A DNA stretch of 64,000 nt, taken from positions 380,240 through 444,239 of the forward strand of contig NBOG01000002.1 of assembly GCA_002104535.1 (NCBI GenBank). The letters run 5' to 3'. Made by a program: the position numbers and the translations under genes. The DNA comes from Cognaticolwellia sediminilitoris (GTDB lineage: Bacteria; Pseudomonadota; Gammaproteobacteria; Enterobacterales; Alteromonadaceae). Shown here piece after piece: positions 1-64,000 of this stretch; within the stretch, counting starts at the first letter, position 1, and each line of letters begins with the position of its first letter. The notes beneath the pieces were generated by a model, which was given only the letters and a program-made list of their open reading frames with translations, did no database searches and was not told where the DNA came from.

Positions 1-737
1 TCAGTAAATTCTATCGGATGCGAGGTGGTATAACGAATACGGTCAATGCCATCAATAGTGGCAATTAAGCGTAATAATTCAGAGAAACGACAAATAGTGC
101 CGTCATGTGAGTCACCACGGTAGCCGTTTACGTTTTGGCCTAGTAAATTAACTTCACGAACACCTTGCTCGGCAAGTTGAGCAATTTCATATAAAACGTC
201 ATCAAGAGGACGACTGACTTCTTCACCGCGGGTATATGGTACAACACAGAAAGTACAGTATTTACTACAACCTTCCATGATCGAGACAAATGCTGTTGCA
301 CCGTCTGCTTTTGGCTCAGGTAAACGGTCGAATTTTTCAATTTCAGGAAAACTAACGTCTACAACAGGGCTTCTGTCGCCAGTGACTTGCTGGATCATCT
401 CTGGCAAACGGTGCAATGTTTGCGGACCAAAAACCATATCAACATAAGGAGCGCGTTGGCGAATAGCATCACCTTCTTGTGAAGCAACACAGCCACCAAC
501 ACCGATAACAAGTTCTGGCTTGTTAACTTTGAGGTTTTTCCAACGACCTAACTGATGAAAGACTTTTTCTTGAGCTTTTTCGCGAATAGAGCAGGTATTC
601 AGTAAGATAACATCAGCATCTTCTGCTTCCTCGGCTAATTCGAAGCCGTGGGTTGAGTCTAAAAGTTCTGCCATTTTCTGCGAGTCATACTCGTTCATTT
701 GACAGCCCCAAGTTTTGATGTATAGCTTTTTACTCAT
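1..737 (-). CDS. miaB: MiaB, tRNA-2-methylthio-N6-dimethylallyladenosine synthase (5' part)
   Basis: Radical-SAM methylthiotransferase that converts i6A37 to ms2i6A37 in tRNAs reading UNN codons. The reading frame begins at ATG 737 with [15 protein letters not shown], the typical UPF0004 start with its first cluster Cys, and continues through [19 protein letters not shown] and [11 protein letters not shown]. The radical-SAM triad CSKYCTFC follows (cluster site CxxxCxxC). The gene runs off the left edge of the window, so the C-terminal TRAM domain is missing only because of the cut. It sits near ubiF and a Leu/Gln/Met tRNA array, the same neighbourhood as in Escherichia coli. Identity is secure. 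Confidence 0.96.
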
Positions 738-865
738 TTATTCGCGCCTAATCTTTCTATGAATTGATTCTAGTTTTTGCTAGAGAATTTAAGGAGGCGT
801 ATTTTACTCTTTCTTTGCCGATGATGCTAGTTTAGAAATATAGTCGAGTTAAATCATTTATAGAT

Positions 866-3760
866 TTAAGAGAACTTCTCTAAAGGAATAGACAAAATCA
901 TTTCACTACCACGCTCCTGATTGTCATAAGTGTGAAATGTCGCATTAAACTTTTTAGCCACTTGACGGATATAGTACATCGCCATGTCAAAATTAATTTT
1001 ACTGCTAAATTGAGCGAAGCTTTGTTCGTTGTCGGTGATCCGTAACCAAATTTTGTTATTAGCAATTTGGATATTGACCACGAAGATACCGCCATTACCA
1101 TTTTTGATAGCCGCTGAAATTGCTTCATAAATAATACGGTAGATAACGGTTTGCATGGCATGATCTATTCTATCGTCTTCAACATTGAGCTCTAGCTTCA
1201 TTAGTACGTGATATTGTTGATGAAAGTATTCAGCTAAATACGGTAAAGCGATGCTCAATGTACTCTCGGATAATTTATTGGGTACGATTTCAGGTTTTTT
1301 CGATGTTAAATCATTTAAACATTCATCAATGAGGGATTGAATAGTGCGAATGGCTTTGTCATCAGTTTTAGATTCGTTAATGCCAGAACCATCAATCATC
1401 GAAGCGTCATGTTGATCCTGACATTGCTCGTTAATTAATGATTGTACCTGGAGCAATTTACGTCGAATGTTCGATTTTGATTGGCTCTGATTTTCGATTT
1501 CATTATTCAATAATTGATGTACATGATGAATTGAACGTGAACGTAAATATAATAACCAACAGGCATATGCAGCGCTAAGAACAAAGAATATGATATAAAT
1601 TACCTGGCTGTTTGGGTGAGCATACCAAGGGTAAGCGACATTAATATCAGCATAGGCCTTATATTTACTCCACTCACCTAAGCTATTTGTGCCCATTATT
1701 TCAATATTGTATTCGCCAGAAGATAAACCAGTTAACGTCAGTTGACTGCCGTTAGTGTTATTCCAGTCTTTTCCATTTATTTGATATTTGAACTTTTTCT
1801 TTTGCCCTGTTCTAAAATCTAAACTTGCTAGTTCAAGGGTTACCACGTCATTTGGTGAGTCTATATTAATAGTTTTGTTTAATAGCTGAGTTTTACCAGA
1901 CACAGTAGTTTTACTAATAAGTATTTTTGCGTTTATGCTATTTTCAATGGTCAGCGGAACTTCTAAAATCCCACCATAGTGGCTTGCATAGACCTTGTCG
2001 TTGAGTAGAACCTGCTTTTTACTAAAACTATATTGCTCAGTATTTGGCACTAAGGTTAATTGATATGTATCAGGATTTAAGCGATATAACCCAGGACGAG
2101 CGGCAATCCATATTTCGTTATTAATATAAGTCATAAAAGCAAATACAATGTTTTTAGCTATGTGTGATAACAATTCACCTTGCATATTAAAAATGAATAA
2201 ACCATCACCATTGGTTGTTGCAAATACTTTGCCTTGGTATTCAAGTAAAGATATCACTTTAGCCTCGCCAAAACGTTCGATGGGGGTAATGATGTTTTTG
2301 TCAGTATCTATCATATCTATACCGACTGATGTTGCCGCCCAAAGCTTGTTATTGCTAAGCGGTAAAATATCGAGGACTTCAGCAGAGCTGAGTAGTTCAC
2401 CGTTAATATGATAATCAATTTGTTTACTGGTTAGGTCGAATTTGATTAAGCCGTTGGCGTTGGTTGCTAAGTATAATGCGCCGTCTTTATATCTCATTGA
2501 AAGTAATAGTAAGTTATTGTTAGCAAAAGGCACACGTTCTAGCGTTTTATTTATGCTGTCGAACTGCCATAAGCCGTCAAATGTTGCGACATAAATGTAG
2601 CTGTCGTCGGCGTAAACATCGGTAATAAATTTAGCTCTTGCGGTAAAATTCTGATTAATTTCTGCTGGAATTAGCTGACTCGTTTTAGATAGCGTACTCA
2701 AGCCAGCTCCATAACTGCCAAGAATTAATTGGTTTTTATGCATAGTTAATGCAATAGCATTAATGTCGACGTCAAATACCTTGGGAATGTTTTTTGCGAT
2801 TGAACGCATGACTTTTTCAATGCCACGATTGGATAAAATCCACAAAACCCCAGTACTATCATGATAAATAGTTTCAACTCTTGCTGTCTTAATCTTGGGA
2901 TAGTTATGAGATAACGCTGTTAAATCACTTAATTGATATTTGTGAATTTCGCCAAGATTATCGACAGCAATTATACTATGCATGTCATGTGAAGCGGTCA
3001 ATGCTGTTAGTGTTGAGTTCACCCTGATGCTGTTGCGTTTATTGTCATCAGACAAGGTGATTAATTGATTACCTTTGGCGATAACCAATGCCGATTCTGA
3101 TGCAGACATTGTTGATATGGGACCAACGGCAACTTGCTCAAGGGTGCTATCAACAACTTTAAAAACTCCGTCAGCGGTTGCAATATAAACATGCTCTTTT
3201 GTATGCTCTAAGAAGCTAATCTCAACGTCGTCGGCGATGACTTCGGTCACTTGTGTCAAGGGATTTATTCGGTACAGTTTATAATGCACATTGAGATAGT
3301 ACATGCCTTGATGGGCAGTAACCTGATAAACACTATTGTGGTGAATATCTACCGGTACTTCGGTTGCTTCGCCGGTAGTGGTGTCAAAAATCCATAACTT
3401 GTGGGTTTCTGTTGCGACCAGTAATTTATTATCTTCAATAACCTCTATGTCGTTTACCCAGTTAAATGGAAGTGGCCAATTTTTATTATTGTTACTGATA
3501 ATTATGTCATTTTCACTGTCGTGTCTGACCAAACCATTTCTTGTTGCTAACCAAATAAAGCCATGATTGTCTTGTGTGATGGCACCGCTATGTATATAAG
3601 GAACGTTTAAAGTAGCAGCTGAAGATAGGCATGAGAAGAAGCTTGAAAATAACAGAAAAAGTGGCGCAAACCTGCACCACTGATTTATTTGAGTAAACTT
3701 AATCGAAAAAAGTGAGCTAGGTGATGCTCGCAGGCGCTTCTTTTGGGGGGTGACGTTCAT
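866..3760 (-). CDS. Two-component-regulator-type beta-propeller sensor with degenerate kinase-like C-terminus
   Basis: About 964 residues from the chosen ATG at 3760; an upstream in-frame ATG at 3901 would lie deep inside the preceding gene. A hydrophobic signal segment (around residues 30-48, LFLLFSSFFSCLSSA) leads into a long periplasmic beta-propeller of the Reg_prop type (repeats such as TQDNHGFIWLATRNGLVR). A Y_Y_Y-type Ig-like domain follows (KFKYQINGKDWNN, LSSGEYNIEI), then one membrane helix (VIYIIFFVLSAAYACWLLYL) and a cytoplasmic part. That part has a coiled coil and a weak HATPase-like segment ending RITDNEQSF. No phospho-acceptor His motif or normal glycine-rich ATP lid is visible, so it is probably not an active kinase. 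The 5' end overlaps the upstream gene by 44 bases. Ligand unknown. Confidence 0.8.
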   Translation of the reverse strand: MNVTPQKKRLRASPSSLFSIKFTQINQWCRFAPLFLLFSSFFSCLSSAATLNVPYIHSGAITQDNHGFIWLATRNGLVRHDSENDIIISNNNKNWPLPFNWVNDIEVIEDNKLLVATETHKLWIFDTTTGEATEVPVDIHHNSVYQVTAHQGMYYLNVHYKLYRINPLTQVTEVIADDVEISFLEHTKEHVYIATADGVFKVVDSTLEQVAVGPISTMSASESALVIAKGNQLITLSDDNKRNSIRVNSTLTALTASHDMHSIIAVDNLGEIHKYQLSDLTALSHNYPKIKTARVETIYHDSTGVLWILSNRGIEKVMRSIAKNIPKVFDVDINAIALTMHKNQLILGSYGAGLSTLSKTSQLIPAEINQNFTARAKFITDVYADDSYIYVATFDGLWQFDSINKTLERVPFANNNLLLLSMRYKDGALYLATNANGLIKFDLTSKQIDYHINGELLSSAEVLDILPLSNNKLWAATSVGIDMIDTDKNIITPIERFGEAKVISLLEYQGKVFATTNGDGLFIFNMQGELLSHIAKNIVFAFMTYINNEIWIAARPGLYRLNPDTYQLTLVPNTEQYSFSKKQVLLNDKVYASHYGGILEVPLTIENSINAKILISKTTVSGKTQLLNKTINIDSPNDVVTLELASLDFRTGQKKKFKYQINGKDWNNTNGSQLTLTGLSSGEYNIEIMGTNSLGEWSKYKAYADINVAYPWYAHPNSQVIYIIFFVLSAAYACWLLYLRSRSIHHVHQLLNNEIENQSQSKSNIRRKLLQVQSLINEQCQDQHDASMIDGSGINESKTDDKAIRTIQSLIDECLNDLTSKKPEIVPNKLSESTLSIALPYLAEYFHQQYHVLMKLELNVEDDRIDHAMQTVIYRIIYEAISAAIKNGNGGIFVVNIQIANNKIWLRITDNEQSFAQFSSKINFDMAMYYIRQVAKKFNATFHTYDNQERGSEMILSIPLEKFS

Positions 3761-4166
3761 CACCGCAAACAGCAAACACGTTAGGCACCTCATCATCATG
3801 CTCAGGATGTTGAACCAAAAGGTAAGTCGGTTTTCTAGGAGAGCTTTCAGTTTGTTTATTTTGCCAGGCTGCACGCACTTTATCTGCATGTACTTTTCCA
3901 TATTTTACTTCAAATGCAGTGGCGATCATTTCGACACCAAAATCATCCATCACCATGATGGCATTGCTATGGTAGCCACTTGTGGTGTCAAAATCTATAT
4001 CAACTGTTAATATTTTGTTACTCGGTAATACCAAATCTGCTTTTAGCTTAGAAATAACAGCTCGGTCCTCGTGCGCGGTTAACTGACTTAAGTTAGGTTT
4101 TTCGGTAAAGTCATAAACTAGATTTATGTCATTAGTGATTCTTTTCTCTTTACTTAATGCGGTCAT
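3717..4166 (-). CDS. Hypothetical protein, 149 aa
   Basis: I do not recognise this family. It is a soluble, acidic protein without a signal peptide or membrane helix, with a beta-rich middle (ILTVDIDFDTTSGYHSNAIMV) and a C-terminal tail rich in Pro and charged residues (GDERHPPKEAP). Its 3' end overlaps the 5' end of the beta-propeller sensor gene by 44 bases on the same strand, so the two are probably co-transcribed and translationally coupled. It is divergent from the 2OG-Fe(II) oxygenase gene. The start at 4166 is the only ATG giving the full frame. Confidence 0.7.
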   Translation of the reverse strand: MTALSKEKRITNDINLVYDFTEKPNLSQLTAHEDRAVISKLKADLVLPSNKILTVDIDFDTTSGYHSNAIMVMDDFGVEMIATAFEVKYGKVHADKVRAAWQNKQTESSPRKPTYLLVQHPEHDDEVPNVFAVCGDERHPPKEAPASIT

Positions 4167-4275
4167 GGCTTATCTCTTTAGTTAACTTGTTGTTTTTTGA
4201 GCTTAATGGAGCTTTGATTATAGTGATCAAAAATGTTAATGATAGCTTTTGAGATATCTTTTAATGGAATGATGT

Positions 4276-4932
4276 TTGATGAAATGGCAGGAACAACTAG
4301 AAACCTTGGGCTATGTTCAAATTAAACATTTTTTTCCCAACAAAATGGCGGAAGAGTTACGGGATAAAGTTATTAGGTGTCATCATTTTAAAAAATGGAA
4401 TTTATTAACAACACCTTATCGACCTTTAATGAATATTAAAGATCGGATATCAAGCAATGTTATTGATAAATCGAGAAAGCTGCAGGCAGAAAAGGCCTTC
4501 AAACATGGCAAATTTTCCTTTTCATTTTATCGCTCAAGTAATAAACACGCCAAGCAACATGGCCAAGCTAACCTACATAAAATTGTTGGGCAGCGAGTTG
4601 TCGAATTATTGAGTGAAGCGTCGCTAATTGAGGGGGAGTTGCAAGATTCGTTTTTTGCTGAGTATAAAAAAGGACAGTTTATTAGCTATCACACCGATGG
4701 TAACGCGGGTACATATGCGTTTATATATCAACTTACAACAGGTTGGCAACATAGGTTCGGTGGTCAGTTAGAGTTATATCCCAAAAGTATCAAGTTCTTT
4801 AAAAAAACATTGCCGCCGTCTTTTAATACCATGACGCTGTTAAAGTTATCGCACCCAATGCCGCATAGTGTGAGGATGCTAAATAATCCCGCACATAAAC
4901 ATCGAATTACTATTTCAGGTTGGGTAGAATAA
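4276..4932 (+). CDS. 2-oxoglutarate/Fe(II)-dependent dioxygenase family protein
   Basis: 218 residues. The C-terminal half carries the double-stranded beta-helix signature of 2OG-Fe(II) oxygenases: the iron facial triad reads H139-x-D141 (ISYHTDGN) and H197 (MPHSV), with a basic residue at R210 (HKHRITISGW) placed to bind 2-oxoglutarate. FGGQLELYP is the usual strand between them. This layout matches prolyl-4-hydroxylase-like or SM-20-type proteins, so a protein or small-molecule hydroxylase is likely; the substrate cannot be inferred. The next gene (ubiF) begins 31 bases downstream, suggesting co-transcription. The first codon at 4276 is immediately followed by a second possible start. Confidence 0.82.
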   Translation: MMKWQEQLETLGYVQIKHFFPNKMAEELRDKVIRCHHFKKWNLLTTPYRPLMNIKDRISSNVIDKSRKLQAEKAFKHGKFSFSFYRSSNKHAKQHGQANLHKIVGQRVVELLSEASLIEGELQDSFFAEYKKGQFISYHTDGNAGTYAFIYQLTTGWQHRFGGQLELYPKSIKFFKKTLPPSFNTMTLLKLSHPMPHSVRMLNNPAHKHRITISGWVE

Positions 4933-4963
4933 CCTCATATTACTAAAGTTGTAAAAAACCATT

Positions 4964-6130
4964 ATGAATCAATTTGATTGTGTTGTTGTTGGCGGAGGCA
5001 TGGTAGGCGCGGCAAGTGCGCTTTCACTCGCTGAACTCGGCTTAAAGGTCGCTATTATTGAGAAAACGGCCCCAGCCCCATTTTCTCCTGAGCAAGCTTT
5101 TGACTTAAGAGTATCAGCTATTTCATTAGCTTCTGAGCAATTATTAGCGCAATTAGGGGCTTGGTCGCAATTAACACAATGGCGAATGTGTCCGTATAAG
5201 CGTTTAGGGGTGTGGGAAACTGAACAAAGTTATACTGAGTTTAATGCGGATGATATTAAGCAAACTCATTTGGGGCATATTGTTGAAAACAGATTAATAC
5301 AACTTTCGTTATGGCAACAAGTGCAGCAGCACAGCAACATTACTTTATTTTGTCCTGAAACTTTAACTAAGCTTGAACAAACTTCGACAGATGTTGAATT
5401 AACTTTATCATCGCAAATAATTCACGCGAAAATTGTGATTGGCGCTGATGGTGCTAATTCAGTGGTGCGTAAATTAGTTAATATTGGCACTACAGGATGG
5501 GATTACGCGCAGTCAGCGATGTTGATAAACGTACGTACCCAATTGCCTCAGCAAGATATAACTTGGCAGCAGTTTTTTCAAACCGGGCCACTTGCCATGC
5601 TACCGATGCCAGATAATAGTGCGTCATTAGTTTGGTATCATGAAAAAGATCAAATAAAGCGTCTATCTGCCATGTCGAATGAAGCATTAGGGCAAGAAAT
5701 AATGCAAAGCTTCCCCGCGCGTTTAGGCAGTGTTGAAGTTGTTGATAAAGCACCTTTCCCATTAACCAGACGCCATGCTAATCAATATCATAAAGACCGC
5801 GTAGTGTTAATTGGTGATGCAGCACATACTATAAACCCAATGGCAGGACAGGGCGTTAATTTAGGCTTTAAAGATGTTAAGGCGCTACAACAGGTTATTG
5901 CAAAGGCGATGGGCAATGGAGAGTCTTGGCATCACCCTGAGGTATTATCGCGTTATCAACAGAACAGAAGAACTGATAATTTATTGATGATGACGACTAT
6001 GGACGCTTTGTATTTGTCATTTGGCCATCCCTCACCCTTAGTTAAACTTGCCCGTAATGCAGGGTTGATGCTGGTGAACAAATTACCAAGCGTTAAAAAT
6101 AAAGCATTAGCATATGCCTGCGGTATTTAA
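4964..6130 (+). CDS. ubiF: UbiF-type FAD-dependent ubiquinone biosynthesis hydroxylase
   Basis: 388-residue class A flavoprotein monooxygenase of the UbiH/UbiF/VisC/COQ6 family. Visible are the N-terminal dinucleotide fold (VVVGGGMVGAASAL), the middle DG motif (VIGADGANSVVRKL) and the second FAD motif RVVLIGDAAHTINPMAGQG. The family hydroxylates the ring of ubiquinone precursors. I call the UbiF branch (C6 of demethoxyubiquinol) from context: in E. coli ubiF lies beside the same Met-Leu-Gln tRNA array and miaB, and the length matches (391 aa there). A UbiH/UbiI assignment cannot be excluded by motifs alone. Confidence 0.88.
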   Translation: MNQFDCVVVGGGMVGAASALSLAELGLKVAIIEKTAPAPFSPEQAFDLRVSAISLASEQLLAQLGAWSQLTQWRMCPYKRLGVWETEQSYTEFNADDIKQTHLGHIVENRLIQLSLWQQVQQHSNITLFCPETLTKLEQTSTDVELTLSSQIIHAKIVIGADGANSVVRKLVNIGTTGWDYAQSAMLINVRTQLPQQDITWQQFFQTGPLAMLPMPDNSASLVWYHEKDQIKRLSAMSNEALGQEIMQSFPARLGSVEVVDKAPFPLTRRHANQYHKDRVVLIGDAAHTINPMAGQGVNLGFKDVKALQQVIAKAMGNGESWHHPEVLSRYQQNRRTDNLLMMTTMDALYLSFGHPSPLVKLARNAGLMLVNKLPSVKNKALAYACGI

Positions 6131-6163
6131 ATCCTTTCTCGGTGGTAAATAAAAATAGCTATA

Positions 6164-6238
6164 AGCTGTCAGTTTTAAGCTTTCAGTTAACCTCAAAACC
6201 ATGCTTGTTGTGCTTGTTTTAACTGATAGCTGACAGCT
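6164..6238. repeat. Imperfect interrupted inverted repeat
   Basis: Arm pairs AGCTGTCAG (6164-6172) with CTGACAGCT (6230-6238) and TCAGTTAA (6183-6190) with TTAACTGA (6219-6226), in nested order, so a transcript could fold into a long hairpin with an internal bulge. The repeated use of GTCAG/TTTAAG words resembles a dispersed intergenic repeat rather than a terminator, because no T-run follows. Confidence 0.65.
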
Positions 6239-6278
6239 GAGAACTTAAAACTTTTTTGCCCTTTAAACACAAGAAAAA

Positions 6279-6308
6279 TTTAACCACAGAGGACACCGAG
6301 GAAGGCAA
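6279..6308 (+). repeat. Dispersed intergenic repeat of the ACCACAGAGGACAC type
   Basis: The words TTTAACCACAGAGGACACC and GAGGAAGGC match a short sequence that recurs in intergenic regions of many proteobacteria. Only one copy is visible in this window, so the repeat nature rests on prior knowledge. Confidence 0.45.
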
Positions 6309-6426
6309 AAGCAATACAATAGATTAATTATTTTAAGGGGGGATTAAACAACAGGTAGATAAGCTAATGGAGTTAAATCAAAGGAAAATAATAAAGGGGA
6401 TAGAGATTAAAAGTAGATAAATGAAA

Positions 6427-6511
<85 letters not shown>

Positions 6512-6569
6512 ATTTTCAGGTAGTATCTCAATAATAGAGACGATATAACAACTAAAATAAAAAGAAAAG

Positions 6570-6644
6570 TGGCTGGGGTATGAGGATTTGAACCTCAGAA
6601 TGACGGGATCAAAACCCGCTGCCTTACCGCTTGGCTATACCCCA
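6570..6644 (-). tRNA. tRNA-Gln(TTG), copy 2
   Basis: 75 nt with encoded CCA. The 5' end is TGGGGTATAGCC, the D-loop carries AAGCGGTAAGG, and the anticodon loop TTTTGAT between GCGGG and CCCGT gives anticodon TTG. Same sequence as the copy at 6714-6788. Confidence 0.96.
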
Positions 6645-6713
6645 ACTGGATACTTTTAGATTTTAGTTTATAACATTGATGGACTTTCGAATAATACAGA
6701 GAATAAAAGAAAG

Positions 6714-6788
6714 TGGCTGGGGTATGAGGATTTGAACCTCAGAATGACGGGATCAAAACCCGCTGCCTTACCGCTTGGCTATACCCCA
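6714..6788 (-). tRNA. tRNA-Gln(TTG), copy 1
   Basis: 75 nt with encoded CCA and anticodon TTG, the same as the copy 69 bases downstream in the transcript. Tandem glutamine tRNA genes are also found in the equivalent E. coli array. Confidence 0.96.
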
Positions 6789-6807
6789 ACAATGTTACTT
6801 ACTTTCC

Positions 6808-6832
6808 AACAATTATCATGATGATAATTGTT
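6808..6832. repeat. Perfect 12-bp-arm palindrome inside the tRNA operon
   Basis: Arms AACAATTATCAT and ATGATAATTGTT flank a single G at 6820, in the spacer between tRNA-Leu copy 1 and tRNA-Gln copy 1. In RNA it would be a short hairpin with nearly no loop, possibly a processing signal for the tRNA precursor; as DNA it resembles an operator. There is no T-run, so it is not an intrinsic terminator. Confidence 0.7.
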
Positions 6833-6839
6833 AGTAGAA

Positions 6840-6924
<85 letters not shown>

Positions 6925-6953
6925 ATTTCTTCTATTACTACTAAGAGTAAAAA

Positions 6954-7030
6954 TGGTGGCTACACCGGGATTTGAACCTGGGACCCCATCATTATGAGTG
7001 ATGTGCTCTAACCAGCTGAGCTATGTAGCC
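6954..7030 (-). tRNA. Elongator tRNA-Met(CAT)
   Basis: 77 nt with encoded CCA. The sequence begins GGCTACATAGCTCAG, the anticodon loop CTCATAA gives CAT, and the stem-loop context CATCACTCATAATGATG matches E. coli elongator methionine tRNA (metT) closely. The normally paired first base pair (G-C) argues against an initiator, and the E. coli resemblance argues against the lysidine-modified Ile tRNA. First gene of the operon. Confidence 0.94.
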
Positions 7031-7061
7031 TTTCCATCTTGCCTCTCAGCAAGTGGCGCGT

Positions 7062-7090
7062 ATTATGCAAATCTGATTGGGCTACGTCAA
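7062..7090 (-). promoter_or_regulatory. Sigma-70 promoter of the tRNA operon
   Basis: On the minus strand: -35 TTGACG (7090-7085), a 17-bp spacer and -10 CATAAT (7067-7062). Immediately after the -10 comes a GC-rich discriminator (ACGCGCC), as expected for stable-RNA promoters under stringent control. The start would fall about 20-25 bases before tRNA-Met. Confidence 0.88.
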
Positions 7091-7180
7091 CCGTTTTTAT
7101 CAAAAAAATAAGACTTTTTGACTGTTTGGCTAATCGCTGTGCAATTTGTCGGATATCTGCGCAAAAACAGAGCTAAAAGA

Positions 7181-7206
7181 AAGGCTCATTTAATGAAATG
7201 AGCCTT
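7181..7206 (-). terminator. Intrinsic terminator after the small secreted protein gene
   Basis: Stem AAGGCTCATTT / AAATGAGCCTT with a 4-nt loop, followed on the minus strand by CTTTCTTTT. It lies 20 bases past the stop of the 7226-7579 gene and insulates it from the tRNA promoter. Confidence 0.8.
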
Positions 7207-7225
7207 AGCATGAGTAAATTGAATT

Positions 7226-7579
7226 TTACTTGATGCGTTCATTGGCAACTTTTGCCAAGTGAGCTGAGCTTTTAGTTACGGCATCTAAGTTTGCTTTAAC
7301 AGTTTTAACCGGTAATTTACCAATCAGGTATTCGCCAACATCAAGCGCGTTCGATGTTGCAGCAAACTCAAGTATGTTTTGATCATTACAACCTATGGTA
7401 TCAAAGATAGCTCTGACCTTAACTTTGTTAGTTTTTAAAATTTTTCGTAGGCGTTTTTTATCATTGATTGAGATATATTCACATATGCGTAAAGACATAC
7501 TGTCTTCAAAAGCTAAGCTTTGTGGTGCATAAGAAACGGCAGTAGCAACGAATAAAGAAGCAAAAAGTACTGTTTTCAT
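7226..7579 (-). CDS. Small secreted protein resembling DUF3718
   Basis: 117 residues. An N-terminal signal peptide (MKTVLFASLFVATAVSYA, likely cleavage near SLAFED) precedes a compact helical domain with two Cys (ICEY and GCNDQN) that could form a disulfide. The pattern CEYIxxxDKxRLRKxLK...IxCN resembles DUF3718, small exported proteins of unknown function common in Shewanella and Colwellia. The family call is from memory of that pattern. Single gene flanked by its own terminator. Confidence 0.75.
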   Translation of the reverse strand: MKTVLFASLFVATAVSYAPQSLAFEDSMSLRICEYISINDKKRLRKILKTNKVKVRAIFDTIGCNDQNILEFAATSNALDVGEYLIGKLPVKTVKANLDAVTKSSAHLAKVANERIK

Positions 7580-7746
7580 ATAATTCCTATCGAATTGTTG
7601 GGTGTTGTTCTAGAAAGTTTAACTTGAATTTTAAACTTTGCCAGTTTTAGGTATTTGTCAGTAGGGTAAATAAGCTGGCGCGTATTTTAATGTATTTTAT
7701 TGAAATAACTAGTTTTTAATAACACTAAAATAGGTTTTATAAAGAA

Positions 7747-7776
7747 AAAGCCAGTCAGTGTTGCACTGGCTGGCTT
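7747..7776 (-). terminator. Intrinsic terminator after ychF
   Basis: Long stem AAAGCCAG-CAGTG / CACTG-CTGGCTTT around TTG, followed on the minus strand by TTTTTCTTTAT. Located about 60 bases past the ychF stop. Confidence 0.85.
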
Positions 7777-7837
7777 TAAGAAGAAGTTATATCTAACTAG
7801 CTGATTGTAATTGTTCAGCCATTTGACAACACTTTAT

Positions 7838-8929
7838 TTAAACATTAAATCTAAAGTGAACCACGTCACCATCTTTCACGCGATATTCTTTACCTTCTAA
7901 GCGCCATTTACCGGCTTCTTTCGCGCCTGATTCACCGTTAAATTCGATAAAATCATCATAAGCAATAACTTCGGCACGTATAAAGCCTTTCTCAAAGTCG
8001 GTATGAATAACACCAGCGGCTTGTGGCGCAGTTGCATTTTGCTTAACTGTCCAAGCGCGGACTTCTTTAACACCAGCAGTAAAGTATGTTTGCAAGTGTA
8101 GTAAAGAATAACCAGCATTAATGACACGATTTAACCCAGGTTCTTCTAAACCGAGATCTGCCATAAATTCAACACGATCTTCGTCTTCCATTTCAGATAA
8201 TTCACTTTCAATTTCAGCACAAACCGCAACAACTATAGCATCTTCAGCGTCAGCTATTTTTTGAACTTCATCAAGGTAAGGGTTATTTTCGAAGCCATCA
8301 TCATTAACATTAGCAATGTACATGGTTGGTTTAATGGTTAAAAAGTTTAAGTAATCAACGGCTGCTTTTTCTTCCTTAGTTAACTCTAAAGAACGCACCA
8401 TATGACCATCTTCAACATGCTTTAATATTTTTTCTAAAACCGGCATTTCAAATTTAGCGTCTTTATCGCCGCCTTTAGCTTTTTTAGCTAATCTAAAAAT
8501 AGCACGTTCGGCAGTGTCCATGTCAGATAACGCTAATTCGGTATTGATCACTTCAATGTCATCAACCGGACTAACTTTATTAGAGACATGAATAATGTTG
8601 TCATTCTCAAAACAACGCACTACATGACCAATGGCATCGGTTTCACGAATATTAGCAAGGAATTTATTACCTAAACCTTCACCTTTAGATGCACCAGCAA
8701 CTAGGCCTGCGATATCAACAAATTCCATTGTTGTTGCTAAAACGCGTTCAGGATTTACAATCTTCGCTAAGGCATCTAAGCGTGGATCGGGAACAGGTAC
8801 AACACCAGTATTAGGCTCAATTGTACAAAAAGGAAAGTTAGCAGCTTCAATACCCGCTTTAGTTAACGCATTGAAAAGTGTTGATTTACCGACGTTGGGC
8901 AAGCCAACAATACCACATTTAAATCCCAT
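7838..8929 (-). CDS. ychF: YchF/OLA1-family redox-regulated ATPase
   Basis: 363 residues, the normal family length. The N-terminus has the Obg-type G1 motif [15 protein letters not shown], followed by the FCTIEPN switch region and [17 protein letters not shown] (G3). The nucleotide-specificity position reads NVND instead of NKxD, the feature that makes YchF prefer ATP. The C-terminal TGS domain ends [12 protein letters not shown]. It associates with ribosomes and the oxidative-stress response in other bacteria. It lies 32 bases downstream of pth, the conserved pth-ychF pair. Confidence 0.97.
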
Positions 8930-8961
8930 GATGTTTACCTATAATGTTGTCGCAATATTCG

Positions 8962-9546
8962 TTATTGCGCTTTAAAAGAATGTAGACGATTTTGAGCTTT
9001 CTTAACATCGTCTTTTTGCCAAATTTCAAAACAGCGTGCAGCTTCGTCTATCGCTTGGTCAATTAAGTTTTGTTCAATGGCAGGAGCTTTTCCAAGCACA
9101 TGCCCAGTAACGCGATCGCGGTGACCTGGATGATCAATGCCGATACGTAACCGATAAAATTCTTTATTATTAGCCAGTGAGGAAATAATATCACGTAAGC
9201 CGTTATGACCACCGTGTCCACCACCTTGTTTAATTTTACAAACGCCAGGTAGCATATCAAGTTCATCGTGAGCAACGAGAATATCTTCAACAGGAATACG
9301 AAAAAAGTTGGCTAAAGGTGCTACGGCTTGTCCACTACGATTCATGAAAGTGGTAGGGATGAGAAGGTGAACCAATTGACCAGCAATTAATCCTTTACCG
9401 TAGAGACCGAAATATTTTTTTTCTGGCTTGAGAGAAATATTGTAACGTGATGCAAGCTCTTGAACGAACCAATCACCGGCGTTATGACGTGTTTTACTGT
9501 ATTCTGCGCCTGGATTTCCTAAGCCGACTACTAACTGAATCGTCAT
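8962..9546 (-). CDS. pth: Peptidyl-tRNA hydrolase
   Basis: 194 residues, the same as E. coli Pth. It hydrolyses peptidyl-tRNA released by stalled ribosomes. Signatures include [19 protein letters not shown] (catalytic-site Asn and His), FMNRSGQAV and the HDELDMLPG / [12 protein letters not shown] motifs with the catalytic Asp. Co-transcribed with ychF downstream and separated from rplY upstream by a terminator. Confidence 0.98.
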
Positions 9547-9597
9547 TTAATCATTTACTCTTGTTATTCAAACTTAAGGTCGGTTTAAAACTAAAAA

Positions 9598-9638
9598 GCT
9601 TAAAGGAGATGCTTTGAAACATGCTCCTTTAAGCTTGA
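9598..9638 (-). terminator. Intrinsic terminator after rplY
   Basis: Stem AAGCTTAAAGGAG paired with CTCCTTTAAGCTT, followed on the minus strand by TTTTTAGTTTT. It lies 23 bases past the rplY stop and before pth. Confidence 0.88.
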
Positions 9639-9660
9639 ACACCTAGAGTAAAGTTAATAA

Positions 9661-10287
9661 TTACTCAGCTGGTGCTTCTTCAGTTGCTTCTTCTTCGCTA
9701 TCGTCGTCATTTGAAACTTTAGGAGCGTTCAATGTCGCAACAGCTTGGTCATGGCTTTCGCCTTTTGCTAATTCGTCAGATGTAACGCCTTTCGGTAAAG
9801 TTACGTCTGATAAATGCAATGTTTGACCTACTTCTAAGTTAGCAACATCAATTTCGATGAACTCAGGAATGTTAGCAGGTAAACAAGTAATAGCGATTTC
9901 ATTGATATGATGCGCCATTGTGCCACCAGACTTCTCTGCAACGTCTTCGTTAAGGAAGTGAATTGGAGCATTAACTTGTACAGCGTGTTTTGCATCGATA
10001 CGTAAGAAATCTAAATGCATTACAACTTGTTTAAACGGGTGACGTTGCATGTCTTTTAAAAGACACTCAACTGGCTTGCCGTCAACATTAAGTGTTAAAA
10101 CGTGAGAGTAAAAAGCTTCTTCTTGTTGTGCACGGTAAACATTTTTGTGCTCTAACGTTAAAGAAACAGGCTCTTTGCCTTCACCGTATAAAATTGCTGG
10201 AACTTTGTTCGCGTGACGTAGGCGGCGGCTCGCACCTTTCCCTAAATCTGTACGTACTTCAGCATCCAATGTAAATAAATCAGTCAT
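9661..10287 (-). CDS. rplY: 50S ribosomal protein L25 (long Ctc/TL5 form)
   Basis: 208 residues, so the long form: an N-terminal 5S-rRNA-binding L25 domain ([22 protein letters not shown]) followed by the TL5 C-terminal beta domain and an acidic tail rich in Glu and Ala. E. coli has only the short 94-residue form. Located upstream of pth-ychF as in many gammaproteobacteria. Confidence 0.96.
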
Positions 10288-10521
10288 GGGTAATATCCAT
10301 TATATAAAATAATTAAAAGTCGTTGCTCTTTGCGACCAAAAGCAACCTGTTCCTTTTTGCTATTAATTAATTCACACTAAGCGAAGTGTAATTAGCTAAA
10401 AAAGGCGCGGCATGATAACACCCTAGTGAGACGAGATCCAATGTTATGTTGCTTAAAGGTTAATCTATTTTATTGCTTTAGTCTGATTTTTTAATTTAGG
10501 TAGGATTTAAATTATTGTTGG

Positions 10522-11301
10522 TTACTCAAGGCCATATTTTTGGCTGATTCTTTGGTGTTCGCCTGTTGCTTTTAAATCCAGAATACAAAGATCTAACTGC
10601 TGCAGAAATTCTTTAGGGTCGGCGATATTTTTAGAAAATTTCGAAACCGCTATGAAATAATTTTTTTCGGCTATGACCAAATCATGAATAGTCACTTTAT
10701 CTTTGATTTCAAGCTTTTTAGCATGCCATTTTAAGGTTTCTTTTGAGTTCGGCATAACATCGAATCTTTGGGGCGTTGCTAACAATTGACTGAACATTGC
10801 TTCGAGGCTATGGCCGATAGTAACTTCATGCTTAAGTTTTTTAGACTCTATCATCGCTAATAACTCAGGGGTATGCGCAAGTCCTGAGAGGTGGCCAATA
10901 ACAAGCTTATCTAAATCATCAAGTTGGGTAATTGAAAGATTTTTAGATTTGTTCGACACTAAGCCATAAGAAGAAACAAACAATGGTTCTTTGGCAAAAT
11001 AAACAATTTCATTTCGTTCCGGCTTGTAAGAATAAACACTGATGTCTAACTCACCTGTTTGCATGTAAAGGTGGGTTCTTTTGATCGGTAAAGTTTTATA
11101 TATTACTTGGTGGTTTGTCCGTTGCAGGCAAATCTCAATAATTTCTTTACCGAGACCTATTTTGCCTTCTGTGCGATCAGAAAAGAAAAAGGGCGGCCAC
11201 TCTAGATTATTTATATATATTGTTGCTGCGCTCGAGAAGCTTGAGAAAAGCATGAGCAGGCAGTAACAAAAAGTGATAGTCGACCATTTTAGTAATGACA
11301 T
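10522..11301 (-). CDS. Periplasmic solute-binding protein, family 3 type
   Basis: 259 residues with a clear signal peptide (LLMLFSSFSSAATI) and the layout of extracellular solute-binding family 3: IYINNLEWPPFFF at the start, GLGKEIIEICLQRT in the first lobe, LDISVYSYKPERNEIVYF and the EHQRISQKYGL end. No ABC permease or ATPase lies nearby, so it may feed a distant transporter or act as a sensor-type orphan. It interrupts the usual prs-rplY neighbourhood and has its own spacing on both sides (over 200 bases each), suggesting an independent unit. Confidence 0.85.
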   Translation of the reverse strand: MSLLKWSTITFCYCLLMLFSSFSSAATIYINNLEWPPFFFSDRTEGKIGLGKEIIEICLQRTNHQVIYKTLPIKRTHLYMQTGELDISVYSYKPERNEIVYFAKEPLFVSSYGLVSNKSKNLSITQLDDLDKLVIGHLSGLAHTPELLAMIESKKLKHEVTIGHSLEAMFSQLLATPQRFDVMPNSKETLKWHAKKLEIKDKVTIHDLVIAEKNYFIAVSKFSKNIADPKEFLQQLDLCILDLKATGEHQRISQKYGLE

Positions 11302-11464
11302 AGCACCTCTTTATTAATCTCATTATCAATTATATTTAATCTGATAAGTTTGTTTTGCTTATCTGAAAACAAACACGGCAATTGTTTACATTTCATTTTG
11401 AGAAAGTAATAACTAAATAATAGTACAAATGAATTTTTTCGTTTTAATTATATTTAACTTATAA

Positions 11465-11487
11465 AAAAAGCACCGAGAGGTGCTTTT
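11465..11487 (-). terminator. Intrinsic terminator after prs
   Basis: Stem AAAAGCACC / GGTGCTTTT with loop GAGA or its complement. On the minus strand it is followed by a run of seven T, 25 bases past the prs stop. Confidence 0.9.
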
Positions 11488-11511
11488 CAATTGCTATTAG
11501 TCGTCTACAGT

Positions 11512-12459
11512 TTATGCATCAAACATAGCAGAAATAGATTCTTCATTACAAACTCTGCGGATTGCTTCAGACAACATACCACTGAGTGTTAATTGACGAA
11601 CTTTACCAAGTGCTTTGATTTCATCTGATAATGGAATTGAATCAGTCACGACGACTTCATCAATAACTGAGTTTCTTAAATTCTCAGCTGCATTACCTGA
11701 TAAAACAGGGTGGGTAGCGTAAGCAAAAACGCGTTTAGCACCATGTTCTTTCAGTGCTTCAGCCGCTTTAGCCAATGTCCCGCCTGTGTCGATCATGTCA
11801 TCAACGATGAAACAATCACGGCCTTTAACATCACCAATAATATGCATAACTTGAGCAACGTTAGCTTTAGGGCGACGTTTGTCGATGATTGCAAGATCAG
11901 CATCATCTAATAACTTAGCCACAGCACGAGCACGTACAACACCACCAATATCAGGAGAAACCACAACTGGGTTTTCAATGTTACGTTCTAACATGTCTTC
12001 TAATAAAATAGGGGTACCAAAAACGTTATCCACAGGTACATCAAAAAAGCCTTGAATTTGCTCAGCGTGTAAATCAACTGTTAAGACACGGTCTACACCA
12101 ACACTTGATAAAAAGTCAGCAACAACTTTGGCGGTAATTGGTACACGGGCACTGCGTACACGACGATCTTGGCGAGCATAACCGAAGTAAGGCATAACGG
12201 CAGTAATACGACCAGCTGATGCACGGCGTAGCGCATCAATCATGACGATTAATTCCATTAAGTTATCATTGGTTGGAGCACAAGTTGATTGAATGATAAA
12301 AACGTCCGCACCGCGTACATTTTCAGTTATTTCAACACTTATTTCCCCATCACTAAAACTACCGACCTTGGCTTCGCCTAGGGTAATGTATAGGCGATTA
12401 GCGATTTGTTTGGCCAGTTCAGGGGTGGCGTTACCCGCAAAAATTTTCATGTCAGGCAC
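11512..12459 (-). CDS. prs: Ribose-phosphate pyrophosphokinase
   Basis: Makes PRPP from ribose-5-phosphate and ATP for nucleotide, histidine and tryptophan synthesis. I place the start at GTG 12459 rather than at the upstream ATG 12486: a strong ribosome site GAGGA lies 7 bases before this GTG, and the product ([15 protein letters not shown] read with fMet) is then 315 residues, exactly the E. coli length. Motifs: [10 protein letters not shown], the ATP-site loop [19 protein letters not shown] and the PRPP loop [10 protein letters not shown]. Downstream of ispE in the conserved lolB-ispE-prs order. Confidence 0.97.
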
Positions 12460-12583
12460 TGTCAGTTCCTCAGAAACTTTTGACATTATAATTACGATAC
12501 TGAATTAAACGGTAAGTTAAATATCAGCAAATTATTTTATTTTTGCCAGTTTTCTTGGCAATTAGATGAAAAATCATCTGAAT

Positions 12584-13444
12584 TCATTGGTCGTTTACTG
12601 CGGCAATTGCAGTATGTAAAGGCGATTGGTTTAGTCCCTTTGCCACGAATGAATCGATACCATTAGGAAGTAACGATTGAACGTGATACGCCTCTTTCTC
12701 AGTGCTAAATCGTGAAAACACACAAGCACCTGTTCCAGTCATTTGGGACGGCGCGTATTCTACCAACCAAGCGAGTAGCTTGGCAACCTCCGGATAATGT
12801 TTTATTACCCAAGTTTGGCAATCATTATGGTAAGTTTCGATGTCAGCGTCGCTATAGCGTATAGCGGGCGTATCTCTGGTTAAATCTTTTGCAGTGAAAA
12901 CACTTTGGGTAGAAATACTGCAGTTTGGTTTTGAAACTAAGTACCAATATGTTTTTGGCGATGCAGGCGTTAACTTTTCACCAATACCTTGTGCAAAAGC
13001 GGCAAATCCGTGGACAAAAATTGGCACGTCTGCGCCAAGCTTTATACCAAGTTCAGCAAGTTGCTCAAGCGTTAAGTTTGTTTTCCATAAAGCATTTAAC
13101 GCTAGTAATACGGTTGCGGCATTTGATGAGCCACCACCTAAACCACCGCCCATTGGTAGTATCTTTTCAAGTTTAATTTCAGCACCTTGCTGACACTGTA
13201 TTGTGTTTTGCAGTAGTTTTGCCGCTTTAATAATTAAATTATCTTCATTTACCACGCCTTTGATCGGCGTTAATAACGTTATTTCGTTATTAGCCGTTTT
13301 TCTGATACTGATGGTGTCTTGATAATCGAGAAATTGAAAAACCGTCTCTAACTGGTGGTAGCCGTTCTCCATTCTACCGACGATATGTAAGAATAAATTA
13401 AGCTTTGCTGGCGACGGAAATGATATAAATGAATTTTTGTTCAA
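12584..13444 (-). CDS. ispE: 4-diphosphocytidyl-2-C-methyl-D-erythritol kinase
   Basis: 286-residue GHMP kinase of the non-mevalonate isoprenoid pathway. Features: PSPAKLNLFLHIVGR near the N-terminus with the substrate-binding Lys, YHQLETVFQFLD, and the ATP-binding GHMP loop PMGGGLGGGSSNAA; MTGTGACVF is the third GHMP motif. It starts 10 bases after the lolB stop, so the two are co-transcribed. Confidence 0.97.
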   Translation of the reverse strand: MNKNSFISFPSPAKLNLFLHIVGRMENGYHQLETVFQFLDYQDTISIRKTANNEITLLTPIKGVVNEDNLIIKAAKLLQNTIQCQQGAEIKLEKILPMGGGLGGGSSNAATVLLALNALWKTNLTLEQLAELGIKLGADVPIFVHGFAAFAQGIGEKLTPASPKTYWYLVSKPNCSISTQSVFTAKDLTRDTPAIRYSDADIETYHNDCQTWVIKHYPEVAKLLAWLVEYAPSQMTGTGACVFSRFSTEKEAYHVQSLLPNGIDSFVAKGLNQSPLHTAIAAVNDQ

Positions 13445-13454
13445 AACGACCTCA

Positions 13455-14069
13455 TTAAATTTTCCATGAATGAATGACTATTTTTATACGTAAATCGCCT
13501 TGGGAGATGGTTAATTGCTTAGCGAGTTGATAAGGACCAATATGGTGATATTTACTGTATTTTATTTGCCATTTTTGTTGGTTATAACGGCTAGTTAGCG
13601 TTGTTGGTAATAATGTTTTGGTATGATATGTCACTTTATCGTCAGGTAAATAGGCTATACCTTTCAGCCAATGCCCCATGGCTTGGGTTGGTAAATTTAA
13701 ACCAGTGAGAGAGTATATTAATTGATCTAAATCTTCGGTGTTGTAATGCTGACCATCAACTTCTAACGTTACCAAGTCATTTTGTCTGTCGATTGCTAAA
13801 ACCTGAATACCAAAAACGGTGGATAAATTAAGCGACTCAGTATCGTTATCAGCGTCCTTTTGCCAGTGCAAAGTGGCACTTTGTCGTTTATCACTAGTAA
13901 TGAAAGCTATTTTTCCGGCAATAGCCCAACTGTTTAATGACGATAATTGAACATTGCGAGATTTGATGCTTTGGTTTGCTTGGTTATTCTCGACAGGTAT
14001 ATCATTAATACTGCTACAGGCAGTTAATATAGTGACAAAAATAAGTGTTATGAGCTGTTTGCTAAACAT
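13455..14069 (-). CDS. lolB: Outer-membrane lipoprotein LolB
   Basis: 204 residues with a lipoprotein signal ending in lipobox LTAC (Cys 18). The mature part has WAIAGKIAFITSDKRQSATLHW and the LPTQAMGHWLKG region typical of LolB, the outer-membrane acceptor of lipoproteins delivered by LolA. First gene of the lolB-ispE-prs unit and divergent from hemA, as in E. coli. Confidence 0.93.
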   Translation of the reverse strand: MFSKQLITLIFVTILTACSSINDIPVENNQANQSIKSRNVQLSSLNSWAIAGKIAFITSDKRQSATLHWQKDADNDTESLNLSTVFGIQVLAIDRQNDLVTLEVDGQHYNTEDLDQLIYSLTGLNLPTQAMGHWLKGIAYLPDDKVTYHTKTLLPTTLTSRYNQQKWQIKYSKYHHIGPYQLAKQLTISQGDLRIKIVIHSWKI

Positions 14070-14134
14070 AGCATTCCTGTGGTTATTTAGTTAAATAGCT
14101 TTGCGGAAAAATAAAAATGATAACAAATAACGAA

Positions 14135-14160
14135 ATGATATCAGCTATCACTGATATCAT
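14135..14160. promoter_or_regulatory. Perfect palindrome in the lolB/hemA divergent region
   Basis: Arms ATGATATCAG and CTGATATCAT (10 bp each, perfect) around a 6-base spacer, 66 bases before lolB and 188 before hemA. The geometry is that of a dimeric repressor or activator operator. No T-run, so not a terminator. The cognate factor is unknown; it does not fit Fur, LexA or CRP. Confidence 0.55.
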
Positions 14161-14347
14161 GCTTTCAATTTATTGTGATCTTACGTAAAATTATCGCGAC
14201 TTTTTGTCACAGATCATAGGTTTTTTTCATTATTTGGCTGATAATAAGCTTAAGTCGTCAGTGTAGACGAGTAATTAGCCATGTATTAGCTTTGTTTTTC
14301 GCAGTAAGGTTGCCTGTCATTAAAATTTTTGGATTCAATATATTCAT

Positions 14348-15616
14348 ATGTCGATAGTTGCAGTAGGTATCAATCATAAAACCGCACCGGTTGCTGTCAG
14401 GGAAAAAATTTCTTTTAACCCTGACAACCTAAGTTCGGCTTTGCAAGAACTGATTAACTCAGTTGATTGTAAAGAGGCCGCGATTTTATCTACCTGTAAT
14501 CGAACTGAATTATACCTGGTACAAGATGGCGACGTGACGTTAACACAAGAGCGTTTAGTGCGGTGGTTAGAGCAACATCATAATGTACCAGCCTCTACTA
14601 TCACGCCAAGTTTATATTGGCACCAAGACCAACAAGCCGTAAACCATATGATGCGCGTTGCTTGTGGTTTAGATTCACTAGTATTAGGTGAACCGCAAAT
14701 TTTAGGGCAAATGAAGCAAGCCTATAATCAAGCGAAGGCTGCCGGTTCAATGGCGTTAGTGATGGACCGACTATTTCAACGTACTTTCGGTGTCGCTAAA
14801 CAAGTGAGAACTGACACTGAAATTGGTGCCAGTGCGGTTTCTGTTGCATTTGCTGCTGTGAATCTTGCCAAGCATATATTTGCGAGTTTAGATAAAGCAC
14901 GTGTTTTATTGGTAGGTGCTGGTGAAACCATTGAGCTAGTCGCTAAACATTTATATGAAAATAATGTCGGTCATATTACAGTCGCAAACCGTACTTTGAG
15001 CCGCGCTGAAAACATGGCAAAGCAATTTGGCGCTGATGTGATAACCCTCGCTCAAATTCCCGAAATGATGGCCAGTGCCGATATTGTTATTAGTTCTACA
15101 GCCAGTACTTTACCTATCATTGGTAAAGGTATGGTGGAAAAAGCCTTAACCAAAAGAAAACATCGCCCCATGTTTATGGTTGATTTAGCGGTGCCACGTG
15201 ATATTGAAGAGCAAGTTTCAGATTTGGAAGATGTTTTTCTTTATACTGTTGATGATTTACAAAACATTATTGCGAAAAACTTAGACAATCGCCGTAAAGA
15301 AGCGGTAATGGCTGAAGGTATTGTTGCAGAACAATCTAACAGTTTTATGTCATGGCTACGCGGTTTAAATACCCAAGACACGGTGATTAATTATCGTAAA
15401 CAATGCCTAGAAAGCCGAGATTTATTGCTTGAAAAAGCACTGCAGCAATTGGCTGCAGATAAAGACCCTGAAGCCGTTGTCGCAGAATTAGCAACGAAAC
15501 TAACTAACAAATTTATGCATGCACCCACCAGCGCCATCCAGTCAGCTGCACAAGGTGGTAAGTTAGATCGGTTGGTTTACCTACGTGATATTTTTGATAT
15601 TGACCATCAAGATTAG
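14348..15616 (+). CDS. hemA: Glutamyl-tRNA reductase
   Basis: 422 residues. First committed step of C5-pathway haem synthesis, reducing Glu-tRNA to glutamate-1-semialdehyde. It has the N-terminal NHKTAPV motif, catalytic Cys in LSTCNRTELY, GLDSLVLGEPQILGQ, an NADPH fold (VLLVGAGETIELVAKHL) and the C-terminal dimerisation helix. Divergent from lolB and followed by prfA as in E. coli. Confidence 0.98.
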   Translation: MSIVAVGINHKTAPVAVREKISFNPDNLSSALQELINSVDCKEAAILSTCNRTELYLVQDGDVTLTQERLVRWLEQHHNVPASTITPSLYWHQDQQAVNHMMRVACGLDSLVLGEPQILGQMKQAYNQAKAAGSMALVMDRLFQRTFGVAKQVRTDTEIGASAVSVAFAAVNLAKHIFASLDKARVLLVGAGETIELVAKHLYENNVGHITVANRTLSRAENMAKQFGADVITLAQIPEMMASADIVISSTASTLPIIGKGMVEKALTKRKHRPMFMVDLAVPRDIEEQVSDLEDVFLYTVDDLQNIIAKNLDNRRKEAVMAEGIVAEQSNSFMSWLRGLNTQDTVINYRKQCLESRDLLLEKALQQLAADKDPEAVVAELATKLTNKFMHAPTSAIQSAAQGGKLDRLVYLRDIFDIDHQD

Positions 15617-15750
15617 TTATAAAAATTTCTATCACACCATTATTAATTTTTAACCATTAAACATAACTAAGTGCGCCAAAGTTAACTCTTTATTGCTTGA
15701 AAGCGTGAGTTTAGCGCTTTATATTGCTTGGAAATAAAAATTACTGCTAT

Positions 15751-15783
15751 TTACCCGCTGAGTCGAATATAATGCGCGGGTAA
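15751..15783 (+). promoter_or_regulatory. TATAAT box enclosed in an inverted repeat upstream of prfA
   Basis: A perfect TATAAT at 15768-15773 lies between the arms TTACCCGC (15751-15758) and GCGGGTAA (15776-15783), 33 bases before the prfA start. A good -35 at standard spacing is not evident. It could be a prfA promoter with a GC-rich discriminator, or a hairpin in read-through hemA RNA. Confidence 0.5.
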
Positions 15784-15815
15784 TTCATCAATTATTGACT
15801 ATATAAGATCATTTA

Positions 15816-16904
15816 ATGAATAAATCTGTTTACCAAAAACTTGAGATACTTGTCGAACGTTTTGAAGAAGTACAAGCGTTACTCTCTGATCCTGAAACAA
15901 TTTCTAATCAAGAAAAGTTCCAAGCTTTATCGAAAGAATTCTCACAATTAGAAGTGGTTACCTCTGCATTTCATGCTTACCAAGAAGCAGAGAATAACTT
16001 TGCAACCGCAGAAGAGATGCTCAAGGATGAAGATCCTGACATGCGCGAAATGGCGCAAGACGAATACAAAGATGCTAAAAAAGCGGTAGAAACTATGACC
16101 GCTGAGTTGCAAATTTTATTATTACCGCGCGACCCTAAAGACGATAACAATTGTTTTATTGAAATTCGTGCCGGTGCTGGCGGTGATGAGGCAGCTATAT
16201 TTGTTGGCGATTTATTCCGCATGTACAGCCGTTATGCTGAAAAGCAAGGTTGGAAAATTGAGTTAATGAACTCTAACATCAGTGAGCAGGGCGGTTTTAA
16301 AGAAATTGTTGCGAAAGTGAACGGTGTTGGCGTTTATGGTCAAATGAAGTATGAATCAGGTGGTCACCGCGTTCAGCGTGTACCTGAAACAGAATCTCAG
16401 GGCCGAGTGCATACTTCTGCATGTACCGTTGTTGTTATGCCAGAAATTCCTGAGTCGCAAGCGATTGAAATCAATAAAGCTGATTTGAAAGTCGATACTT
16501 TCCGCGCTTCAGGTGCTGGTGGACAGCATGTTAACAAAACTGATTCTGCTATACGTATCACCCATATTCCAAGTGGTGTGGTAGTTGAGTGTCAAGACCA
16601 ACGTTCACAGCACAAAAACCGTGCTCAAGCTATGTCAGTGTTACAAGCACGCTTACAACAAGCAGAAGACGAAAAGCGCCGCAGTGCCGAAGAGTCATCT
16701 CGTCGTAACTTGGTAGCAAGTGGTGATAGATCTGAGCGTATTCGTACTTATAACTTCCCTCAAGGGCGCATGAGTGATCATCGTATCAACCTGACCTTGT
16801 ATCGTTTAAACGAGATAATGGAAGGTAATTTGCAGTTGGTACTTGAGCCTATTATGCAAGAAAGTCAGGCTGATTTGTTGGCTGAGTTATCTGAGCAAAA
16901 CTAG
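15816..16904 (+). CDS. prfA: Peptide chain release factor 1
   Basis: 362 residues. Recognises UAA/UAG stop codons. The GGQ catalytic loop is seen in [19 protein letters not shown], with the N-terminal coiled coil and the conserved [20 protein letters not shown] stretch. Its stop overlaps the start of prmC, whose product methylates the GGQ glutamine. Confidence 0.98.
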
Positions 16905-17794
16905 TGTCAAAGCCTGTTGTAGCATCTTTATTTCCCATTGAGAAATTATCGTTAATGACCATAGCTGAATTAATAGCTTATGGTCAGCAACTTTTATTCT
17001 CTCAGTCTGACAGTGCTAAGTTAGATACAGAACTGTTAATTTGTTTTGTTATTGATAAGCCTCGTTGCTTTTTACTTACTTGGCCAGAACGATTATTAAC
17101 AAAAGAGCAAACAAAGCACTTTGCTGAACTCATGCAACGTCGAGTTAACGGCGAACCCATTGCCTATATTGTAAAAATGCAAGAGTTTTGGTCTTTGCCA
17201 TTAGAAGTATCTCCAGCGACATTAATTCCGCGTCCTGATACGGAAGTGTTGGTTGAGTCAGTACTCGCTCACCATCAAAGTGAACACTTGAGTTGTTTAG
17301 ACTTAGGCACAGGAACTGGTGCAATTGCCTTAGCGTTAGCTTCTGAGCGACCGCATTGGCAGATAGAGGCGATAGATTTCAGCCATAACGCGGTATCGCT
17401 TGCCAAGCGAAACGCTAAAAACTTAAGCTTATCTCAAGTTGATTTTTATCAAAGTGATTGGTTTAGTGAGGTTTCTGATGATAAACGTTTTGATGTTATT
17501 GTTAGTAACCCGCCTTACATTGATGAAAATGATCATCATTTAAACGAAGGTGATGTGCAGTTTGAACCTAAATCAGCATTAGTTGCTGCTGAGCATGGTT
17601 TAGCCGATATTAAAATAATCGCGAGCCAAGCAATTAAGTTTCTAAAGCCTGGTGGTTTTTTGTATATTGAGCATGGCTTTGAACAAAGCATTGCAGTACA
17701 ACGCATTTTGGCTGAATTCGCTTATCAGCAAATTAACACCCTTAAAGATTATAATGACAACGACCGCATTACTTACGCCTGTTATTCAGCATAA
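16904..17794 (+). CDS. prmC: Release-factor glutamine methyltransferase PrmC
   Basis: SAM-dependent N5-glutamine methyltransferase acting on the GGQ motif of RF1/RF2. Motifs: PATLIPRPDTEVLVE, the SAM-binding LDLGTGTGAIALALASERP and the catalytic VSNPPYIDE. The frame from GTG 16904 (296 aa) shares one base with the prfA stop. The homologous region aligns from MTIAELIAYG, so an ATG at 16955 (279 aa, nearer E. coli's 277) is an alternative start. Confidence 0.96.
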   Translation: MSKPVVASLFPIEKLSLMTIAELIAYGQQLLFSQSDSAKLDTELLICFVIDKPRCFLLTWPERLLTKEQTKHFAELMQRRVNGEPIAYIVKMQEFWSLPLEVSPATLIPRPDTEVLVESVLAHHQSEHLSCLDLGTGTGAIALALASERPHWQIEAIDFSHNAVSLAKRNAKNLSLSQVDFYQSDWFSEVSDDKRFDVIVSNPPYIDENDHHLNEGDVQFEPKSALVAAEHGLADIKIIASQAIKFLKPGGFLYIEHGFEQSIAVQRILAEFAYQQINTLKDYNDNDRITYACYSA

Positions 17795-17831
17795 CTATTT
17801 TAAAAACCAATAATAAAAACTGGAGTTCTTC

Positions 17832-18206
17832 ATGTTAAAACATCTACATATGACTATCGCTGCTATCAGCATTTTACTTTTTACTTTTCGCTTTGCTTTA
17901 ACATTAGTTAATTCAGAAAAGTTGTCATTGAAATGGCTGAAAATTGCCCCACATATTATCGATACCTTATTGCTTGGTCTTGGTATCGCATTATCAATTA
18001 AATTAGCGATAAATCCGGCCGAACAGTTATGGCTTGCTGAAAAGTTGTTTGCTGTTGTCGCTTATATTTTTACCGGTTATTACACCTTGAAATTAGCGCG
18101 TAATCGTACCATGCAAATTATTGGCTTCTTAGGTGCGATAGGCTGGGTAATGCTGATTGTTCGTATTGCCATCAGTAAGGAAGCGGTATTTTTAGCTGGT
18201 ATTTAA
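17832..18206 (+). CDS. sirB2: SirB2-family membrane protein
   Basis: 124 residues with four hydrophobic segments (ISILLFTFRFALTL, IIDTLLLGLGIALSI, LFAVVAYIFTGYYTL, IIGFLGAIGWVMLIV). The start LKHLHMTIAAIS and size match the SirB2/YchQ family, found between prmC and sirB1 in gammaproteobacteria. Molecular function unknown. RBS-like GGAG lies 9 bases upstream of ATG. Confidence 0.88.
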   Translation: MLKHLHMTIAAISILLFTFRFALTLVNSEKLSLKWLKIAPHIIDTLLLGLGIALSIKLAINPAEQLWLAEKLFAVVAYIFTGYYTLKLARNRTMQIIGFLGAIGWVMLIVRIAISKEAVFLAGI

Positions 18207-18246
18207 GCCCGCTTGAAAATGTAAATTTAATTTTAATAGAGTATGC

Positions 18247-19047
18247 ATGAACGATTTGTTGTTATCAGAGATAAAATCTGAAAAAAATGAACTATTACAA
18301 ACTTTTTTACTGCTAGAAGCGTATGTTTTTGGTCATAAAACGGATCTGCAAGATGAGTTAGATGATCTCGTTGAATACTGCCAAGCTGAAACCAATGAAA
18401 TTAGTGATCCAATTGAGCGAGCAGAAGTGCTAATTAACGCTTTATTTGTTGATCAACTTTTTATTGATTGTCAGCAGCAAAATTGGCCAGTGCTTTCATA
18501 TCAAGTTTCGCCATCGTTAGCGCATAAACTTATTTCACCGATATTAAAAGCGGTGCTAATTGCTTATGTTGCTAATGCTTGTGATTGCGAAGCTGACATT
18601 GTTTTTGTTCCAGAGCAAGCGATGTTGCGTATTGTTTGTGATGAAAACTATGCGATAATTTTTGATCCTGTCACGGGAGAGTCGCTGAACTGGCATGAAC
18701 TTGATGAGCGTATGAGTGATATATCTGGTGATCCATTTGAAATCACTTTAGACAGAATGAAACAAGAGAGCTTGGTGCTAGAACATATCACGAGCCTTAA
18801 AGCTGCTTTTATTAGAGAGCAGGCTTATGATAATGCCCTTAAATGTGTTGATATGTTATTAGCGCTGAATCCGAACGACCCTTTTGAACGTCGTGATAGA
18901 GGTTTTTTATTGCATCAACTCGACTGTTTTAAAGTCGCTTACGATGATTATCAATACTTTGTTGAGCAATGTCCAAAAGATCCCGCAGCTCAGTTATTAA
19001 AACTACAACTAGATAAAATCTCAATTTCAGATACGATATTGCACTAG
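18247..19047 (+). CDS. sirB1: SirB1-family protein (transglutaminase-like/TPR)
   Basis: 266 residues of the SirB1/YchA family: an N-terminal transglutaminase-like region and C-terminal TPR-type helices (AYDNALKCVDMLLALNPNDPFERRDRG). The family usually has FYGN and similar motifs in the core; here the core is divergent (YVANACDCEADIVFVPEQ), so catalytic ability is doubtful. Position between sirB2 and kdsA supports the name. Confidence 0.82.
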   Translation: MNDLLLSEIKSEKNELLQTFLLLEAYVFGHKTDLQDELDDLVEYCQAETNEISDPIERAEVLINALFVDQLFIDCQQQNWPVLSYQVSPSLAHKLISPILKAVLIAYVANACDCEADIVFVPEQAMLRIVCDENYAIIFDPVTGESLNWHELDERMSDISGDPFEITLDRMKQESLVLEHITSLKAAFIREQAYDNALKCVDMLLALNPNDPFERRDRGFLLHQLDCFKVAYDDYQYFVEQCPKDPAAQLLKLQLDKISISDTILH

Positions 19048-19147
19048 TTAAAATTTACCCGTTAATTAAAAATAATAAATAAATTATAAAAATAATAATA
19101 AATAAAAATTAATCATATCAAAATGGTAAGAATTAAAAGGAATAGTA

Positions 19148-21288
<2,141 letters not shown>

Positions 21289-21318
21289 CTCATGTATTTA
21301 CTTAAGTCATAAAAATAA

Positions 21319-21345
21319 GAAAGGGCGCTAATTAGCGCCCTTACT
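21319..21345. terminator. Bidirectional terminator between kdsA and the symporter gene
   Basis: Stem AAGGGCGCTAA/TTAGCGCCCTT. On the minus strand it is followed by TCTTATTTTTAT and on the plus strand by ACTATTTG, so it serves the minus-strand symporter gene best. Confidence 0.8.
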
Positions 21346-21376
21346 ATTTGTGTTACATCAATTAGCTAGTAAATAA

Positions 21377-22717
21377 TTAATTTTTATCTAGGTGTTGAAA
21401 ATCAATTTCTTCAATGTTCTTTCCGGCATCTGGGTCATTAAATACCGCCTCATCAAATTGATTTTCAGACTTACCAACAATGACCGTCACCATACTATCA
21501 CCAGTAACATTAACAGCAGTTCTTGTCATATCTAATAAACGGTCAACACCAATTATCAGTGCTATTCCTTCAACAGGTAATCCTACTTGTTCTAACACCA
21601 TCGCTAGCATGATTAAACCAACACCAGGGACACCAGCGGTACCAATTGACGCTAATGTTGCGGTCAGAATTACCATTAAGTAATCGGCGAGGGTTAAATC
21701 TTGACTAAAAACTTGCGCGATAAATACCGTAGCAACACCTTGCATAATTGCGGTGCCGTCCATATTAATGGTGGCGCCTAAAGGTACAGTAAATGAAGCG
21801 ATTGAGTTCTTCACCCCCATTTTCTTAGTGGTGGTTTCTAAGGTGATCGGCAATGTAGCGTTACTACTAGAGGTTGAAAAAGCAAAAATGGCAGTGTCAC
21901 GCATCTTCTTTAAAAAGATTAAAGGATTTAAACCTGTTAATAACTTAAGTAAAACAGGATATGTGACAAAGGCGTGAAGTAGTAGGGCAAATACCACGAC
22001 AAAAAAGTATTTTAATAAATTACCAAAAGTACTTAACGAGACATCTGTAAATAAGCCGGCTAACAAACAAAACACGCCGTAAGGGGCTATGTTCATTAAA
22101 ATGGTCACAAGGCGCATAATGACAACACTCATGTCCTCAAATAATGACGCAATGCGGTCACCTGCTTTACCCGATAGAGCAATGGCAATACCAAATAGTA
22201 AGGCAAATATAATCACTTGTAACATGTTGCCTTGAGCAAAAGCCGCAAAAGGGTTACTTGGAAACATTTGAATTAGAACTTGCGCTAGGGACGGTGCTTC
22301 ACGACTTTCAAAGGTAGTTCCTGCGATCATATCTACCCCCTCACCAGGGCTGATAAGTAACGCTAGGGTCATAGCAAAACTAATGGCGATAGCGGTAGTT
22401 AACAGGTATAAGCCGATTGCTTTGCCACCAATTCGACCAAGTTTTGTAGTGTCTTTTAATGAGCAGGTGCCGCAAATTAGCGAAACGAACACTAATGGCA
22501 CAACCAGCATTTGCAAACTAGAAATAAATATTTGCCCACCGACCTCGAACACACCATCAACTAAAAATCCGCGTAACGACAAATCAAAGAGATATAAAGG
22601 GATGACAGCGTCTGAGCCATCGGGCATTAACCATTGTAAAATCGTACCTACTAGAATACCTGCCACCATGCCAGTGACAATTCTAGTGGTTAAACTTGCT
22701 TGCTTTTTTTCAGTCAT
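21377..22717 (-). CDS. Dicarboxylate/amino acid:cation symporter (DAACS family)
   Basis: 446 residues. Sodium- or proton-coupled glutamate/aspartate/C4-dicarboxylate transporter. The re-entrant loop serine motif (FAFSTSSSNATLPITL), NMDGTAIMQGVATVFIAQ (TM7) and NVTGDSMVTVIVGKSE (TM8, substrate-binding Asp) are all present. GltP, GltT and DctA types cannot be separated from the sequence alone. Stands as a single gene. Confidence 0.93.
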   Translation of the reverse strand: MTEKKQASLTTRIVTGMVAGILVGTILQWLMPDGSDAVIPLYLFDLSLRGFLVDGVFEVGGQIFISSLQMLVVPLVFVSLICGTCSLKDTTKLGRIGGKAIGLYLLTTAIAISFAMTLALLISPGEGVDMIAGTTFESREAPSLAQVLIQMFPSNPFAAFAQGNMLQVIIFALLFGIAIALSGKAGDRIASLFEDMSVVIMRLVTILMNIAPYGVFCLLAGLFTDVSLSTFGNLLKYFFVVVFALLLHAFVTYPVLLKLLTGLNPLIFLKKMRDTAIFAFSTSSSNATLPITLETTTKKMGVKNSIASFTVPLGATINMDGTAIMQGVATVFIAQVFSQDLTLADYLMVILTATLASIGTAGVPGVGLIMLAMVLEQVGLPVEGIALIIGVDRLLDMTRTAVNVTGDSMVTVIVGKSENQFDEAVFNDPDAGKNIEEIDFQHLDKN

Positions 22718-23093
22718 ATTATTTTAGTTTTTATTGAACGATTACTTATTATGTTGCCGCTAAGTACAGAAATCAAATCATTAAAGGCGAAGAGCTATTG
22801 ATTTATCGATATTATTTTAACTTCGCTGTTCTTGAGACCGTTAAAGAAAGCCATAAGCTAGCTAAATAATACAGAAAATTTCATTTTAATTTAAATTTAA
22901 AGGTATTTCCTTAAAGGTCAACTAGGATAGGGCGTGTAGCGGATAAATGAAAACAAAAACTTGTAAAGTTTGCTTTTGGATAGAGTCTGTTTTAAATGAA
23001 ATTATGTTTTTTTTCTTAATCAGTGACCTTTTTATAAAAATTCGGTTAAGATGGGATAAGTTGATGAAAAAAATTACCAGGGAGATGCTTTTT
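22718..23093. other. Gene-free region upstream of the Ig-like lipoprotein
   Basis: AT-rich divergent region between the symporter and lipoprotein genes. Apart from the GGGAG ribosome site near 23080 I see no clear operator or hairpin. An in-frame extension of the lipoprotein to 22947 exists but would bury the signal peptide. Confidence 0.5.
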
Positions 23094-25589
23094 ATGGCGC
23101 TACTTCAACGCTTTAGTTTTATTTTACTGTTCGCAACACTAGTAGGTTGTGGCGGCAGTGGTGGTGGGTTTGATGAAAACCCAGATAATGGCGGCGGTGG
23201 TACTGCACCAGACGCCATAACAATCAGTTTAGCTATTTCAAACACAACAGTAACCGGCGCAGAGCCAGTCACTGTTACCGCGACTGTGATGCAAGGGACT
23301 ACACCTGTTGTTGGTAGGGCTGTTACCTTTACTTCAGGTTTAGGTGCTTTTTCTCCTTCTTCTGGATCTGCGTTAACGAATGACAGTGGTGTAGCAGAAA
23401 TAACGCTAACTGCTGGCAGTGTCCGTGGTGCTGCTGAAATAACAGCAACCATCTCGTCTGGTGAATCATCAACAACCCCATTAGGCTTTACCACACAAGG
23501 TGACGACATTAGCGTTGCTGGTGATGTAACCATTAGTGTTACTTTAGTCGATACTGATGGTAATCCAACCAATACAATCACTTCTTCGAAACCAGGTAAA
23601 GCGATTGCTACTATCAATGGTATTAGTAATCCAGTTATTGTTAATTTTGTCTCTTCAGTTGGTGAAATACCGATTGGTTCAGCACTTTCAAATAGCAATA
23701 ATCAAGCTTCAGTGGATATTTTCGCTGGAGATAGTTTAGGTGCGGGTTCTATTATCGCCTCTATTACTAGCGGAGAAACGGGTCAAGTATTATTTGTTGT
23801 TGGCTCATCTACTGTAACAATGGGCAGCGGTACTCCCTTTGTTGAAGGTGTTGCAGAAGTTAGCTTAGCGCAAATATCTGCCGGTGGAACCAGTGTGGTA
23901 TCAGTTTCGATTGTTGATGACCAAGGTAATCTATTTACTGAACCTGTAGATATAAACTTCTCTTCTAGTTGTTCAAAACAGTCTACACCTACAGCAACTC
24001 TTAGCACTCCTATTACCACCTCTAACGGAGTGGCAACGAGCACTTATTTAGCCAAAGGCTGTGTTGGTGACGATCCAATCAATGTCACTGCAAATGCTGG
24101 AGGTATTAACCTCTCGGCTAATGCGTCAATTAATGTTTTGCCAGCAGATGTTGGTAGTATCGAGTTTGTTTCTTCAACACCTGAAAATATTTCTATTTTA
24201 GGTACGGGAAGTGTTGGCGGTTCAGAAAGTGCTACGGTAGTTTTTAGAGTTTTAGACACAAATAGTAACCCGGTAAATAATCAACTGGTAAATTTTGCTT
24301 TAAATACAAATGTCGGCGGCATTAAAATCATCCCCGAGAGTGCTACAACAGATAATAATGGTCTAGTTCAAACTGTTATTAATTCTGGTACGGTTGCCAC
24401 AAGTGTTCGTGTGTTAGCAACTATCGATGGTAGCGACCCACAAATCTCATCACAATCAAGTTTGCTAGTGGTTTCAACAGGTATACCTGATCAAGATAGT
24501 TTCAGTTTATCAGCTGATATCTTGAACCCAGAAGGTTGGTCTATCGATGGAACGGAAGTTGTTGTTACTGCTCGTTTAGCTGATGCATTTAATAACCCTG
24601 TTCCCGATGGCACTGCAGTATCATTTACTACAGAAGGTGGTCGAATTGAACCTTCATGTGTTACTGCTAACGGTACTTGTAGTGTGACATGGAATAGCCA
24701 AAATACTCGGCCTGAAGGCCATGTGCTACAGCACAATACTGATGATGAATATAACTGGTCGAATTCACCTGATGTTGTTCATATGCCTGAAACCTTCAAT
24801 ACGCTCGGACAAAAATATGGTGGTAGAGCCACTATATTAGCTACAGTTATTGGTGAAGAGTCATTCCCTGACTTAAATGGTAATGCTCGTTTTGATGCAT
24901 CTGAAATGGCAGCATTTGCGGGAACCAATATCAGTGGTGAAGTTTATGACTTAAAAGAAGCGTTTGTTGATCACAATGAAGATGGACTTTTCAATACTGT
25001 TGAGGCTGGTGCTGAAGTCGGTGGCGAGCTTGAAGAGTTTGCTGATTTCAACGTGGATAATTTATTTACAGTAAATGATAATAAATATAATGGCGTATTA
25101 TGTTCTATTCCTGCGCACGATGGTTGTTCTTCAGATCAGAAGTCACTTAATGTTCGCGGTTCATTAGTGTTGGTTATGTCGGGTAGTGCTGCATATTTTA
25201 CAGTGAATTCAACCAGTGATGCCGTAAGTGCAACTTATGATCATGACGATGACGTAAATACACCTGAAATTGCTAATCCAGATAACAATCCGAACGATAA
25301 CGTTATTTATATAGCGGGCGAAAATGTTGGTTCAGGTAGTTTCATTATTGCTGACTTCCATAATCAACCTATGCCAGCTGGATCAATTGTGACATTTACC
25401 GCAACGGTTGGTGCTATTCAAGGAACTAGTAGTTATACTTGGCCTAATGACAATCATAACGGTGGTTTAGTATTTGGTGTGTCAGTAAAAGGTGAAGCTG
25501 AGCCTAAATCTGGCGTGTTAATAGTTGAAGTAGAAACGCCGAGTGGAGTTGTAAGTGCATCATCTGCTATCAGTATTGTTATTCAGTAG
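23094..25589 (+). CDS. Surface lipoprotein with bacterial Ig-like (Big_1/invasin) repeats
   Basis: 831 residues from ATG 23094, chosen because GGGAG lies 9 bases upstream; in-frame ATGs at 23064, 23085 and 22947 give longer N-termini. The signal ends in lipobox LVGC, followed by a Gly/Asp/Asn-rich linker. Four or more Big_1-type domains follow, recognisable by recurring PVTVTATVMQG, GRAVTFTSGLGAFSP and NDSGVAEITLTAGS-like strings. The C-terminal third has an acidic insertion (NEDGLFNTVEAG, DFNVDNLFTVND) that resembles calcium-binding loops. The role is probably adhesion or outer-surface scaffolding; no secretion partner lies nearby. About 370 bases upstream are gene-free. Confidence 0.82.
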   Translation: MALLQRFSFILLFATLVGCGGSGGGFDENPDNGGGGTAPDAITISLAISNTTVTGAEPVTVTATVMQGTTPVVGRAVTFTSGLGAFSPSSGSALTNDSGVAEITLTAGSVRGAAEITATISSGESSTTPLGFTTQGDDISVAGDVTISVTLVDTDGNPTNTITSSKPGKAIATINGISNPVIVNFVSSVGEIPIGSALSNSNNQASVDIFAGDSLGAGSIIASITSGETGQVLFVVGSSTVTMGSGTPFVEGVAEVSLAQISAGGTSVVSVSIVDDQGNLFTEPVDINFSSSCSKQSTPTATLSTPITTSNGVATSTYLAKGCVGDDPINVTANAGGINLSANASINVLPADVGSIEFVSSTPENISILGTGSVGGSESATVVFRVLDTNSNPVNNQLVNFALNTNVGGIKIIPESATTDNNGLVQTVINSGTVATSVRVLATIDGSDPQISSQSSLLVVSTGIPDQDSFSLSADILNPEGWSIDGTEVVVTARLADAFNNPVPDGTAVSFTTEGGRIEPSCVTANGTCSVTWNSQNTRPEGHVLQHNTDDEYNWSNSPDVVHMPETFNTLGQKYGGRATILATVIGEESFPDLNGNARFDASEMAAFAGTNISGEVYDLKEAFVDHNEDGLFNTVEAGAEVGGELEEFADFNVDNLFTVNDNKYNGVLCSIPAHDGCSSDQKSLNVRGSLVLVMSGSAAYFTVNSTSDAVSATYDHDDDVNTPEIANPDNNPNDNVIYIAGENVGSGSFIIADFHNQPMPAGSIVTFTATVGAIQGTSSYTWPNDNHNGGLVFGVSVKGEAEPKSGVLIVEVETPSGVVSASSAISIVIQ

Positions 25590-25606
25590 TGTAAACAATA
25601 CATAAT

Positions 25607-25635
25607 AAAAAAGCCGTTCATTGAACGGCTTTTTT
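25607..25635 (+). terminator. Intrinsic terminator after the Ig-like lipoprotein gene
   Basis: Stem AAAAGCCGTTCA / TGAACGGCTTTT with T-run TTTTTT, 17 bases past the stop; also A-rich on the other side, so it may work both ways. Confidence 0.92.
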
Positions 25636-25742
25636 GTTGCTGTAATAAATTACTAACCTGTCAACTGATATAAACTATTAAGAATAAAAGTTACTGAACA
25701 TCAGTTCGGGTTGAAAAATGCTTTGATTATTCCAAACCGAGA

Positions 25743-26849
25743 CTACTTATTCATTTCTTCAATCAAGAATGCTGAAATTTCAGCACCTGCTGCTAGCGTT
25801 CTGTCGCGGCTAACTTCACCTAAACCAGTGCTGTCAGTAAATGGTGCTATTTCCATCATGTCAGCGCCAGTTATCGGGCATTGAGCTGCTACTGCACGTA
25901 GTATTTGCATAGCTTCTGTTGGTGATAAACCATCTGGCTCAGGTGTGCCAGTTGCCGAGGCGAAGGTTTCGTCAAGCGCGTCAATATCAAAGCTAACATA
26001 AACTTCATCAATGTTATCGGCTTTAAGTTGAGCAATGATTTTTTCAATCACAGCTTCAACACCTTGCTCTTTAACTTCGTGAGCCCAATGCTGCTTAACA
26101 CCAAAAGTGCTTTCCCAATGCGATTTAGGTTTACCACTTGAGCGAATACCTACTTGAATTAAATCACGGCGATCGGTTAGGTCATCAAGAATATGCGTAC
26201 ACCACGAACCAAAACATAAGTCGATACCTAAACGTTCTACCAATAAATCAGTGTGCGCGTCAAAATGAACAATAGCGGCACGAACGCCTTGTTTTTTCTT
26301 AGCTTGCAAATACGCTTTAGTTAACGGGTAACTAACGGAGTGATCACCACCAATACCGAAGATGCCTTTTTTAGGAAAGACAGCATAAAAATCATGCAAT
26401 ACATCTTCTGTGATGGTTAACGGGCTAACCGGAAACTCACTGTTTTCATCTTGATAGAGCGCACGGCGACAATTAGCGATAGTTGCTTCGTTAAGATATT
26501 TGTCATGTAATAAATGTGGAATTACTCGAACATCACCAAGATCAAAAGCATTTAAATCAGGATACTGCTCTAATAATGTTGAACGAACAAATAAAGGGCC
26601 CCAGTTTGCGCCACGCAAAATGCCGCCACCGCAATCTGACGCAATGCCTAAAATGACTGCATTAGTCGATTCTGGCAACGTTTCAACACTTTGCTGCCAT
26701 AGTGACTCTATATCGTTTGATTGGCCAAAGAGGGCGTTATGTAAGCGCTCTTTGCGCTCTTTAGCAGTGTTGACGGTAAAAACGCCGTTGCCAGGTGGGC
26801 ATAAACAGTGGTTAATTTTATTTTTAAATGTTGGCCATGAAGTTGTCAT
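25743..26849 (-). CDS. Arginase/agmatinase/formiminoglutamase family hydrolase
   Basis: 368-residue ureohydrolase fold. The dinuclear Mn site is intact: GGDHS (His), DAHTD (Asp-His-Asp) and SFDIDALDE (two Asp). Hydrolyses a guanidino or formimino group; which substrate (arginine, agmatine, formiminoglutamate or guanidino acids) cannot be told. No hut or spe genes lie nearby. The ORF is longer than typical arginases because of an N-terminal extension of about 70 residues. Divergent from topA. Confidence 0.92.
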   Translation of the reverse strand: MTTSWPTFKNKINHCLCPPGNGVFTVNTAKERKERLHNALFGQSNDIESLWQQSVETLPESTNAVILGIASDCGGGILRGANWGPLFVRSTLLEQYPDLNAFDLGDVRVIPHLLHDKYLNEATIANCRRALYQDENSEFPVSPLTITEDVLHDFYAVFPKKGIFGIGGDHSVSYPLTKAYLQAKKKQGVRAAIVHFDAHTDLLVERLGIDLCFGSWCTHILDDLTDRRDLIQVGIRSSGKPKSHWESTFGVKQHWAHEVKEQGVEAVIEKIIAQLKADNIDEVYVSFDIDALDETFASATGTPEPDGLSPTEAMQILRAVAAQCPITGADMMEIAPFTDSTGLGEVSRDRTLAAGAEISAFLIEEMNK

Positions 26850-27248
26850 GTATATTCTCTTCCTTTTAATAAGGTATTGAAATTCACTTAAATGAACGCA
26901 AACTACCTGAATGGTTGTAAAAAATTGCTATAACGAGTGTTAAACTGAAGTTATTTCTGTTTCAGCCCTTAAGTTTTAGGATAAAGTCGATTATGATGGC
27001 GCCGAAAAATTTGCATCATTATAGCTAAAAGTTGTAAAAAGGCACATATATAAAAGTTTTTGCTTGTCACCTTGCTAATTTACAGATATATCTAATAGTA
27101 ATTTTAGTCTCAAATTTAATTTTAGGTCGCAGTTTTATACAATAATGTGAAGGTTTCTAAATATTTTGCTCGCGCTTTATTGAGAAACTCAAGGTAAATA
27201 ACTGTGACGAAACTGACATAAGTCAGCTCAGTAGGAATATAAAATAAT
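26850..27248. other. Divergent intergenic region, arginase-family gene / topA
   Basis: 400 bases without a credible gene. A possible topA promoter is TTGTCA, 17-bp spacer, TATATC starting about 27065; this is weak. The topA ribosome site AGGA (27233-27236) lies 12 bases before the ATG. Confidence 0.4.
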
Positions 27249-29924
27249 ATGGCAAAATCTCTGGTAATTGTGGAATCGCCAGCCAAAGCGAAAACAATTA
27301 ACAAGTACCTTGGTAAAGATTTTATTGTTAAATCGAGTGTTGGTCACGTTCGTGATTTGCCGCATGGCAGCACGGGGAAAAAAGTGGCGGCTAAGTCTCC
27401 GGCTGAAGTCCGTAAAATGGCTCCTGCAGCAAAAGCTAAATATAAAGCCAAACGCGATAAGCTCGCTTTGGTAAATCGTATGGGTATTGACCCTGACAAC
27501 GATTGGGCTGCTAGCTATCAAATACTCCCTGGCAAAGAAAAAGTTGTCAGTGAATTAACCAAACTTGCCAGCACTGCTGACACTATCTATCTCGCAACCG
27601 ATTTGGATAGAGAGGGAGAAGCTATAGCATGGCACTTGAAAGAAATTATTGGTGGTGATGACGCTAAGTTTAAACGCGTTGTGTTTAACGAAATAACCGA
27701 AAATGCTATTCAACAAGCGTTTGCATCACCGGGTGAGTTAAGTATGCCGGGTGTAAATGCACAACAAGCACGTCGTTTTCTTGATCGTGTTGTTGGCTTT
27801 ATGGTGAGTCCATTATTGTGGAAAAAAGTTGCCCGAGGTTTATCTGCAGGTCGCGTTCAATCGGTGGCAGTTAAGTTAGTCGTTGAAAAAGAACGTGAAA
27901 TTAAAGCTTTTGACCCAAAAGAGTATTGGGAAGTTACTGCTGATACAAAAACAGCTACTGGTATTGACTTTGCACTAGATGTTACCCATGAAAAAGGTAA
28001 AGCGTTTAAACCGACTAATGAAGCGGATACTAAAAAAGCTTTAGCGATACTAGAATCATCTGACTATAAAGTCAGTAAACGTGAAGATAAACCGTCAAAA
28101 AGTACGCCGTCTGCACCGTTTATTACTTCAACCTTGCAACAAGCAGCAAGTACTAAATTAGGCTTTGGTGTTAAACGTACTATGGGCCTTGCTCAGCGTT
28201 TATATGAAGCGGGGCATATAACTTATATGCGTACCGACTCAACTAATTTAAGTAAAGATGCTGTTGAAATGTGTCGTAGTTACATTGGTGATAGTTTTGG
28301 TGACGATTACTTACCTGAGAAAGCTAAAGTTTATAGCAGCAAAGGTAATGCCCAAGAAGCGCATGAGGCAATTCGTCCATCAAATGTTAAGTTAGAAGCT
28401 GCTTTTATTAATGACGTTGATGCTGATGCTAAAAAATTATATGAATTAATCTGGCGTCAATTCGTGGCATGTCAAATGACGGCTGCTCGCTATACTGTTA
28501 GTACTATTACCGTTGATGCTTCAGGTTTTGATTTAAAAGCCAAAGGCCGAGTAATGCAGTTTGATGGTTGGACGCGTGTTCATCCGCAATTATCAAAAGG
28601 CGATGACAAGCATTTACCCGATTTAGCCGTAGGTGAAGTATTAACCCTCGAACAGCTAAACCCAACTCAACATTTTACTAAGCCACCGGCACGTTTTGGT
28701 GAAGCATCATTAGTTAAAGAGTTAGAAAAACGCTCAATTGGTCGTCCTTCAACTTATGCTTCAATTATCTCTACCATTCAAGATCGTGGTTATGTGCGTT
28801 TAGATAAAAAACGCTTTTACGCTGAAAAAATGGGTGAAATTGTTACTGATAGTTTATCTGGTAGCTTTAAAAAGTTAATGAATTATGACTTTACTGCCAA
28901 TATGGAGCAGGAGTTAGATGAAGTAGCGGAAGGTAAAGCTAACTGGAAAGACGTTTTAAATGGCTTTTATAAAAACTTTACTGAGCAGTTAACTCTTGCC
29001 GACATGCCATCAGAAGAAGGTGGTATGCGCAATAATGAGCCGATTGTTACTGATATCGACTGTCCAACTTGTGGCCGTAAAATGGGCATCAGAACAGGTT
29101 CTACTGGTGTGTTTTTAGGCTGTTCAGGTTATGCCTTACCGCCAAAAGAGCGTTGTACTACTACCATGAATTTAACGCCTGGCGAAGAAGCGGTAAGTGT
29201 ACTGGCTGAAGATCAAGAAACTGAAGCCCTGCGTGCAATGCATCGTTGTAGTAAATGTAGCACGGCAATGGACAGTTACCTGATTGATGAAACTCGTAAA
29301 CTGCATGTTTGTGGTAATAATCCTGTTTGTGATGGTCTTGAGCTAGAGAAAGGTGAGTTCAAACTTAAAGGCTACGATGGTCCTATTCTAGAGTGTGATC
29401 GCTGTGAAGCTGAAATGGAGCTGAAGTCTGGCCGTTTTGGTAAGTACTTCGACTGTACTAATAGCGAATGTAAGAACACTCGTAAACTATTAGCCAATGG
29501 CGAAGCTGCGCCACCTAAAGAAGACCCCGTGCAATTACCTGAGCTAGCTTGTGAAAAGTCTGATGCGCATTTTGTATTACGCGATGGCGCAGCAGGTATT
29601 TTCTTAGCGGCGAATACCTTCCCTAGATCACGCGAAACTCGTGCTCCTAAAGTTGAAGAGTTAGCGCGTTTTAGAGATAGAATTTCAGAGAAATTCTATT
29701 ATCTTGCCGACGCACCAGCCAAAGACCCTGAAGGTAATCTAGCGGTAGTACGTTATAGTCGAAAAACTAAGTCGCAATATGTCATGACGGAAGTTGATGG
29801 TAAAGCCACTGGTTGGAATGCAAAATATGTCGATGGTAAATGGGTTGAAGAGCTAGCAAAGAAAAAAGCGCCAAAAGCCAAGGCGAAAGCTAAACCAAAA
29901 GCTAAAGCGAAAAATACTGCATAA
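27249..29924 (+). CDS. topA: DNA topoisomerase I
   Basis: 891 residues (E. coli 865). Type IA enzyme that relaxes negative supercoils. TOPRIM domain at the start ([17 protein letters not shown] and [14 protein letters not shown]) and catalytic Tyr in [12 protein letters not shown]. The C-terminal zinc ribbons are CPTCGRKM...[12 protein letters not shown]...C and CDRCEAEM...CTNSEC, followed by a Lys/Ala-rich tail ([16 protein letters not shown]). Alone, with its own terminator. Confidence 0.98.
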
Positions 29925-29951
29925 GTTTTTCAATGCACTTTGAAATAAAAT

Positions 29952-29975
29952 AAGCGCTCTTTGAGCGCTTTTTTT
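29952..29975 (+). terminator. Intrinsic terminator after topA
   Basis: Stem AAGCGCTC / GAGCGCTT with loop TTT and a seven-T run, 27 bases past the topA stop. Confidence 0.93.
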
Positions 29976-30185
29976 GTTTCTGTTGACACATGAAAATGAG
30001 TAACTCAATAGTAAAATTTACAACGGTGTTAATCACAAGTGCGGATCACGTTTGCACTTACCATAGAAAAAATACTGCCATAAAATTATGCTATCTTTAT
30101 TGAAACCATCTACGCTTATAGTGCTTTAACAGTTTGATGAATACTCGAGCTAGTTAGGTTAACTATGAATAGAAAGGAGACATGT

Positions 30186-30563
30186 ATGGATAGAAAGTTT
30201 ATTTTAACAAGTTTCGGCTATGCCATTATTGGTTTAGCGCTTGGTATCTTTATGGCAGCCTCTAAAAACCATGGTCAGCTGGTTACGCACGCTCACATCA
30301 TGCTAATTGGCTTTGTGGTGTCATTTATTTATGGCCTATGTCACAAGTTGTGGCTTAATAACATTATTTCACCCTTGTCAAAGTTGCAATTCTATTTACA
30401 TCAAGCTGGTACAGTTGGTGTGGTCATTGGTTTATTTCTTTTGTATGGTAACTTTGTTGCGGTAGAGGCAGTTGATCCTGTGCTAGCGGTATCTTCAATT
30501 GCTGTGCTGATAGGTATGGTGCTGATGAAAGTGCTTTTTATCCAGTCGTCTAAATCTCAATAA
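30186..30563 (+). CDS. Small four-helix membrane protein with HAH motif
   Basis: 125 residues from ATG 30186, where AAAGGAGA provides a good ribosome site; an in-frame ATG at 30165 would start inside that site. Four membrane helices. The second begins THAHIMLIGFVVSFIYGLCHKLW, resembling the His-containing helix of haem-copper oxidase subunit I-like small proteins, in which HxH residues could bind haem or metal. Function unknown. Its last 14 bases overlap the convergent gene that follows. Confidence 0.72.
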   Translation: MDRKFILTSFGYAIIGLALGIFMAASKNHGQLVTHAHIMLIGFVVSFIYGLCHKLWLNNIISPLSKLQFYLHQAGTVGVVIGLFLLYGNFVAVEAVDPVLAVSSIAVLIGMVLMKVLFIQSSKSQ

Positions 30564-30993
30564 CTTGCTGGCCGAAATACCAGACTTTGCTAAATTGGCC
30601 TTTATTTTTATTGGCTATAACTCTGATATTTTCGATCAAAACCTCATCAGAAAGAATTGTTCTGCCAATATTATATATCAGTAATTCAATTGGCTCGGTA
30701 ACTGCGTAACGCTTACTAATCTTCCTTGTGTAGGTTTCAGAGGTATAGTCTCGAACGCGTGCAATTGCTGATTTATCGATGCTCTCTTCATTCGCTACCG
30801 CTTTAGCAACATCTTCTGAACAGGCTTCAGTTAACTCGAAATAACGAATCTTGCCATCGATTAGGCACTTTAGATCAGGTTTTCCTTCTTTGGCTGATTG
30901 CTTTTCAATAGATTCACAGTTTAAACCTGCGGACAGTGCAAAGCGATTAAATATACTGATTTCTACCATGCCTTTTTCAGCTTCAGACGTCAT
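30550..30993 (-). CDS. Hypothetical protein, possible nuclease-like fold
   Basis: 147 residues with no signal or membrane helix. I do not recognise the family. The stretch GKPDLKCLIDGKIRYFELTEA has the spacing of a PD-(D/E)xK core (PD, then E-x-T in place of ExK), and an Arg/Lys-rich helix follows. Such a core occurs in many nucleases and nuclease-derived proteins; the absence of the usual Lys makes activity uncertain. Convergent with, and overlapping, the preceding small membrane-protein gene. Confidence 0.65.
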   Translation of the reverse strand: MTSEAEKGMVEISIFNRFALSAGLNCESIEKQSAKEGKPDLKCLIDGKIRYFELTEACSEDVAKAVANEESIDKSAIARVRDYTSETYTRKISKRYAVTEPIELLIYNIGRTILSDEVLIENIRVIANKNKGQFSKVWYFGQQVIEI

Positions 30994-31283
30994 TATAATT
31001 GTTTTTTCTTTATTTTAACGTGACTTTAATTATAGCAGTCGGATAAATTAAGGCTTAATCTTTGTTGTATTTTCGAAATAAATATCATCGTGTTTATGTA
31101 AATGTACACTATAAGCATTTTTAGCAAAATTTCATTAAAGTGTCTTGATAAGAAGCTAAACTGATGTGTGTTCAACCCGTACAAAGCGAATAATAGCGAC
31201 AACATTTTTATTTTTATCTTGGTTTCGGCAGCTTTTCATTATCATCAGTGTTAAAATCTGATTTATTTTCTAAAAGATTTATT

Positions 31284-32216
31284 ATGGCGATTAACTGGTT
31301 CCCAGGGCATATGCACAAAGCCCAAAAAGAGATTAAAGAAATTTTACCGCAAATTGATGTGGTGATCGAAGTCTGTGATGCTCGCTTACCTTTTAGTAGC
31401 GAAAATCCGATGATCACTGAAATTCGCGGCGATAAACCGTTAATTAAAATTTTGAATAAATCTGATTTAGCCGACCCAAAAGTCACAGCTTTGTGGCTGG
31501 AATATCTCGAATCACAACACAATGTTAAAGCCATTGCCTTAACAACTGAATCGCCCAGTGTTGCTAAAACCTTACCGAACTTAATTCGTAAACTTGCGCC
31601 TAATAAGGATGAAGCCGGAAAACAGATTAATGCTGTCATTATGGGTATTCCGAATGTTGGTAAATCAACGTTATTAAACACGCTTGTCGGCAAAGCTAAA
31701 GCAAAAGTGGGCAATGAGCCTGCGGTTACTAAAGGGCAACAAAGAATTCGTTTAGATGACGGTTTATATTTATATGACACCCCTGGTATGCTTTGGCCAA
31801 AAATTGTTAATGAAAATAGTGGCTATCGTTTAGCGATCACCAGCGCTGTTAAAGATACCGCTTTTGATCATGAAGAAATTGCCTGCTTTGCAGCAGAATA
31901 TTTATTACAAGCGTACCCCGAACGTTTAAAAGAACGCTATCAGTTGGACGAGTTACCTGAGCAAGAAGTTGAGTTGATTGAAGCTATTGGAAAACGAAGG
32001 GGCTGTGTAAAAAGCGGCGGTCGTATTGACTTTCATAAAGCGTCTGAAATATTAATTAATGAAATTCGAGATAAAACTTTAGGTGGTATTACTTTTGAAA
32101 CCCCAGAAATGGTGATTGCAGAAGTTGTTCATTTTGATAAAGTTGAAGCAGATAAAGTTGCAGCCAGAGAGGCGAAAAAAATTGCCCGTGGCCGAGGTCG
32201 TCGCAATAAGCGTTAA
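31284..32216 (+). CDS. ylqF: YlqF/RbgA-family ribosome-assembly GTPase
   Basis: 310 residues from ATG 31284. Circularly permuted GTPase: NKSDLAD (G4) precedes [11 protein letters not shown] (G1) and DTPGMLWPK (G3). The N-terminal INWFPGHMHKAQ is the family hallmark, and the C-terminal helical domain ends in a basic RGRGRRNKR tail for RNA contact. In Bacillus RbgA works in late 50S assembly. Start choice: an upstream frame to 31248 lacks homology. Confidence 0.93.
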   Translation: MAINWFPGHMHKAQKEIKEILPQIDVVIEVCDARLPFSSENPMITEIRGDKPLIKILNKSDLADPKVTALWLEYLESQHNVKAIALTTESPSVAKTLPNLIRKLAPNKDEAGKQINAVIMGIPNVGKSTLLNTLVGKAKAKVGNEPAVTKGQQRIRLDDGLYLYDTPGMLWPKIVNENSGYRLAITSAVKDTAFDHEEIACFAAEYLLQAYPERLKERYQLDELPEQEVELIEAIGKRRGCVKSGGRIDFHKASEILINEIRDKTLGGITFETPEMVIAEVVHFDKVEADKVAAREAKKIARGRGRRNKR

Positions 32217-32243
32217 TATAGAATTAATAGGAACACAGAGACT

Positions 32244-32675
32244 ATGAGCGAACAATTTACCCTGCATCCACAATTGGCCAATGACTGTTTTGTTCTGAAA
32301 GATTTACCACTTTCTCAATTGTTGCTGTGCAATGATAGTGCTTATCCGTGGTTTATCTTGGTACCTAAAGTTGATGATATTCAAGATATTTACCAACTAG
32401 ATTGGCAACAACAACAACAACTGTTAAATGAATCAAGCATGTTAAGCGAAGTGCTTATGCAAGAGTTCAACGGTGATAAAATGAATGTTGCAGCATTAGG
32501 TAATGTTGTTCCGCAATTGCATTTACATCACATTGTGCGCTTTAAAAATGATCCGTGCTGGCCGAAGCCTATTTGGGGGCAGCAAGCGCTAACACCTTAT
32601 AATGATGAAGCGTTAGCAGTAATCAAAAGCCGTATTTTACCTAAACTTGAAGCGATATTATCAAGCGAAAGTTAA
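32244..32675 (+). CDS. HIT-family (histidine triad) hydrolase
   Basis: 143 residues. The triad is seen as QLHLHHIVRF (HxHxH-type) with the preceding AALGNVVPQ loop, and WPKPIWG follows. HIT proteins hydrolyse nucleoside-phosphate conjugates. Starts 27 bases after ylqF and probably shares its transcript. Confidence 0.88.
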   Translation: MSEQFTLHPQLANDCFVLKDLPLSQLLLCNDSAYPWFILVPKVDDIQDIYQLDWQQQQQLLNESSMLSEVLMQEFNGDKMNVAALGNVVPQLHLHHIVRFKNDPCWPKPIWGQQALTPYNDEALAVIKSRILPKLEAILSSES

Positions 32676-32697
32676 CTTTTATTGGTATATTCGTAGG

Positions 32698-32720
32698 GGC
32701 GACTTCAGTCGCCTTTTTTT
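32698..32720 (+). terminator. Intrinsic terminator after the HIT gene
   Basis: Stem GGCGAC / GTCGCC with loop TTCA and a seven-T run, 23 bases past the stop. Confidence 0.93.
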
Positions 32721-32740
32721 GTATTTTAATTTTGGTGATT

Positions 32741-32766
32741 GTTTAGGCGAATAAATTCGCCTAAAC
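32741..32766. repeat. Inverted repeat between HIT and methionine gamma-lyase genes
   Basis: Arms GTTTAGGCGAAT and ATTCGCCTAAAC meet around AA, 13 bases past the lyase stop on the minus strand. No T-run follows, so it may be an RNA-end stabiliser or a poor terminator for the lyase gene. Confidence 0.7.
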
Positions 32767-32778
32767 ATTAGGTTTGAA

Positions 32779-33963
32779 TTATTTAATTAAAGCTAGTGAT
32801 TGGCTTAAATCGTTGATTAAGTCATCAACACTCTCTAAACCAACTGATATTCTAATTAAACTATCACTGATACCTGCCGCAACACGTTCTTCTTGCGTAT
32901 ATGGCGAATGTGTCATAGATGCAGGGTGCTGAATTAATGACTCCGCATCACCTAAACTAACTGCGATTGAGAATAGTTGCATACGGTTTATGAATTCACT
33001 ACCACCAGCTAAATCACTGTCAATTTCAAAGGCGATCACACCGCCAGCGGCTTTCATTTGGTTACCAATAAACTTATGACCGGGATGGCTTTTAAGACCA
33101 GGGTAGTAAACTTGAGAAACCTTTTCATGACTTTCTAAAAACTCAGCAACTTTTTGAGCATTCTTGCAATGACGTTCCATACGAATCGGTAAGGTTTTAA
33201 GGCCGCGCATAATTAACCAAGCGTCATGCGGACTCATAGTAGCTCCGATATCTTTTAAAACAGTCATTTTAATATTGTTGATCATTTCATTGCTACCACA
33301 AATAATACCGGCAACCACATCACCATGGCCATTTAGGTATTTTGTCGCGCTATGCACAACGATATCGATGCCATACTTTTTCGGTTGTTGTAATACCGGG
33401 GTCAAAAAGGTGTTATCAACCACAGAAATAATATTGTGCTTTTGGGCAATTTTCCCAATAGTCTCTAGGTCATAAACGGCAAGATTTGGGTTTACCGGCG
33501 TCTCTAAAAAAATTACCTTGGTATTAGGCTTAATGGCAGCTTCAATTTCAGCAGGGTTTGCCATGTCAACAAAGCTTACTTCAATGCCCCAGCGTGTCAG
33601 TTGATGATTCATTAATGCAAATGAACAACCGTAAACTGCTTTTGATGAAACCAGATGATCGCCGCAAGATAAGTTTGCTAGTAAAGCGCCAGACACGGCA
33701 CCCATACCAGTTGCAGTCGCCGCAGCGTCTTCCATATCTTCCATTGCCGCTACGCGCATTTCTAATTGGCGTGTTGTTGGATTGCCTAAACGACTATAGA
33801 TATAACCTTCTGCTTCACCGGCAAATCTATCAGCACCTTGCTGTGCATTTTCAAAAATAAAAGTAGAAGTTTGATAAAGGGGAGTGGCTAATGAACCAAA
33901 TTGCTCGTCATTAATGCGGCCAGCATGAATGGCTTGTGTTTCAATATGCTTACTTTCAGACAT
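32779..33963 (-). CDS. megL: Methionine gamma-lyase (PLP enzyme)
   Basis: 394 residues of the Cys/Met-metabolism PLP family. Degrades methionine to methanethiol, ammonia and 2-oxobutyrate. PLP Lys in SATKYLNGHGD; Tyr/Arg phosphate contacts in YIYSRLGNPT. The substrate-specificity Cys of methionine gamma-lyases is conserved as YGCSFAL (Cys116 in the Pseudomonas enzyme), and the AVSLGDAESLIQHPASMTHS string is close to that protein. This favours gamma-lyase over cystathionine gamma-synthase or homoserine sulfhydrylase. The divergent TyrR-type regulator and the sigma-54 promoter suggest amino-acid-induced expression. Confidence 0.88.
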   Translation of the reverse strand: MSESKHIETQAIHAGRINDEQFGSLATPLYQTSTFIFENAQQGADRFAGEAEGYIYSRLGNPTTRQLEMRVAAMEDMEDAAATATGMGAVSGALLANLSCGDHLVSSKAVYGCSFALMNHQLTRWGIEVSFVDMANPAEIEAAIKPNTKVIFLETPVNPNLAVYDLETIGKIAQKHNIISVVDNTFLTPVLQQPKKYGIDIVVHSATKYLNGHGDVVAGIICGSNEMINNIKMTVLKDIGATMSPHDAWLIMRGLKTLPIRMERHCKNAQKVAEFLESHEKVSQVYYPGLKSHPGHKFIGNQMKAAGGVIAFEIDSDLAGGSEFINRMQLFSIAVSLGDAESLIQHPASMTHSPYTQEERVAAGISDSLIRISVGLESVDDLINDLSQSLALIK

Positions 33964-34013
33964 GGGATACCTTATGCTTTAGGGAAATTATTTTTGTTAA
34001 TTAGCTAACGTAG

Positions 34014-34029
34014 TGCAATTATACTGCCA
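34014..34029 (-). promoter_or_regulatory. Sigma-54 (-24/-12) promoter of the methionine gamma-lyase gene
   Basis: Minus-strand TGGCAGTATAATTGCA matches TGGCAC-N5-TTGCA at all but one base, with exact GG-to-GC spacing. Predicted start near 34003, giving a 40-base leader. A TYR-box-like palindrome lies about 95 bases upstream, a normal enhancer distance, and the neighbouring regulator has the sigma-54-contacting GAFTGA loop. Confidence 0.8.
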
Positions 34030-34091
34030 TTAATTTATTTGCTTATTTATCAGGAGTTTACGCGCAACCTGTTGTGTGAATATTTATTTGT

Positions 34092-34109
34092 TGTAATATT
34101 TTTATTACA
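34092..34109. promoter_or_regulatory. TYR-box-like operator 1
   Basis: TGTAAT-N6-ATTACA, two mismatches from the TyrR consensus TGTAAA-N6-TTTACA, with the palindrome extending to 34089-34112. It is placed as the upstream activation site for the sigma-54 promoter of the lyase gene. Confidence 0.8.
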
Positions 34110-34191
34110 ACAGGTTTTGTATCGTGAGTTAAGTGTAAGAAATATTAACCTAAGCCTTGTTTTTAAAAGGTTTAAGAAAGCTATTTTAGGT

Positions 34192-34228
34192 TGTACTTTT
34201 TTTATTACAATGTAATATAAATATTACA
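34192..34228. promoter_or_regulatory. Tandem TYR-box-like operators 2 and 3
   Basis: TGTACT-N6-ATTACA (34192-34209) lies one base before the perfect TGTAAT-N6-ATTACA (34211-34228), and a further half-site TGTAAT is at 34246. A weak box next to a strong one is the arrangement E. coli TyrR uses for ligand-dependent repression; here the boxes end 33 bases before the tyrR start, so autorepression is likely. Confidence 0.75.
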
Positions 34229-34261
34229 TAAGCCGATGTTATTTTTGTAATAGGAATTTAA

Positions 34262-35827
34262 GTGCGATTAGAAATAAAATCTGAAGATCGGATGGGCATC
34301 AGCCAAGAAATATTAGCCACTTTCACTGAATTATCGCTCGATATGCAAGCAATGGAAGTAAGCTCGCAATTTATTTTTGTCCATTTAGCAAAAACTAAGC
34401 TGAGTTTTAATCGAGTAAAAAATGCATTAATGCAAGTATCTGGTGTCAATCATTGTACTGAAGTAGATTTATTACCTTCAGAACGCCGTGAGCGGCACTT
34501 AAGAGTGTTAGTTAACCGTTTACCTGACGCTATTATAGATATTGATAAAAATGCTTGTGTGATGGCTTTGAACCAAGCAAGTGAAAAGCTCTTGGTCAAT
34601 CATCAGCGCCATAAAGGTGTCTCGCCAGTTGCAGGGGAACAGTTAAAAGGCGCTAAAGTTACTAGCCTTCTGGATATCGATATTCCACTACCGCTATTAG
34701 ACCAAGCCAGTTCACAAAATGTTGATATTGCTGGGCAGAGTTATATCGCTGAAATTAGCCCGATAAGTGAACAAGAAAATAGCTCAGGCGCAGTTATTTC
34801 CTTAAAATCAATTAGCAGCTTAGGTCGACAAATTTCAATTTTACAAACACGTGACGAGCAGGGCATTGATAATATTATTGGTCAATCCGCAAGTATCCAA
34901 TTATTAAAAGAACAAACGGCACGCTTCGCTGAACTGGAATTACCGGTTTTAATTAATGGCGAAACGGGCACGGGTAAAGAGCTTGTCGCCCGAGCATTAC
35001 ACAATGCAAGTTATCGAAAACAAGCACCATTTTTAGCGGTAAATTGTGCTGCTTTACCAGAGCACTTGCTCGAAAGTGAGTTGTTTGGTTATGCAAATGG
35101 CGCTTTTACAGGCGCGCAAAAGGGCGGCAAACCAGGCTTACTCGAATTAGCAGAAGGCGGGACCTTATTCTTAGATGAAGTGGCAGAAATGTCGCCTTAC
35201 TTACAAGCTAAACTGTTGCGTTTTTTGCAAGACTTTACCTTTCGCCGATTAGGGGGCACTAAGGAATTACATGCCAACGTTAGATTACTGAGTGCAACGC
35301 ATCAAGATCTTTTAGCGATGATCGGTAAGCAGAAATTTCGTGAAGATCTTTTTTATAGATTAAACGTTTTAAATTTACATTCGCCGCCATTACGTGAGCG
35401 AATTGAAGATATTGCCTTAATCGCCCGCCACTTTGTCGTATTAGCGGCAACGCAAATGAATGTGCAGCAACCAACAATAGCTGACAGTGCTATGAGTTTA
35501 CTTTCTTCATATCATTGGCCCGGTAATATACGAGAATTACAAAATGTGCTTTTTAGGGCCGTAGCGTTGAATGAAAGTGGCGATATTAGCGCGCAAGACA
35601 TTAATATTGCCTTGGCTCAATTTAAGCAGCAAGAAGCTAAAGTTACATCAAAAGTGATTGATAATGCAGAAGTATTAGATTGGGCGAGTGCCCAAGCAAA
35701 ATTTGAACAGCAATTGATCGTCAGTCTTTACCCTGAATACCCAACAACACGCAAGTTAGCTGAGCGATTGAAGGTGTCTCATAATAAAATTGCGATGAAG
35801 TTACGACAATTTGGCATTAAAAATTAA
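34262..35827 (+). CDS. tyrR: TyrR/PhhR-family transcriptional regulator
   Basis: 521 residues from GTG 34262. Order: ACT domain (1-75, MRLEIKSEDRMGISQEIL), PAS (about 78-190), AAA+ domain with Walker A GETGTGKE (233-240) and Walker B TLFLDEVAEM (301-310), and a C-terminal Fis-type helix-turn-helix (TTRKLAERLKVSHNKIAMKL). The sigma-54 contact loop GAFTGA is intact at 280-285; E. coli TyrR has lost it, Pseudomonas PhhR keeps it. So it should be able to activate sigma-54 promoters as well as repress. Divergent from the lyase gene, with three TYR-like boxes between them. Confidence 0.93.
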   Translation: MRLEIKSEDRMGISQEILATFTELSLDMQAMEVSSQFIFVHLAKTKLSFNRVKNALMQVSGVNHCTEVDLLPSERRERHLRVLVNRLPDAIIDIDKNACVMALNQASEKLLVNHQRHKGVSPVAGEQLKGAKVTSLLDIDIPLPLLDQASSQNVDIAGQSYIAEISPISEQENSSGAVISLKSISSLGRQISILQTRDEQGIDNIIGQSASIQLLKEQTARFAELELPVLINGETGTGKELVARALHNASYRKQAPFLAVNCAALPEHLLESELFGYANGAFTGAQKGGKPGLLELAEGGTLFLDEVAEMSPYLQAKLLRFLQDFTFRRLGGTKELHANVRLLSATHQDLLAMIGKQKFREDLFYRLNVLNLHSPPLRERIEDIALIARHFVVLAATQMNVQQPTIADSAMSLLSSYHWPGNIRELQNVLFRAVALNESGDISAQDINIALAQFKQQEAKVTSKVIDNAEVLDWASAQAKFEQQLIVSLYPEYPTTRKLAERLKVSHNKIAMKLRQFGIKN

Positions 35828-35851
35828 TGCCTAATTGTCTTTTTGGGAAGG

Positions 35852-36652
35852 TTAATCTTCTAAAATTTTATACAGTATTTTTTTCACATTGTCGGGCTCA
35901 AAGGGTTTATCGCACATTGCGGTAACACCTTCAGTCAGTATATTGGCAAGATGGGTGTCATTGCTCTCACTGGTGACCATTAATATTGGCAAATGTGATT
36001 GCTCGCTCTCACTGCGAATATAGCGAGTGAGCTCTTTACCGTTAATTTCAGGCATGTTGTAGTCGGTTACAACAAGGTCATACATATTTTCTTTTAAAAG
36101 CGCGATAGCGTTACTACCATCAACAGCTTCAGTTATTTTTAACAAACCTAAATTATTAAGTACACGCTTTATGTGATTTCTCGCGAGGCGACTGTCATCT
36201 ACAAGCAATACGCGAACTTGATGAACGTCAAAGTACTCAAGCTCTAATTCATCTGTTGATAAAAGATCAATAGTGGTATCAATCGCTTTTGCTAAATGTG
36301 CTGAAGTAAAAGGCTTTGGAAGAAGGGCAATGACGCCAGATTGCTTAAATTCTTCTAGGTTTTCACGACGGTGCTCACTTGATACCAACATAAATGGCGT
36401 GTCAGCAATTGCTGGGTTATTTCTTATTTTTTGCAGTAATTCAATCGCACTACCATCTTCAAAATGCATGGCACTTGTGATCAAGTCTCTAGGATGTTTT
36501 TGTGCGCTGGCATAGGCTTCTGCGATAGTTTTAGCTTCAGCAACTTGGGTAATACCTTGCTGTTTTAATTCTTTAATGATTATTTTTCGTTGTGTATCAG
36601 AAGGCTCAACAACAAGTAAAGATAATTCATTTGGATTCATAAGATCACTCAT
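35852..36652 (-). CDS. Tandem receiver-domain protein, first receiver degenerate
   Basis: 266 residues: two REC domains and no output domain. REC2 (about 146-266) is complete: DD pair at 152-153, phospho-acceptor D197 in VVTDYNMP, and DKPFEP with the conserved Lys. REC1 (about 10-130) has the fold and Lys (LPKPF), but the phospho-acceptor position is Ala61 (DLITSAMHF). Probably a signalling connector. The kinase partner is not adjacent; convergent with tyrR. Confidence 0.88.
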   Translation of the reverse strand: MSDLMNPNELSLLVVEPSDTQRKIIIKELKQQGITQVAEAKTIAEAYASAQKHPRDLITSAMHFEDGSAIELLQKIRNNPAIADTPFMLVSSEHRRENLEEFKQSGVIALLPKPFTSAHLAKAIDTTIDLLSTDELELEYFDVHQVRVLLVDDSRLARNHIKRVLNNLGLLKITEAVDGSNAIALLKENMYDLVVTDYNMPEINGKELTRYIRSESEQSHLPILMVTSESNDTHLANILTEGVTAMCDKPFEPDNVKKILYKILED

Positions 36653-36697
36653 GTATTTTGTAATGTGAATTGGAAAATTTAACCAGACTCAGGTTAG

Positions 36698-37099
36698 TTA
36701 ACCACCAACAAACTTGACTTTAAATCCATTTTTTTCAAGTACTGACTTTATTTCTTCGCGCTTGTCACCTTGAATTTCTATTACTTCACCAATAACACTG
36801 CCGCCACTACCGCAGGTTTGTTTTAGTTTCTTAGCTAATTCTTTTAGCGCTTTATCGTTTAGGCCTAAACCAGTAATGGTAACAACACCTTTACCTTTTC
36901 TGCCTTTTGTTTCTCGTCGTACTCTGGCAAAACCGTCAGAGGCAGTTATAACTTGCGCTTTTTTAGCCGCCGTGATTTTGCCGCCATCGGTTGAATAAAC
37001 CAAAGATTGATCGGCGCTTTTTTTAGTAACTGAACTGTCGTCGATACTTTTGCCAAAGGCGCTAGCTAAATCGCTTAGGCTGGAAAATGTTTTTGTCAT
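36698..37099 (-). CDS. yciH: SUI1/YciH-family translation factor
   Basis: 133 residues. A SUI1 domain occupies the C-terminal half (VTITGLGLNDKALKELAKKLKQTCGSGGSV, GDKREEIKSVLEKNGFKVKFVGG), the same fold as eukaryotic eIF1. YciH monitors initiation fidelity and inhibits translation under stress in E. coli. Starts 72 bases after the etfA terminator. Confidence 0.93.
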   Translation of the reverse strand: MTKTFSSLSDLASAFGKSIDDSSVTKKSADQSLVYSTDGGKITAAKKAQVITASDGFARVRRETKGRKGKGVVTITGLGLNDKALKELAKKLKQTCGSGGSVIGEVIEIQGDKREEIKSVLEKNGFKVKFVGG

Positions 37100-37123
37100 A
37101 TATGCTTATTAAATGTGAATAAA

Positions 37124-37150
37124 ATAAAACCACTGCAAGAGTGGTTTTAT
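37124..37150 (-). terminator. Intrinsic terminator after etfBA
   Basis: Stem TAAAACCACT / AGTGGTTTTA, followed on the minus strand by TTTTATTC, 31 bases past the etfA stop. Confidence 0.85.
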
Positions 37151-37181
37151 TATACATGATTTTTTAGAGTTAGAAGAAAGC

Positions 37182-38108
37182 TTAAAGTTTACTTTCTAAT
37201 TCAGGTAGTGCATCGAATAAATCGGCGACTAAACCGTAATCAGCAACTTGGAAGATTGGCGCTTCGGCATCTTTGTTAATTGCAACAATTACTTTAGAGT
37301 CTTTCATACCGGCTAAATGTTGAATAGCACCTGAAATACCGACAGCAATATATAAGTCAGGAGCAACAATTTTACCTGTTTGACCCACTTGCATATCGTT
37401 AGGTACAAAGCCAGCATCTACTGCCGCGCGAGATGCACCAATAGCAGCACCTAACTTATCAGCTATACCATCAAGAAGCTTGAAGTTATCGCCATTTTGC
37501 ATACCACGACCACCAGAAATAACAACACTAGCAGCGCCAAGATCAGGACGTTCTGAAACAGAAAGTTCATCGCTAACGTGTGCAGATATTCCAGCATCCG
37601 TTGCGCTATCTAAGGCTACGATTTCAGCATTACCATCAGTGGCTACGGCGTCAAAACCGGTCGGACGAACAGTAATTACTTTTTTGCTATCTAAACTTTG
37701 TACCGTTGCAATCGCGTTACCTGCGTAAATAGGACGAACAAAAGTGTCGCTACTTTCAACAGCAATGATATCTGAAATTTGTGCAACATCTAACAATGCA
37801 GCAACGCGAGGCATAAAGTTTTTACCCGTCGTTAATGCGGTAGCAATAATGTGGCTATAATCTGCGGCTAACTCAGTCACTAAAAGTGAAACGTTTTCAG
37901 CTAATTGATGTTCATAAGCAGCATTGTCAGCAACGAGTACTTTAGTTACACCATTAACTTTGCTTGCAGCTTCGGCCACTGATTGACAGTTATGACCTGC
38001 AACTAAAAGGTGAATATCTCCACCAATTGCCTGTGCAGCGGCAACTGTTTTTAAAGTGTCAGCTTTTAATTGGCTGTTATCGTGTTCGGCAAATACTAAA
38101 ATGCTCAT
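37182..38108 (-). CDS. etfA: Electron transfer flavoprotein alpha subunit
   Basis: 308 residues. FAD-binding subunit that, with EtfB, collects electrons from acyl-CoA dehydrogenases. The C-terminal FAD motif ([14 protein letters not shown]-like, here VISGGRGMQ) and [24 protein letters not shown] are typical. Its start overlaps the etfB stop by 4 bases. Partner oxidoreductase gene is on the other side of the intergenic region. Confidence 0.97.
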
Positions 38109-38857
38109 GAGATCACCTTCGCTTCATTTTTTAATTTTTCTACTAATTCATCAACGCTTTCAACGATAATGCCCGCTTTACGTTCAGCAGGAGGCGTAAC
38201 TTTAAGTAACGTGGTGCGCGCTGTTAAATCAATACCAAAGTCTGCAGCTGATTTAACATCTAGTGGTTTACGTTTTGCTTTCATAATATTTGGTAATGAC
38301 GCATAACGAGGTTCATTTAAACGTAAGTCAGTGGTAACAATTGCCGGTAAATTTAAGGCGATAGTTTGTAAACCACCGTCTACTTCACGTGTAACATTAA
38401 CCTTATCACCTTCAACTTTTACAGCTGAAGCAAATGTACCTTGTGCCATGCCTGTAAGTGCAGCAAGCATTTGGCCCGTTTGGTTGTTATCACTGTCAAT
38501 AGCTTGCTTACCAAGAATAACCAGTTGAGGTTGTTCTTCTTCAACTATTTTTTGCAGTAATTTAGCCACGTTGATCGAATCTAAGTTTTGATCTGTGTCT
38601 ATTTGAATAGCACGATCAGCTCCTAGCGCTAGCGCTGTACGTAGTTGCTCTTGACAAGACTTATCACCGATCGATACAGCGATTACTTCAGTTGCTGTGC
38701 CTGCTTCTTTTAATCGAACCGCTTCTTCAACTGCGATTTCACAAAATGGATTAATTGCCATTTTTACATTAGCAAGATCGACATTAGAGTTGTCTGCTTT
38801 AACACGTACTTTTACGTTATAGTCAATAACGCGTTTGATGGGTACTAATACTTTCAT
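38105..38857 (-). CDS. etfB: Electron transfer flavoprotein beta subunit
   Basis: 250 residues, AMP-binding subunit of ETF. Begins [20 protein letters not shown] and contains the [17 protein letters not shown] and [12 protein letters not shown] motifs and the signature [20 protein letters not shown]. Divergent from etfD. Confidence 0.98.
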
Positions 38858-38885
38858 CGTTGCCTCTGATTGTGCTGTAATGATG

Positions 38886-38912
38886 GCTAAACTAAATAAA
38901 ATTCAGTTTAGC
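38886..38912. promoter_or_regulatory. Inverted repeat upstream of etfB
   Basis: Arms GCTAAACT and AGTTTAGC separated by 11 bases, about 30 bases before the etfB start. Could be an operator or a leader hairpin. Confidence 0.45.
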
Positions 38913-39071
38913 GCTATAATAATTGATTGAAAGACTACTTGCAGTTAACGTTTTCGTCAACGTCTTACTGTGTATAATAGTCGGTCAAATCACACTTATA
39001 TAAATATTATCAGGAAAATGTGTAATACAGGATAGTATTTAACACGAAAATATCTATAATGCTTGATGTTA

Positions 39072-39106
39072 TCAAACAGGTGTTTGAAAATCAAACGTGT
39101 GTTTGA
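39072..39106. promoter_or_regulatory. Tandem PsrA/FadR-type operators upstream of etfD
   Basis: Two 16-bp palindromes: TCAAACAGGTGTTTGA (39072-39087) and TCAAACGTGTGTTTGA (39091-39106), three bases apart. They match the (C/G)AAAC-N2-4-GTTT(G/C) motif of PsrA, the fatty-acid-responsive TetR regulator that controls etf genes in Shewanella and relatives. They lie 35-69 bases before the etfD start, a place suited to repression. Confidence 0.72.
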
Positions 39107-39140
39107 ATTTTTCACAAAAAATTGAATGATGGGAGATGTT

Positions 39141-40790
39141 ATGGAACGCGAATCAATGGAATTTGACGTTGTAATTGTTGGTGCCGGTCCTGCAGGCCTG
39201 TCAACTGCTTGTCAACTTATGAAGTTAGCACAAGAAAAAGAACAAGAATTGATGGTGTGTGTCGTCGAAAAGGGCTCTGAAGTTGGTGCTCATATTCTTT
39301 CCGGTGCGGTTTTTGAACCACGCGCCTTAAATGAACTATTTCCAGATTGGAAAGAAAAAGGTGCTCCGCTAAATACCGCCGTCACAGGCGATGATATTTA
39401 TTTATTTAATGGCGAAGAAAGCGCGGTTAAATTACCCGGTTTTAGTGTTCCTAAAACCATGCATAACGAAGGCAACTACATAGTAAGCATGGGTAATGTC
39501 TGTCGTTGGTTAGCTGAGCAAGCGGAACAATTAGGTGTGGAAATCTTTCCAGGCTTTCCAGCCCAAGACATCATTTACAACGAAGATGGTAGTGTCGGCG
39601 GTGTAATAACCGGTGACATGGGTTTAGACGCTGAAGGCAAACCAAAAGATTCATTTATGCCAGGTATGGAACTAAAAGCTAAATACACTGTGTTTGCTGA
39701 GGGTTGTCGCGGCCATTTAGGTAAAGAACTGATCGCTAAATTTGCCTTAGACGCAGATAAGTCTCCACAACACTATGGTTTAGGTTTCAAAGAAATTTGG
39801 GATATTGACCCAGCTAAGCATCAAGAAGGTTTAGTGGTGCATTCTGCTGGTTGGCCATTAGATAACGATACAAATGGTGGCGGATACTTATATCACGCAG
39901 AAAATAACCAAGTGTTTGTTGGTTTAATTGTTGATTTAAATTATAGCAATCCGCATTTAAGTCCATTTGATGAGTTTCAGCGCTATAAACATCATCCAAA
40001 AATTGCGCAATACCTTGAAGGCGGTAAGCGTGTTTCGTACGGTGCAAGAGCAATGGCAAAAGGTGGCTTTAATTCGTTACCTAAATTAAGCATGCCGGGT
40101 GCTGTGTTAGTTGGCTGTGAGGCAGGTACCATTAACTTTGCTAAAATTAAAGGTAATCATACTGCCATGAAGTCAGGCATGTTAGCCGCGGAGTCTATTT
40201 TTGAAGCCTTAGCTGCTGGCGATGAAGGTCGTAATGATCTGACAAGCTATACTGAGAAATACCAAAACTCTTGGTTATATGAAGAGCTATATAATACGCG
40301 TAATTTCGGTCCAGCTATGCATAAGTTTGGAACTTTCCTTGGCGGTGCTTATAACACTATTGATCAAAACTTCTTCGGTGGAAAATTACCGTTTAACTTT
40401 AAAGATGACAGCTTAGATCATGAGCAATTGAAATTGGCCGCAGATGCGCCAATGATCAATTACCCTAAGCCGGATAATAAGCTGAGTTTTGATAAATTAA
40501 CCTCGGTATTTTTGTCAAATACCAACCATGAAGAAGAGCAACCTTGCCACTTGAAATTAGCAGATAGTAGTATTCCTATTAATGTTAACTTAGCTAAATA
40601 TGCGGAGCCAGCACAACGTTATTGCCCTGCAGGCGTATATGAAGTGGAAAGTACACCTGAAGGCGATAAGTTTGTCATTAACTCGCAAAACTGTGTGCAC
40701 TGTAAAACTTGTGACATAAAAGACCCAAGCCAAAATATCACTTGGGTTACTCCAGAAGGTACTGGCGGTCCTAACTACCCTAATATGTAG
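39141..40790 (+). CDS. etfD: Electron transfer flavoprotein-ubiquinone oxidoreductase
   Basis: 549 residues from ATG 39141, preceded by GGGAG at 5 bases; ATGs at 39126 and 39129 are alternatives. FAD fold VVIVGAGPAGLSTACQL; ubiquinone-binding middle region; C-terminal 4Fe-4S motif CVHCKTCDIKDPSQNITWV with its first Cys at CPAGVYEVE. Passes electrons from ETF to quinone. Divergent from etfBA, with PsrA-like boxes upstream, consistent with beta-oxidation control. Confidence 0.97.
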   Translation: MERESMEFDVVIVGAGPAGLSTACQLMKLAQEKEQELMVCVVEKGSEVGAHILSGAVFEPRALNELFPDWKEKGAPLNTAVTGDDIYLFNGEESAVKLPGFSVPKTMHNEGNYIVSMGNVCRWLAEQAEQLGVEIFPGFPAQDIIYNEDGSVGGVITGDMGLDAEGKPKDSFMPGMELKAKYTVFAEGCRGHLGKELIAKFALDADKSPQHYGLGFKEIWDIDPAKHQEGLVVHSAGWPLDNDTNGGGYLYHAENNQVFVGLIVDLNYSNPHLSPFDEFQRYKHHPKIAQYLEGGKRVSYGARAMAKGGFNSLPKLSMPGAVLVGCEAGTINFAKIKGNHTAMKSGMLAAESIFEALAAGDEGRNDLTSYTEKYQNSWLYEELYNTRNFGPAMHKFGTFLGGAYNTIDQNFFGGKLPFNFKDDSLDHEQLKLAADAPMINYPKPDNKLSFDKLTSVFLSNTNHEEEQPCHLKLADSSIPINVNLAKYAEPAQRYCPAGVYEVESTPEGDKFVINSQNCVHCKTCDIKDPSQNITWVTPEGTGGPNYPNM

Positions 40791-40820
40791 TTGCTAGATT
40801 TTAGCTCAGTGATATATAAG

Positions 40821-40846
40821 AAAACCTGCAAATGCAGGTTTTTTTT
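40821..40846 (+). terminator. Intrinsic terminator after etfD
   Basis: Stem AAAACCTGCA / TGCAGGTTTT and an eight- to nine-T run, 30 bases past the stop. Confidence 0.93.
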
Positions 40847-40911
40847 ATGGACTTACTTGTAGGTATATTTATAGGCATATTAATCGGATTATTAGAAAGA
40901 GTGATTCACTG

Positions 40912-41364
40912 TTACTTTTCTCGAATGGGTAATTCTGATGTCAATACCCAGTAGTAATTTAGCTCTTTCATTTTTTGAGAAAAGTCTTCAAAATTTAATG
41001 GTTTTGAAACGTAACCGCTGGCACCATTTTTATAACATTCATCAATTTCTCCGGACGTTGACGATGTACTGATCATGACGACTGGGATATTACACAACTC
41101 TTCATCTGCTTTAATCATTCGCAATGTTTCAATACCGCCTTGTCTTGGCATACGAATATCTAAAAAAACAATATCTGGCCTTGTGTATTTAAGCTTATCT
41201 TCAAAAGGCGATTGGTTTTTTAAAAAGGCAATCGCTTGCTCGCCGTCAAGTACATGATCAATCTGATTTTTGAGATGAAACTCATGAAAGGCATCCATCA
41301 TTAACTCAGCATGATCAACATTGTCTTCAACCATTAAAGCAGAAATAGGTTTATATCGATCCAT
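40912..41364 (-). CDS. Single-domain response regulator (Rcp1-like)
   Basis: 150 residues, one REC domain only: acidic pair E13-D14, phospho-acceptor D69 in IVFLDIRMP, conserved Lys in VSKPLNF. The long loop (NQSPFEDKLKYTRPD) is typical of Rcp1-type regulators that pair with phytochrome-like kinases. About 100 bases downstream of the REC-kinase gene on the same strand. Confidence 0.92.
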   Translation of the reverse strand: MDRYKPISALMVEDNVDHAELMMDAFHEFHLKNQIDHVLDGEQAIAFLKNQSPFEDKLKYTRPDIVFLDIRMPRQGGIETLRMIKADEELCNIPVVMISTSSTSGEIDECYKNGASGYVSKPLNFEDFSQKMKELNYYWVLTSELPIREK

Positions 41365-41467
41365 GCGTATTCCTTTAAATTATTTACATGATTTAATTAA
41401 TAATTTTATATAATAGCCAATAAGTATTAGGGTTAAATGTGTAATTGGTAACAAAATATTTACTTAA

Positions 41468-42541
41468 TTATGGCGATTTTTTAAAGATGACCGTGAAGCA
41501 GCTACCTTTAGCTAATTCTGACTCTACTTTTATACACCCCTCATGATGCTCAACGATACGTTTGACGATACTTAATCCTAAGCCAGAACCGGTGTAATTC
41601 TTGTTGTTTTCTAGACGCTGAAACGGTGAGAATATTGTATCCTTATCCTCTAAAGCGAAGCCAATTCCATTATCTTTTACTGAAATCTCAATATAATCAC
41701 CTTTATCAAGGGATGAAAAGGTGATCTCAGGAGGATTTTCGTTAAACTTAATCGCATTACTGAGTAAATTGTGAAAAAGTAAATGCAAAAGTGCAGAGCT
41801 TGCATGTAAATTGGGCATTGTGCCGATAATTTCAGCATTAAAGTCTTGTTCACTGGCAGACTTAATAGAATCTATAACACTGTTAAGCACTTTATTTAAA
41901 TCAACGGTGAAAAATTCTTTATCGCCGTGACTAACCGATAAGTAATGCTGTAAGTCTTTTACTAAGCTATGAATGTTATGAGTACTGGTTTCCAGATATG
42001 TAAACCACTTAGATTCTTCAGGGCTTAAATCTACTCGTTTAATGAGTTCATTTTTAAGTAAATTAGACACGCCTTTAATTCGAACGATATGACCACTAAA
42101 GTCGTGAGAAAGACTAGAGCAAAATGCTTGCATATCTTGATTAAAAGCTTCAATCGTTTGCTGATGTTGCCAGCGTTCTATCGCATATCGGCAAGTTCGG
42201 TATAGCAAAGGCGGGGTTATTTCATCTTTAGGTAGATAATCCTGTACGCCTTGGTTCAGTAGGTCTTTTGCAATGTCGATACTGTTTAGCGATGATAAAA
42301 TTACAATGGGTAAGCCAAAAGTATCGGTGCTTAATAATTCTACTGTTTGCTCAATGGTAGAGTCAGGTAATTGTAAATCAAAAAAACAAATATCAAACTG
42401 CTGTTCTCGTAACCTTTTTAGGCCAGTTAGCAAGGTCGCTTCTGAACAAACCTCTACCTGTTTATCAGACATAGATTTTAACGAATCTTCGATTAATTCG
42501 ACATGATCGGGATTATCTTCAATAAGTAAAATTTTCAACAC
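41468..42541 (-). CDS. Soluble REC-histidine kinase
   Basis: 357 residues with inverted hybrid order. N-terminal REC: E8-D9, phospho-acceptor D55 in CFFDLQLPD, LPKDE Lys. Then a kinase: H146 in SLSHDFSGHIVRI, N-box LLSNAIKFNENP, G-box DNGIGFALEDKDTIFSPF and GSGLGLSIVKRI. No membrane segment. The H-box has SHDF instead of the usual SHDLK. Divergent from the GAF-kinase gene with about 400 bases between. Confidence 0.92.
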   Translation of the reverse strand: MLKILLIEDNPDHVELIEDSLKSMSDKQVEVCSEATLLTGLKRLREQQFDICFFDLQLPDSTIEQTVELLSTDTFGLPIVILSSLNSIDIAKDLLNQGVQDYLPKDEITPPLLYRTCRYAIERWQHQQTIEAFNQDMQAFCSSLSHDFSGHIVRIKGVSNLLKNELIKRVDLSPEESKWFTYLETSTHNIHSLVKDLQHYLSVSHGDKEFFTVDLNKVLNSVIDSIKSASEQDFNAEIIGTMPNLHASSALLHLLFHNLLSNAIKFNENPPEITFSSLDKGDYIEISVKDNGIGFALEDKDTIFSPFQRLENNKNYTGSGLGLSIVKRIVEHHEGCIKVESELAKGSCFTVIFKKSP

Positions 42542-42947
42542 TACATCATCCTATTTTAGCGGTCATAGTGATTTGAGCGGCTTGTTGTCAGCCATTTTAA
42601 TATCAGCTTTAGTGTTTATGATAGATTTCAATGTTATTGGAAAACTAATGATTGATGTTTGTTTTACGCTAACAATTTGTAAATAAGTGATTTACTAGCA
42701 TTTATAAAGTCGTGGTCTACTATATATTACATAGTAGATTGATAATCTGTAGTGTCAAACTTAAAACCATACTTATTACGTCAGGTTAACTATATTACAG
42801 CACAAGCAAGCTGTATTAGGCTCACTTTCAGTGCAGAGTCGATGGCAGTTTAAATAATTAAAAATAGTATTTAAACAAGTAGCTCCAAAGTGTCAGAGGA
42901 ATAGACATTACAAATCTTCTCCTAACAGTGATGAGTTTAAAAGTATC
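42542..42947. other. Divergent intergenic region of the signalling cluster
   Basis: 405 AT-rich bases with no credible ORF. It contains an inverted repeat at 42716-42738 (arms TCTACTAT / ATAGTAGA, 7-base spacer) that could be an operator for both directions. No strong promoter stands out. Confidence 0.5.
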
Positions 42948-44180
42948 ATGAAAATTGCCCCAGTTTCAGAAAACGAAGATGCTCGCCTCAGAGCATTATA
43001 TGACTATAAAATTCTAGATACTGTCAGTGAATTAGCTTACGACCAACTGACAGCATTAGCCTCTAGCATTTGTGGCACGCCAGTGGCACTTGTATCTTTA
43101 GTTGATAAAGAACGACAGTGGTTTAAATCTCACCATGGCATTGATGCCATAGAAACCCCAAGGGAGTGGGCATTTTGCGATCATGCCATTGGTCAAGAAC
43201 AAGTGTTTGAAGTAAGTGATAGCCGATTAGACGAGCGGTTTCATGATAACCCTTTAGTAACTGGAGCAACACAAGTAATTTTCTATGCTGGAGCACCATT
43301 AGTGACTCCAGAAGGGCTACGTATTGGTACGCTTTGTGTTATTGATAATAAACCTGCTCAGTTGAGTGAACAGCAAAAGAGTCAATTAACTATTCTCGCT
43401 AAACAAGTGGTTAATTTATTAGAGTTGTCAAAGGCAAACCGCTCGCGAGAAGGGGTATTGGAAAATTTATTGTCTGTGACTAAATCATTAGAGCAAAAAA
43501 ACAAAGAGCTAGAGCAATTTGTTTATGCGGTTTCTCATGACTTAAAATCACCTTTAGTGACAATCTCAGGATTTGTAACAATTTTAGAAAAGGAACTGGC
43601 CGAATATACATCCGATAAGCAAAAACATCGATTCGAGCGCATTAATCTCAATGTTGAACATATGGCTGAGCTACTGTCAGACTTACTTAATTTATCGCGT
43701 GTACTGAACAAAGATATAGATAAACAAAAACTAGATACCCAGGCTTTAATACTTGATCAATGGCAAGGGTTGTCTTATATGGCTAATAATCTTGATGTTA
43801 ACTTTATCGTGGCAACAGACTTACATGAAATAAATGCGAACGAGACCTTATTCTCACAATGTATCAGCAATATTTTAAGTAACGCAATTCGTTATCGTAA
43901 TCCTGAGATACCACTGAGAATTGAAATACGCTCGTACACTTATGATGGAAATATTTGTATTTCAATTAGTGATAATGGCATTGGCATTAAATCTAGCGAA
44001 CATGACCGAATTTTTAAAGTATTTGAACAGCTTAATAAAGGTGAAGGGAGCGGTATCGGCTTGTGCATTGTAAAAGCGGCGATGGAAAAACACGATGGTC
44101 AAATCAAGTTGGTGTCAACAGAGGGGCAAGGTTCTCGTTTTGAATTGCATTTTCCTTGCGATATTAAGAAAATAAAATAA
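42948..44180 (+). CDS. GAF-domain histidine kinase
   Basis: 410 residues, soluble. N-terminal GAF (about 20-160: ALVSLVDKERQWFKSHHGID, IGTLCVIDN) of the type seen before kinases and cyclases; coiled linker; H-box FVYAVSHDLKSPLVTI with H197; N-box ILSNAIRYRNPE; DNGIGI; GSGIGLCIVKAA. No receiver domain. The catalytic part is closely similar to the kinase at 44814-46223 (for example QKHRFERINLNVEHM and QQHRFNRIISNVENM), so the two are paralogues. 24 bases before the ethylene-receptor-like gene. Confidence 0.93.
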   Translation: MKIAPVSENEDARLRALYDYKILDTVSELAYDQLTALASSICGTPVALVSLVDKERQWFKSHHGIDAIETPREWAFCDHAIGQEQVFEVSDSRLDERFHDNPLVTGATQVIFYAGAPLVTPEGLRIGTLCVIDNKPAQLSEQQKSQLTILAKQVVNLLELSKANRSREGVLENLLSVTKSLEQKNKELEQFVYAVSHDLKSPLVTISGFVTILEKELAEYTSDKQKHRFERINLNVEHMAELLSDLLNLSRVLNKDIDKQKLDTQALILDQWQGLSYMANNLDVNFIVATDLHEINANETLFSQCISNILSNAIRYRNPEIPLRIEIRSYTYDGNICISISDNGIGIKSSEHDRIFKVFEQLNKGEGSGIGLCIVKAAMEKHDGQIKLVSTEGQGSRFELHFPCDIKKIK

Positions 44181-44204
44181 CAACAATATAATTAAGGAGT
44201 CGCT

Positions 44205-44753
44205 ATGCAAGACTGGCTGCAACAATTCATTAACCCATCTTTTATGCCTCATGGACATTGCTACTTATGGCGGTCTGATATTCTATGGACGCACGTCATT
44301 TCAGATGCCGCAATCGGTATCGCTTATTTCCTAATACCTCTTGTATTAGGAGTAATAATTTATAAACGACAAGACGCTTTACCCCATAAAGATATTTTTG
44401 CTTTATTTATCGCTTTTATATTCTTCTGTGGCACCACTCATTTTGTTCAAATTTACGTTACTTGGTATCCACTTTACGAATATCAAGGCTGGATTAAAGC
44501 GCTAACGGCGTTTACCTCAGTGCTGACCGTTATTGTGCTAGCGCCAAAATTACCGCAGTTGATCCGCTTATCAGGTGTTGAAGAAGAGAATAATCGTAAC
44601 CTGGCAGAACTAGCCTTGTTAAAGTCGCAAAATGAACAAATGAATTCAGTATATTCCGCTACGCTCGACCGGGAAGAAAAAATAATGACGATGAAAAAAG
44701 AGGTAAATGAATTATTAGCTGAGTTAGGTAAAGAGCAACGATATGAGCTGTAA
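44205..44753 (+). CDS. Stand-alone ethylene-receptor-type (ETR1-like) membrane sensor domain
   Basis: 182 residues: three membrane helices (about 27-53, 63-87, 96-115) and a C-terminal coiled coil (125-180). Motifs align in register with plant ETR1: ISD with D34 (ETR1 D25), Y41 (Y32), I44-P45 (I35-P36), F71 (F61), C75 and H79 in FCGTTHF (copper ligands C65/H69). In bacteria this domain is normally fused to GAF/kinase modules; here it is a separate gene between two kinases, with AAGGAG upstream. It probably binds Cu(I) and perhaps ethylene or another small alkene, and signals through a partner kinase via the coiled coil. Ligand is inference. Confidence 0.88.
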   Translation: MQDWLQQFINPSFMPHGHCYLWRSDILWTHVISDAAIGIAYFLIPLVLGVIIYKRQDALPHKDIFALFIAFIFFCGTTHFVQIYVTWYPLYEYQGWIKALTAFTSVLTVIVLAPKLPQLIRLSGVEEENNRNLAELALLKSQNEQMNSVYSATLDREEKIMTMKKEVNELLAELGKEQRYEL

Positions 44754-44813
44754 TTCCTTGCCCTTGCCTAGGTGGTTTTATAATGATTTTACTGCTGATG
44801 TAGTGAGACGATA

Positions 44814-46223
44814 ATGAATAGTAAAAACCTGACATTAACGGCGCTAATACTATTTTTCATTACCCTTGAAGTATTAATTTCCTTGGACTTTGTTCGTCAG
44901 GAAGAAGGTATTAGACAGAAGCAAGTAGCTGCTTTTCAAGCAATAATTGAATTACAAAATCAAATTGGCTATGTCGGGCTGATCCATAATTTTAAAAACT
45001 ATATACTCAGACCGGAAGAAGTTTCTTATCGTGAAAATGGCTTGAAAAACGTGCAAGCGGCATTAAAACAAGTTGAAGTTTTAGAGTTTTTAAGTGCTGA
45101 TTTATTAGATGAGCTAATCATGCCAGCAACAAGAAATATGCTTGAAGCTTATCAACAAAGGTTAGAAGCACTACCTACAATGCTTGAAAAAAACATGAGT
45201 AGACGTGAGATAGATGAAGTAGTGCGCTTTAATGATGCGCCGTCTCGACATGAAATTGTAACCACGGCTGAAAAAATAGCTAAAGAAATAGAAGTAAATA
45301 TATCTGAAATAACTTATAGCAGTTTACGAGCCAGCTTAGTGACCTTATTTGCACTGTTTGTGACTTTATTTATTATGATGCGATATTATTTTCGTGATCA
45401 GCAAAAAGCATTATCAGCCAGTAAAAATTTAAATTTAAATCTTCAAGAAAACAAAAAGAACTTCCAACGATCTCAACGCATTTTAATTAGTGTTATGAAG
45501 GATGTAGAAAAGGAAAAACATGAAGCATCACGATTGAATGAACAGTTAAGTACTAAAAATAAGGAAATGGAGCAGTTTATCTATACCGTTTCACATGATT
45601 TGAAATCACCGTTAGTCACTATAGGCAGCTTTGCAAAAAATTTGATGACTGAGCTATCAGAGGTGATAAATGAAAAACAGCAACATAGATTTAATCGAAT
45701 TATTTCAAACGTAGAGAATATGGAAGCTCTTTTAACGGATTTATTGGATTTGTCTAAAATTGTTCAACAGGAAATCACCATCTCCGAAGTTAACGTAAAA
45801 CAGGTTGTTGATGCGCAGTGCCTGGTACTTGAAAATGATTTAGAAGAAAGTAATGCCATCATAAATGTTGCTGATAATATTGTCGATATTAACGCCAATG
45901 AACGGCTACTATCTGAAGCGATCTTAAATCTACTGAGTAATGCTATTAGATATAGAGATCCTGATCGGCAACTTGTTGTCGATATATATAGTTCAGAATC
46001 TGAATCATGTACCACTTTGCACGTAAAGGATAATGGAGTTGGCATTGATGCAAAGTATCATGAACTTATTTTTAGGATATTCGAGCGACTATCAACACAT
46101 GAAGGGACTGGTGTTGGCCTTACTATAGTTCGAACAATAATGGATAAACATCACGGTAAAATATTACTTGAATCATCCTTAGGGCAGGGCGCTTGTTTTT
46201 CGTTAACCTTTCCAAATAAATAA
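44814..46223 (+). CDS. Membrane sensor histidine kinase
   Basis: 469 residues: TM1 (7-26), a helical periplasmic sensor of about 140 residues (27-170), TM2 (171-190), coiled linker, H-box IYTVSHDLKSPLVTI with H261, N-box NLLSNAIRYRDPD, DNGVGI and GTGVGLTIVRTI. No receiver domain. Kinase core is paralogous to the GAF-kinase upstream. Follows the ethylene-receptor-like gene by 60 bases, probably same operon. Confidence 0.92.
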   Translation: MNSKNLTLTALILFFITLEVLISLDFVRQEEGIRQKQVAAFQAIIELQNQIGYVGLIHNFKNYILRPEEVSYRENGLKNVQAALKQVEVLEFLSADLLDELIMPATRNMLEAYQQRLEALPTMLEKNMSRREIDEVVRFNDAPSRHEIVTTAEKIAKEIEVNISEITYSSLRASLVTLFALFVTLFIMMRYYFRDQQKALSASKNLNLNLQENKKNFQRSQRILISVMKDVEKEKHEASRLNEQLSTKNKEMEQFIYTVSHDLKSPLVTIGSFAKNLMTELSEVINEKQQHRFNRIISNVENMEALLTDLLDLSKIVQQEITISEVNVKQVVDAQCLVLENDLEESNAIINVADNIVDINANERLLSEAILNLLSNAIRYRDPDRQLVVDIYSSESESCTTLHVKDNGVGIDAKYHELIFRIFERLSTHEGTGVGLTIVRTIMDKHHGKILLESSLGQGACFSLTFPNK

Positions 46224-46383
46224 ATATACCTATGTAGTTAAACTGAATATTTGTTTTATGTCATTCAAAAAAAGAACTGACCAAAAATATATTACCCCAT
46301 AGAGCGGTCATAACTCTTGGCTTCAATGAATGTTAAGTTTTCAGAGTTAATGGCATTTATTTATTCTGGAAACAGACTAGACT
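46116..46383 (+). repeat. (TTTTTTA)n heptanucleotide repeat
   Basis: The A residues stand at 46388, 46395, 46402, 46409 and 46416, an exact 7-base period (one short unit then four full TTTTTTA units; feature extends to about 46417). Prone to slippage; a 7-base unit would change frame if the surrounding ORF were real. Confidence 0.8.
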
Positions 46384-46750
46384 TTTTATTTTTTATTTTT
46401 TATTTTTTATTTTTTATCTTTTTAGCGATTGCTATGTCTTGGGGGGAATTGGAAATAACTTCATTCAAGGCATATTGTCCCAGATTAGCAGAAGCAGTTC
46501 AAAATAGTACCCAACATTCTTTTGATTGATTTTGATTTGATGGAAGTGTTGAATCCATTTGTGTCTGTATCATTTACCTCACTTAGAAGCTCAAATTAAA
46601 ACCTAGAATTCGATGTCAGCTGAAAATAAACATTTAAATATGTGTGTTTAATAGTTTTTGTGTCTACTCTGAGTAGGTATAAATTATATAGATAGATATC
46701 ATTTTGTTTAAATTAAAACAACTTATTCATTTTTTAAAGGATTACTAAAC
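46224..46750. other. Intergenic region with T-rich heptamer repeat
   Basis: 527 bases. A 70-codon frame (46317-46529) is mostly encoded by a T-rich repeat and is not convincing. A hairpin CTACTCTGAGTAG (46664-46676) and TATAAATTATA just after may belong to the promoter of the secreted coiled-coil gene, whose ribosome site AAAGGA is at 46736. Confidence 0.5.
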
Positions 46751-47851
46751 ATGAATTCAAAAATAGTAAATATTGGGCTCGCTATTGCCCTAAGTGCATT
46801 ATGCTTAACAGCCGTTGCGGGTAAAGATGATGTGCCAAACGGCAAACCATTCCAGAATATTCAAGAACAAGTAGATGCCACTAAATCGGCCCTAGATGCT
46901 GCAAATGAAGCTCGAACAGCAGCAATAATAGCACTTGAAGCTGCTGACAGTGCACTACGTGCTAAGGACGAAGTTTTACAAGGTCAAATTAATGAAATCA
47001 AACTCACTATTGCCGAGGAAGTCGCACGTATAAATAGTGAAATCAATGGCTTAGAGCAAAAGATTAGCGAAGTGGAAGCCGGAAGTGATGAAGCTGATGC
47101 TTTACAGGATATAATCATTGATCGCCTTAGTGATGCAATAAACTTACTTCGAAATCGTGCAGGAGCAGCCGAAGAAGCATCAAAATTACAAAATGCACAA
47201 ATTGACTTGCTTTGGGCACGAGCTCAAGCAATTGAGATGAAGTCAGATGCTCAATACGTGGAAGCTAGGGCAAAATTTATCAATGTAGAGCAAAGTATAA
47301 TAAACGCACTCGCGGCAGCAGATTTAGCCTATAGCCTAGGTGGACAGGCTATGGCAAGAGCAAATCAAGCTTATGCTTTAGCTGTCAGTGACGTGGACTA
47401 CAACGCATTACTATCTCAATTAAATACAGTTAAGGCTATTGTAAATAAACTTGATAACCACCTTAGTGCGGTTTGTCCCATTGGCTTTTATGTGATTGGA
47501 GTCAATAGTGACGGGGCTTTAAAATGTCGGACTATAACCGATACGGTTTCTATTACTCAGGCCTTAACTGCAAAAAGTTATTGTACTGAAGACACTTTCT
47601 TTGGCTGCCTTGATTATGCTTATTACCAGATTGGTACGGCTTTTTGCCCTATTGGATATTTACGTACAGCCACAAATAGATTCATGCCTAATGGTGTAGA
47701 CCACATCAGTTATACCGAATATCTAGAAGAAGGTGCAGGACATGCTACTTATCAAACCAACACATTTGATAGTCCATTTACTAATACGGGCTCTGTGACT
47801 GTGAGTTGTGCCAGAAGATATTTCGACAGAACAGTCTACGGTAACAATTAA
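46751..47851 (+). CDS. Secreted coiled-coil protein with Cys-rich C-terminal domain
   Basis: 366 residues. Signal peptide 1-23 (IGLAIALSALCLTAVA), then an Ala/Glu/Gln-rich, almost continuous helical coiled coil (about 35-235) and a C-terminal globular domain with six Cys: AVCPIGFYVIGVNSDG, LKC, YCTEDTFFGC, FCPIGYL, SCARR. The CPIGFY...CPIGYL repeat suggests an internal duplication, and an even Cys count fits disulfides in the periplasm or outside. Architecture is that of a stalk with a terminal binding head. I do not recognise a named family. Confidence 0.78.
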   Translation: MNSKIVNIGLAIALSALCLTAVAGKDDVPNGKPFQNIQEQVDATKSALDAANEARTAAIIALEAADSALRAKDEVLQGQINEIKLTIAEEVARINSEINGLEQKISEVEAGSDEADALQDIIIDRLSDAINLLRNRAGAAEEASKLQNAQIDLLWARAQAIEMKSDAQYVEARAKFINVEQSIINALAAADLAYSLGGQAMARANQAYALAVSDVDYNALLSQLNTVKAIVNKLDNHLSAVCPIGFYVIGVNSDGALKCRTITDTVSITQALTAKSYCTEDTFFGCLDYAYYQIGTAFCPIGYLRTATNRFMPNGVDHISYTEYLEEGAGHATYQTNTFDSPFTNTGSVTVSCARRYFDRTVYGNN

Positions 47852-48035
47852 AGCTAAAAAGTGTCAATTAAGTTAGAGCTACTAGAAATAATGATTTTAA
47901 CCTCAATCGCTTACAGCTTTTATGCTTAGTTTTGTGTTCGAGAGGGGAGTAGCTGTTTTCTATAATCAAAGCATAGACAGGTTAGGCGTTGGTGCTTAGA
48001 TTTTGTCTGGAACTGTAAGCCAGCACTGTTAAGCC

Positions 48036-48809
48036 TTATTTAGTTTCTATTAAATTAAACTCAGCCAAAGCAGGGATTTCAAGTTGTAACTTGTTTTCAA
48101 TTTCATAAAGCTTGACTAAGCTGGCACAAATTTGCGCTGCTTTTAATTCTAAAGCATTTGCTTGGGTACTAATATCGAGTTTAATATCATTACCCATGGT
48201 TTCGATACGTTGATCAAATGTCTCAACACGTTGCTCTGTACTTTGCTCTTCTTTATGAGTCATTGCTTCACCTACAGCCACTAGAATGGTGCCGACAGAG
48301 TCAGTAACGATAGACTCGATTTCACTTTCAAATTCACCAGCAAATATTTCATCAAAATCATCAAAATCTTGCGGGGCAATATAGTAGCTCTCGTCACTGT
48401 GGTTGAATCGTGTACGAAGTCGCCATTTCATTTCATCAAATTTTTCTTGAAATTGCTGATGGGACGCACTGTTTTCACCGGTTAAGCTGCTAATTACTTT
48501 ATTAACCGCTTTTAAACCAAGTTCAACTCCTTCGATGGCAATGGAAACAATTGCGGGTACTTGTGCTCTAATGCCGCTAGCATATTCACTTAATTGTTCT
48601 TGTTGCTCTTTATTAAGCTCGATTTCACGGCCTTTGACAAAGAGTTGATGTGCACCATTTATTTGTACATAGGTTTGGCCTTGATGAACAATACGCAGGT
48701 GAGCAGGATCGATAATTACGCCATAATTAAAATTAATATCACATTGTTGGGCGTTGGCAGAACAGATGAAAAATAAAAGTACTAGTAAGCTGCGGACAAT
48801 AAGTGCCAT
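48036..48809 (-). CDS. YggN-family (DUF2884) periplasmic protein
   Basis: 257 residues with a signal peptide (LLVLLFFICSANAQQ). CDINFNYGVIIDPAHLRIV and the GREIELNKEQQEQLSEYASGIR segment match the YggN/DUF2884 family of E. coli and marine gammaproteobacteria, of unknown function. Follows the FapA-family gene by 38 bases. Confidence 0.85.
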   Translation of the reverse strand: MALIVRSLLVLLFFICSANAQQCDINFNYGVIIDPAHLRIVHQGQTYVQINGAHQLFVKGREIELNKEQQEQLSEYASGIRAQVPAIVSIAIEGVELGLKAVNKVISSLTGENSASHQQFQEKFDEMKWRLRTRFNHSDESYYIAPQDFDDFDEIFAGEFESEIESIVTDSVGTILVAVGEAMTHKEEQSTEQRVETFDQRIETMGNDIKLDISTQANALELKAAQICASLVKLYEIENKLQLEIPALAEFNLIETK

Positions 48810-48847
48810 AGCAAAACTCCATATTCAATTAAGGCTTTAGGGTAGTT

Positions 48848-50533
48848 TTATGAAGAAATAATTGGGTCTACAATAACTTTTCTTTCTTTGTAAATTATTC
48901 GGCTTGGGCCATATTCACGGCGCGTTCGTTCGTTAAATTCTCCTACGGCTACTTGTACGCCATGATACACTCTTTCGTTAGCTTCAACATATACACTAGA
49001 CATATATTCTTGTAACTTTGCTTCTAACGATTCTTTTTCAACCAGGTCAAGGCCCATTTTAGCGGTATGATGTTGATAAGCAGCCAGCACTTTGGCTAAA
49101 ATTTCTGGTTTAGCTTTTTCTTTAGGAAGTTTTTTCAATTTATTTACTGCTAGAGCTAATTCTGCAGACTTATCTGACTCAACTTTGAATGATTGATTAA
49201 TTTCAGCGATTTGCTGTTGGATTTCTTGAACTTGGTCAGAAAACGTTATAAAAGTCATACTACCGGCAGTCGCCCCAACGGTTCCTGCGTGTACTGAACC
49301 CCCAACACGAATATTACCGGCAATGAGTTTACCGTCGGCTTTGTCTTTGTTACCAACCCATAAAGTTTTTTTGACATTGACAATATTGTGCATCATTTGT
49401 CGCTCGATACGTAAAGCATGACAATCTATATTGGCATATTGACTATATTTTGCATAAACGCTACCACCAGATTTAATGTTAGCACTCATTTTAACTTTGG
49501 TTACATCAATGGCGTCAACTTCTTGCTTTTTACCGATAATACCGGAGCCAACAGTGATATCGCCACCAGCATCTAACGTTGCAGACTCAACAAAGCCGCC
49601 AATTGAAATATCGCCTGTAGCACTGACCTTCATGCCTTCACAAACATCGCCACTGATAATAACGCTGCCTTCGAATTTAACATGACCGGTACTTACATCG
49701 ACGTTTTTCAGTTGATAAACATTGTCTACTTCCATGCCGTTTTTTATAATTCGTGGTAAACCCACTAGTTCAGAAACTAATACGTCATGGTTTTTTTCGC
49801 TTAAAACCGTACCTTTACCTACTGACATGTTGAGGTCTTTTCCTGGCGTAGGCATCAAAACATCGCCAGTCACGGTATAGCCCGGAATACCTTGGGTCAG
49901 AGGAACTTTTTTTGCTAGTGCGTCACCTACTTTTACACAGATTATATCGCCTAGATCGCGCATATCAACAGTTCCGTCGTCACGCTTTTTAGGTTTTAAA
50001 ATTCTATCTTGGGCGCTTTCTACCAAAAGTTTAATGTAAGCGTCTTTACCATCAATTGGCAGTTTACCTTGAGCAATTTCACCTTTTATAATTGAGCCTG
50101 CTGGCTCTTTTGTCGCTTGTTTTGCAAGGTTAATTAATAGGTCTTTACTAAAACCTTTTGAAACGTTAGCAGCCTGAGCGGCATTTAGTATTGATTTAGG
50201 ACTTAAGTGCTTACCACCCCGAGCAGTGGTTATCTCTACTGAGGCAGACATGTTATCAGGAGCTATTTCAACAGTGTAAGTTGCGTCTATGCGCTCAAGA
50301 ACTTGGTATTTAATTTCACGGCCAGCATGGTTTTCTTGTAAGGGCTTGAGCACATTATTTAGCTCTGCAATAGCATTTTTTATATTGCCATTAGCCACAT
50401 ACAAGTTGCTATATTCAGAGTTTTCAATGATTTCATGAATATCTGCTTCAGTTAAAATTTTCTGGGTTTTAACTGGAGACAATACCAAGTCTATATTATT
50501 ATTTTTATTATTTACTAAACTTACCTTGGTCAC
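48848..50533 (-). CDS. FapA-family protein (DUF342)
   Basis: 561 residues. Central right-handed beta-helix of DUF342/FapA built from repeated G-D-I/V strands (SVIISGDVCEGMKVSATGD, SIGGFVESATLDAGGD, ITVGSGIIG), with an N-terminal FapA region and a C-terminal coiled coil (EIQQQIAEINQSF). FapA-type proteins affect flagellar or cell-division placement in some bacteria. There are no flagellar genes in the window, so the role here is open. Second gene of a likely three-gene unit with 50583-50909 and yggN. Confidence 0.9.
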   Translation of the reverse strand: MTKVSLVNNKNNNIDLVLSPVKTQKILTEADIHEIIENSEYSNLYVANGNIKNAIAELNNVLKPLQENHAGREIKYQVLERIDATYTVEIAPDNMSASVEITTARGGKHLSPKSILNAAQAANVSKGFSKDLLINLAKQATKEPAGSIIKGEIAQGKLPIDGKDAYIKLLVESAQDRILKPKKRDDGTVDMRDLGDIICVKVGDALAKKVPLTQGIPGYTVTGDVLMPTPGKDLNMSVGKGTVLSEKNHDVLVSELVGLPRIIKNGMEVDNVYQLKNVDVSTGHVKFEGSVIISGDVCEGMKVSATGDISIGGFVESATLDAGGDITVGSGIIGKKQEVDAIDVTKVKMSANIKSGGSVYAKYSQYANIDCHALRIERQMMHNIVNVKKTLWVGNKDKADGKLIAGNIRVGGSVHAGTVGATAGSMTFITFSDQVQEIQQQIAEINQSFKVESDKSAELALAVNKLKKLPKEKAKPEILAKVLAAYQHHTAKMGLDLVEKESLEAKLQEYMSSVYVEANERVYHGVQVAVGEFNERTRREYGPSRIIYKERKVIVDPIISS

Positions 50534-50582
50534 ACGCGTATAACTCCATTACGTAACAACTTTACTTTCCTGAATATGCTTG

Positions 50583-50909
50583 CTAAATATAACTTTCTTG
50601 ATGCACTTTTATAAAGTTTTTTGTTCCAACCTTCGAATAATCGAGTTTATATTCTCGACTGTCTAAAGCTTGGACAAAAATCAAGGTTTTCTCTTCACCG
50701 AACACTTCACCTTTATTAACTTCAACCACTTCTAAATAGGCTTTTTTAGCTTCTGCACGCTTGCTGGGCATAACGCCTTTAAATACACCTATACCCGTAT
50801 GACTAACAATGGTCACGGGAAAGTTGCCATTAACAATAAGTAAGTCGATTTTCCTATTTTTGTGAATAATAGTGTTACGGCCACTTGTTATAAAGTTTTT
50901 CTCGTTCAA
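50583..50909 (-). CDS. Hypothetical protein, 108 aa
   Basis: Unrecognised. Soluble, basic and beta-rich, with the strand pattern KIDLLIVNGNFPVTIVSHTG and a KKAYLEVVEV segment. Stop lies 49 bases before the FapA-family gene, same strand, so likely co-transcribed. ATG 50909 is preceded by AAGGAG. Confidence 0.7.
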   Translation of the reverse strand: MNEKNFITSGRNTIIHKNRKIDLLIVNGNFPVTIVSHTGIGVFKGVMPSKRAEAKKAYLEVVEVNKGEVFGEEKTLIFVQALDSREYKLDYSKVGTKNFIKVHQESYI

Positions 50910-51101
50910 ATGATTCTCCTTATCGCGGTTGTTATGCGCAGCATCACCGTTTAAATTAAATACATATATTCACTTTTATCAAGGAAGTAAGTTGCAATAT
51001 GTTGTCTTTAGTTGAGTATAGGAAACTTCAGCACATTTTATAAGCTTAAATATATAAAGATTTGAATTACTAAGCAATATAAACCATTAGCTGGTTATGA
51101 T

Positions 51102-52382
51102 TTAACTTATATGATCATAATGTGGAGCTTCATTACTGTTTATCAGTAATCGGCGCACTAAATCTAAACTCCGCGCGGTAACCATTTGTTGGAAATGTTG
51201 TCGAGGGAAAGGCAGACAATAGTATTTGGTTTTGATGGTTTCTTTATTGCCCCAAGCAATCCAAACTGAGCCAACTGGCTTGTCTTTTGTACCACCATCA
51301 GGTCCTGCTATTCCAGAAACAGCAATCACATAATCAGATTTTGATGCGTTTAACGCTCCTCTGGCCATAGCGATAACGGTTTCTTTGCTGACCGCGCCAT
51401 GATTTAGTAAAGTCGACGAAGGCACAGCAAGCATTTTAGTTTTCATATTATTCGAGTAGGTGACAAAACCCGCTTCAAAAACAGCTGAGGCACCTGCAAT
51501 CGCTGTTAATTGACTCGCGATAAGCCCGCCAGTACAAGATTCAGCAACGGTGATGGTTTGGTTAGCGTTAGCGAGCAAAGGTACAAGGTACTCTGCAACG
51601 TTTTGTTTTTTACTTTCACCAATGGCGAGAATATGGTCGCCTAATATTTGCTCTAGTTTATTTTTCCATTGCGTTAATGCCTTCTCACTTTCGGGGCACT
51701 CAGTGCTTAACTTTAACTCTAACATCGGCATGGCAGATCTAAAACCAATGTCGATGTCGGTTGGCCAATTAGGCAGTTTGTCATTCACTAATGCTTGTAA
51801 TGAAGATTCGCCAATACCAAAGGTCTGCAAACGGATGAGGCTTTGCTTTTTGTTAGTAGGGAATAAGTGCTGCAATGTAGGTATTATTTCATCAGCTAAC
51901 ATGTGTTTTAATTCACTAGGAACACCAGGTGTGCAAATAATTAAACAATTATTGAAGCGCATACTAAAACCAACAGCACTGCCGCTAGCATTTGGCACTA
52001 TTTCACACCCCATAGGCAAGTGCGCTTGTTTTAAATTGGGCTCATTGAGCTTAATGTTTCTTTTATTTGCCCAATTTTTTAAATGTAAATGAGCTTGTGG
52101 CTGTAGATGTAAATCAACGTTACAGGCTTTTGCTAGAGCTTGGGCTGTTAAATCATCAGTAGTTGGCCCAAGCCCTCCGTTAATAATTAATATATCTGCA
52201 GTTTGACTTAATTGTTGAATTTCTCGAATCAAAAGCGGTAAATCGTCGGCGATAGTGACTTTCTTCACTATTCCCAAACCAATGTCATTGAGCTGATTGG
52301 CAAACATGATCGAATTAGTGTCTATAACATCACCATTCATTAATTCGTTACCCGTGAGTAAAATAGTTACTTTTGTCGTCAT
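51102..52382 (-). CDS. cinA: CinA-family nicotinamide-nucleotide amidase/damage-inducible protein
   Basis: 426 residues with both CinA parts: an N-terminal MoaB-like domain (LLTGNELMNGDVIDTNS, GGLGPTTDD, PGVPSELKHML) and a C-terminal NMN deamidase (PncC) domain (TVAESCTGGLIASQLT, SGIAGPDGGTKDKPVGSV). Recycles NMN; linked to competence and damage response elsewhere. Single gene. Confidence 0.95.
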   Translation of the reverse strand: MTTKVTILLTGNELMNGDVIDTNSIMFANQLNDIGLGIVKKVTIADDLPLLIREIQQLSQTADILIINGGLGPTTDDLTAQALAKACNVDLHLQPQAHLHLKNWANKRNIKLNEPNLKQAHLPMGCEIVPNASGSAVGFSMRFNNCLIICTPGVPSELKHMLADEIIPTLQHLFPTNKKQSLIRLQTFGIGESSLQALVNDKLPNWPTDIDIGFRSAMPMLELKLSTECPESEKALTQWKNKLEQILGDHILAIGESKKQNVAEYLVPLLANANQTITVAESCTGGLIASQLTAIAGASAVFEAGFVTYSNNMKTKMLAVPSSTLLNHGAVSKETVIAMARGALNASKSDYVIAVSGIAGPDGGTKDKPVGSVWIAWGNKETIKTKYYCLPFPRQHFQQMVTARSLDLVRRLLINSNEAPHYDHIS

Positions 52383-52554
52383 GTCTTTCCTTTACTTATT
52401 GTCGTTAAAGCCTGCGGGATTTATGTTAGCTAAAAATTCTGTGAAATGCTCTGTTAATTTATTTGTGAATTTTTAGATGGTGTTTAAACCTTTTTACTGT
52501 AAAAGTTCACTAACTAAGAAATAAGTAAATACCCATTAAATTTAAGGAAAAAAT

Positions 52555-53328
52555 ATGACTCGTTCAATGTTGAAAATTCTTGCGGTTAGCAGCGTTATTG
52601 CGTTATTGAGTATCAGTGTGAAAGCTGAAATTGTTGATGAAATTGAAAAAACTTTTGATGTTAGCGAAAATGCTTCATTTCGATTAGATAATGTTAATGG
52701 CTCTGTTTCTATCAGTGCTTGGGATAAATCAATAATTAAAGTAACGGCGATTATTACCGCCGATAGTCAAGATGATAGAGATAATATTGTTATCGATATG
52801 CAGCACTCATCAGACAACGTGAGTATTGAAACCCGTTATAAAGAGCGTTTCAGTTGGGGGCGAAATAGTGAAGGAAACTCTAGTAAAGTTGAGTATAGTA
52901 TTATTGTGCCAAAAAATAGCACCTTATCGGAAGTTGATTTAGTCAATGGTTCATTATCAATAAAAAATGTTCAAGGTGAAATCAATGCGAGTTCGGTAAA
53001 TGGTTCGATAAAAGCGAGTGGTTTAGCAAGTAATAGTGAACTTACTACTGTTAATGGCAGTATTAAAGTGAGTTATAGTGAATTGGCTAAAGATTTAGAT
53101 CGGATTGAGCTGGAAACCGTTAATGGCAGTATTAAAATTTCAGTTCCTAAAACGCTAAACGCATCGGTAAATGCTGAAACTACCCACGGTAGTATTAAAA
53201 CTGATTTTGGTTTAGTAGCAGAAAAAAGTTTGCTCAATGGTAGTTATTTATCTGGCAATATTGGCAGTGGCGATATTCGTATCTCCATGAAAAGTGTCAA
53301 CGGTAGTGTAAAATTAATTAGCGATTAA
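52555..53328 (+). CDS. DUF4097-type beta-repeat exported protein
   Basis: 257 residues with a signal peptide (KILAVSSVIALLSISVKA). The mature protein is a beta-solenoid of about 20-residue repeats built on VNGS-I/V-K: DNVNGSVSIS, DLVNGSLSIK, SSVNGSIKAS, TTVNGSIKVS, ETVNGSIKIS, TTHGSIKTD, KSVNGSVKLI. This is the DUF4097 adhesin-like family, probably cell-envelope located. AAGGA ribosome site upstream. Role unknown. Confidence 0.87.
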   Translation: MTRSMLKILAVSSVIALLSISVKAEIVDEIEKTFDVSENASFRLDNVNGSVSISAWDKSIIKVTAIITADSQDDRDNIVIDMQHSSDNVSIETRYKERFSWGRNSEGNSSKVEYSIIVPKNSTLSEVDLVNGSLSIKNVQGEINASSVNGSIKASGLASNSELTTVNGSIKVSYSELAKDLDRIELETVNGSIKISVPKTLNASVNAETTHGSIKTDFGLVAEKSLLNGSYLSGNIGSGDIRISMKSVNGSVKLISD

Positions 53329-53490
53329 GTTTAAATAATATCGTTTCAGCTAGCGTGTCCTGCTTAATTTATGTGGTTTTATTAATAGCTTGAACATTTA
53401 ATAATTGTATTAATGTTCAACTTTTACCAATTTTTTATGATTATTACAGATAATTACACTATGATAAGAAATAGGCGAATTGCACATTAA

Positions 53491-54282
53491 TTGAGCAGGA
53501 TGTTGAGAAGTATAAAAAAATCCACACTGTTACTAACATTATTATTTTACGTTACTGTCATAGTTTCATTTGGCTCTATCCGAGTGCAGGCTAAAGAATA
53601 TGTTATTGGCGTTGAAGATATTAGTTATTATCCTTTTTATGATTTTTCTGCAGATAATCTAGAACGCCCAAGCTTTACTAAAGAATTACTAAGTACCTTC
53701 TTTCTACATCAAGGTTACAAGTTTAGTTTTGTAGCCTTGCCTTTGAAACGTTTTGATAAGTGGTATGTCGAAGAAGCGATCGACTTTAAATTTCCTGATA
53801 ACCCTCGTTGGCGCTCTCAAGAAAGTAAAAAGCTCAATTTATTCTACAGCGAACCTGTTTTACAGTTAATTGCCGGTAGTTATGTCTTGAAAAAAAATAA
53901 AGATATGCCTCGTAAAGCCGTAAAACGATTAGGTACAATTTTAGGGTTTGCTTCTACTCTTTGGTACGACCGATTAGACAATAATACACTTGAATTAACC
54001 GAAGCTTCGTCTTCGTTTAGCTTAGTTAAACATTTATTAACTGGTAATGTTGACGTGGTTAATATTGATAAGAACGTCATAAATTACAACCTTAAATTAT
54101 TAAAGCACGATGCTAGCGCTGTAGTATTGAATCCACATATTATCCATCAGCATTTTTCGTATTACTTTTCTACAATCCATCATCCTGAAATTATTGAGGA
54201 ATTTAATCAGTTTTTAATTGAGCAAAATCAGCTTGTTTCAACGTTGAAATTGAAATATGAAATTATTGAATCACCTGAATAA
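53491..54282 (+). CDS. Solute-binding-type periplasmic protein, paralogue 1 of 3
   Basis: 263 residues. Signal peptide (LLLTLLFYVTVIVSFGSIRVQA), then a domain with the plan of family 3 solute-binding proteins (YVIGVEDISYYPFYDF at the ligand start, LLSTFFLHQGYKF for the first lobe, IAGSYVLKK at the hinge, LLTGNVDVVNIDK in the second lobe). Very similar to the next two genes. No transporter genes adjacent. The frame opens at TTG 53491; ATG 53500 is the alternative. Confidence 0.82.
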   Translation: MSRMLRSIKKSTLLLTLLFYVTVIVSFGSIRVQAKEYVIGVEDISYYPFYDFSADNLERPSFTKELLSTFFLHQGYKFSFVALPLKRFDKWYVEEAIDFKFPDNPRWRSQESKKLNLFYSEPVLQLIAGSYVLKKNKDMPRKAVKRLGTILGFASTLWYDRLDNNTLELTEASSSFSLVKHLLTGNVDVVNIDKNVINYNLKLLKHDASAVVLNPHIIHQHFSYYFSTIHHPEIIEEFNQFLIEQNQLVSTLKLKYEIIESPE

Positions 54283-54432
54283 AATTGACACTTTATCAAC
54301 TCAGCCTACAATCTATTAATAATATAAACGAATATCGATACATTGGATTAGTGGTTTATGTTTATGGTTATTTTTACCATCATATTTCATTACAAACACT
54401 CATATGATCATATTGAGTATTAACCGGCGAAT

Positions 54433-55224
54433 ATGGGGGAGTCATTGATAAAGCTTAGTCAAAAGCAACTTGTTAGTTTATTTGTGTTATTCCTTGCTGT
54501 AAATATCACTTGCGTCTCATCTTTGCTTCAGGCCAAAGAGTACCTTATTGGCGTTGAAGATATTAGTTACTACCCGTTATATGACTTTACTTCCAAAGAT
54601 TTAAATAATGAAAGTTTTACTCAAGAATTACTAAGCACATTTTTTAGTCTCCATGGTTATAAAGTTAAATTCGTGGCTTTGCCAATCAAACGATTTAATA
54701 AGTGGTATGTCGAAGATGCGATAGATTTTAAGTTTCCCGATAATCCTCGTTGGCGTAAAGACAAGTCTGAAAAACTTGATGTTACCTATAGCCAGCCAGT
54801 ATTAAATCTTATTGCTGGCAGCTATGTTTTGAAAAAAAATAAAAAAATGCTGCGCAAAGATGTCAAGCGCTTAGGCACCATTTATGGTTTTCACCCAACA
54901 TTTTGGTTCGACAGGGTGCAGAATAATACGCTGGATTTAATTGAAGACTCATCTTCAATTAGTATTGTTAAACATTTATTAATGGGCAATGTAGAAGCTA
55001 TCAATATTGATTCAAATGTGATCAACTATAACCTAAAATTATTACAGCAAGATAAAGACGCCGTCGTGTTGAATGAAGGAATTATGCATGGGCGCTTTTC
55101 ATTTTACTTTTCGACTATTAATTACCCTGAAATCATCCAACAGTTCGACGAGTTCCTAATAACTCATCAGGAAGCTATAACTGAATTGAAAACTAAATAT
55201 GGCATTGTTGAGACCAGTGATTAA
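54433..55224 (+). CDS. Solute-binding-type periplasmic protein, paralogue 2 of 3
   Basis: 263 residues, same plan as paralogue 1: YLIGVEDISYYPLYDF, KWYVEDAIDFKFPDNPRWR, AGSYVLKKNKKM, NVINYNLKLLQQDKDAVV. Signal peptide ends near SLLQAKEY. GGGGGAG directly follows ATG 54433 and sits 3 bases before an in-frame TTG at 54445, so the TTG may be the true start. Confidence 0.82.
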   Translation: MGESLIKLSQKQLVSLFVLFLAVNITCVSSLLQAKEYLIGVEDISYYPLYDFTSKDLNNESFTQELLSTFFSLHGYKVKFVALPIKRFNKWYVEDAIDFKFPDNPRWRKDKSEKLDVTYSQPVLNLIAGSYVLKKNKKMLRKDVKRLGTIYGFHPTFWFDRVQNNTLDLIEDSSSISIVKHLLMGNVEAINIDSNVINYNLKLLQQDKDAVVLNEGIMHGRFSFYFSTINYPEIIQQFDEFLITHQEAITELKTKYGIVETSD

Positions 55225-55361
55225 AAACGCTTCAGTGACACTTACTATTAAAAAGTAGGGCAATAAACCTAGTTAACTCCTTTACCCTTGTCTTAAAATT
55301 GTATGAAAAATAGCTTAATTGTGCTTATAATAATTTAATTGCAAATGCATTAGGCTTCACT

Positions 55362-56168
55362 TTGAAACAACCTAAAACTAAACTAGTAGGACATAATAAA
55401 GCGCTATTTCATTGTGTTTTATTTTTTTTAGCTATTACTAGCAGTTTTAGTTTTGCGCAAACAAAAGAGTTTATTATTGGTGTTGAGGATATTGATTATT
55501 ATCCACTGTATGACTTTTCAAGTAATAACTTTGAAAGAGAAAGTTTTACCAGAGAATTACTCAGTACTTTTTTTCGCTCGCATGGCTATAAGTTTAAATT
55601 TGTTGCCTTGCCGATTAAGCGATTTGATAAATGGTATGAAGAGGATGGTATAGACTTTAAATACCCAGATAGTCCTCGCTGGCGTAAACGTATCACTAAA
55701 AAATTAGACCTAACCTTCAGTCAACCCGTTTTACAATTAACAGCGGGAAGTTATGTACTTAAAAAAAATCAAAATATAAGCCGACAATCGGTTAAACGTT
55801 TAGGGATTATGTTCGGTTTTTTTCCAACGCTTTGGTATGATAAATTGCAAAATGGAACGCTTGAAAAATTTGAAGCACATTCCTCGCTTAGTTTGGTCAA
55901 GCATTTGCTGCGCGGTAATGTTGATGTAATTGATACTGATAATAATGTGATTAATTATAATTTGAAAAAATTACATATAAATGAAGATGAAATTGTTTTA
56001 AATCAGCAAATTAAGCATGTACGTTATGCGCACTATTTTTCGACCATTAAGCATCTTAAAATAATGCAAGAATTTGATGACTTTATGGTTAATCAAACTG
56101 AATTAGTAGCAAACATTAAGAAAAAGTATAACATCGTTGAAGCTTCAGAACCGCCAACATCTCAATAA
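55362..56168 (+). CDS. Solute-binding-type periplasmic protein, paralogue 3 of 3
   Basis: 268 residues opening at TTG 55362, with AGG 8-10 bases upstream and no nearby ATG before the signal peptide (LFFLAITSSFSFAQT). Core strings FIIGVEDIDYYPLYDF, RFDKWYEEDGIDFKYPDSPRWR, AGSYVLKKNQNI and NVINYNLKKL match paralogues 1 and 2. More diverged in the second lobe, with an extra C-terminal SEPPTSQ. Confidence 0.82.
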   Translation: MKQPKTKLVGHNKALFHCVLFFLAITSSFSFAQTKEFIIGVEDIDYYPLYDFSSNNFERESFTRELLSTFFRSHGYKFKFVALPIKRFDKWYEEDGIDFKYPDSPRWRKRITKKLDLTFSQPVLQLTAGSYVLKKNQNISRQSVKRLGIMFGFFPTLWYDKLQNGTLEKFEAHSSLSLVKHLLRGNVDVIDTDNNVINYNLKKLHINEDEIVLNQQIKHVRYAHYFSTIKHLKIMQEFDDFMVNQTELVANIKKKYNIVEASEPPTSQ

Positions 56169-56194
56169 CTTTAATCTATAAGTCCTACAGTAAA

Positions 56195-56590
56195 ATGCCT
56201 AATAAAAATCCTTCTTACCATCGAACACATTTATTCGGTAAATGGTATCGCAGTGAACGAAATTCAGCAGGCGAAGTGTTGACAGAGTATGCTGAAATAC
56301 TAGCAGATGGCCGCTATGAATTCACTTTTATACAACATGATGATCACGGCACAGTGTCTGAACAAACCGTTGAGTCAGGCGATTGGGGATTAGTTGGTGA
56401 TATACATTTCACCATATGTAAAAGTGAATTTGTTAACGACGAGCACTATGCTGCAGATTTAACTCATGAAGATAATTATCAAGCTTACCGTGTTTTAACA
56501 TTAAACAGTCAAATCTTTGAATATCAGCATATCTTGAGTAATGAAGTGTTTATCCTACGCCGAGTTATTGATAATATCGGCCTCAGTTGA
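56195..56590 (+). CDS. Hypothetical protein, 131 aa, lipocalin-like pattern
   Basis: No signal peptide. The opening HLFGKWYRSERNSAGEVLTEYAEIL and the alternating-strand character that follows (ADGRYEFTFIQHDD, ESGDWGLVGDIHFTI) look like a small beta-barrel of lipocalin-like type, but I cannot assign a family. Starts 26 bases after paralogue 3, perhaps in the same transcript. Confidence 0.7.
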   Translation: MPNKNPSYHRTHLFGKWYRSERNSAGEVLTEYAEILADGRYEFTFIQHDDHGTVSEQTVESGDWGLVGDIHFTICKSEFVNDEHYAADLTHEDNYQAYRVLTLNSQIFEYQHILSNEVFILRRVIDNIGLS

Positions 56591-56650
56591 GACAATTACA
56601 CAATATCGTTTCCTTATTATCCATTTCCTTAATCATTTTTGAGAGTTCGA

Positions 56651-57559
56651 ATGAAAGAAATTAAATCAGCCAGTTTGATGACCGCGATCAAAACCCCTTT
56701 TAATGACAAAGGTGATATAGATTTTAATATTTATGATCAATTGGTTGCTGAACAAATTAAGGCCGGAGTAGATGGTATTGTAGTCGGTGGCACAACGGGT
56801 GAGGGGCACTTGCTGACTTGGGAAGAGCATTTAATTTTAATCGCTCATAGTGTGCACAAACATGGTAATGATTTACTTATTATTGGCAATACCGGCAGTA
56901 ATAACACACGCGAAGCAATAAAAGCCACACAATATGGCTTTGCCGCAGGAATGGATGCAACTCTACAAATTAATCCTTATTACGGTCGCAGTTCTTTTGC
57001 TGGCGTAACCGAGCATTTTCATAAAGTGCTCGATATTGGTCCAGGCATTATCTATAACGTACCAGGGCGTACAGGACAGGATTTAACGCCTGAACTCATT
57101 GAACCGCTATCAAAGCATAAAAACTTTATCGGTGTTAAAGAATGCAACGGTAATGAGCGTATTGCTTATTATGAAGAACGTGGTATTGCTTGTTGGTCCG
57201 GCAACGATGATGAAAGTGCAGCAGGGCGTCATCAACATGGCTCTCATGGTGTTATTTCTGTAACATCTAATATTGCGCCAAGCCTTATGCGACAATTAAT
57301 GGATGCGCCAAATGATTCATTACAACAACGAATACTACCGCTGATGAATTGGTTGTTCTGTGAGCCAAACCCTATCGCAATTAATACCGCATTAATGATG
57401 ACTGGTGCAGTAGCGCCTAACTTTAGAATGCCTTATAAAGCGTTAACATTGGCGCAGCGTAAACAAGGACTTGAGCTATTGGCCGGACTTTCATTGGATG
57501 AGCGAGTTGGTAAAGCGTTGAACTTAATGGTCGATGAAGACTTTAAATATTGTTATTAA
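56651..57559 (+). CDS. dapA: 4-hydroxy-tetrahydrodipicolinate synthase, plant-type
   Basis: 302 residues from ATG 56651 (GAGAG 6 bases upstream). First enzyme of lysine and diaminopimelate synthesis. Catalytic residues: T48-T49 in GGTTGEGH, Y111, Y135 in IIYNVPGRTGQD, Schiff-base K163 in GVKECNG. The segments IIGNTGSNNTREAIKATQYG, WSGNDDES, GVISVTSN and LFCEPNPIAINTAL are far closer to plant chloroplast DHDPS (matching WSGNDDE, GVISVTSN, EPNPIGINTAL) than to E. coli DapA. Other class I aldolase functions are possible but less likely. Confidence 0.88.
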   Translation: MKEIKSASLMTAIKTPFNDKGDIDFNIYDQLVAEQIKAGVDGIVVGGTTGEGHLLTWEEHLILIAHSVHKHGNDLLIIGNTGSNNTREAIKATQYGFAAGMDATLQINPYYGRSSFAGVTEHFHKVLDIGPGIIYNVPGRTGQDLTPELIEPLSKHKNFIGVKECNGNERIAYYEERGIACWSGNDDESAAGRHQHGSHGVISVTSNIAPSLMRQLMDAPNDSLQQRILPLMNWLFCEPNPIAINTALMMTGAVAPNFRMPYKALTLAQRKQGLELLAGLSLDERVGKALNLMVDEDFKYCY

Positions 57560-57587
57560 CTGAACTTATCTGAAATTTACAGAACTG

Positions 57588-57621
57588 AACGCCGTATTGA
57601 GCTTAGCGATTTTACGGCGTT
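57588..57621. repeat. Hairpin between dapA and the convergent pseudouridine synthase gene
   Basis: Arms AACGCCGTA and TACGGCGTT, 16-base loop; the right arm covers the stop codon region of the minus-strand gene. No T-run, so weak as an intrinsic terminator. Confidence 0.5.
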
Positions 57622-58499
57622 AAGTTGTTAAGTAGTGGACGCATCTCTTCAGGAACTTCAAAGCACTGTTCTATATTATGTATAGGACAGTTAAATTTCA
57701 GTTCTACAGCACAAAGCTGTAAGTCTTCTTGTTCAGCCCCATCATTACCTTTAGTTATACCATGCAACCTATCGCCTACTACAGGTAAATCAATACTTGC
57801 GGCATGAATACGTATTTGATGTTTTCGGCCAGACTCTATCGTTACTTTCATTAATGACTTGTCAGATTTTTCATCATAAGCAAGGCTTGAAAAATGACTG
57901 CGAGCGGGTTTTCCGTCGATTGCTGAGTCAACTGTTTGTGACTCTTGTTGGGTATGTTGGCCATGGACAATAATATGATAAGTTTTCACTAATTGATGTT
58001 GTGCAAACATTTCACTTAACGCTCTAGCCGCGCTTTTGCTGTGGGCGACTAAAATTAAACCCGTTGCTGCTCGATCGAGTCGATGCACCGGAAATACAAC
58101 TCTCTCTGGCGTTAGATGCTTTTGTGCCCAACGTGTTATGGTGCAATGATCACTCCATTTTGAGCCTTGAGATAACATCCCATAAGTTTTAAACCAGACG
58201 CTATAGTCAGCTAAGTCTGCAATTAATGTTGCAGGTGGGGGGTGTTGCGATAAAACGTTCAAGTCGTAATAAAAGTGAAGTTTGTCGCCGATATGTAAAG
58301 ACTTTTTAAGGCGACGACAACGTTGGGTTGTTTTACCTCTACTATGCCAAAGTGCGCCTTTATCGATCGCTTTTTTAATGTCTGCCACACTCAAGTCGCA
58401 TTGAATTTGTAAGGCTTCAATGATGTTAATTGTGCGGTCAATATTGATATGACATTCAAATTTATTCAAAACAAATCTACTCAAGAAATAACTAAGCAC
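57612..58499 (-). CDS. RluA-family pseudouridine synthase
   Basis: 295 residues. Catalytic motif HRLDRAATGLILVAHS with the essential Asp, plus YHIIVHGQ, ARSHFSSLAY and SGRKHQIRIHAASIDLPVVGDRLHG, all of the RluA/RluC/TruC family. An S4-like N-terminal segment is weak. The RNA target (rRNA or tRNA position) cannot be assigned from sequence. Confidence 0.9.
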   Translation of the reverse strand: MLSYFLSRFVLNKFECHINIDRTINIIEALQIQCDLSVADIKKAIDKGALWHSRGKTTQRCRRLKKSLHIGDKLHFYYDLNVLSQHPPPATLIADLADYSVWFKTYGMLSQGSKWSDHCTITRWAQKHLTPERVVFPVHRLDRAATGLILVAHSKSAARALSEMFAQHQLVKTYHIIVHGQHTQQESQTVDSAIDGKPARSHFSSLAYDEKSDKSLMKVTIESGRKHQIRIHAASIDLPVVGDRLHGITKGNDGAEQEDLQLCAVELKFNCPIHNIEQCFEVPEEMRPLLNNLTP

Positions 58500-58645
58500 T
58501 AGTTTATCAAACTTTCTACCTTAATTACTGTATTGCCGTTAACTTAATAGCAGAGAATTGTAGCTTTATTGAAATTGCACTTGGTTTTTAAGCGCAGAGA
58601 ACGATAAAATACTGCTCAATAGTTATATTTAAATGAGAATAAGCA

Positions 58646-58996
58646 ATGCAACGTAATGAAGAATTATTTCCACTTGATAATGTCGGTAACGCACTTTGGG
58701 ATATGTTAAATGCGGGGGATGATTTAAATGTTGAGCGCGAATTTGAATTTTCCATTATTTTCCCTAGCCAAGAGCAAGCGCTGAAATTCGGTCAATTACT
58801 GTTAGAAAATAATCAAAAATTATCTTTTTGCCCTTATCAAGGCGATGAAGAGTTTCCTTGGGAAATAACTGCTTATCCATTTATGGCCGCAAACTATGAA
58901 AATATTGCTGCGTATCAAGAATTATTGATGACAAGCGCAACGCCATTTGCTGGAAAGTACGACGGTTGGTACTGTATCGATAGCAGTAAAGCTTAA
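58646..58996 (+). CDS. RraB-family protein (RNase E regulator type)
   Basis: 116 residues. EREFEFSIIFPSQEQALKFGQLLLENN and the PWEITAYPFMAANYENIAAYQ and FAGKYDGWYCID strings match the RraB/DUF695-like fold, where RraB inhibits RNase E in E. coli. Shorter than E. coli RraB (138 aa). Upstream of a small zinc-ribbon gene. Confidence 0.8.
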   Translation: MQRNEELFPLDNVGNALWDMLNAGDDLNVEREFEFSIIFPSQEQALKFGQLLLENNQKLSFCPYQGDEEFPWEITAYPFMAANYENIAAYQELLMTSATPFAGKYDGWYCIDSSKA

Positions 58997-59012
58997 ATTA
59001 GAAGGACAAACC

Positions 59013-59225
59013 ATGGATGAGCAACAGTTTCAGCGTTTAAAAAATGACAGTGCAAAATCATTTAATGATCAAAAAGCCTTGATCAAAAAAGTGCTGGCGG
59101 GGCGAGATATCGCTTGCCAGCAATGTGGTACCTTTATTCGTGTTTCTTTGCCTGAAGACAAAAAAACAACAGGACTATTTTGTGCTAAAGGCTGTACTAA
59201 TATTGCATTAGACTTTGTCTTATAA
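59013..59225 (+). CDS. Small zinc-ribbon-like protein, 70 aa
   Basis: Start at ATG 59013 with AAGGA upstream; the longer frame to 58947 overlaps rraB and lacks a ribosome site. Four Cys in CQQC and CAKGC (21 residues apart) form a likely zinc ribbon after a helical N-terminus. Starts 16 bases after the RraB-family gene. Its end overlaps the convergent flavoprotein gene by 6 bases. Function unknown. Confidence 0.7.
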   Translation: MDEQQFQRLKNDSAKSFNDQKALIKKVLAGRDIACQQCGTFIRVSLPEDKKTTGLFCAKGCTNIALDFVL

Positions 59226-59894
59226 AAATGTTGCGATATCCTGTAAGCTTTTTTTGATGCTGGCATGATGTGGCACAGTTGCATCCTCACTTGGATAACC
59301 GGCAATAATCAACATATATGGTCGGCTATTTTCATCACGATCACAGACCTTACTTAAAAATGACATCGGTTTCGGAGTATGGGTTAAGGTCGCTAACCCG
59401 CTCGAGTGTAAAGCATTAATTAAAAAACCTGTCGCAATACCCACTGATTCATGAACATAATAATTAGTGTTTTTATCTTCAATCGAAATACCGCCTTTTT
59501 TCTCACTGAATACTGCAATTAACCAAGGAGCATGCTCTAAATAGGGTTTATTTGCATCAGTGCCTAAAGGCTTCAATGCATCTAACCATTCTTCACTAGC
59601 CCGGCCTTGATAGAAGTTATTTTCATGAATTTCCGCTTGTTGGCGTATTTGCTGTTTTACATTATCACTGCTGATGGCGACAAAGTGCCAAGGTTGATGG
59701 TTTGCTCCGCTCGGGGCAGTACCCGCGGCTTTAATGCAGTTCTCAATTACCGCTTGAGGCACCGCTTTGTTACTAAAGCTGCGAATACTATGGCGGCGTT
59801 TGATATTTTCATAAAATGTTGCTGATCGTTCGATCATTTCTTCAGTGTTATATTCGATAAAATCGCTTAATGGCGATGCGTCATGAGTTTTCAT
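59220..59894 (-). CDS. Iodotyrosine deiodinase-like flavoprotein (nitroreductase superfamily)
   Basis: 224 residues, FMN-dependent. FMN phosphate contacts in RRHSIRSFSN; AGTAPSGANHQPWHFV; GYPSEDATVP. The lid has E91, Y95 and K116, in the same spacing as the residues that hold the halotyrosine zwitterion in iodotyrosine deiodinase (human E157, Y161, K182), and a Thr at 173 (THTP) where those enzymes contact FMN N5. Overall order follows IYD rather than classic NfsB. Likely reductive dehalogenation of halogenated tyrosine; activity is inference. Confidence 0.85.
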   Translation of the reverse strand: MKTHDASPLSDFIEYNTEEMIERSATFYENIKRRHSIRSFSNKAVPQAVIENCIKAAGTAPSGANHQPWHFVAISSDNVKQQIRQQAEIHENNFYQGRASEEWLDALKPLGTDANKPYLEHAPWLIAVFSEKKGGISIEDKNTNYYVHESVGIATGFLINALHSSGLATLTHTPKPMSFLSKVCDRDENSRPYMLIIAGYPSEDATVPHHASIKKSLQDIATFL

Positions 59895-60223
59895 AAGAGT
59901 CTGCTTGTTTTATTTATTGTTATATTTTTTTTACACCGTGGCGTACAAGAAGCGTTAGTTTAGAGATAATTAAATGACTGGGTGATCAGGTTTTCTGTTT
60001 ACGCCTAAACTAACCATAAGCACCAACATCTATACAGGCAAGACTGTAATTGCGCACAATAGTTAATTACAGATTAAAATTATTAACGCAGCCTAAATAC
60101 CTTTCTAAGTGGTCACTTCTTTAATTGGAGTGGTATCAGCTTATCTAAAATATCAATAAAAAGCCAAGTGTTATGTGGTTAAAGCTTAACTTTAAGTGTA
60201 AGAATGATCTCACTAGAAGGAAG
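59895..60223. other. Gene-free stretch
   Basis: About 330 AT-rich bases between the flavoprotein gene and the small membrane protein; I see no convincing gene, hairpin or operator in it. Confidence 0.5.
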
Positions 60224-60514
60224 TTAAAGGTCGATGTGTTTTTCTGAGGATAATTGCGCGAAGTAGTGCGCAAGACCTGTCGATTTACGTGTTTTTTCCG
60301 CTTTATAAACGCCAATTATAAGGAAGGTAGACATAATTATACTGATTGCCAATAAATTGACCGATTGTAAATACGCAGAAAGCAGAGTTGTAATAATAGC
60401 CCCAACAACGCAATAACTTAACGCAATTCGTAACCACGTATAAATAGCCATTATTGTGTTTGGCATAATTGTTTTAGAAGAATTTATCCGCTTTGTAGAC
60501 ATAGCTGTAGTCAA
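60224..60514 (-). CDS. Small membrane protein, 96 aa
   Basis: Two to three hydrophobic segments (LRIALSYCVVGAIITTLLSAYL, LLAISIIMSTFLIIGVY) and a basic cytoplasmic tail. No recognised family. Several in-frame ATGs near the 5' end (positions 60514, 60502, 60466) make the start uncertain. Confidence 0.55.
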   Translation of the reverse strand: MTTAMSTKRINSSKTIMPNTIMAIYTWLRIALSYCVVGAIITTLLSAYLQSVNLLAISIIMSTFLIIGVYKAEKTRKSTGLAHYFAQLSSEKHIDL

Positions 60515-60819
60515 AGGTACGTTACTTAATAGTGGTTCGAGTGAACAGTATAATTAAGTAATTAGGAATACATAAGCTAATTGCTATTCGAAAATAGTAT
60601 ATGACAGAGGTTAAGTTTATAAACTGGCCTATTATAAAAGCTTAATTGCTTTTAAAACTTTTTTATCAAGGGCTTATGACTTAAGTGTTATTTTTCGGTT
60701 CAAAATTTGACCGTCATCGAATTCAGGCAACTCAGTTTAAGCATCAACAGTTAGAGCAAAGAAGTTTTAATAGGCTAAAATTATGGTGCAGACTGAATTT
60801 AGAAAACAAAGGTTTATAT
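60515..60819. other. Gene-free stretch upstream of the stress protein
   Basis: 305 AT-rich bases. The chosen start of the stress protein leaves this stretch free; an in-frame extension of that gene begins at 60685 but has no homology. Nothing else recognisable. Confidence 0.4.
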
Positions 60820-61692
60820 ATGAAAAGCTTTAACAACATATTAGTGATTGCTGAAGATCTTAGTTTAAACCATGTTGTATTGCAAAAGGCATTGTTGCTA
60901 GCCCACAGAGCTCAAGCAAGTTTAACTATTATAGCCAATAAAAATGATGAAAACATAGAGTCTCATCTCGAACAAATGTATCAACAAAACACAGCGAATA
61001 TTAAAAATTTACAGGGAGAAGAAACTTCTACACCAAAAATAGACATTAAGATTAAATATTTTCCAGCGCCATTTTCTCATAAAGCTATCCTGACTGAAAT
61101 TTCAACAACCACTTATGATCTGTTGATTAAGGATATTAACTCCGCACATTTACAGTGGGGATTTTCTTGGTCAGATAATCATTATTTATTAAGGGAAGGT
61201 AATACCAATTTATTATTAGTTGGGCAGACACAATGGCAGGGTGGAGGCAATATTTTAGCGGCGTTAGAAACAGAAGAGTCGACTGAAAAGCACCAACAAG
61301 TGAATCAGTTTATGGTTGATGAAAGCCAATATTTAGCCAAGTTACTCAATAGTGATGTACATCTGGTAAATTGCTATTTAGAAGCCTCTAGTATTGCTTT
61401 ATCTGATGATGCATTTACTGGCGGAATTGAAGAGCCTGAACAGCAACATTGGCATCATTTATATAATTCAGCTCAACATTTTGGTGTTCAACAAGACCAT
61501 ATTCATATCGCAGAAGGCTTGCCTGAATATGCCATTCCACATCAAGCTGAAAAGTATAAGGCTGAAATAGTCGCCATTGGCGCTGGTGAACACCATGGTC
61601 TAGTTAGTATGCTCAAAGGTCACACTTGTGAATATATTATTAAGACGCTGCCTTGCGATGCGCTGATTTTAAAAGCGAATACTATGCAATAA
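60820..61692 (+). CDS. Tandem-domain universal stress protein
   Basis: 290 residues from ATG 60820; an in-frame opening to 60685 lacks homology and a ribosome site. Two UspA folds: the first begins FNNILVIAEDLSLNHVVLQKALLLA, the second contains AEIVAIGAGEHHGLVSMLKGHTCEYIIKTLPCDALIL, the family ending with a G-x2-G-x9-G(S/T)-like ATP region (here degenerate). Similar to the UspE type. Probably stress or oxygen adaptation. Confidence 0.88.
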   Translation: MKSFNNILVIAEDLSLNHVVLQKALLLAHRAQASLTIIANKNDENIESHLEQMYQQNTANIKNLQGEETSTPKIDIKIKYFPAPFSHKAILTEISTTTYDLLIKDINSAHLQWGFSWSDNHYLLREGNTNLLLVGQTQWQGGGNILAALETEESTEKHQQVNQFMVDESQYLAKLLNSDVHLVNCYLEASSIALSDDAFTGGIEEPEQQHWHHLYNSAQHFGVQQDHIHIAEGLPEYAIPHQAEKYKAEIVAIGAGEHHGLVSMLKGHTCEYIIKTLPCDALILKANTMQ

Positions 61693-61741
61693 AAGCTAGT
61701 CAGCAAATAATTACCTTTAAGAACAAGACCGAAGTAAATAT

Positions 61742-61769
61742 AAAAAAAGCGCCTACTTGGCGCTTTTTA
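61742..61769. terminator. Bidirectional terminator between the stress protein and purL
   Basis: Stem AAAAAGCGCC / GGCGCTTTTT with loop TACTT, A-rich on the left and T-rich on the right, so both convergent genes are served. Confidence 0.9.
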
Positions 61770-61794
61770 CATTTGTACATTCCGAATTTATTAT

Positions 61795-64000
61795 TTAGCC
61801 AATAAATTTACGGGCGTTACGGAACATACGTACCCAAGGCGAGTCCTCTTGCCACTCGTCAGGGTGCCAAGAGTTAGCAACGGTGCGAAATACTCGCTCT
61901 GGATGTGGCATCATAATCGTTACTCGACCATCCGTTGTAGTCAGTGCCGTAATACCATCTGGCGAGCCATTTGGGTTAGCTGGGTAAGTTTCTGTGATAT
62001 GACCGTAGTTATCAACATAACGCATAGCGACAGTGCCAGATTGGTTTGCGTTATCAATATCATCATCTGATTTGAATTCTGCGCGACCTTCACCGTGCGA
62101 TACTGCGATTGGCATACGAGAGCCTTCCATACCATCAAAGAATATTGATGGTGTAGCTTGGATCTCAACTAAGCTAAATCGAGCTTCAAAACGCTCTGAT
62201 TTGTTTTGTACGAAACGTGGCCAAGCATCAGAACCAGGAATAATTTCTTTTAGGTTTGACAACATTTGACAGCCGTTACACACACCTAATGAGAAAGTAT
62301 CTTCACGTTCGAAGAAAGCTTTAAACATCGCCTTAGCGTTTTTGTTAAACAAAATTGATTTTGCCCAACCTTCACCAGCGCCTAATACATCACCGTATGA
62401 GAAACCGCCACAAGCCACTAAGCCGTTAAAGTCGGCTAAGTCAGTACGACCCGATAAAATGTCTGACATATGAACATCAATTGCAACAAAGCCAGCGCGG
62501 TCAAATGCTGCGGCCATTTCAACATGCGAGTTAACGCCTTGTTCACGTAAAATTGCAATGCGTGGATTCGTACCACTTTGCGCATCTTTAGCTATAAGCT
62601 CAGCAACAATATCTTCGTTAATATCAAAACTTAAATCGGTATTTAGACCCGGATCTTCAGTATCGAATTTAACGTCATGTTCTTGCTGTGCACATTCTGG
62701 ATTATCACGAAGTGACTGCATTTTATGGGTAGTGTTTGCCCAAGTTGTACGGTAATACGTTCGAGAGTTTTCTAATACAATTTCGCCATCGCGGCTAAAC
62801 CGAATGGTATCTTCGTTGTTGATTCGGCCAATATCAGTGCAGTAATCTAAAACACCGTGCTCTGCTAAAATGCTGTGGATAGCATCAACGTCACTTTCGC
62901 GAATTTGAATAACAGCACCGAGCTCTTCGTTAAATAACGTATCTACATCGTTGCCAGATTTAGATGTTAGCTTGCTTAGGTCAATATCAACACCGGTATG
63001 ACCGGCAAATGCCATTTCTGCAACAGTTGTGAATAAACCACCGTCTGAAATATCATGATAAGCGATAAGTTTTTCACCGCGAACTAACGCTTGCATAGCA
63101 TTAAAGAAACCTTTCAACGTTTCTGGGCTATCCACATCAGGAGTTTCGTTGCCAAGTTGTTTATAAACTTGCGCTAAACATGAGCCACCTAAACGCTGCT
63201 TACCTTGTGATAAGTCAATAGCAACAAGGCGAGTATCGCCTAAGTCAGTACGTAACTCTGGTGTAACCGTTTTACGAATATCTTCAACAGCACCAAAGGC
63301 GGTGATGATTAATGACATTGGAGAAGTAACCGATTTTTCTTCGCCGTTTTCATCCCATTGCGTACGCATCGACATAGAATCTTTACCGACCGGAATCGTT
63401 AATCCAAGTGCAGGACAAAGTTCTTCACCAATGGCTTTAACCGCTTCGTAAAGGCCCGCGTCTTCACCAGGGTGACCTGCTGGCGACATCCAGTTTGCTG
63501 AAAGCTTGATACGATTTAACCTATCACCGTCAGAACCCGCAATATCAGTACCGGCAATATTCATTAATGATTCAGCTACCGCTAAACGAGCCGAAGCGCC
63601 AAAATTAAGTAATGCTACTGGTGTGCGCTCACCCAATGACATGGCTTCACCATGGTAAGAGTCAAGTGCAGAAGCGGTAACACCACAGTCAGCAACAGGC
63701 ACTTGCCAAGGGCCAACCATTTGGTCACGATTAACCATACCGGTTACCGAGCGATCGCCAATGGTGATTAAGAAGGTTTTCTCAGCAACCGTTGGTAAAG
63801 ATAAAATACGATTTGCAGCATCTGCCAAGTTGATTTTAGCTACATCTAATTGATCACCAAGTGCAGTTTTAGTTGCCACATCTTTAAAGATTTTAGGGGT
63901 TTTACCTAATAAAACCTCCAATGGTAAATCAATTGGTGTATCTAGCTTGTCGTTACCGGCAAAATGCGCGTCAGTAACTGTTAAGTGCTCTTCTTCAGTT
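61795..64000 (-). CDS. purL: Phosphoribosylformylglycinamidine synthase (3' part)
   Basis: FGAR amidotransferase, large fused gammaproteobacterial type (about 1,295 residues). The last about 735 codons are present: [11 protein letters not shown] at the right edge, [19 protein letters not shown], the second synthetase half, and a glutaminase domain with catalytic Cys in [10 protein letters not shown] and His in MPHPERVFR. The frame stays open to base 64000, so the gene continues outside the window and the TTG at 63921 is not its start. Confidence 0.98.

Follow-up and report, generated by a model that had tools for sequence, protein, structure and literature searches.

A free-standing ETR1-type ethylene-binding domain encoded between two histidine kinases, a candidate sensor subunit for a split two-component receptor in Colwellia-type bacteria

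The window analyzed here, a 64,000-nucleotide stretch of the genome of Cognaticolwellia sediminilitoris (contig NBOG01000002.1), contains a signal transduction cassette (Table 1) that includes an intact ORF with an ATG start, the frame of which closes at 182 aa. The encoded protein matches the Pfam family ETR1_N (PF25487) with a score of 110.3 bits (cut-off, 27), and the match spans residues 26-122 of the protein and positions 2-97 of the 97 in the profile. No second Pfam family was detected in this protein at E 0.001. With the ethylene-binding domain (EBD) as the sole domain found, a kinase or other output domain is absent, so that the protein is not a one-chain ethylene-receptor histidine kinase. 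The EBD gene is flanked by two kinase genes on the same strand, HK1, which ends 24 nt before it, and HK2, which starts 60 nt after it. The two kinases are paralogous (41-46% between the HK2s of relatives and the HK1 of the window, over about 230 aa). Thus, the preliminary description of this locus, made from the sequence alone, correctly recognized a free ETR1-type gene between two paralogous kinases. HK1 shows a single hydropathy peak, located inside its GAF domain, and has no evident membrane anchor. In HK2, the two transmembrane (TM) segments are separated by about 145 residues without a Pfam match. Elsewhere in the window, positions 46751-47851 encode a secreted-looking protein of 366 aa with a helical-looking N-terminal part and no Pfam match, and a run of three adjacent plus-strand ORFs (53491-56168; 263-268 aa each), also without Pfam matches, is suggestive of paralogues by the similar lengths.

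Table 1. Genes and features of the cassette, in window coordinates
Feature	Coordinates	Strand	Description
Single-domain response regulator, divergent arm	40912-41364	-	150 aa; Pfam Response_reg E 8e-19; orthologue 75-77% identical, in the same place, in 5/5 other cassettes
RR-HK, receiver-HATPase protein, divergent arm	41468-42541	-	357 aa; Pfam Response_reg and HATPase_c; orthologue 53-56% identical in 5/5 other cassettes
Gap of 406 nt, REC-GGDEF-EAL gene missing	42542-42947		this place is occupied by a gene of 567-583 aa in the other 5 cassettes
HK1, GAF histidine kinase	42948-44180	+	410 aa; Pfam GAF, HisKA, HATPase_c; without MED segment
Free-standing ETR1-type (EBD) protein	44205-44753	+	182 aa; Pfam ETR1_N E 5.7e-32
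Cys75 and His79 of the EBD protein	44427-44441	+	Cys75 at 44427-44429, His79 at 44439-44441; aligned with AtETR1 Cys65 and His69
C-terminal tail of the EBD protein	44601-44750	+	conserved core, residues 156-180, at 44670-44744
HK2, membrane histidine kinase	44814-46223	+	469 aa; Pfam HisKA, HATPase_c; two TM segments by hydropathy
MED segment of HK2	45441-45569	+	lies between TM2 and His261; residues 210-252, with the core ISVMKD at 225

The hydrophobic stretches of the 182-aa protein fit three membrane helices, and an AlphaFold model obtained with six sequences (pLDDT 69.7, pTM 0.42, that is, of moderate confidence) includes helices at residues 27-54, 62-87 and 91-120, followed by one long helix at 123-174, in agreement with the three-helix domain noted previously. 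Sequence searches against solved structures gave no credible match (the top ones had E 5.2 and 0.47), and no fold match was obtained at E <= 0.001.

Matches to the 182-aa protein were found in 90 of the 395 genomes of the family, the source genome included, and a free, full-length version is present in six. Besides the source genome, these are G557, G422, G623, G438 and G491 (5 of the 394 other family genomes), with 67-71% identity. Because these five genomes carry full-length free orthologues, a recent gene break, an assembly error and a sequencing artefact are ruled out. The HK1-EBD-HK2 trio and its order are retained in all six genomes that possess the free EBD. In the five other cassettes, the regulator and RR-HK genes lie on one strand, and the genes for the REC-GGDEF-EAL protein, HK1, EBD and HK2 are arranged divergently (the REC-GGDEF-EAL domains were identified by Pfam in the G422 protein and by similar translations in the other four). 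No remnant of the REC-GGDEF-EAL gene was found in the corresponding gap of the window. An orthologue of the N-terminal part of HK2 was detected at E 2.2e-56 or better in all six holders of the free EBD; in 16 non-holder genomes, this part had no match in 14 and partial matches at 24-29% in two. This co-occurrence of HK2 with the EBD could merely mirror gain and loss of the cassette as a whole. The GAF part of HK1 has matches in 17 of the 21 genomes searched, the best of them in the free-EBD holders, and no second cassette was seen around the HK1-like kinases of G407, G438 and G491.

Conservation of the gene trio had been proposed as a check on the split-receptor idea, and a shuffled gene order together with fusion of the domain elsewhere as an argument against it. 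The order turned out to be conserved; fused EBDs do exist, and one of 390 aa, joined to a kinase, is encoded in the same genome (contig C1; L065:4733-8069). Downstream of this fused gene lie genes for a stand-alone regulator and a REC-GGDEF-EAL protein, the latter sharing 35% identity with its counterpart in the G438 cassette.

Beyond the family, EBD matches at E 0.001 were detected in 21 of 394 genomes of the order, 16 of 369 of the class and 29 of 398 of the phylum (overlapping sets). These surveys yielded two more intact free EBDs, of 198 aa (G991) and 227 aa (G039), each followed by a PAS kinase gene, 3 nt off or overlapping, with GGDEF genes nearby. The free-standing EBD is rare, not unique; two distant lineages also have one. 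In the EBD tree, the six Colwellia-type free proteins form one well supported clade, G991 and G039 are unplaced, and the free state requires three changes; a single origin of the free EBDs is neither demonstrated nor excluded by this tree. Among the matches listed for the family, all are frames of at least 322 aa save the six orthologues, a 79-aa fragment in G694, and the 242-aa frame of G698, which was left out of the counts because the match sits at a contig edge. Many of the family frames, of 322-331 aa, are similar in length to a 323-aa protein of G733 (L110:6707-7678), in which Pfam shows the EBD fused straight to GGDEF, a likely direct link to cyclic di-GMP. A different kind of gene is found in G768 (L108:9805-10221), where a protein of 138 aa resembles ETR1_N (E 2.8e-10), has a Cys...His pair and is encoded among genes that, by eye, suggest phage structural proteins and integrases. 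It would be unusual for a phage to carry an ethylene-type domain, and no relatives of this prophage protein were found in the phage collection.

The key residues named in the preliminary description (D34, Y41, I44, P45, F71, C75 and H79) are all present in the 182-aa protein, with one amendment to the register: in the AtETR1 numbering, the counterpart of Ile62, one of the seven binding residues of AtETR1, is I72, also present, and F71 corresponds to Phe61. The AtETR1 residue that matches Pro45 is another of the seven. Across 78 aligned EBDs, the respective columns are conserved in 74 (D), 74 (Y), 70 (I44), 75 (F), 72 (I72), 76 (C) and 75 (H) sequences, and that of K98 in 75; Pro45 is the least conserved binding column (63 of 78). 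In four of the six free Colwellia-type EBDs, Thr replaces Pro45, and since the matching Pro is a binding residue in AtETR1, ligand binding may vary among the orthologues. The role of the AtETR1 residues aligned with Cys75 and His79 is covered in passages of PMC11819568, where AzoEtr1, which carries the seven binding residues, is described as binding ethylene. The 182-aa protein may bind copper and ethylene, as the preliminary description had also inferred. A split sensor for some other ligand, be it copper itself or another gas or olefin, appears rather unlikely to us, yet it is the most serious of the alternatives. It would accommodate the Thr substitutions as well as the nature of the host, a relative of Colwellia species with no visible link to plants, and ethylene binding has been shown for just a few EBDs, AzoEtr1 among them. 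However, D34, Y41, I44, I72, C75, H79 and K98 are invariant in the eight aligned free proteins, which argues against this alternative.

The free EBDs share a second feature, a C-terminal tail. In the eight intact free proteins, its consensus is mostly RE.(R/K)(I/V)..(L/M)K.EVN.L, and a Tyr lies close to the C-terminus; the invariant positions are R156, E157, E166, N168, L170 and Y180. Among the 80 distinct EBD frames in the fetched loci, which take in a part of the family matches and in which fusion was judged by frame length and in a few cases checked with Pfam, the tail is present in 8 of the 8 intact free proteins and in none of the 71 frames of at least 323 aa; the former count is partly circular, given that only two of the eight are not seeds and these are near copies of seeds, whereas the latter is not. 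The tail model was built from seven seeds, six of them from free EBDs. The tail is missing from one further free-standing EBD-like frame, the ninth, which encodes a divergent protein of 148 aa in a prophage. With a model devoid of Colwellia seeds, the tails of the six Colwellia-type EBDs score 16.7-39.3 bits, that of the window protein 33.9 bits. The tail corresponds to no named family in Pfam or NCBIfam, where it gave just sub-threshold, coiled-coil-like matches, and elsewhere in the source genome only weak matches to the tail were found (E 1.2 and 8.3).

Searching with the tail model identified 66 places in 48 of 398 genomes. In the best 30 of the 66, the window protein included, the tail is C-terminal in 17, followed by a kinase H-box in the same ORF in eight, and undecided in five. 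Fifteen of the 16 foreign C-terminal tail proteins were fetched (the remaining one, L138, lies at a contig edge), and none of the 15 contains HisKA or HATPase; the next gene encodes a kinase in nine, and in six a periplasmic binding protein is followed by a kinase. The kinase-less sensors that end in the tail include ones of the PAS, CHASE5, PocR and GAF types, and are mostly encoded just before a kinase; in Vitreoscilla, the gene for a CHASE5-PAS protein with the tail overlaps that for a PocR-PAS kinase. The 182-aa protein has the features by which we delimit this group, namely, the tail, no kinase in the chain, and a kinase, HK2, downstream. A second, unseeded set consists of the 31 remaining distinct ORFs, with five second tails in already counted ORFs omitted. 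In this set, 18 proteins end in the tail, none with a kinase in the same ORF, and for 10 of the 18 a kinase starts within about 1.2 kb downstream. Of the other eight, five have an HD-GYP gene, not a kinase, within about 0.8 kb, and in the remaining three, the next element is a PAS protein cut by the contig end, a protein without a Pfam match, or the contig end itself. The tails near HD-GYP genes are low-scoring variants (17-25 bits). Such variant tails (e.g., REFRIKELRDE) occur in kinase-less proteins near PAS/HD-GYP proteins at L202:3541-7943, L203:1411-5036, L205:2034-5440, L209:3740-7461 and L210:4977-7921, which means that the output partner may be something other than a kinase.

The kinases encoded next to tail proteins have a recognizable feature of their own, a helix with the pattern S(R/Q)..LLS.M(E/Q/K)D ahead of the kinase core, which HK2 shares with other tail-partner kinases and which we denote the MED segment. 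Among 58 kinase frames, it scores at least 11 bits, a threshold picked after the scores were seen, in 27, all of them tail partners or tail-containing; 10 of these 27 are among the 11 seeds of the model, and some of the others are near copies. The 31 negative frames include one tail partner, and MED is found in none of the 30 that are not tail-linked. After removal of the seeds, 17 of 18 tail-linked frames are positive vs 0 of 30 others (Fisher 4e-12, with relatedness ignored and the threshold post hoc). The G991 kinase, a seed, was missed by the filter that defined the 58 frames because its G-box differs. In the first fetched set, MED is present in 13 of 15 partner kinases (four of these 13 served as seeds). 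Among the unseeded ORFs, the 10 split partner kinases reach at least 11 bits in four cases, 9.6-9.8 in two and no more than 5.0 in four, and 10 of 13 ORFs with an internal tail contain MED at threshold, a kinase core after the tail being seen in nine of the 13. Judging from these numbers, the MED segment is common among tail partners, not universal. The one-chain proteins display the order tail, often PocR (recognized by eye), MED, kinase, so that the split systems resemble this one-chain module divided between two genes.

This distribution bears on the choice between the two kinases of the cassette. With models lacking Colwellia seeds, MED scores 11.4-20.5 bits in all six HK2s and no more than 1.0 in the six HK1s; the weakest held-out score, that of the G422 HK2 (11.4 bits), corresponds to E 0.14 for 4000 sequences. 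Because MED singles out HK2 in this manner, HK2, rather than both kinases, is the predicted partner. A structure model of HK2 was too poor (pLDDT 39.9) and was discarded. Since the tail and MED are both helical, a bias in composition may be at play. The preliminary description had envisaged a receptor split between the sensor and both kinases; the split is supported by the trio order and the tail, but the joint partnership is not, given the lack of MED in the six HK1s. Coupling of the sensor to HK1, or to both kinases in a mixed receptor, is accordingly improbable: HK1 does lie directly upstream in all six cassettes, and the paralogous kinase cores make mixed dimers possible, but HK1 has no evident anchor in the membrane and no MED, and in both distant lineages (G991 and G039) the kinase is the downstream gene. 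Far less plausible still is a 182-aa protein that lost its kinase and persists as a decoy or anchor with no signalling partner, for which the lack of a catalytic domain could be cited, considering that the tail and most ligand residues are kept across three genera, at 67-71% identity, and that the cassette is retained. Taken together, the domain, its residues, the conserved cassette, the tail, the MED segment and the co-occurrence lead us to favor, with modest confidence, a split two-component receptor in which the 182-aa protein is the sensor half, ethylene the probable ligand and HK2 the partner.

We propose a mechanism for this split receptor in which the ligand, the copper, the contact, the direction of regulation and the output are our extrapolation. 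Ethylene, or an olefin like it, is the most likely small ligand of the three-helix membrane domain, which would bind it via Cu(I) attached to Cys75 and His79. The ligand would change the long helix that follows the third membrane helix, carrying the signal into the cytoplasm, where the conserved tail would pack on the MED helix of HK2, between the membrane helix of this kinase and the phosphorylated His261. The core of MED is about equally distant, some 36 residues, from TM2 ahead of it and from His261 beyond it, and the tail core starts about 36 residues after helix 3. The docked tail would set the kinase/phosphatase balance of HK2, which thus might receive two inputs, one from its own periplasmic domain and one from the ethylene-type sensor. 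The output would be relayed by the receiver proteins of the cassette, the stand-alone response regulator among them, and in five of the six cassettes also by the REC-GGDEF-EAL enzyme, so that it probably involves cyclic di-GMP and biofilm or motility.

A broader possibility, which we put forward tentatively and would not call probable, is that this is a general plug-and-socket arrangement. Unrelated kinase-less sensors, namely, ethylene-type, PAS, CHASE5, PocR, GAF and periplasmic-binding ones, would share one tail that docks on the MED segment of a separate kinase or, in its variant form, on PAS/HD-GYP cyclic di-GMP enzymes, making the sensors interchangeable subunits, the ethylene-type receptor among them. 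If the tail and MED are indeed a general coupling pair, the partners of many kinase-less sensors would be predictable from sequence, and modular biosensor parts could be at hand. A naturally split receptor with a predicted kinase partner would allow signal transmission from an ETR1-type domain, which to our knowledge has yet to be explained in plants, to be probed by subunit swaps. The 182-aa protein and its cassette also point to ethylene or copper sensing possibly tied to cyclic di-GMP in Colwellia-type bacteria.

Several known systems invite comparison. Like the plant ETR1 family, the 182-aa protein possesses the ETR1_N domain, the Cys/His pair and the Lys in helix 3. Plant ETR1 has GAF and kinase domains in the same chain; in contrast, the 182-aa protein has neither and belongs to a bacterial gene cluster. 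A separate sensor that tunes the kinase encoded by a neighboring gene, with effects on biofilms, is known from H-NOX/HnoK and NosP/NahK. The H-NOX and NosP sensors are soluble haem proteins, whereas the sensor described here is a membrane domain, probably binding Cu(I), with a coupling tail. Bacterial ethylene receptors have already been reported, with sensor and kinase in one chain, in passages of PMC11819568 and PMC6944256; among the matches listed in open-licence PMC papers, none describes an EBD that stands alone, the tail or the MED segment. SynEtr1 of Synechocystis and AzoEtr1 of Azospirillum brasilense (PMC11819568) resemble the present system in the three-helix domain, the binding residues and the two-component output with a response regulator, and differ from it in that the sensor and kinase form one chain (EBD-PAS-HK, 525 aa, in AzoEtr1), rather than being separated into a 182-aa protein with a tail and a kinase. 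The G039 free EBD has an ERT stretch that precedes the tail. The S-helix, as described in PMC1592074, is likewise a conserved helical linker between sensor and kinase; it is, however, typified by ERT and connects domains of one protein, whereas the tail and MED have other signatures and, in the split systems, are located on two proteins.
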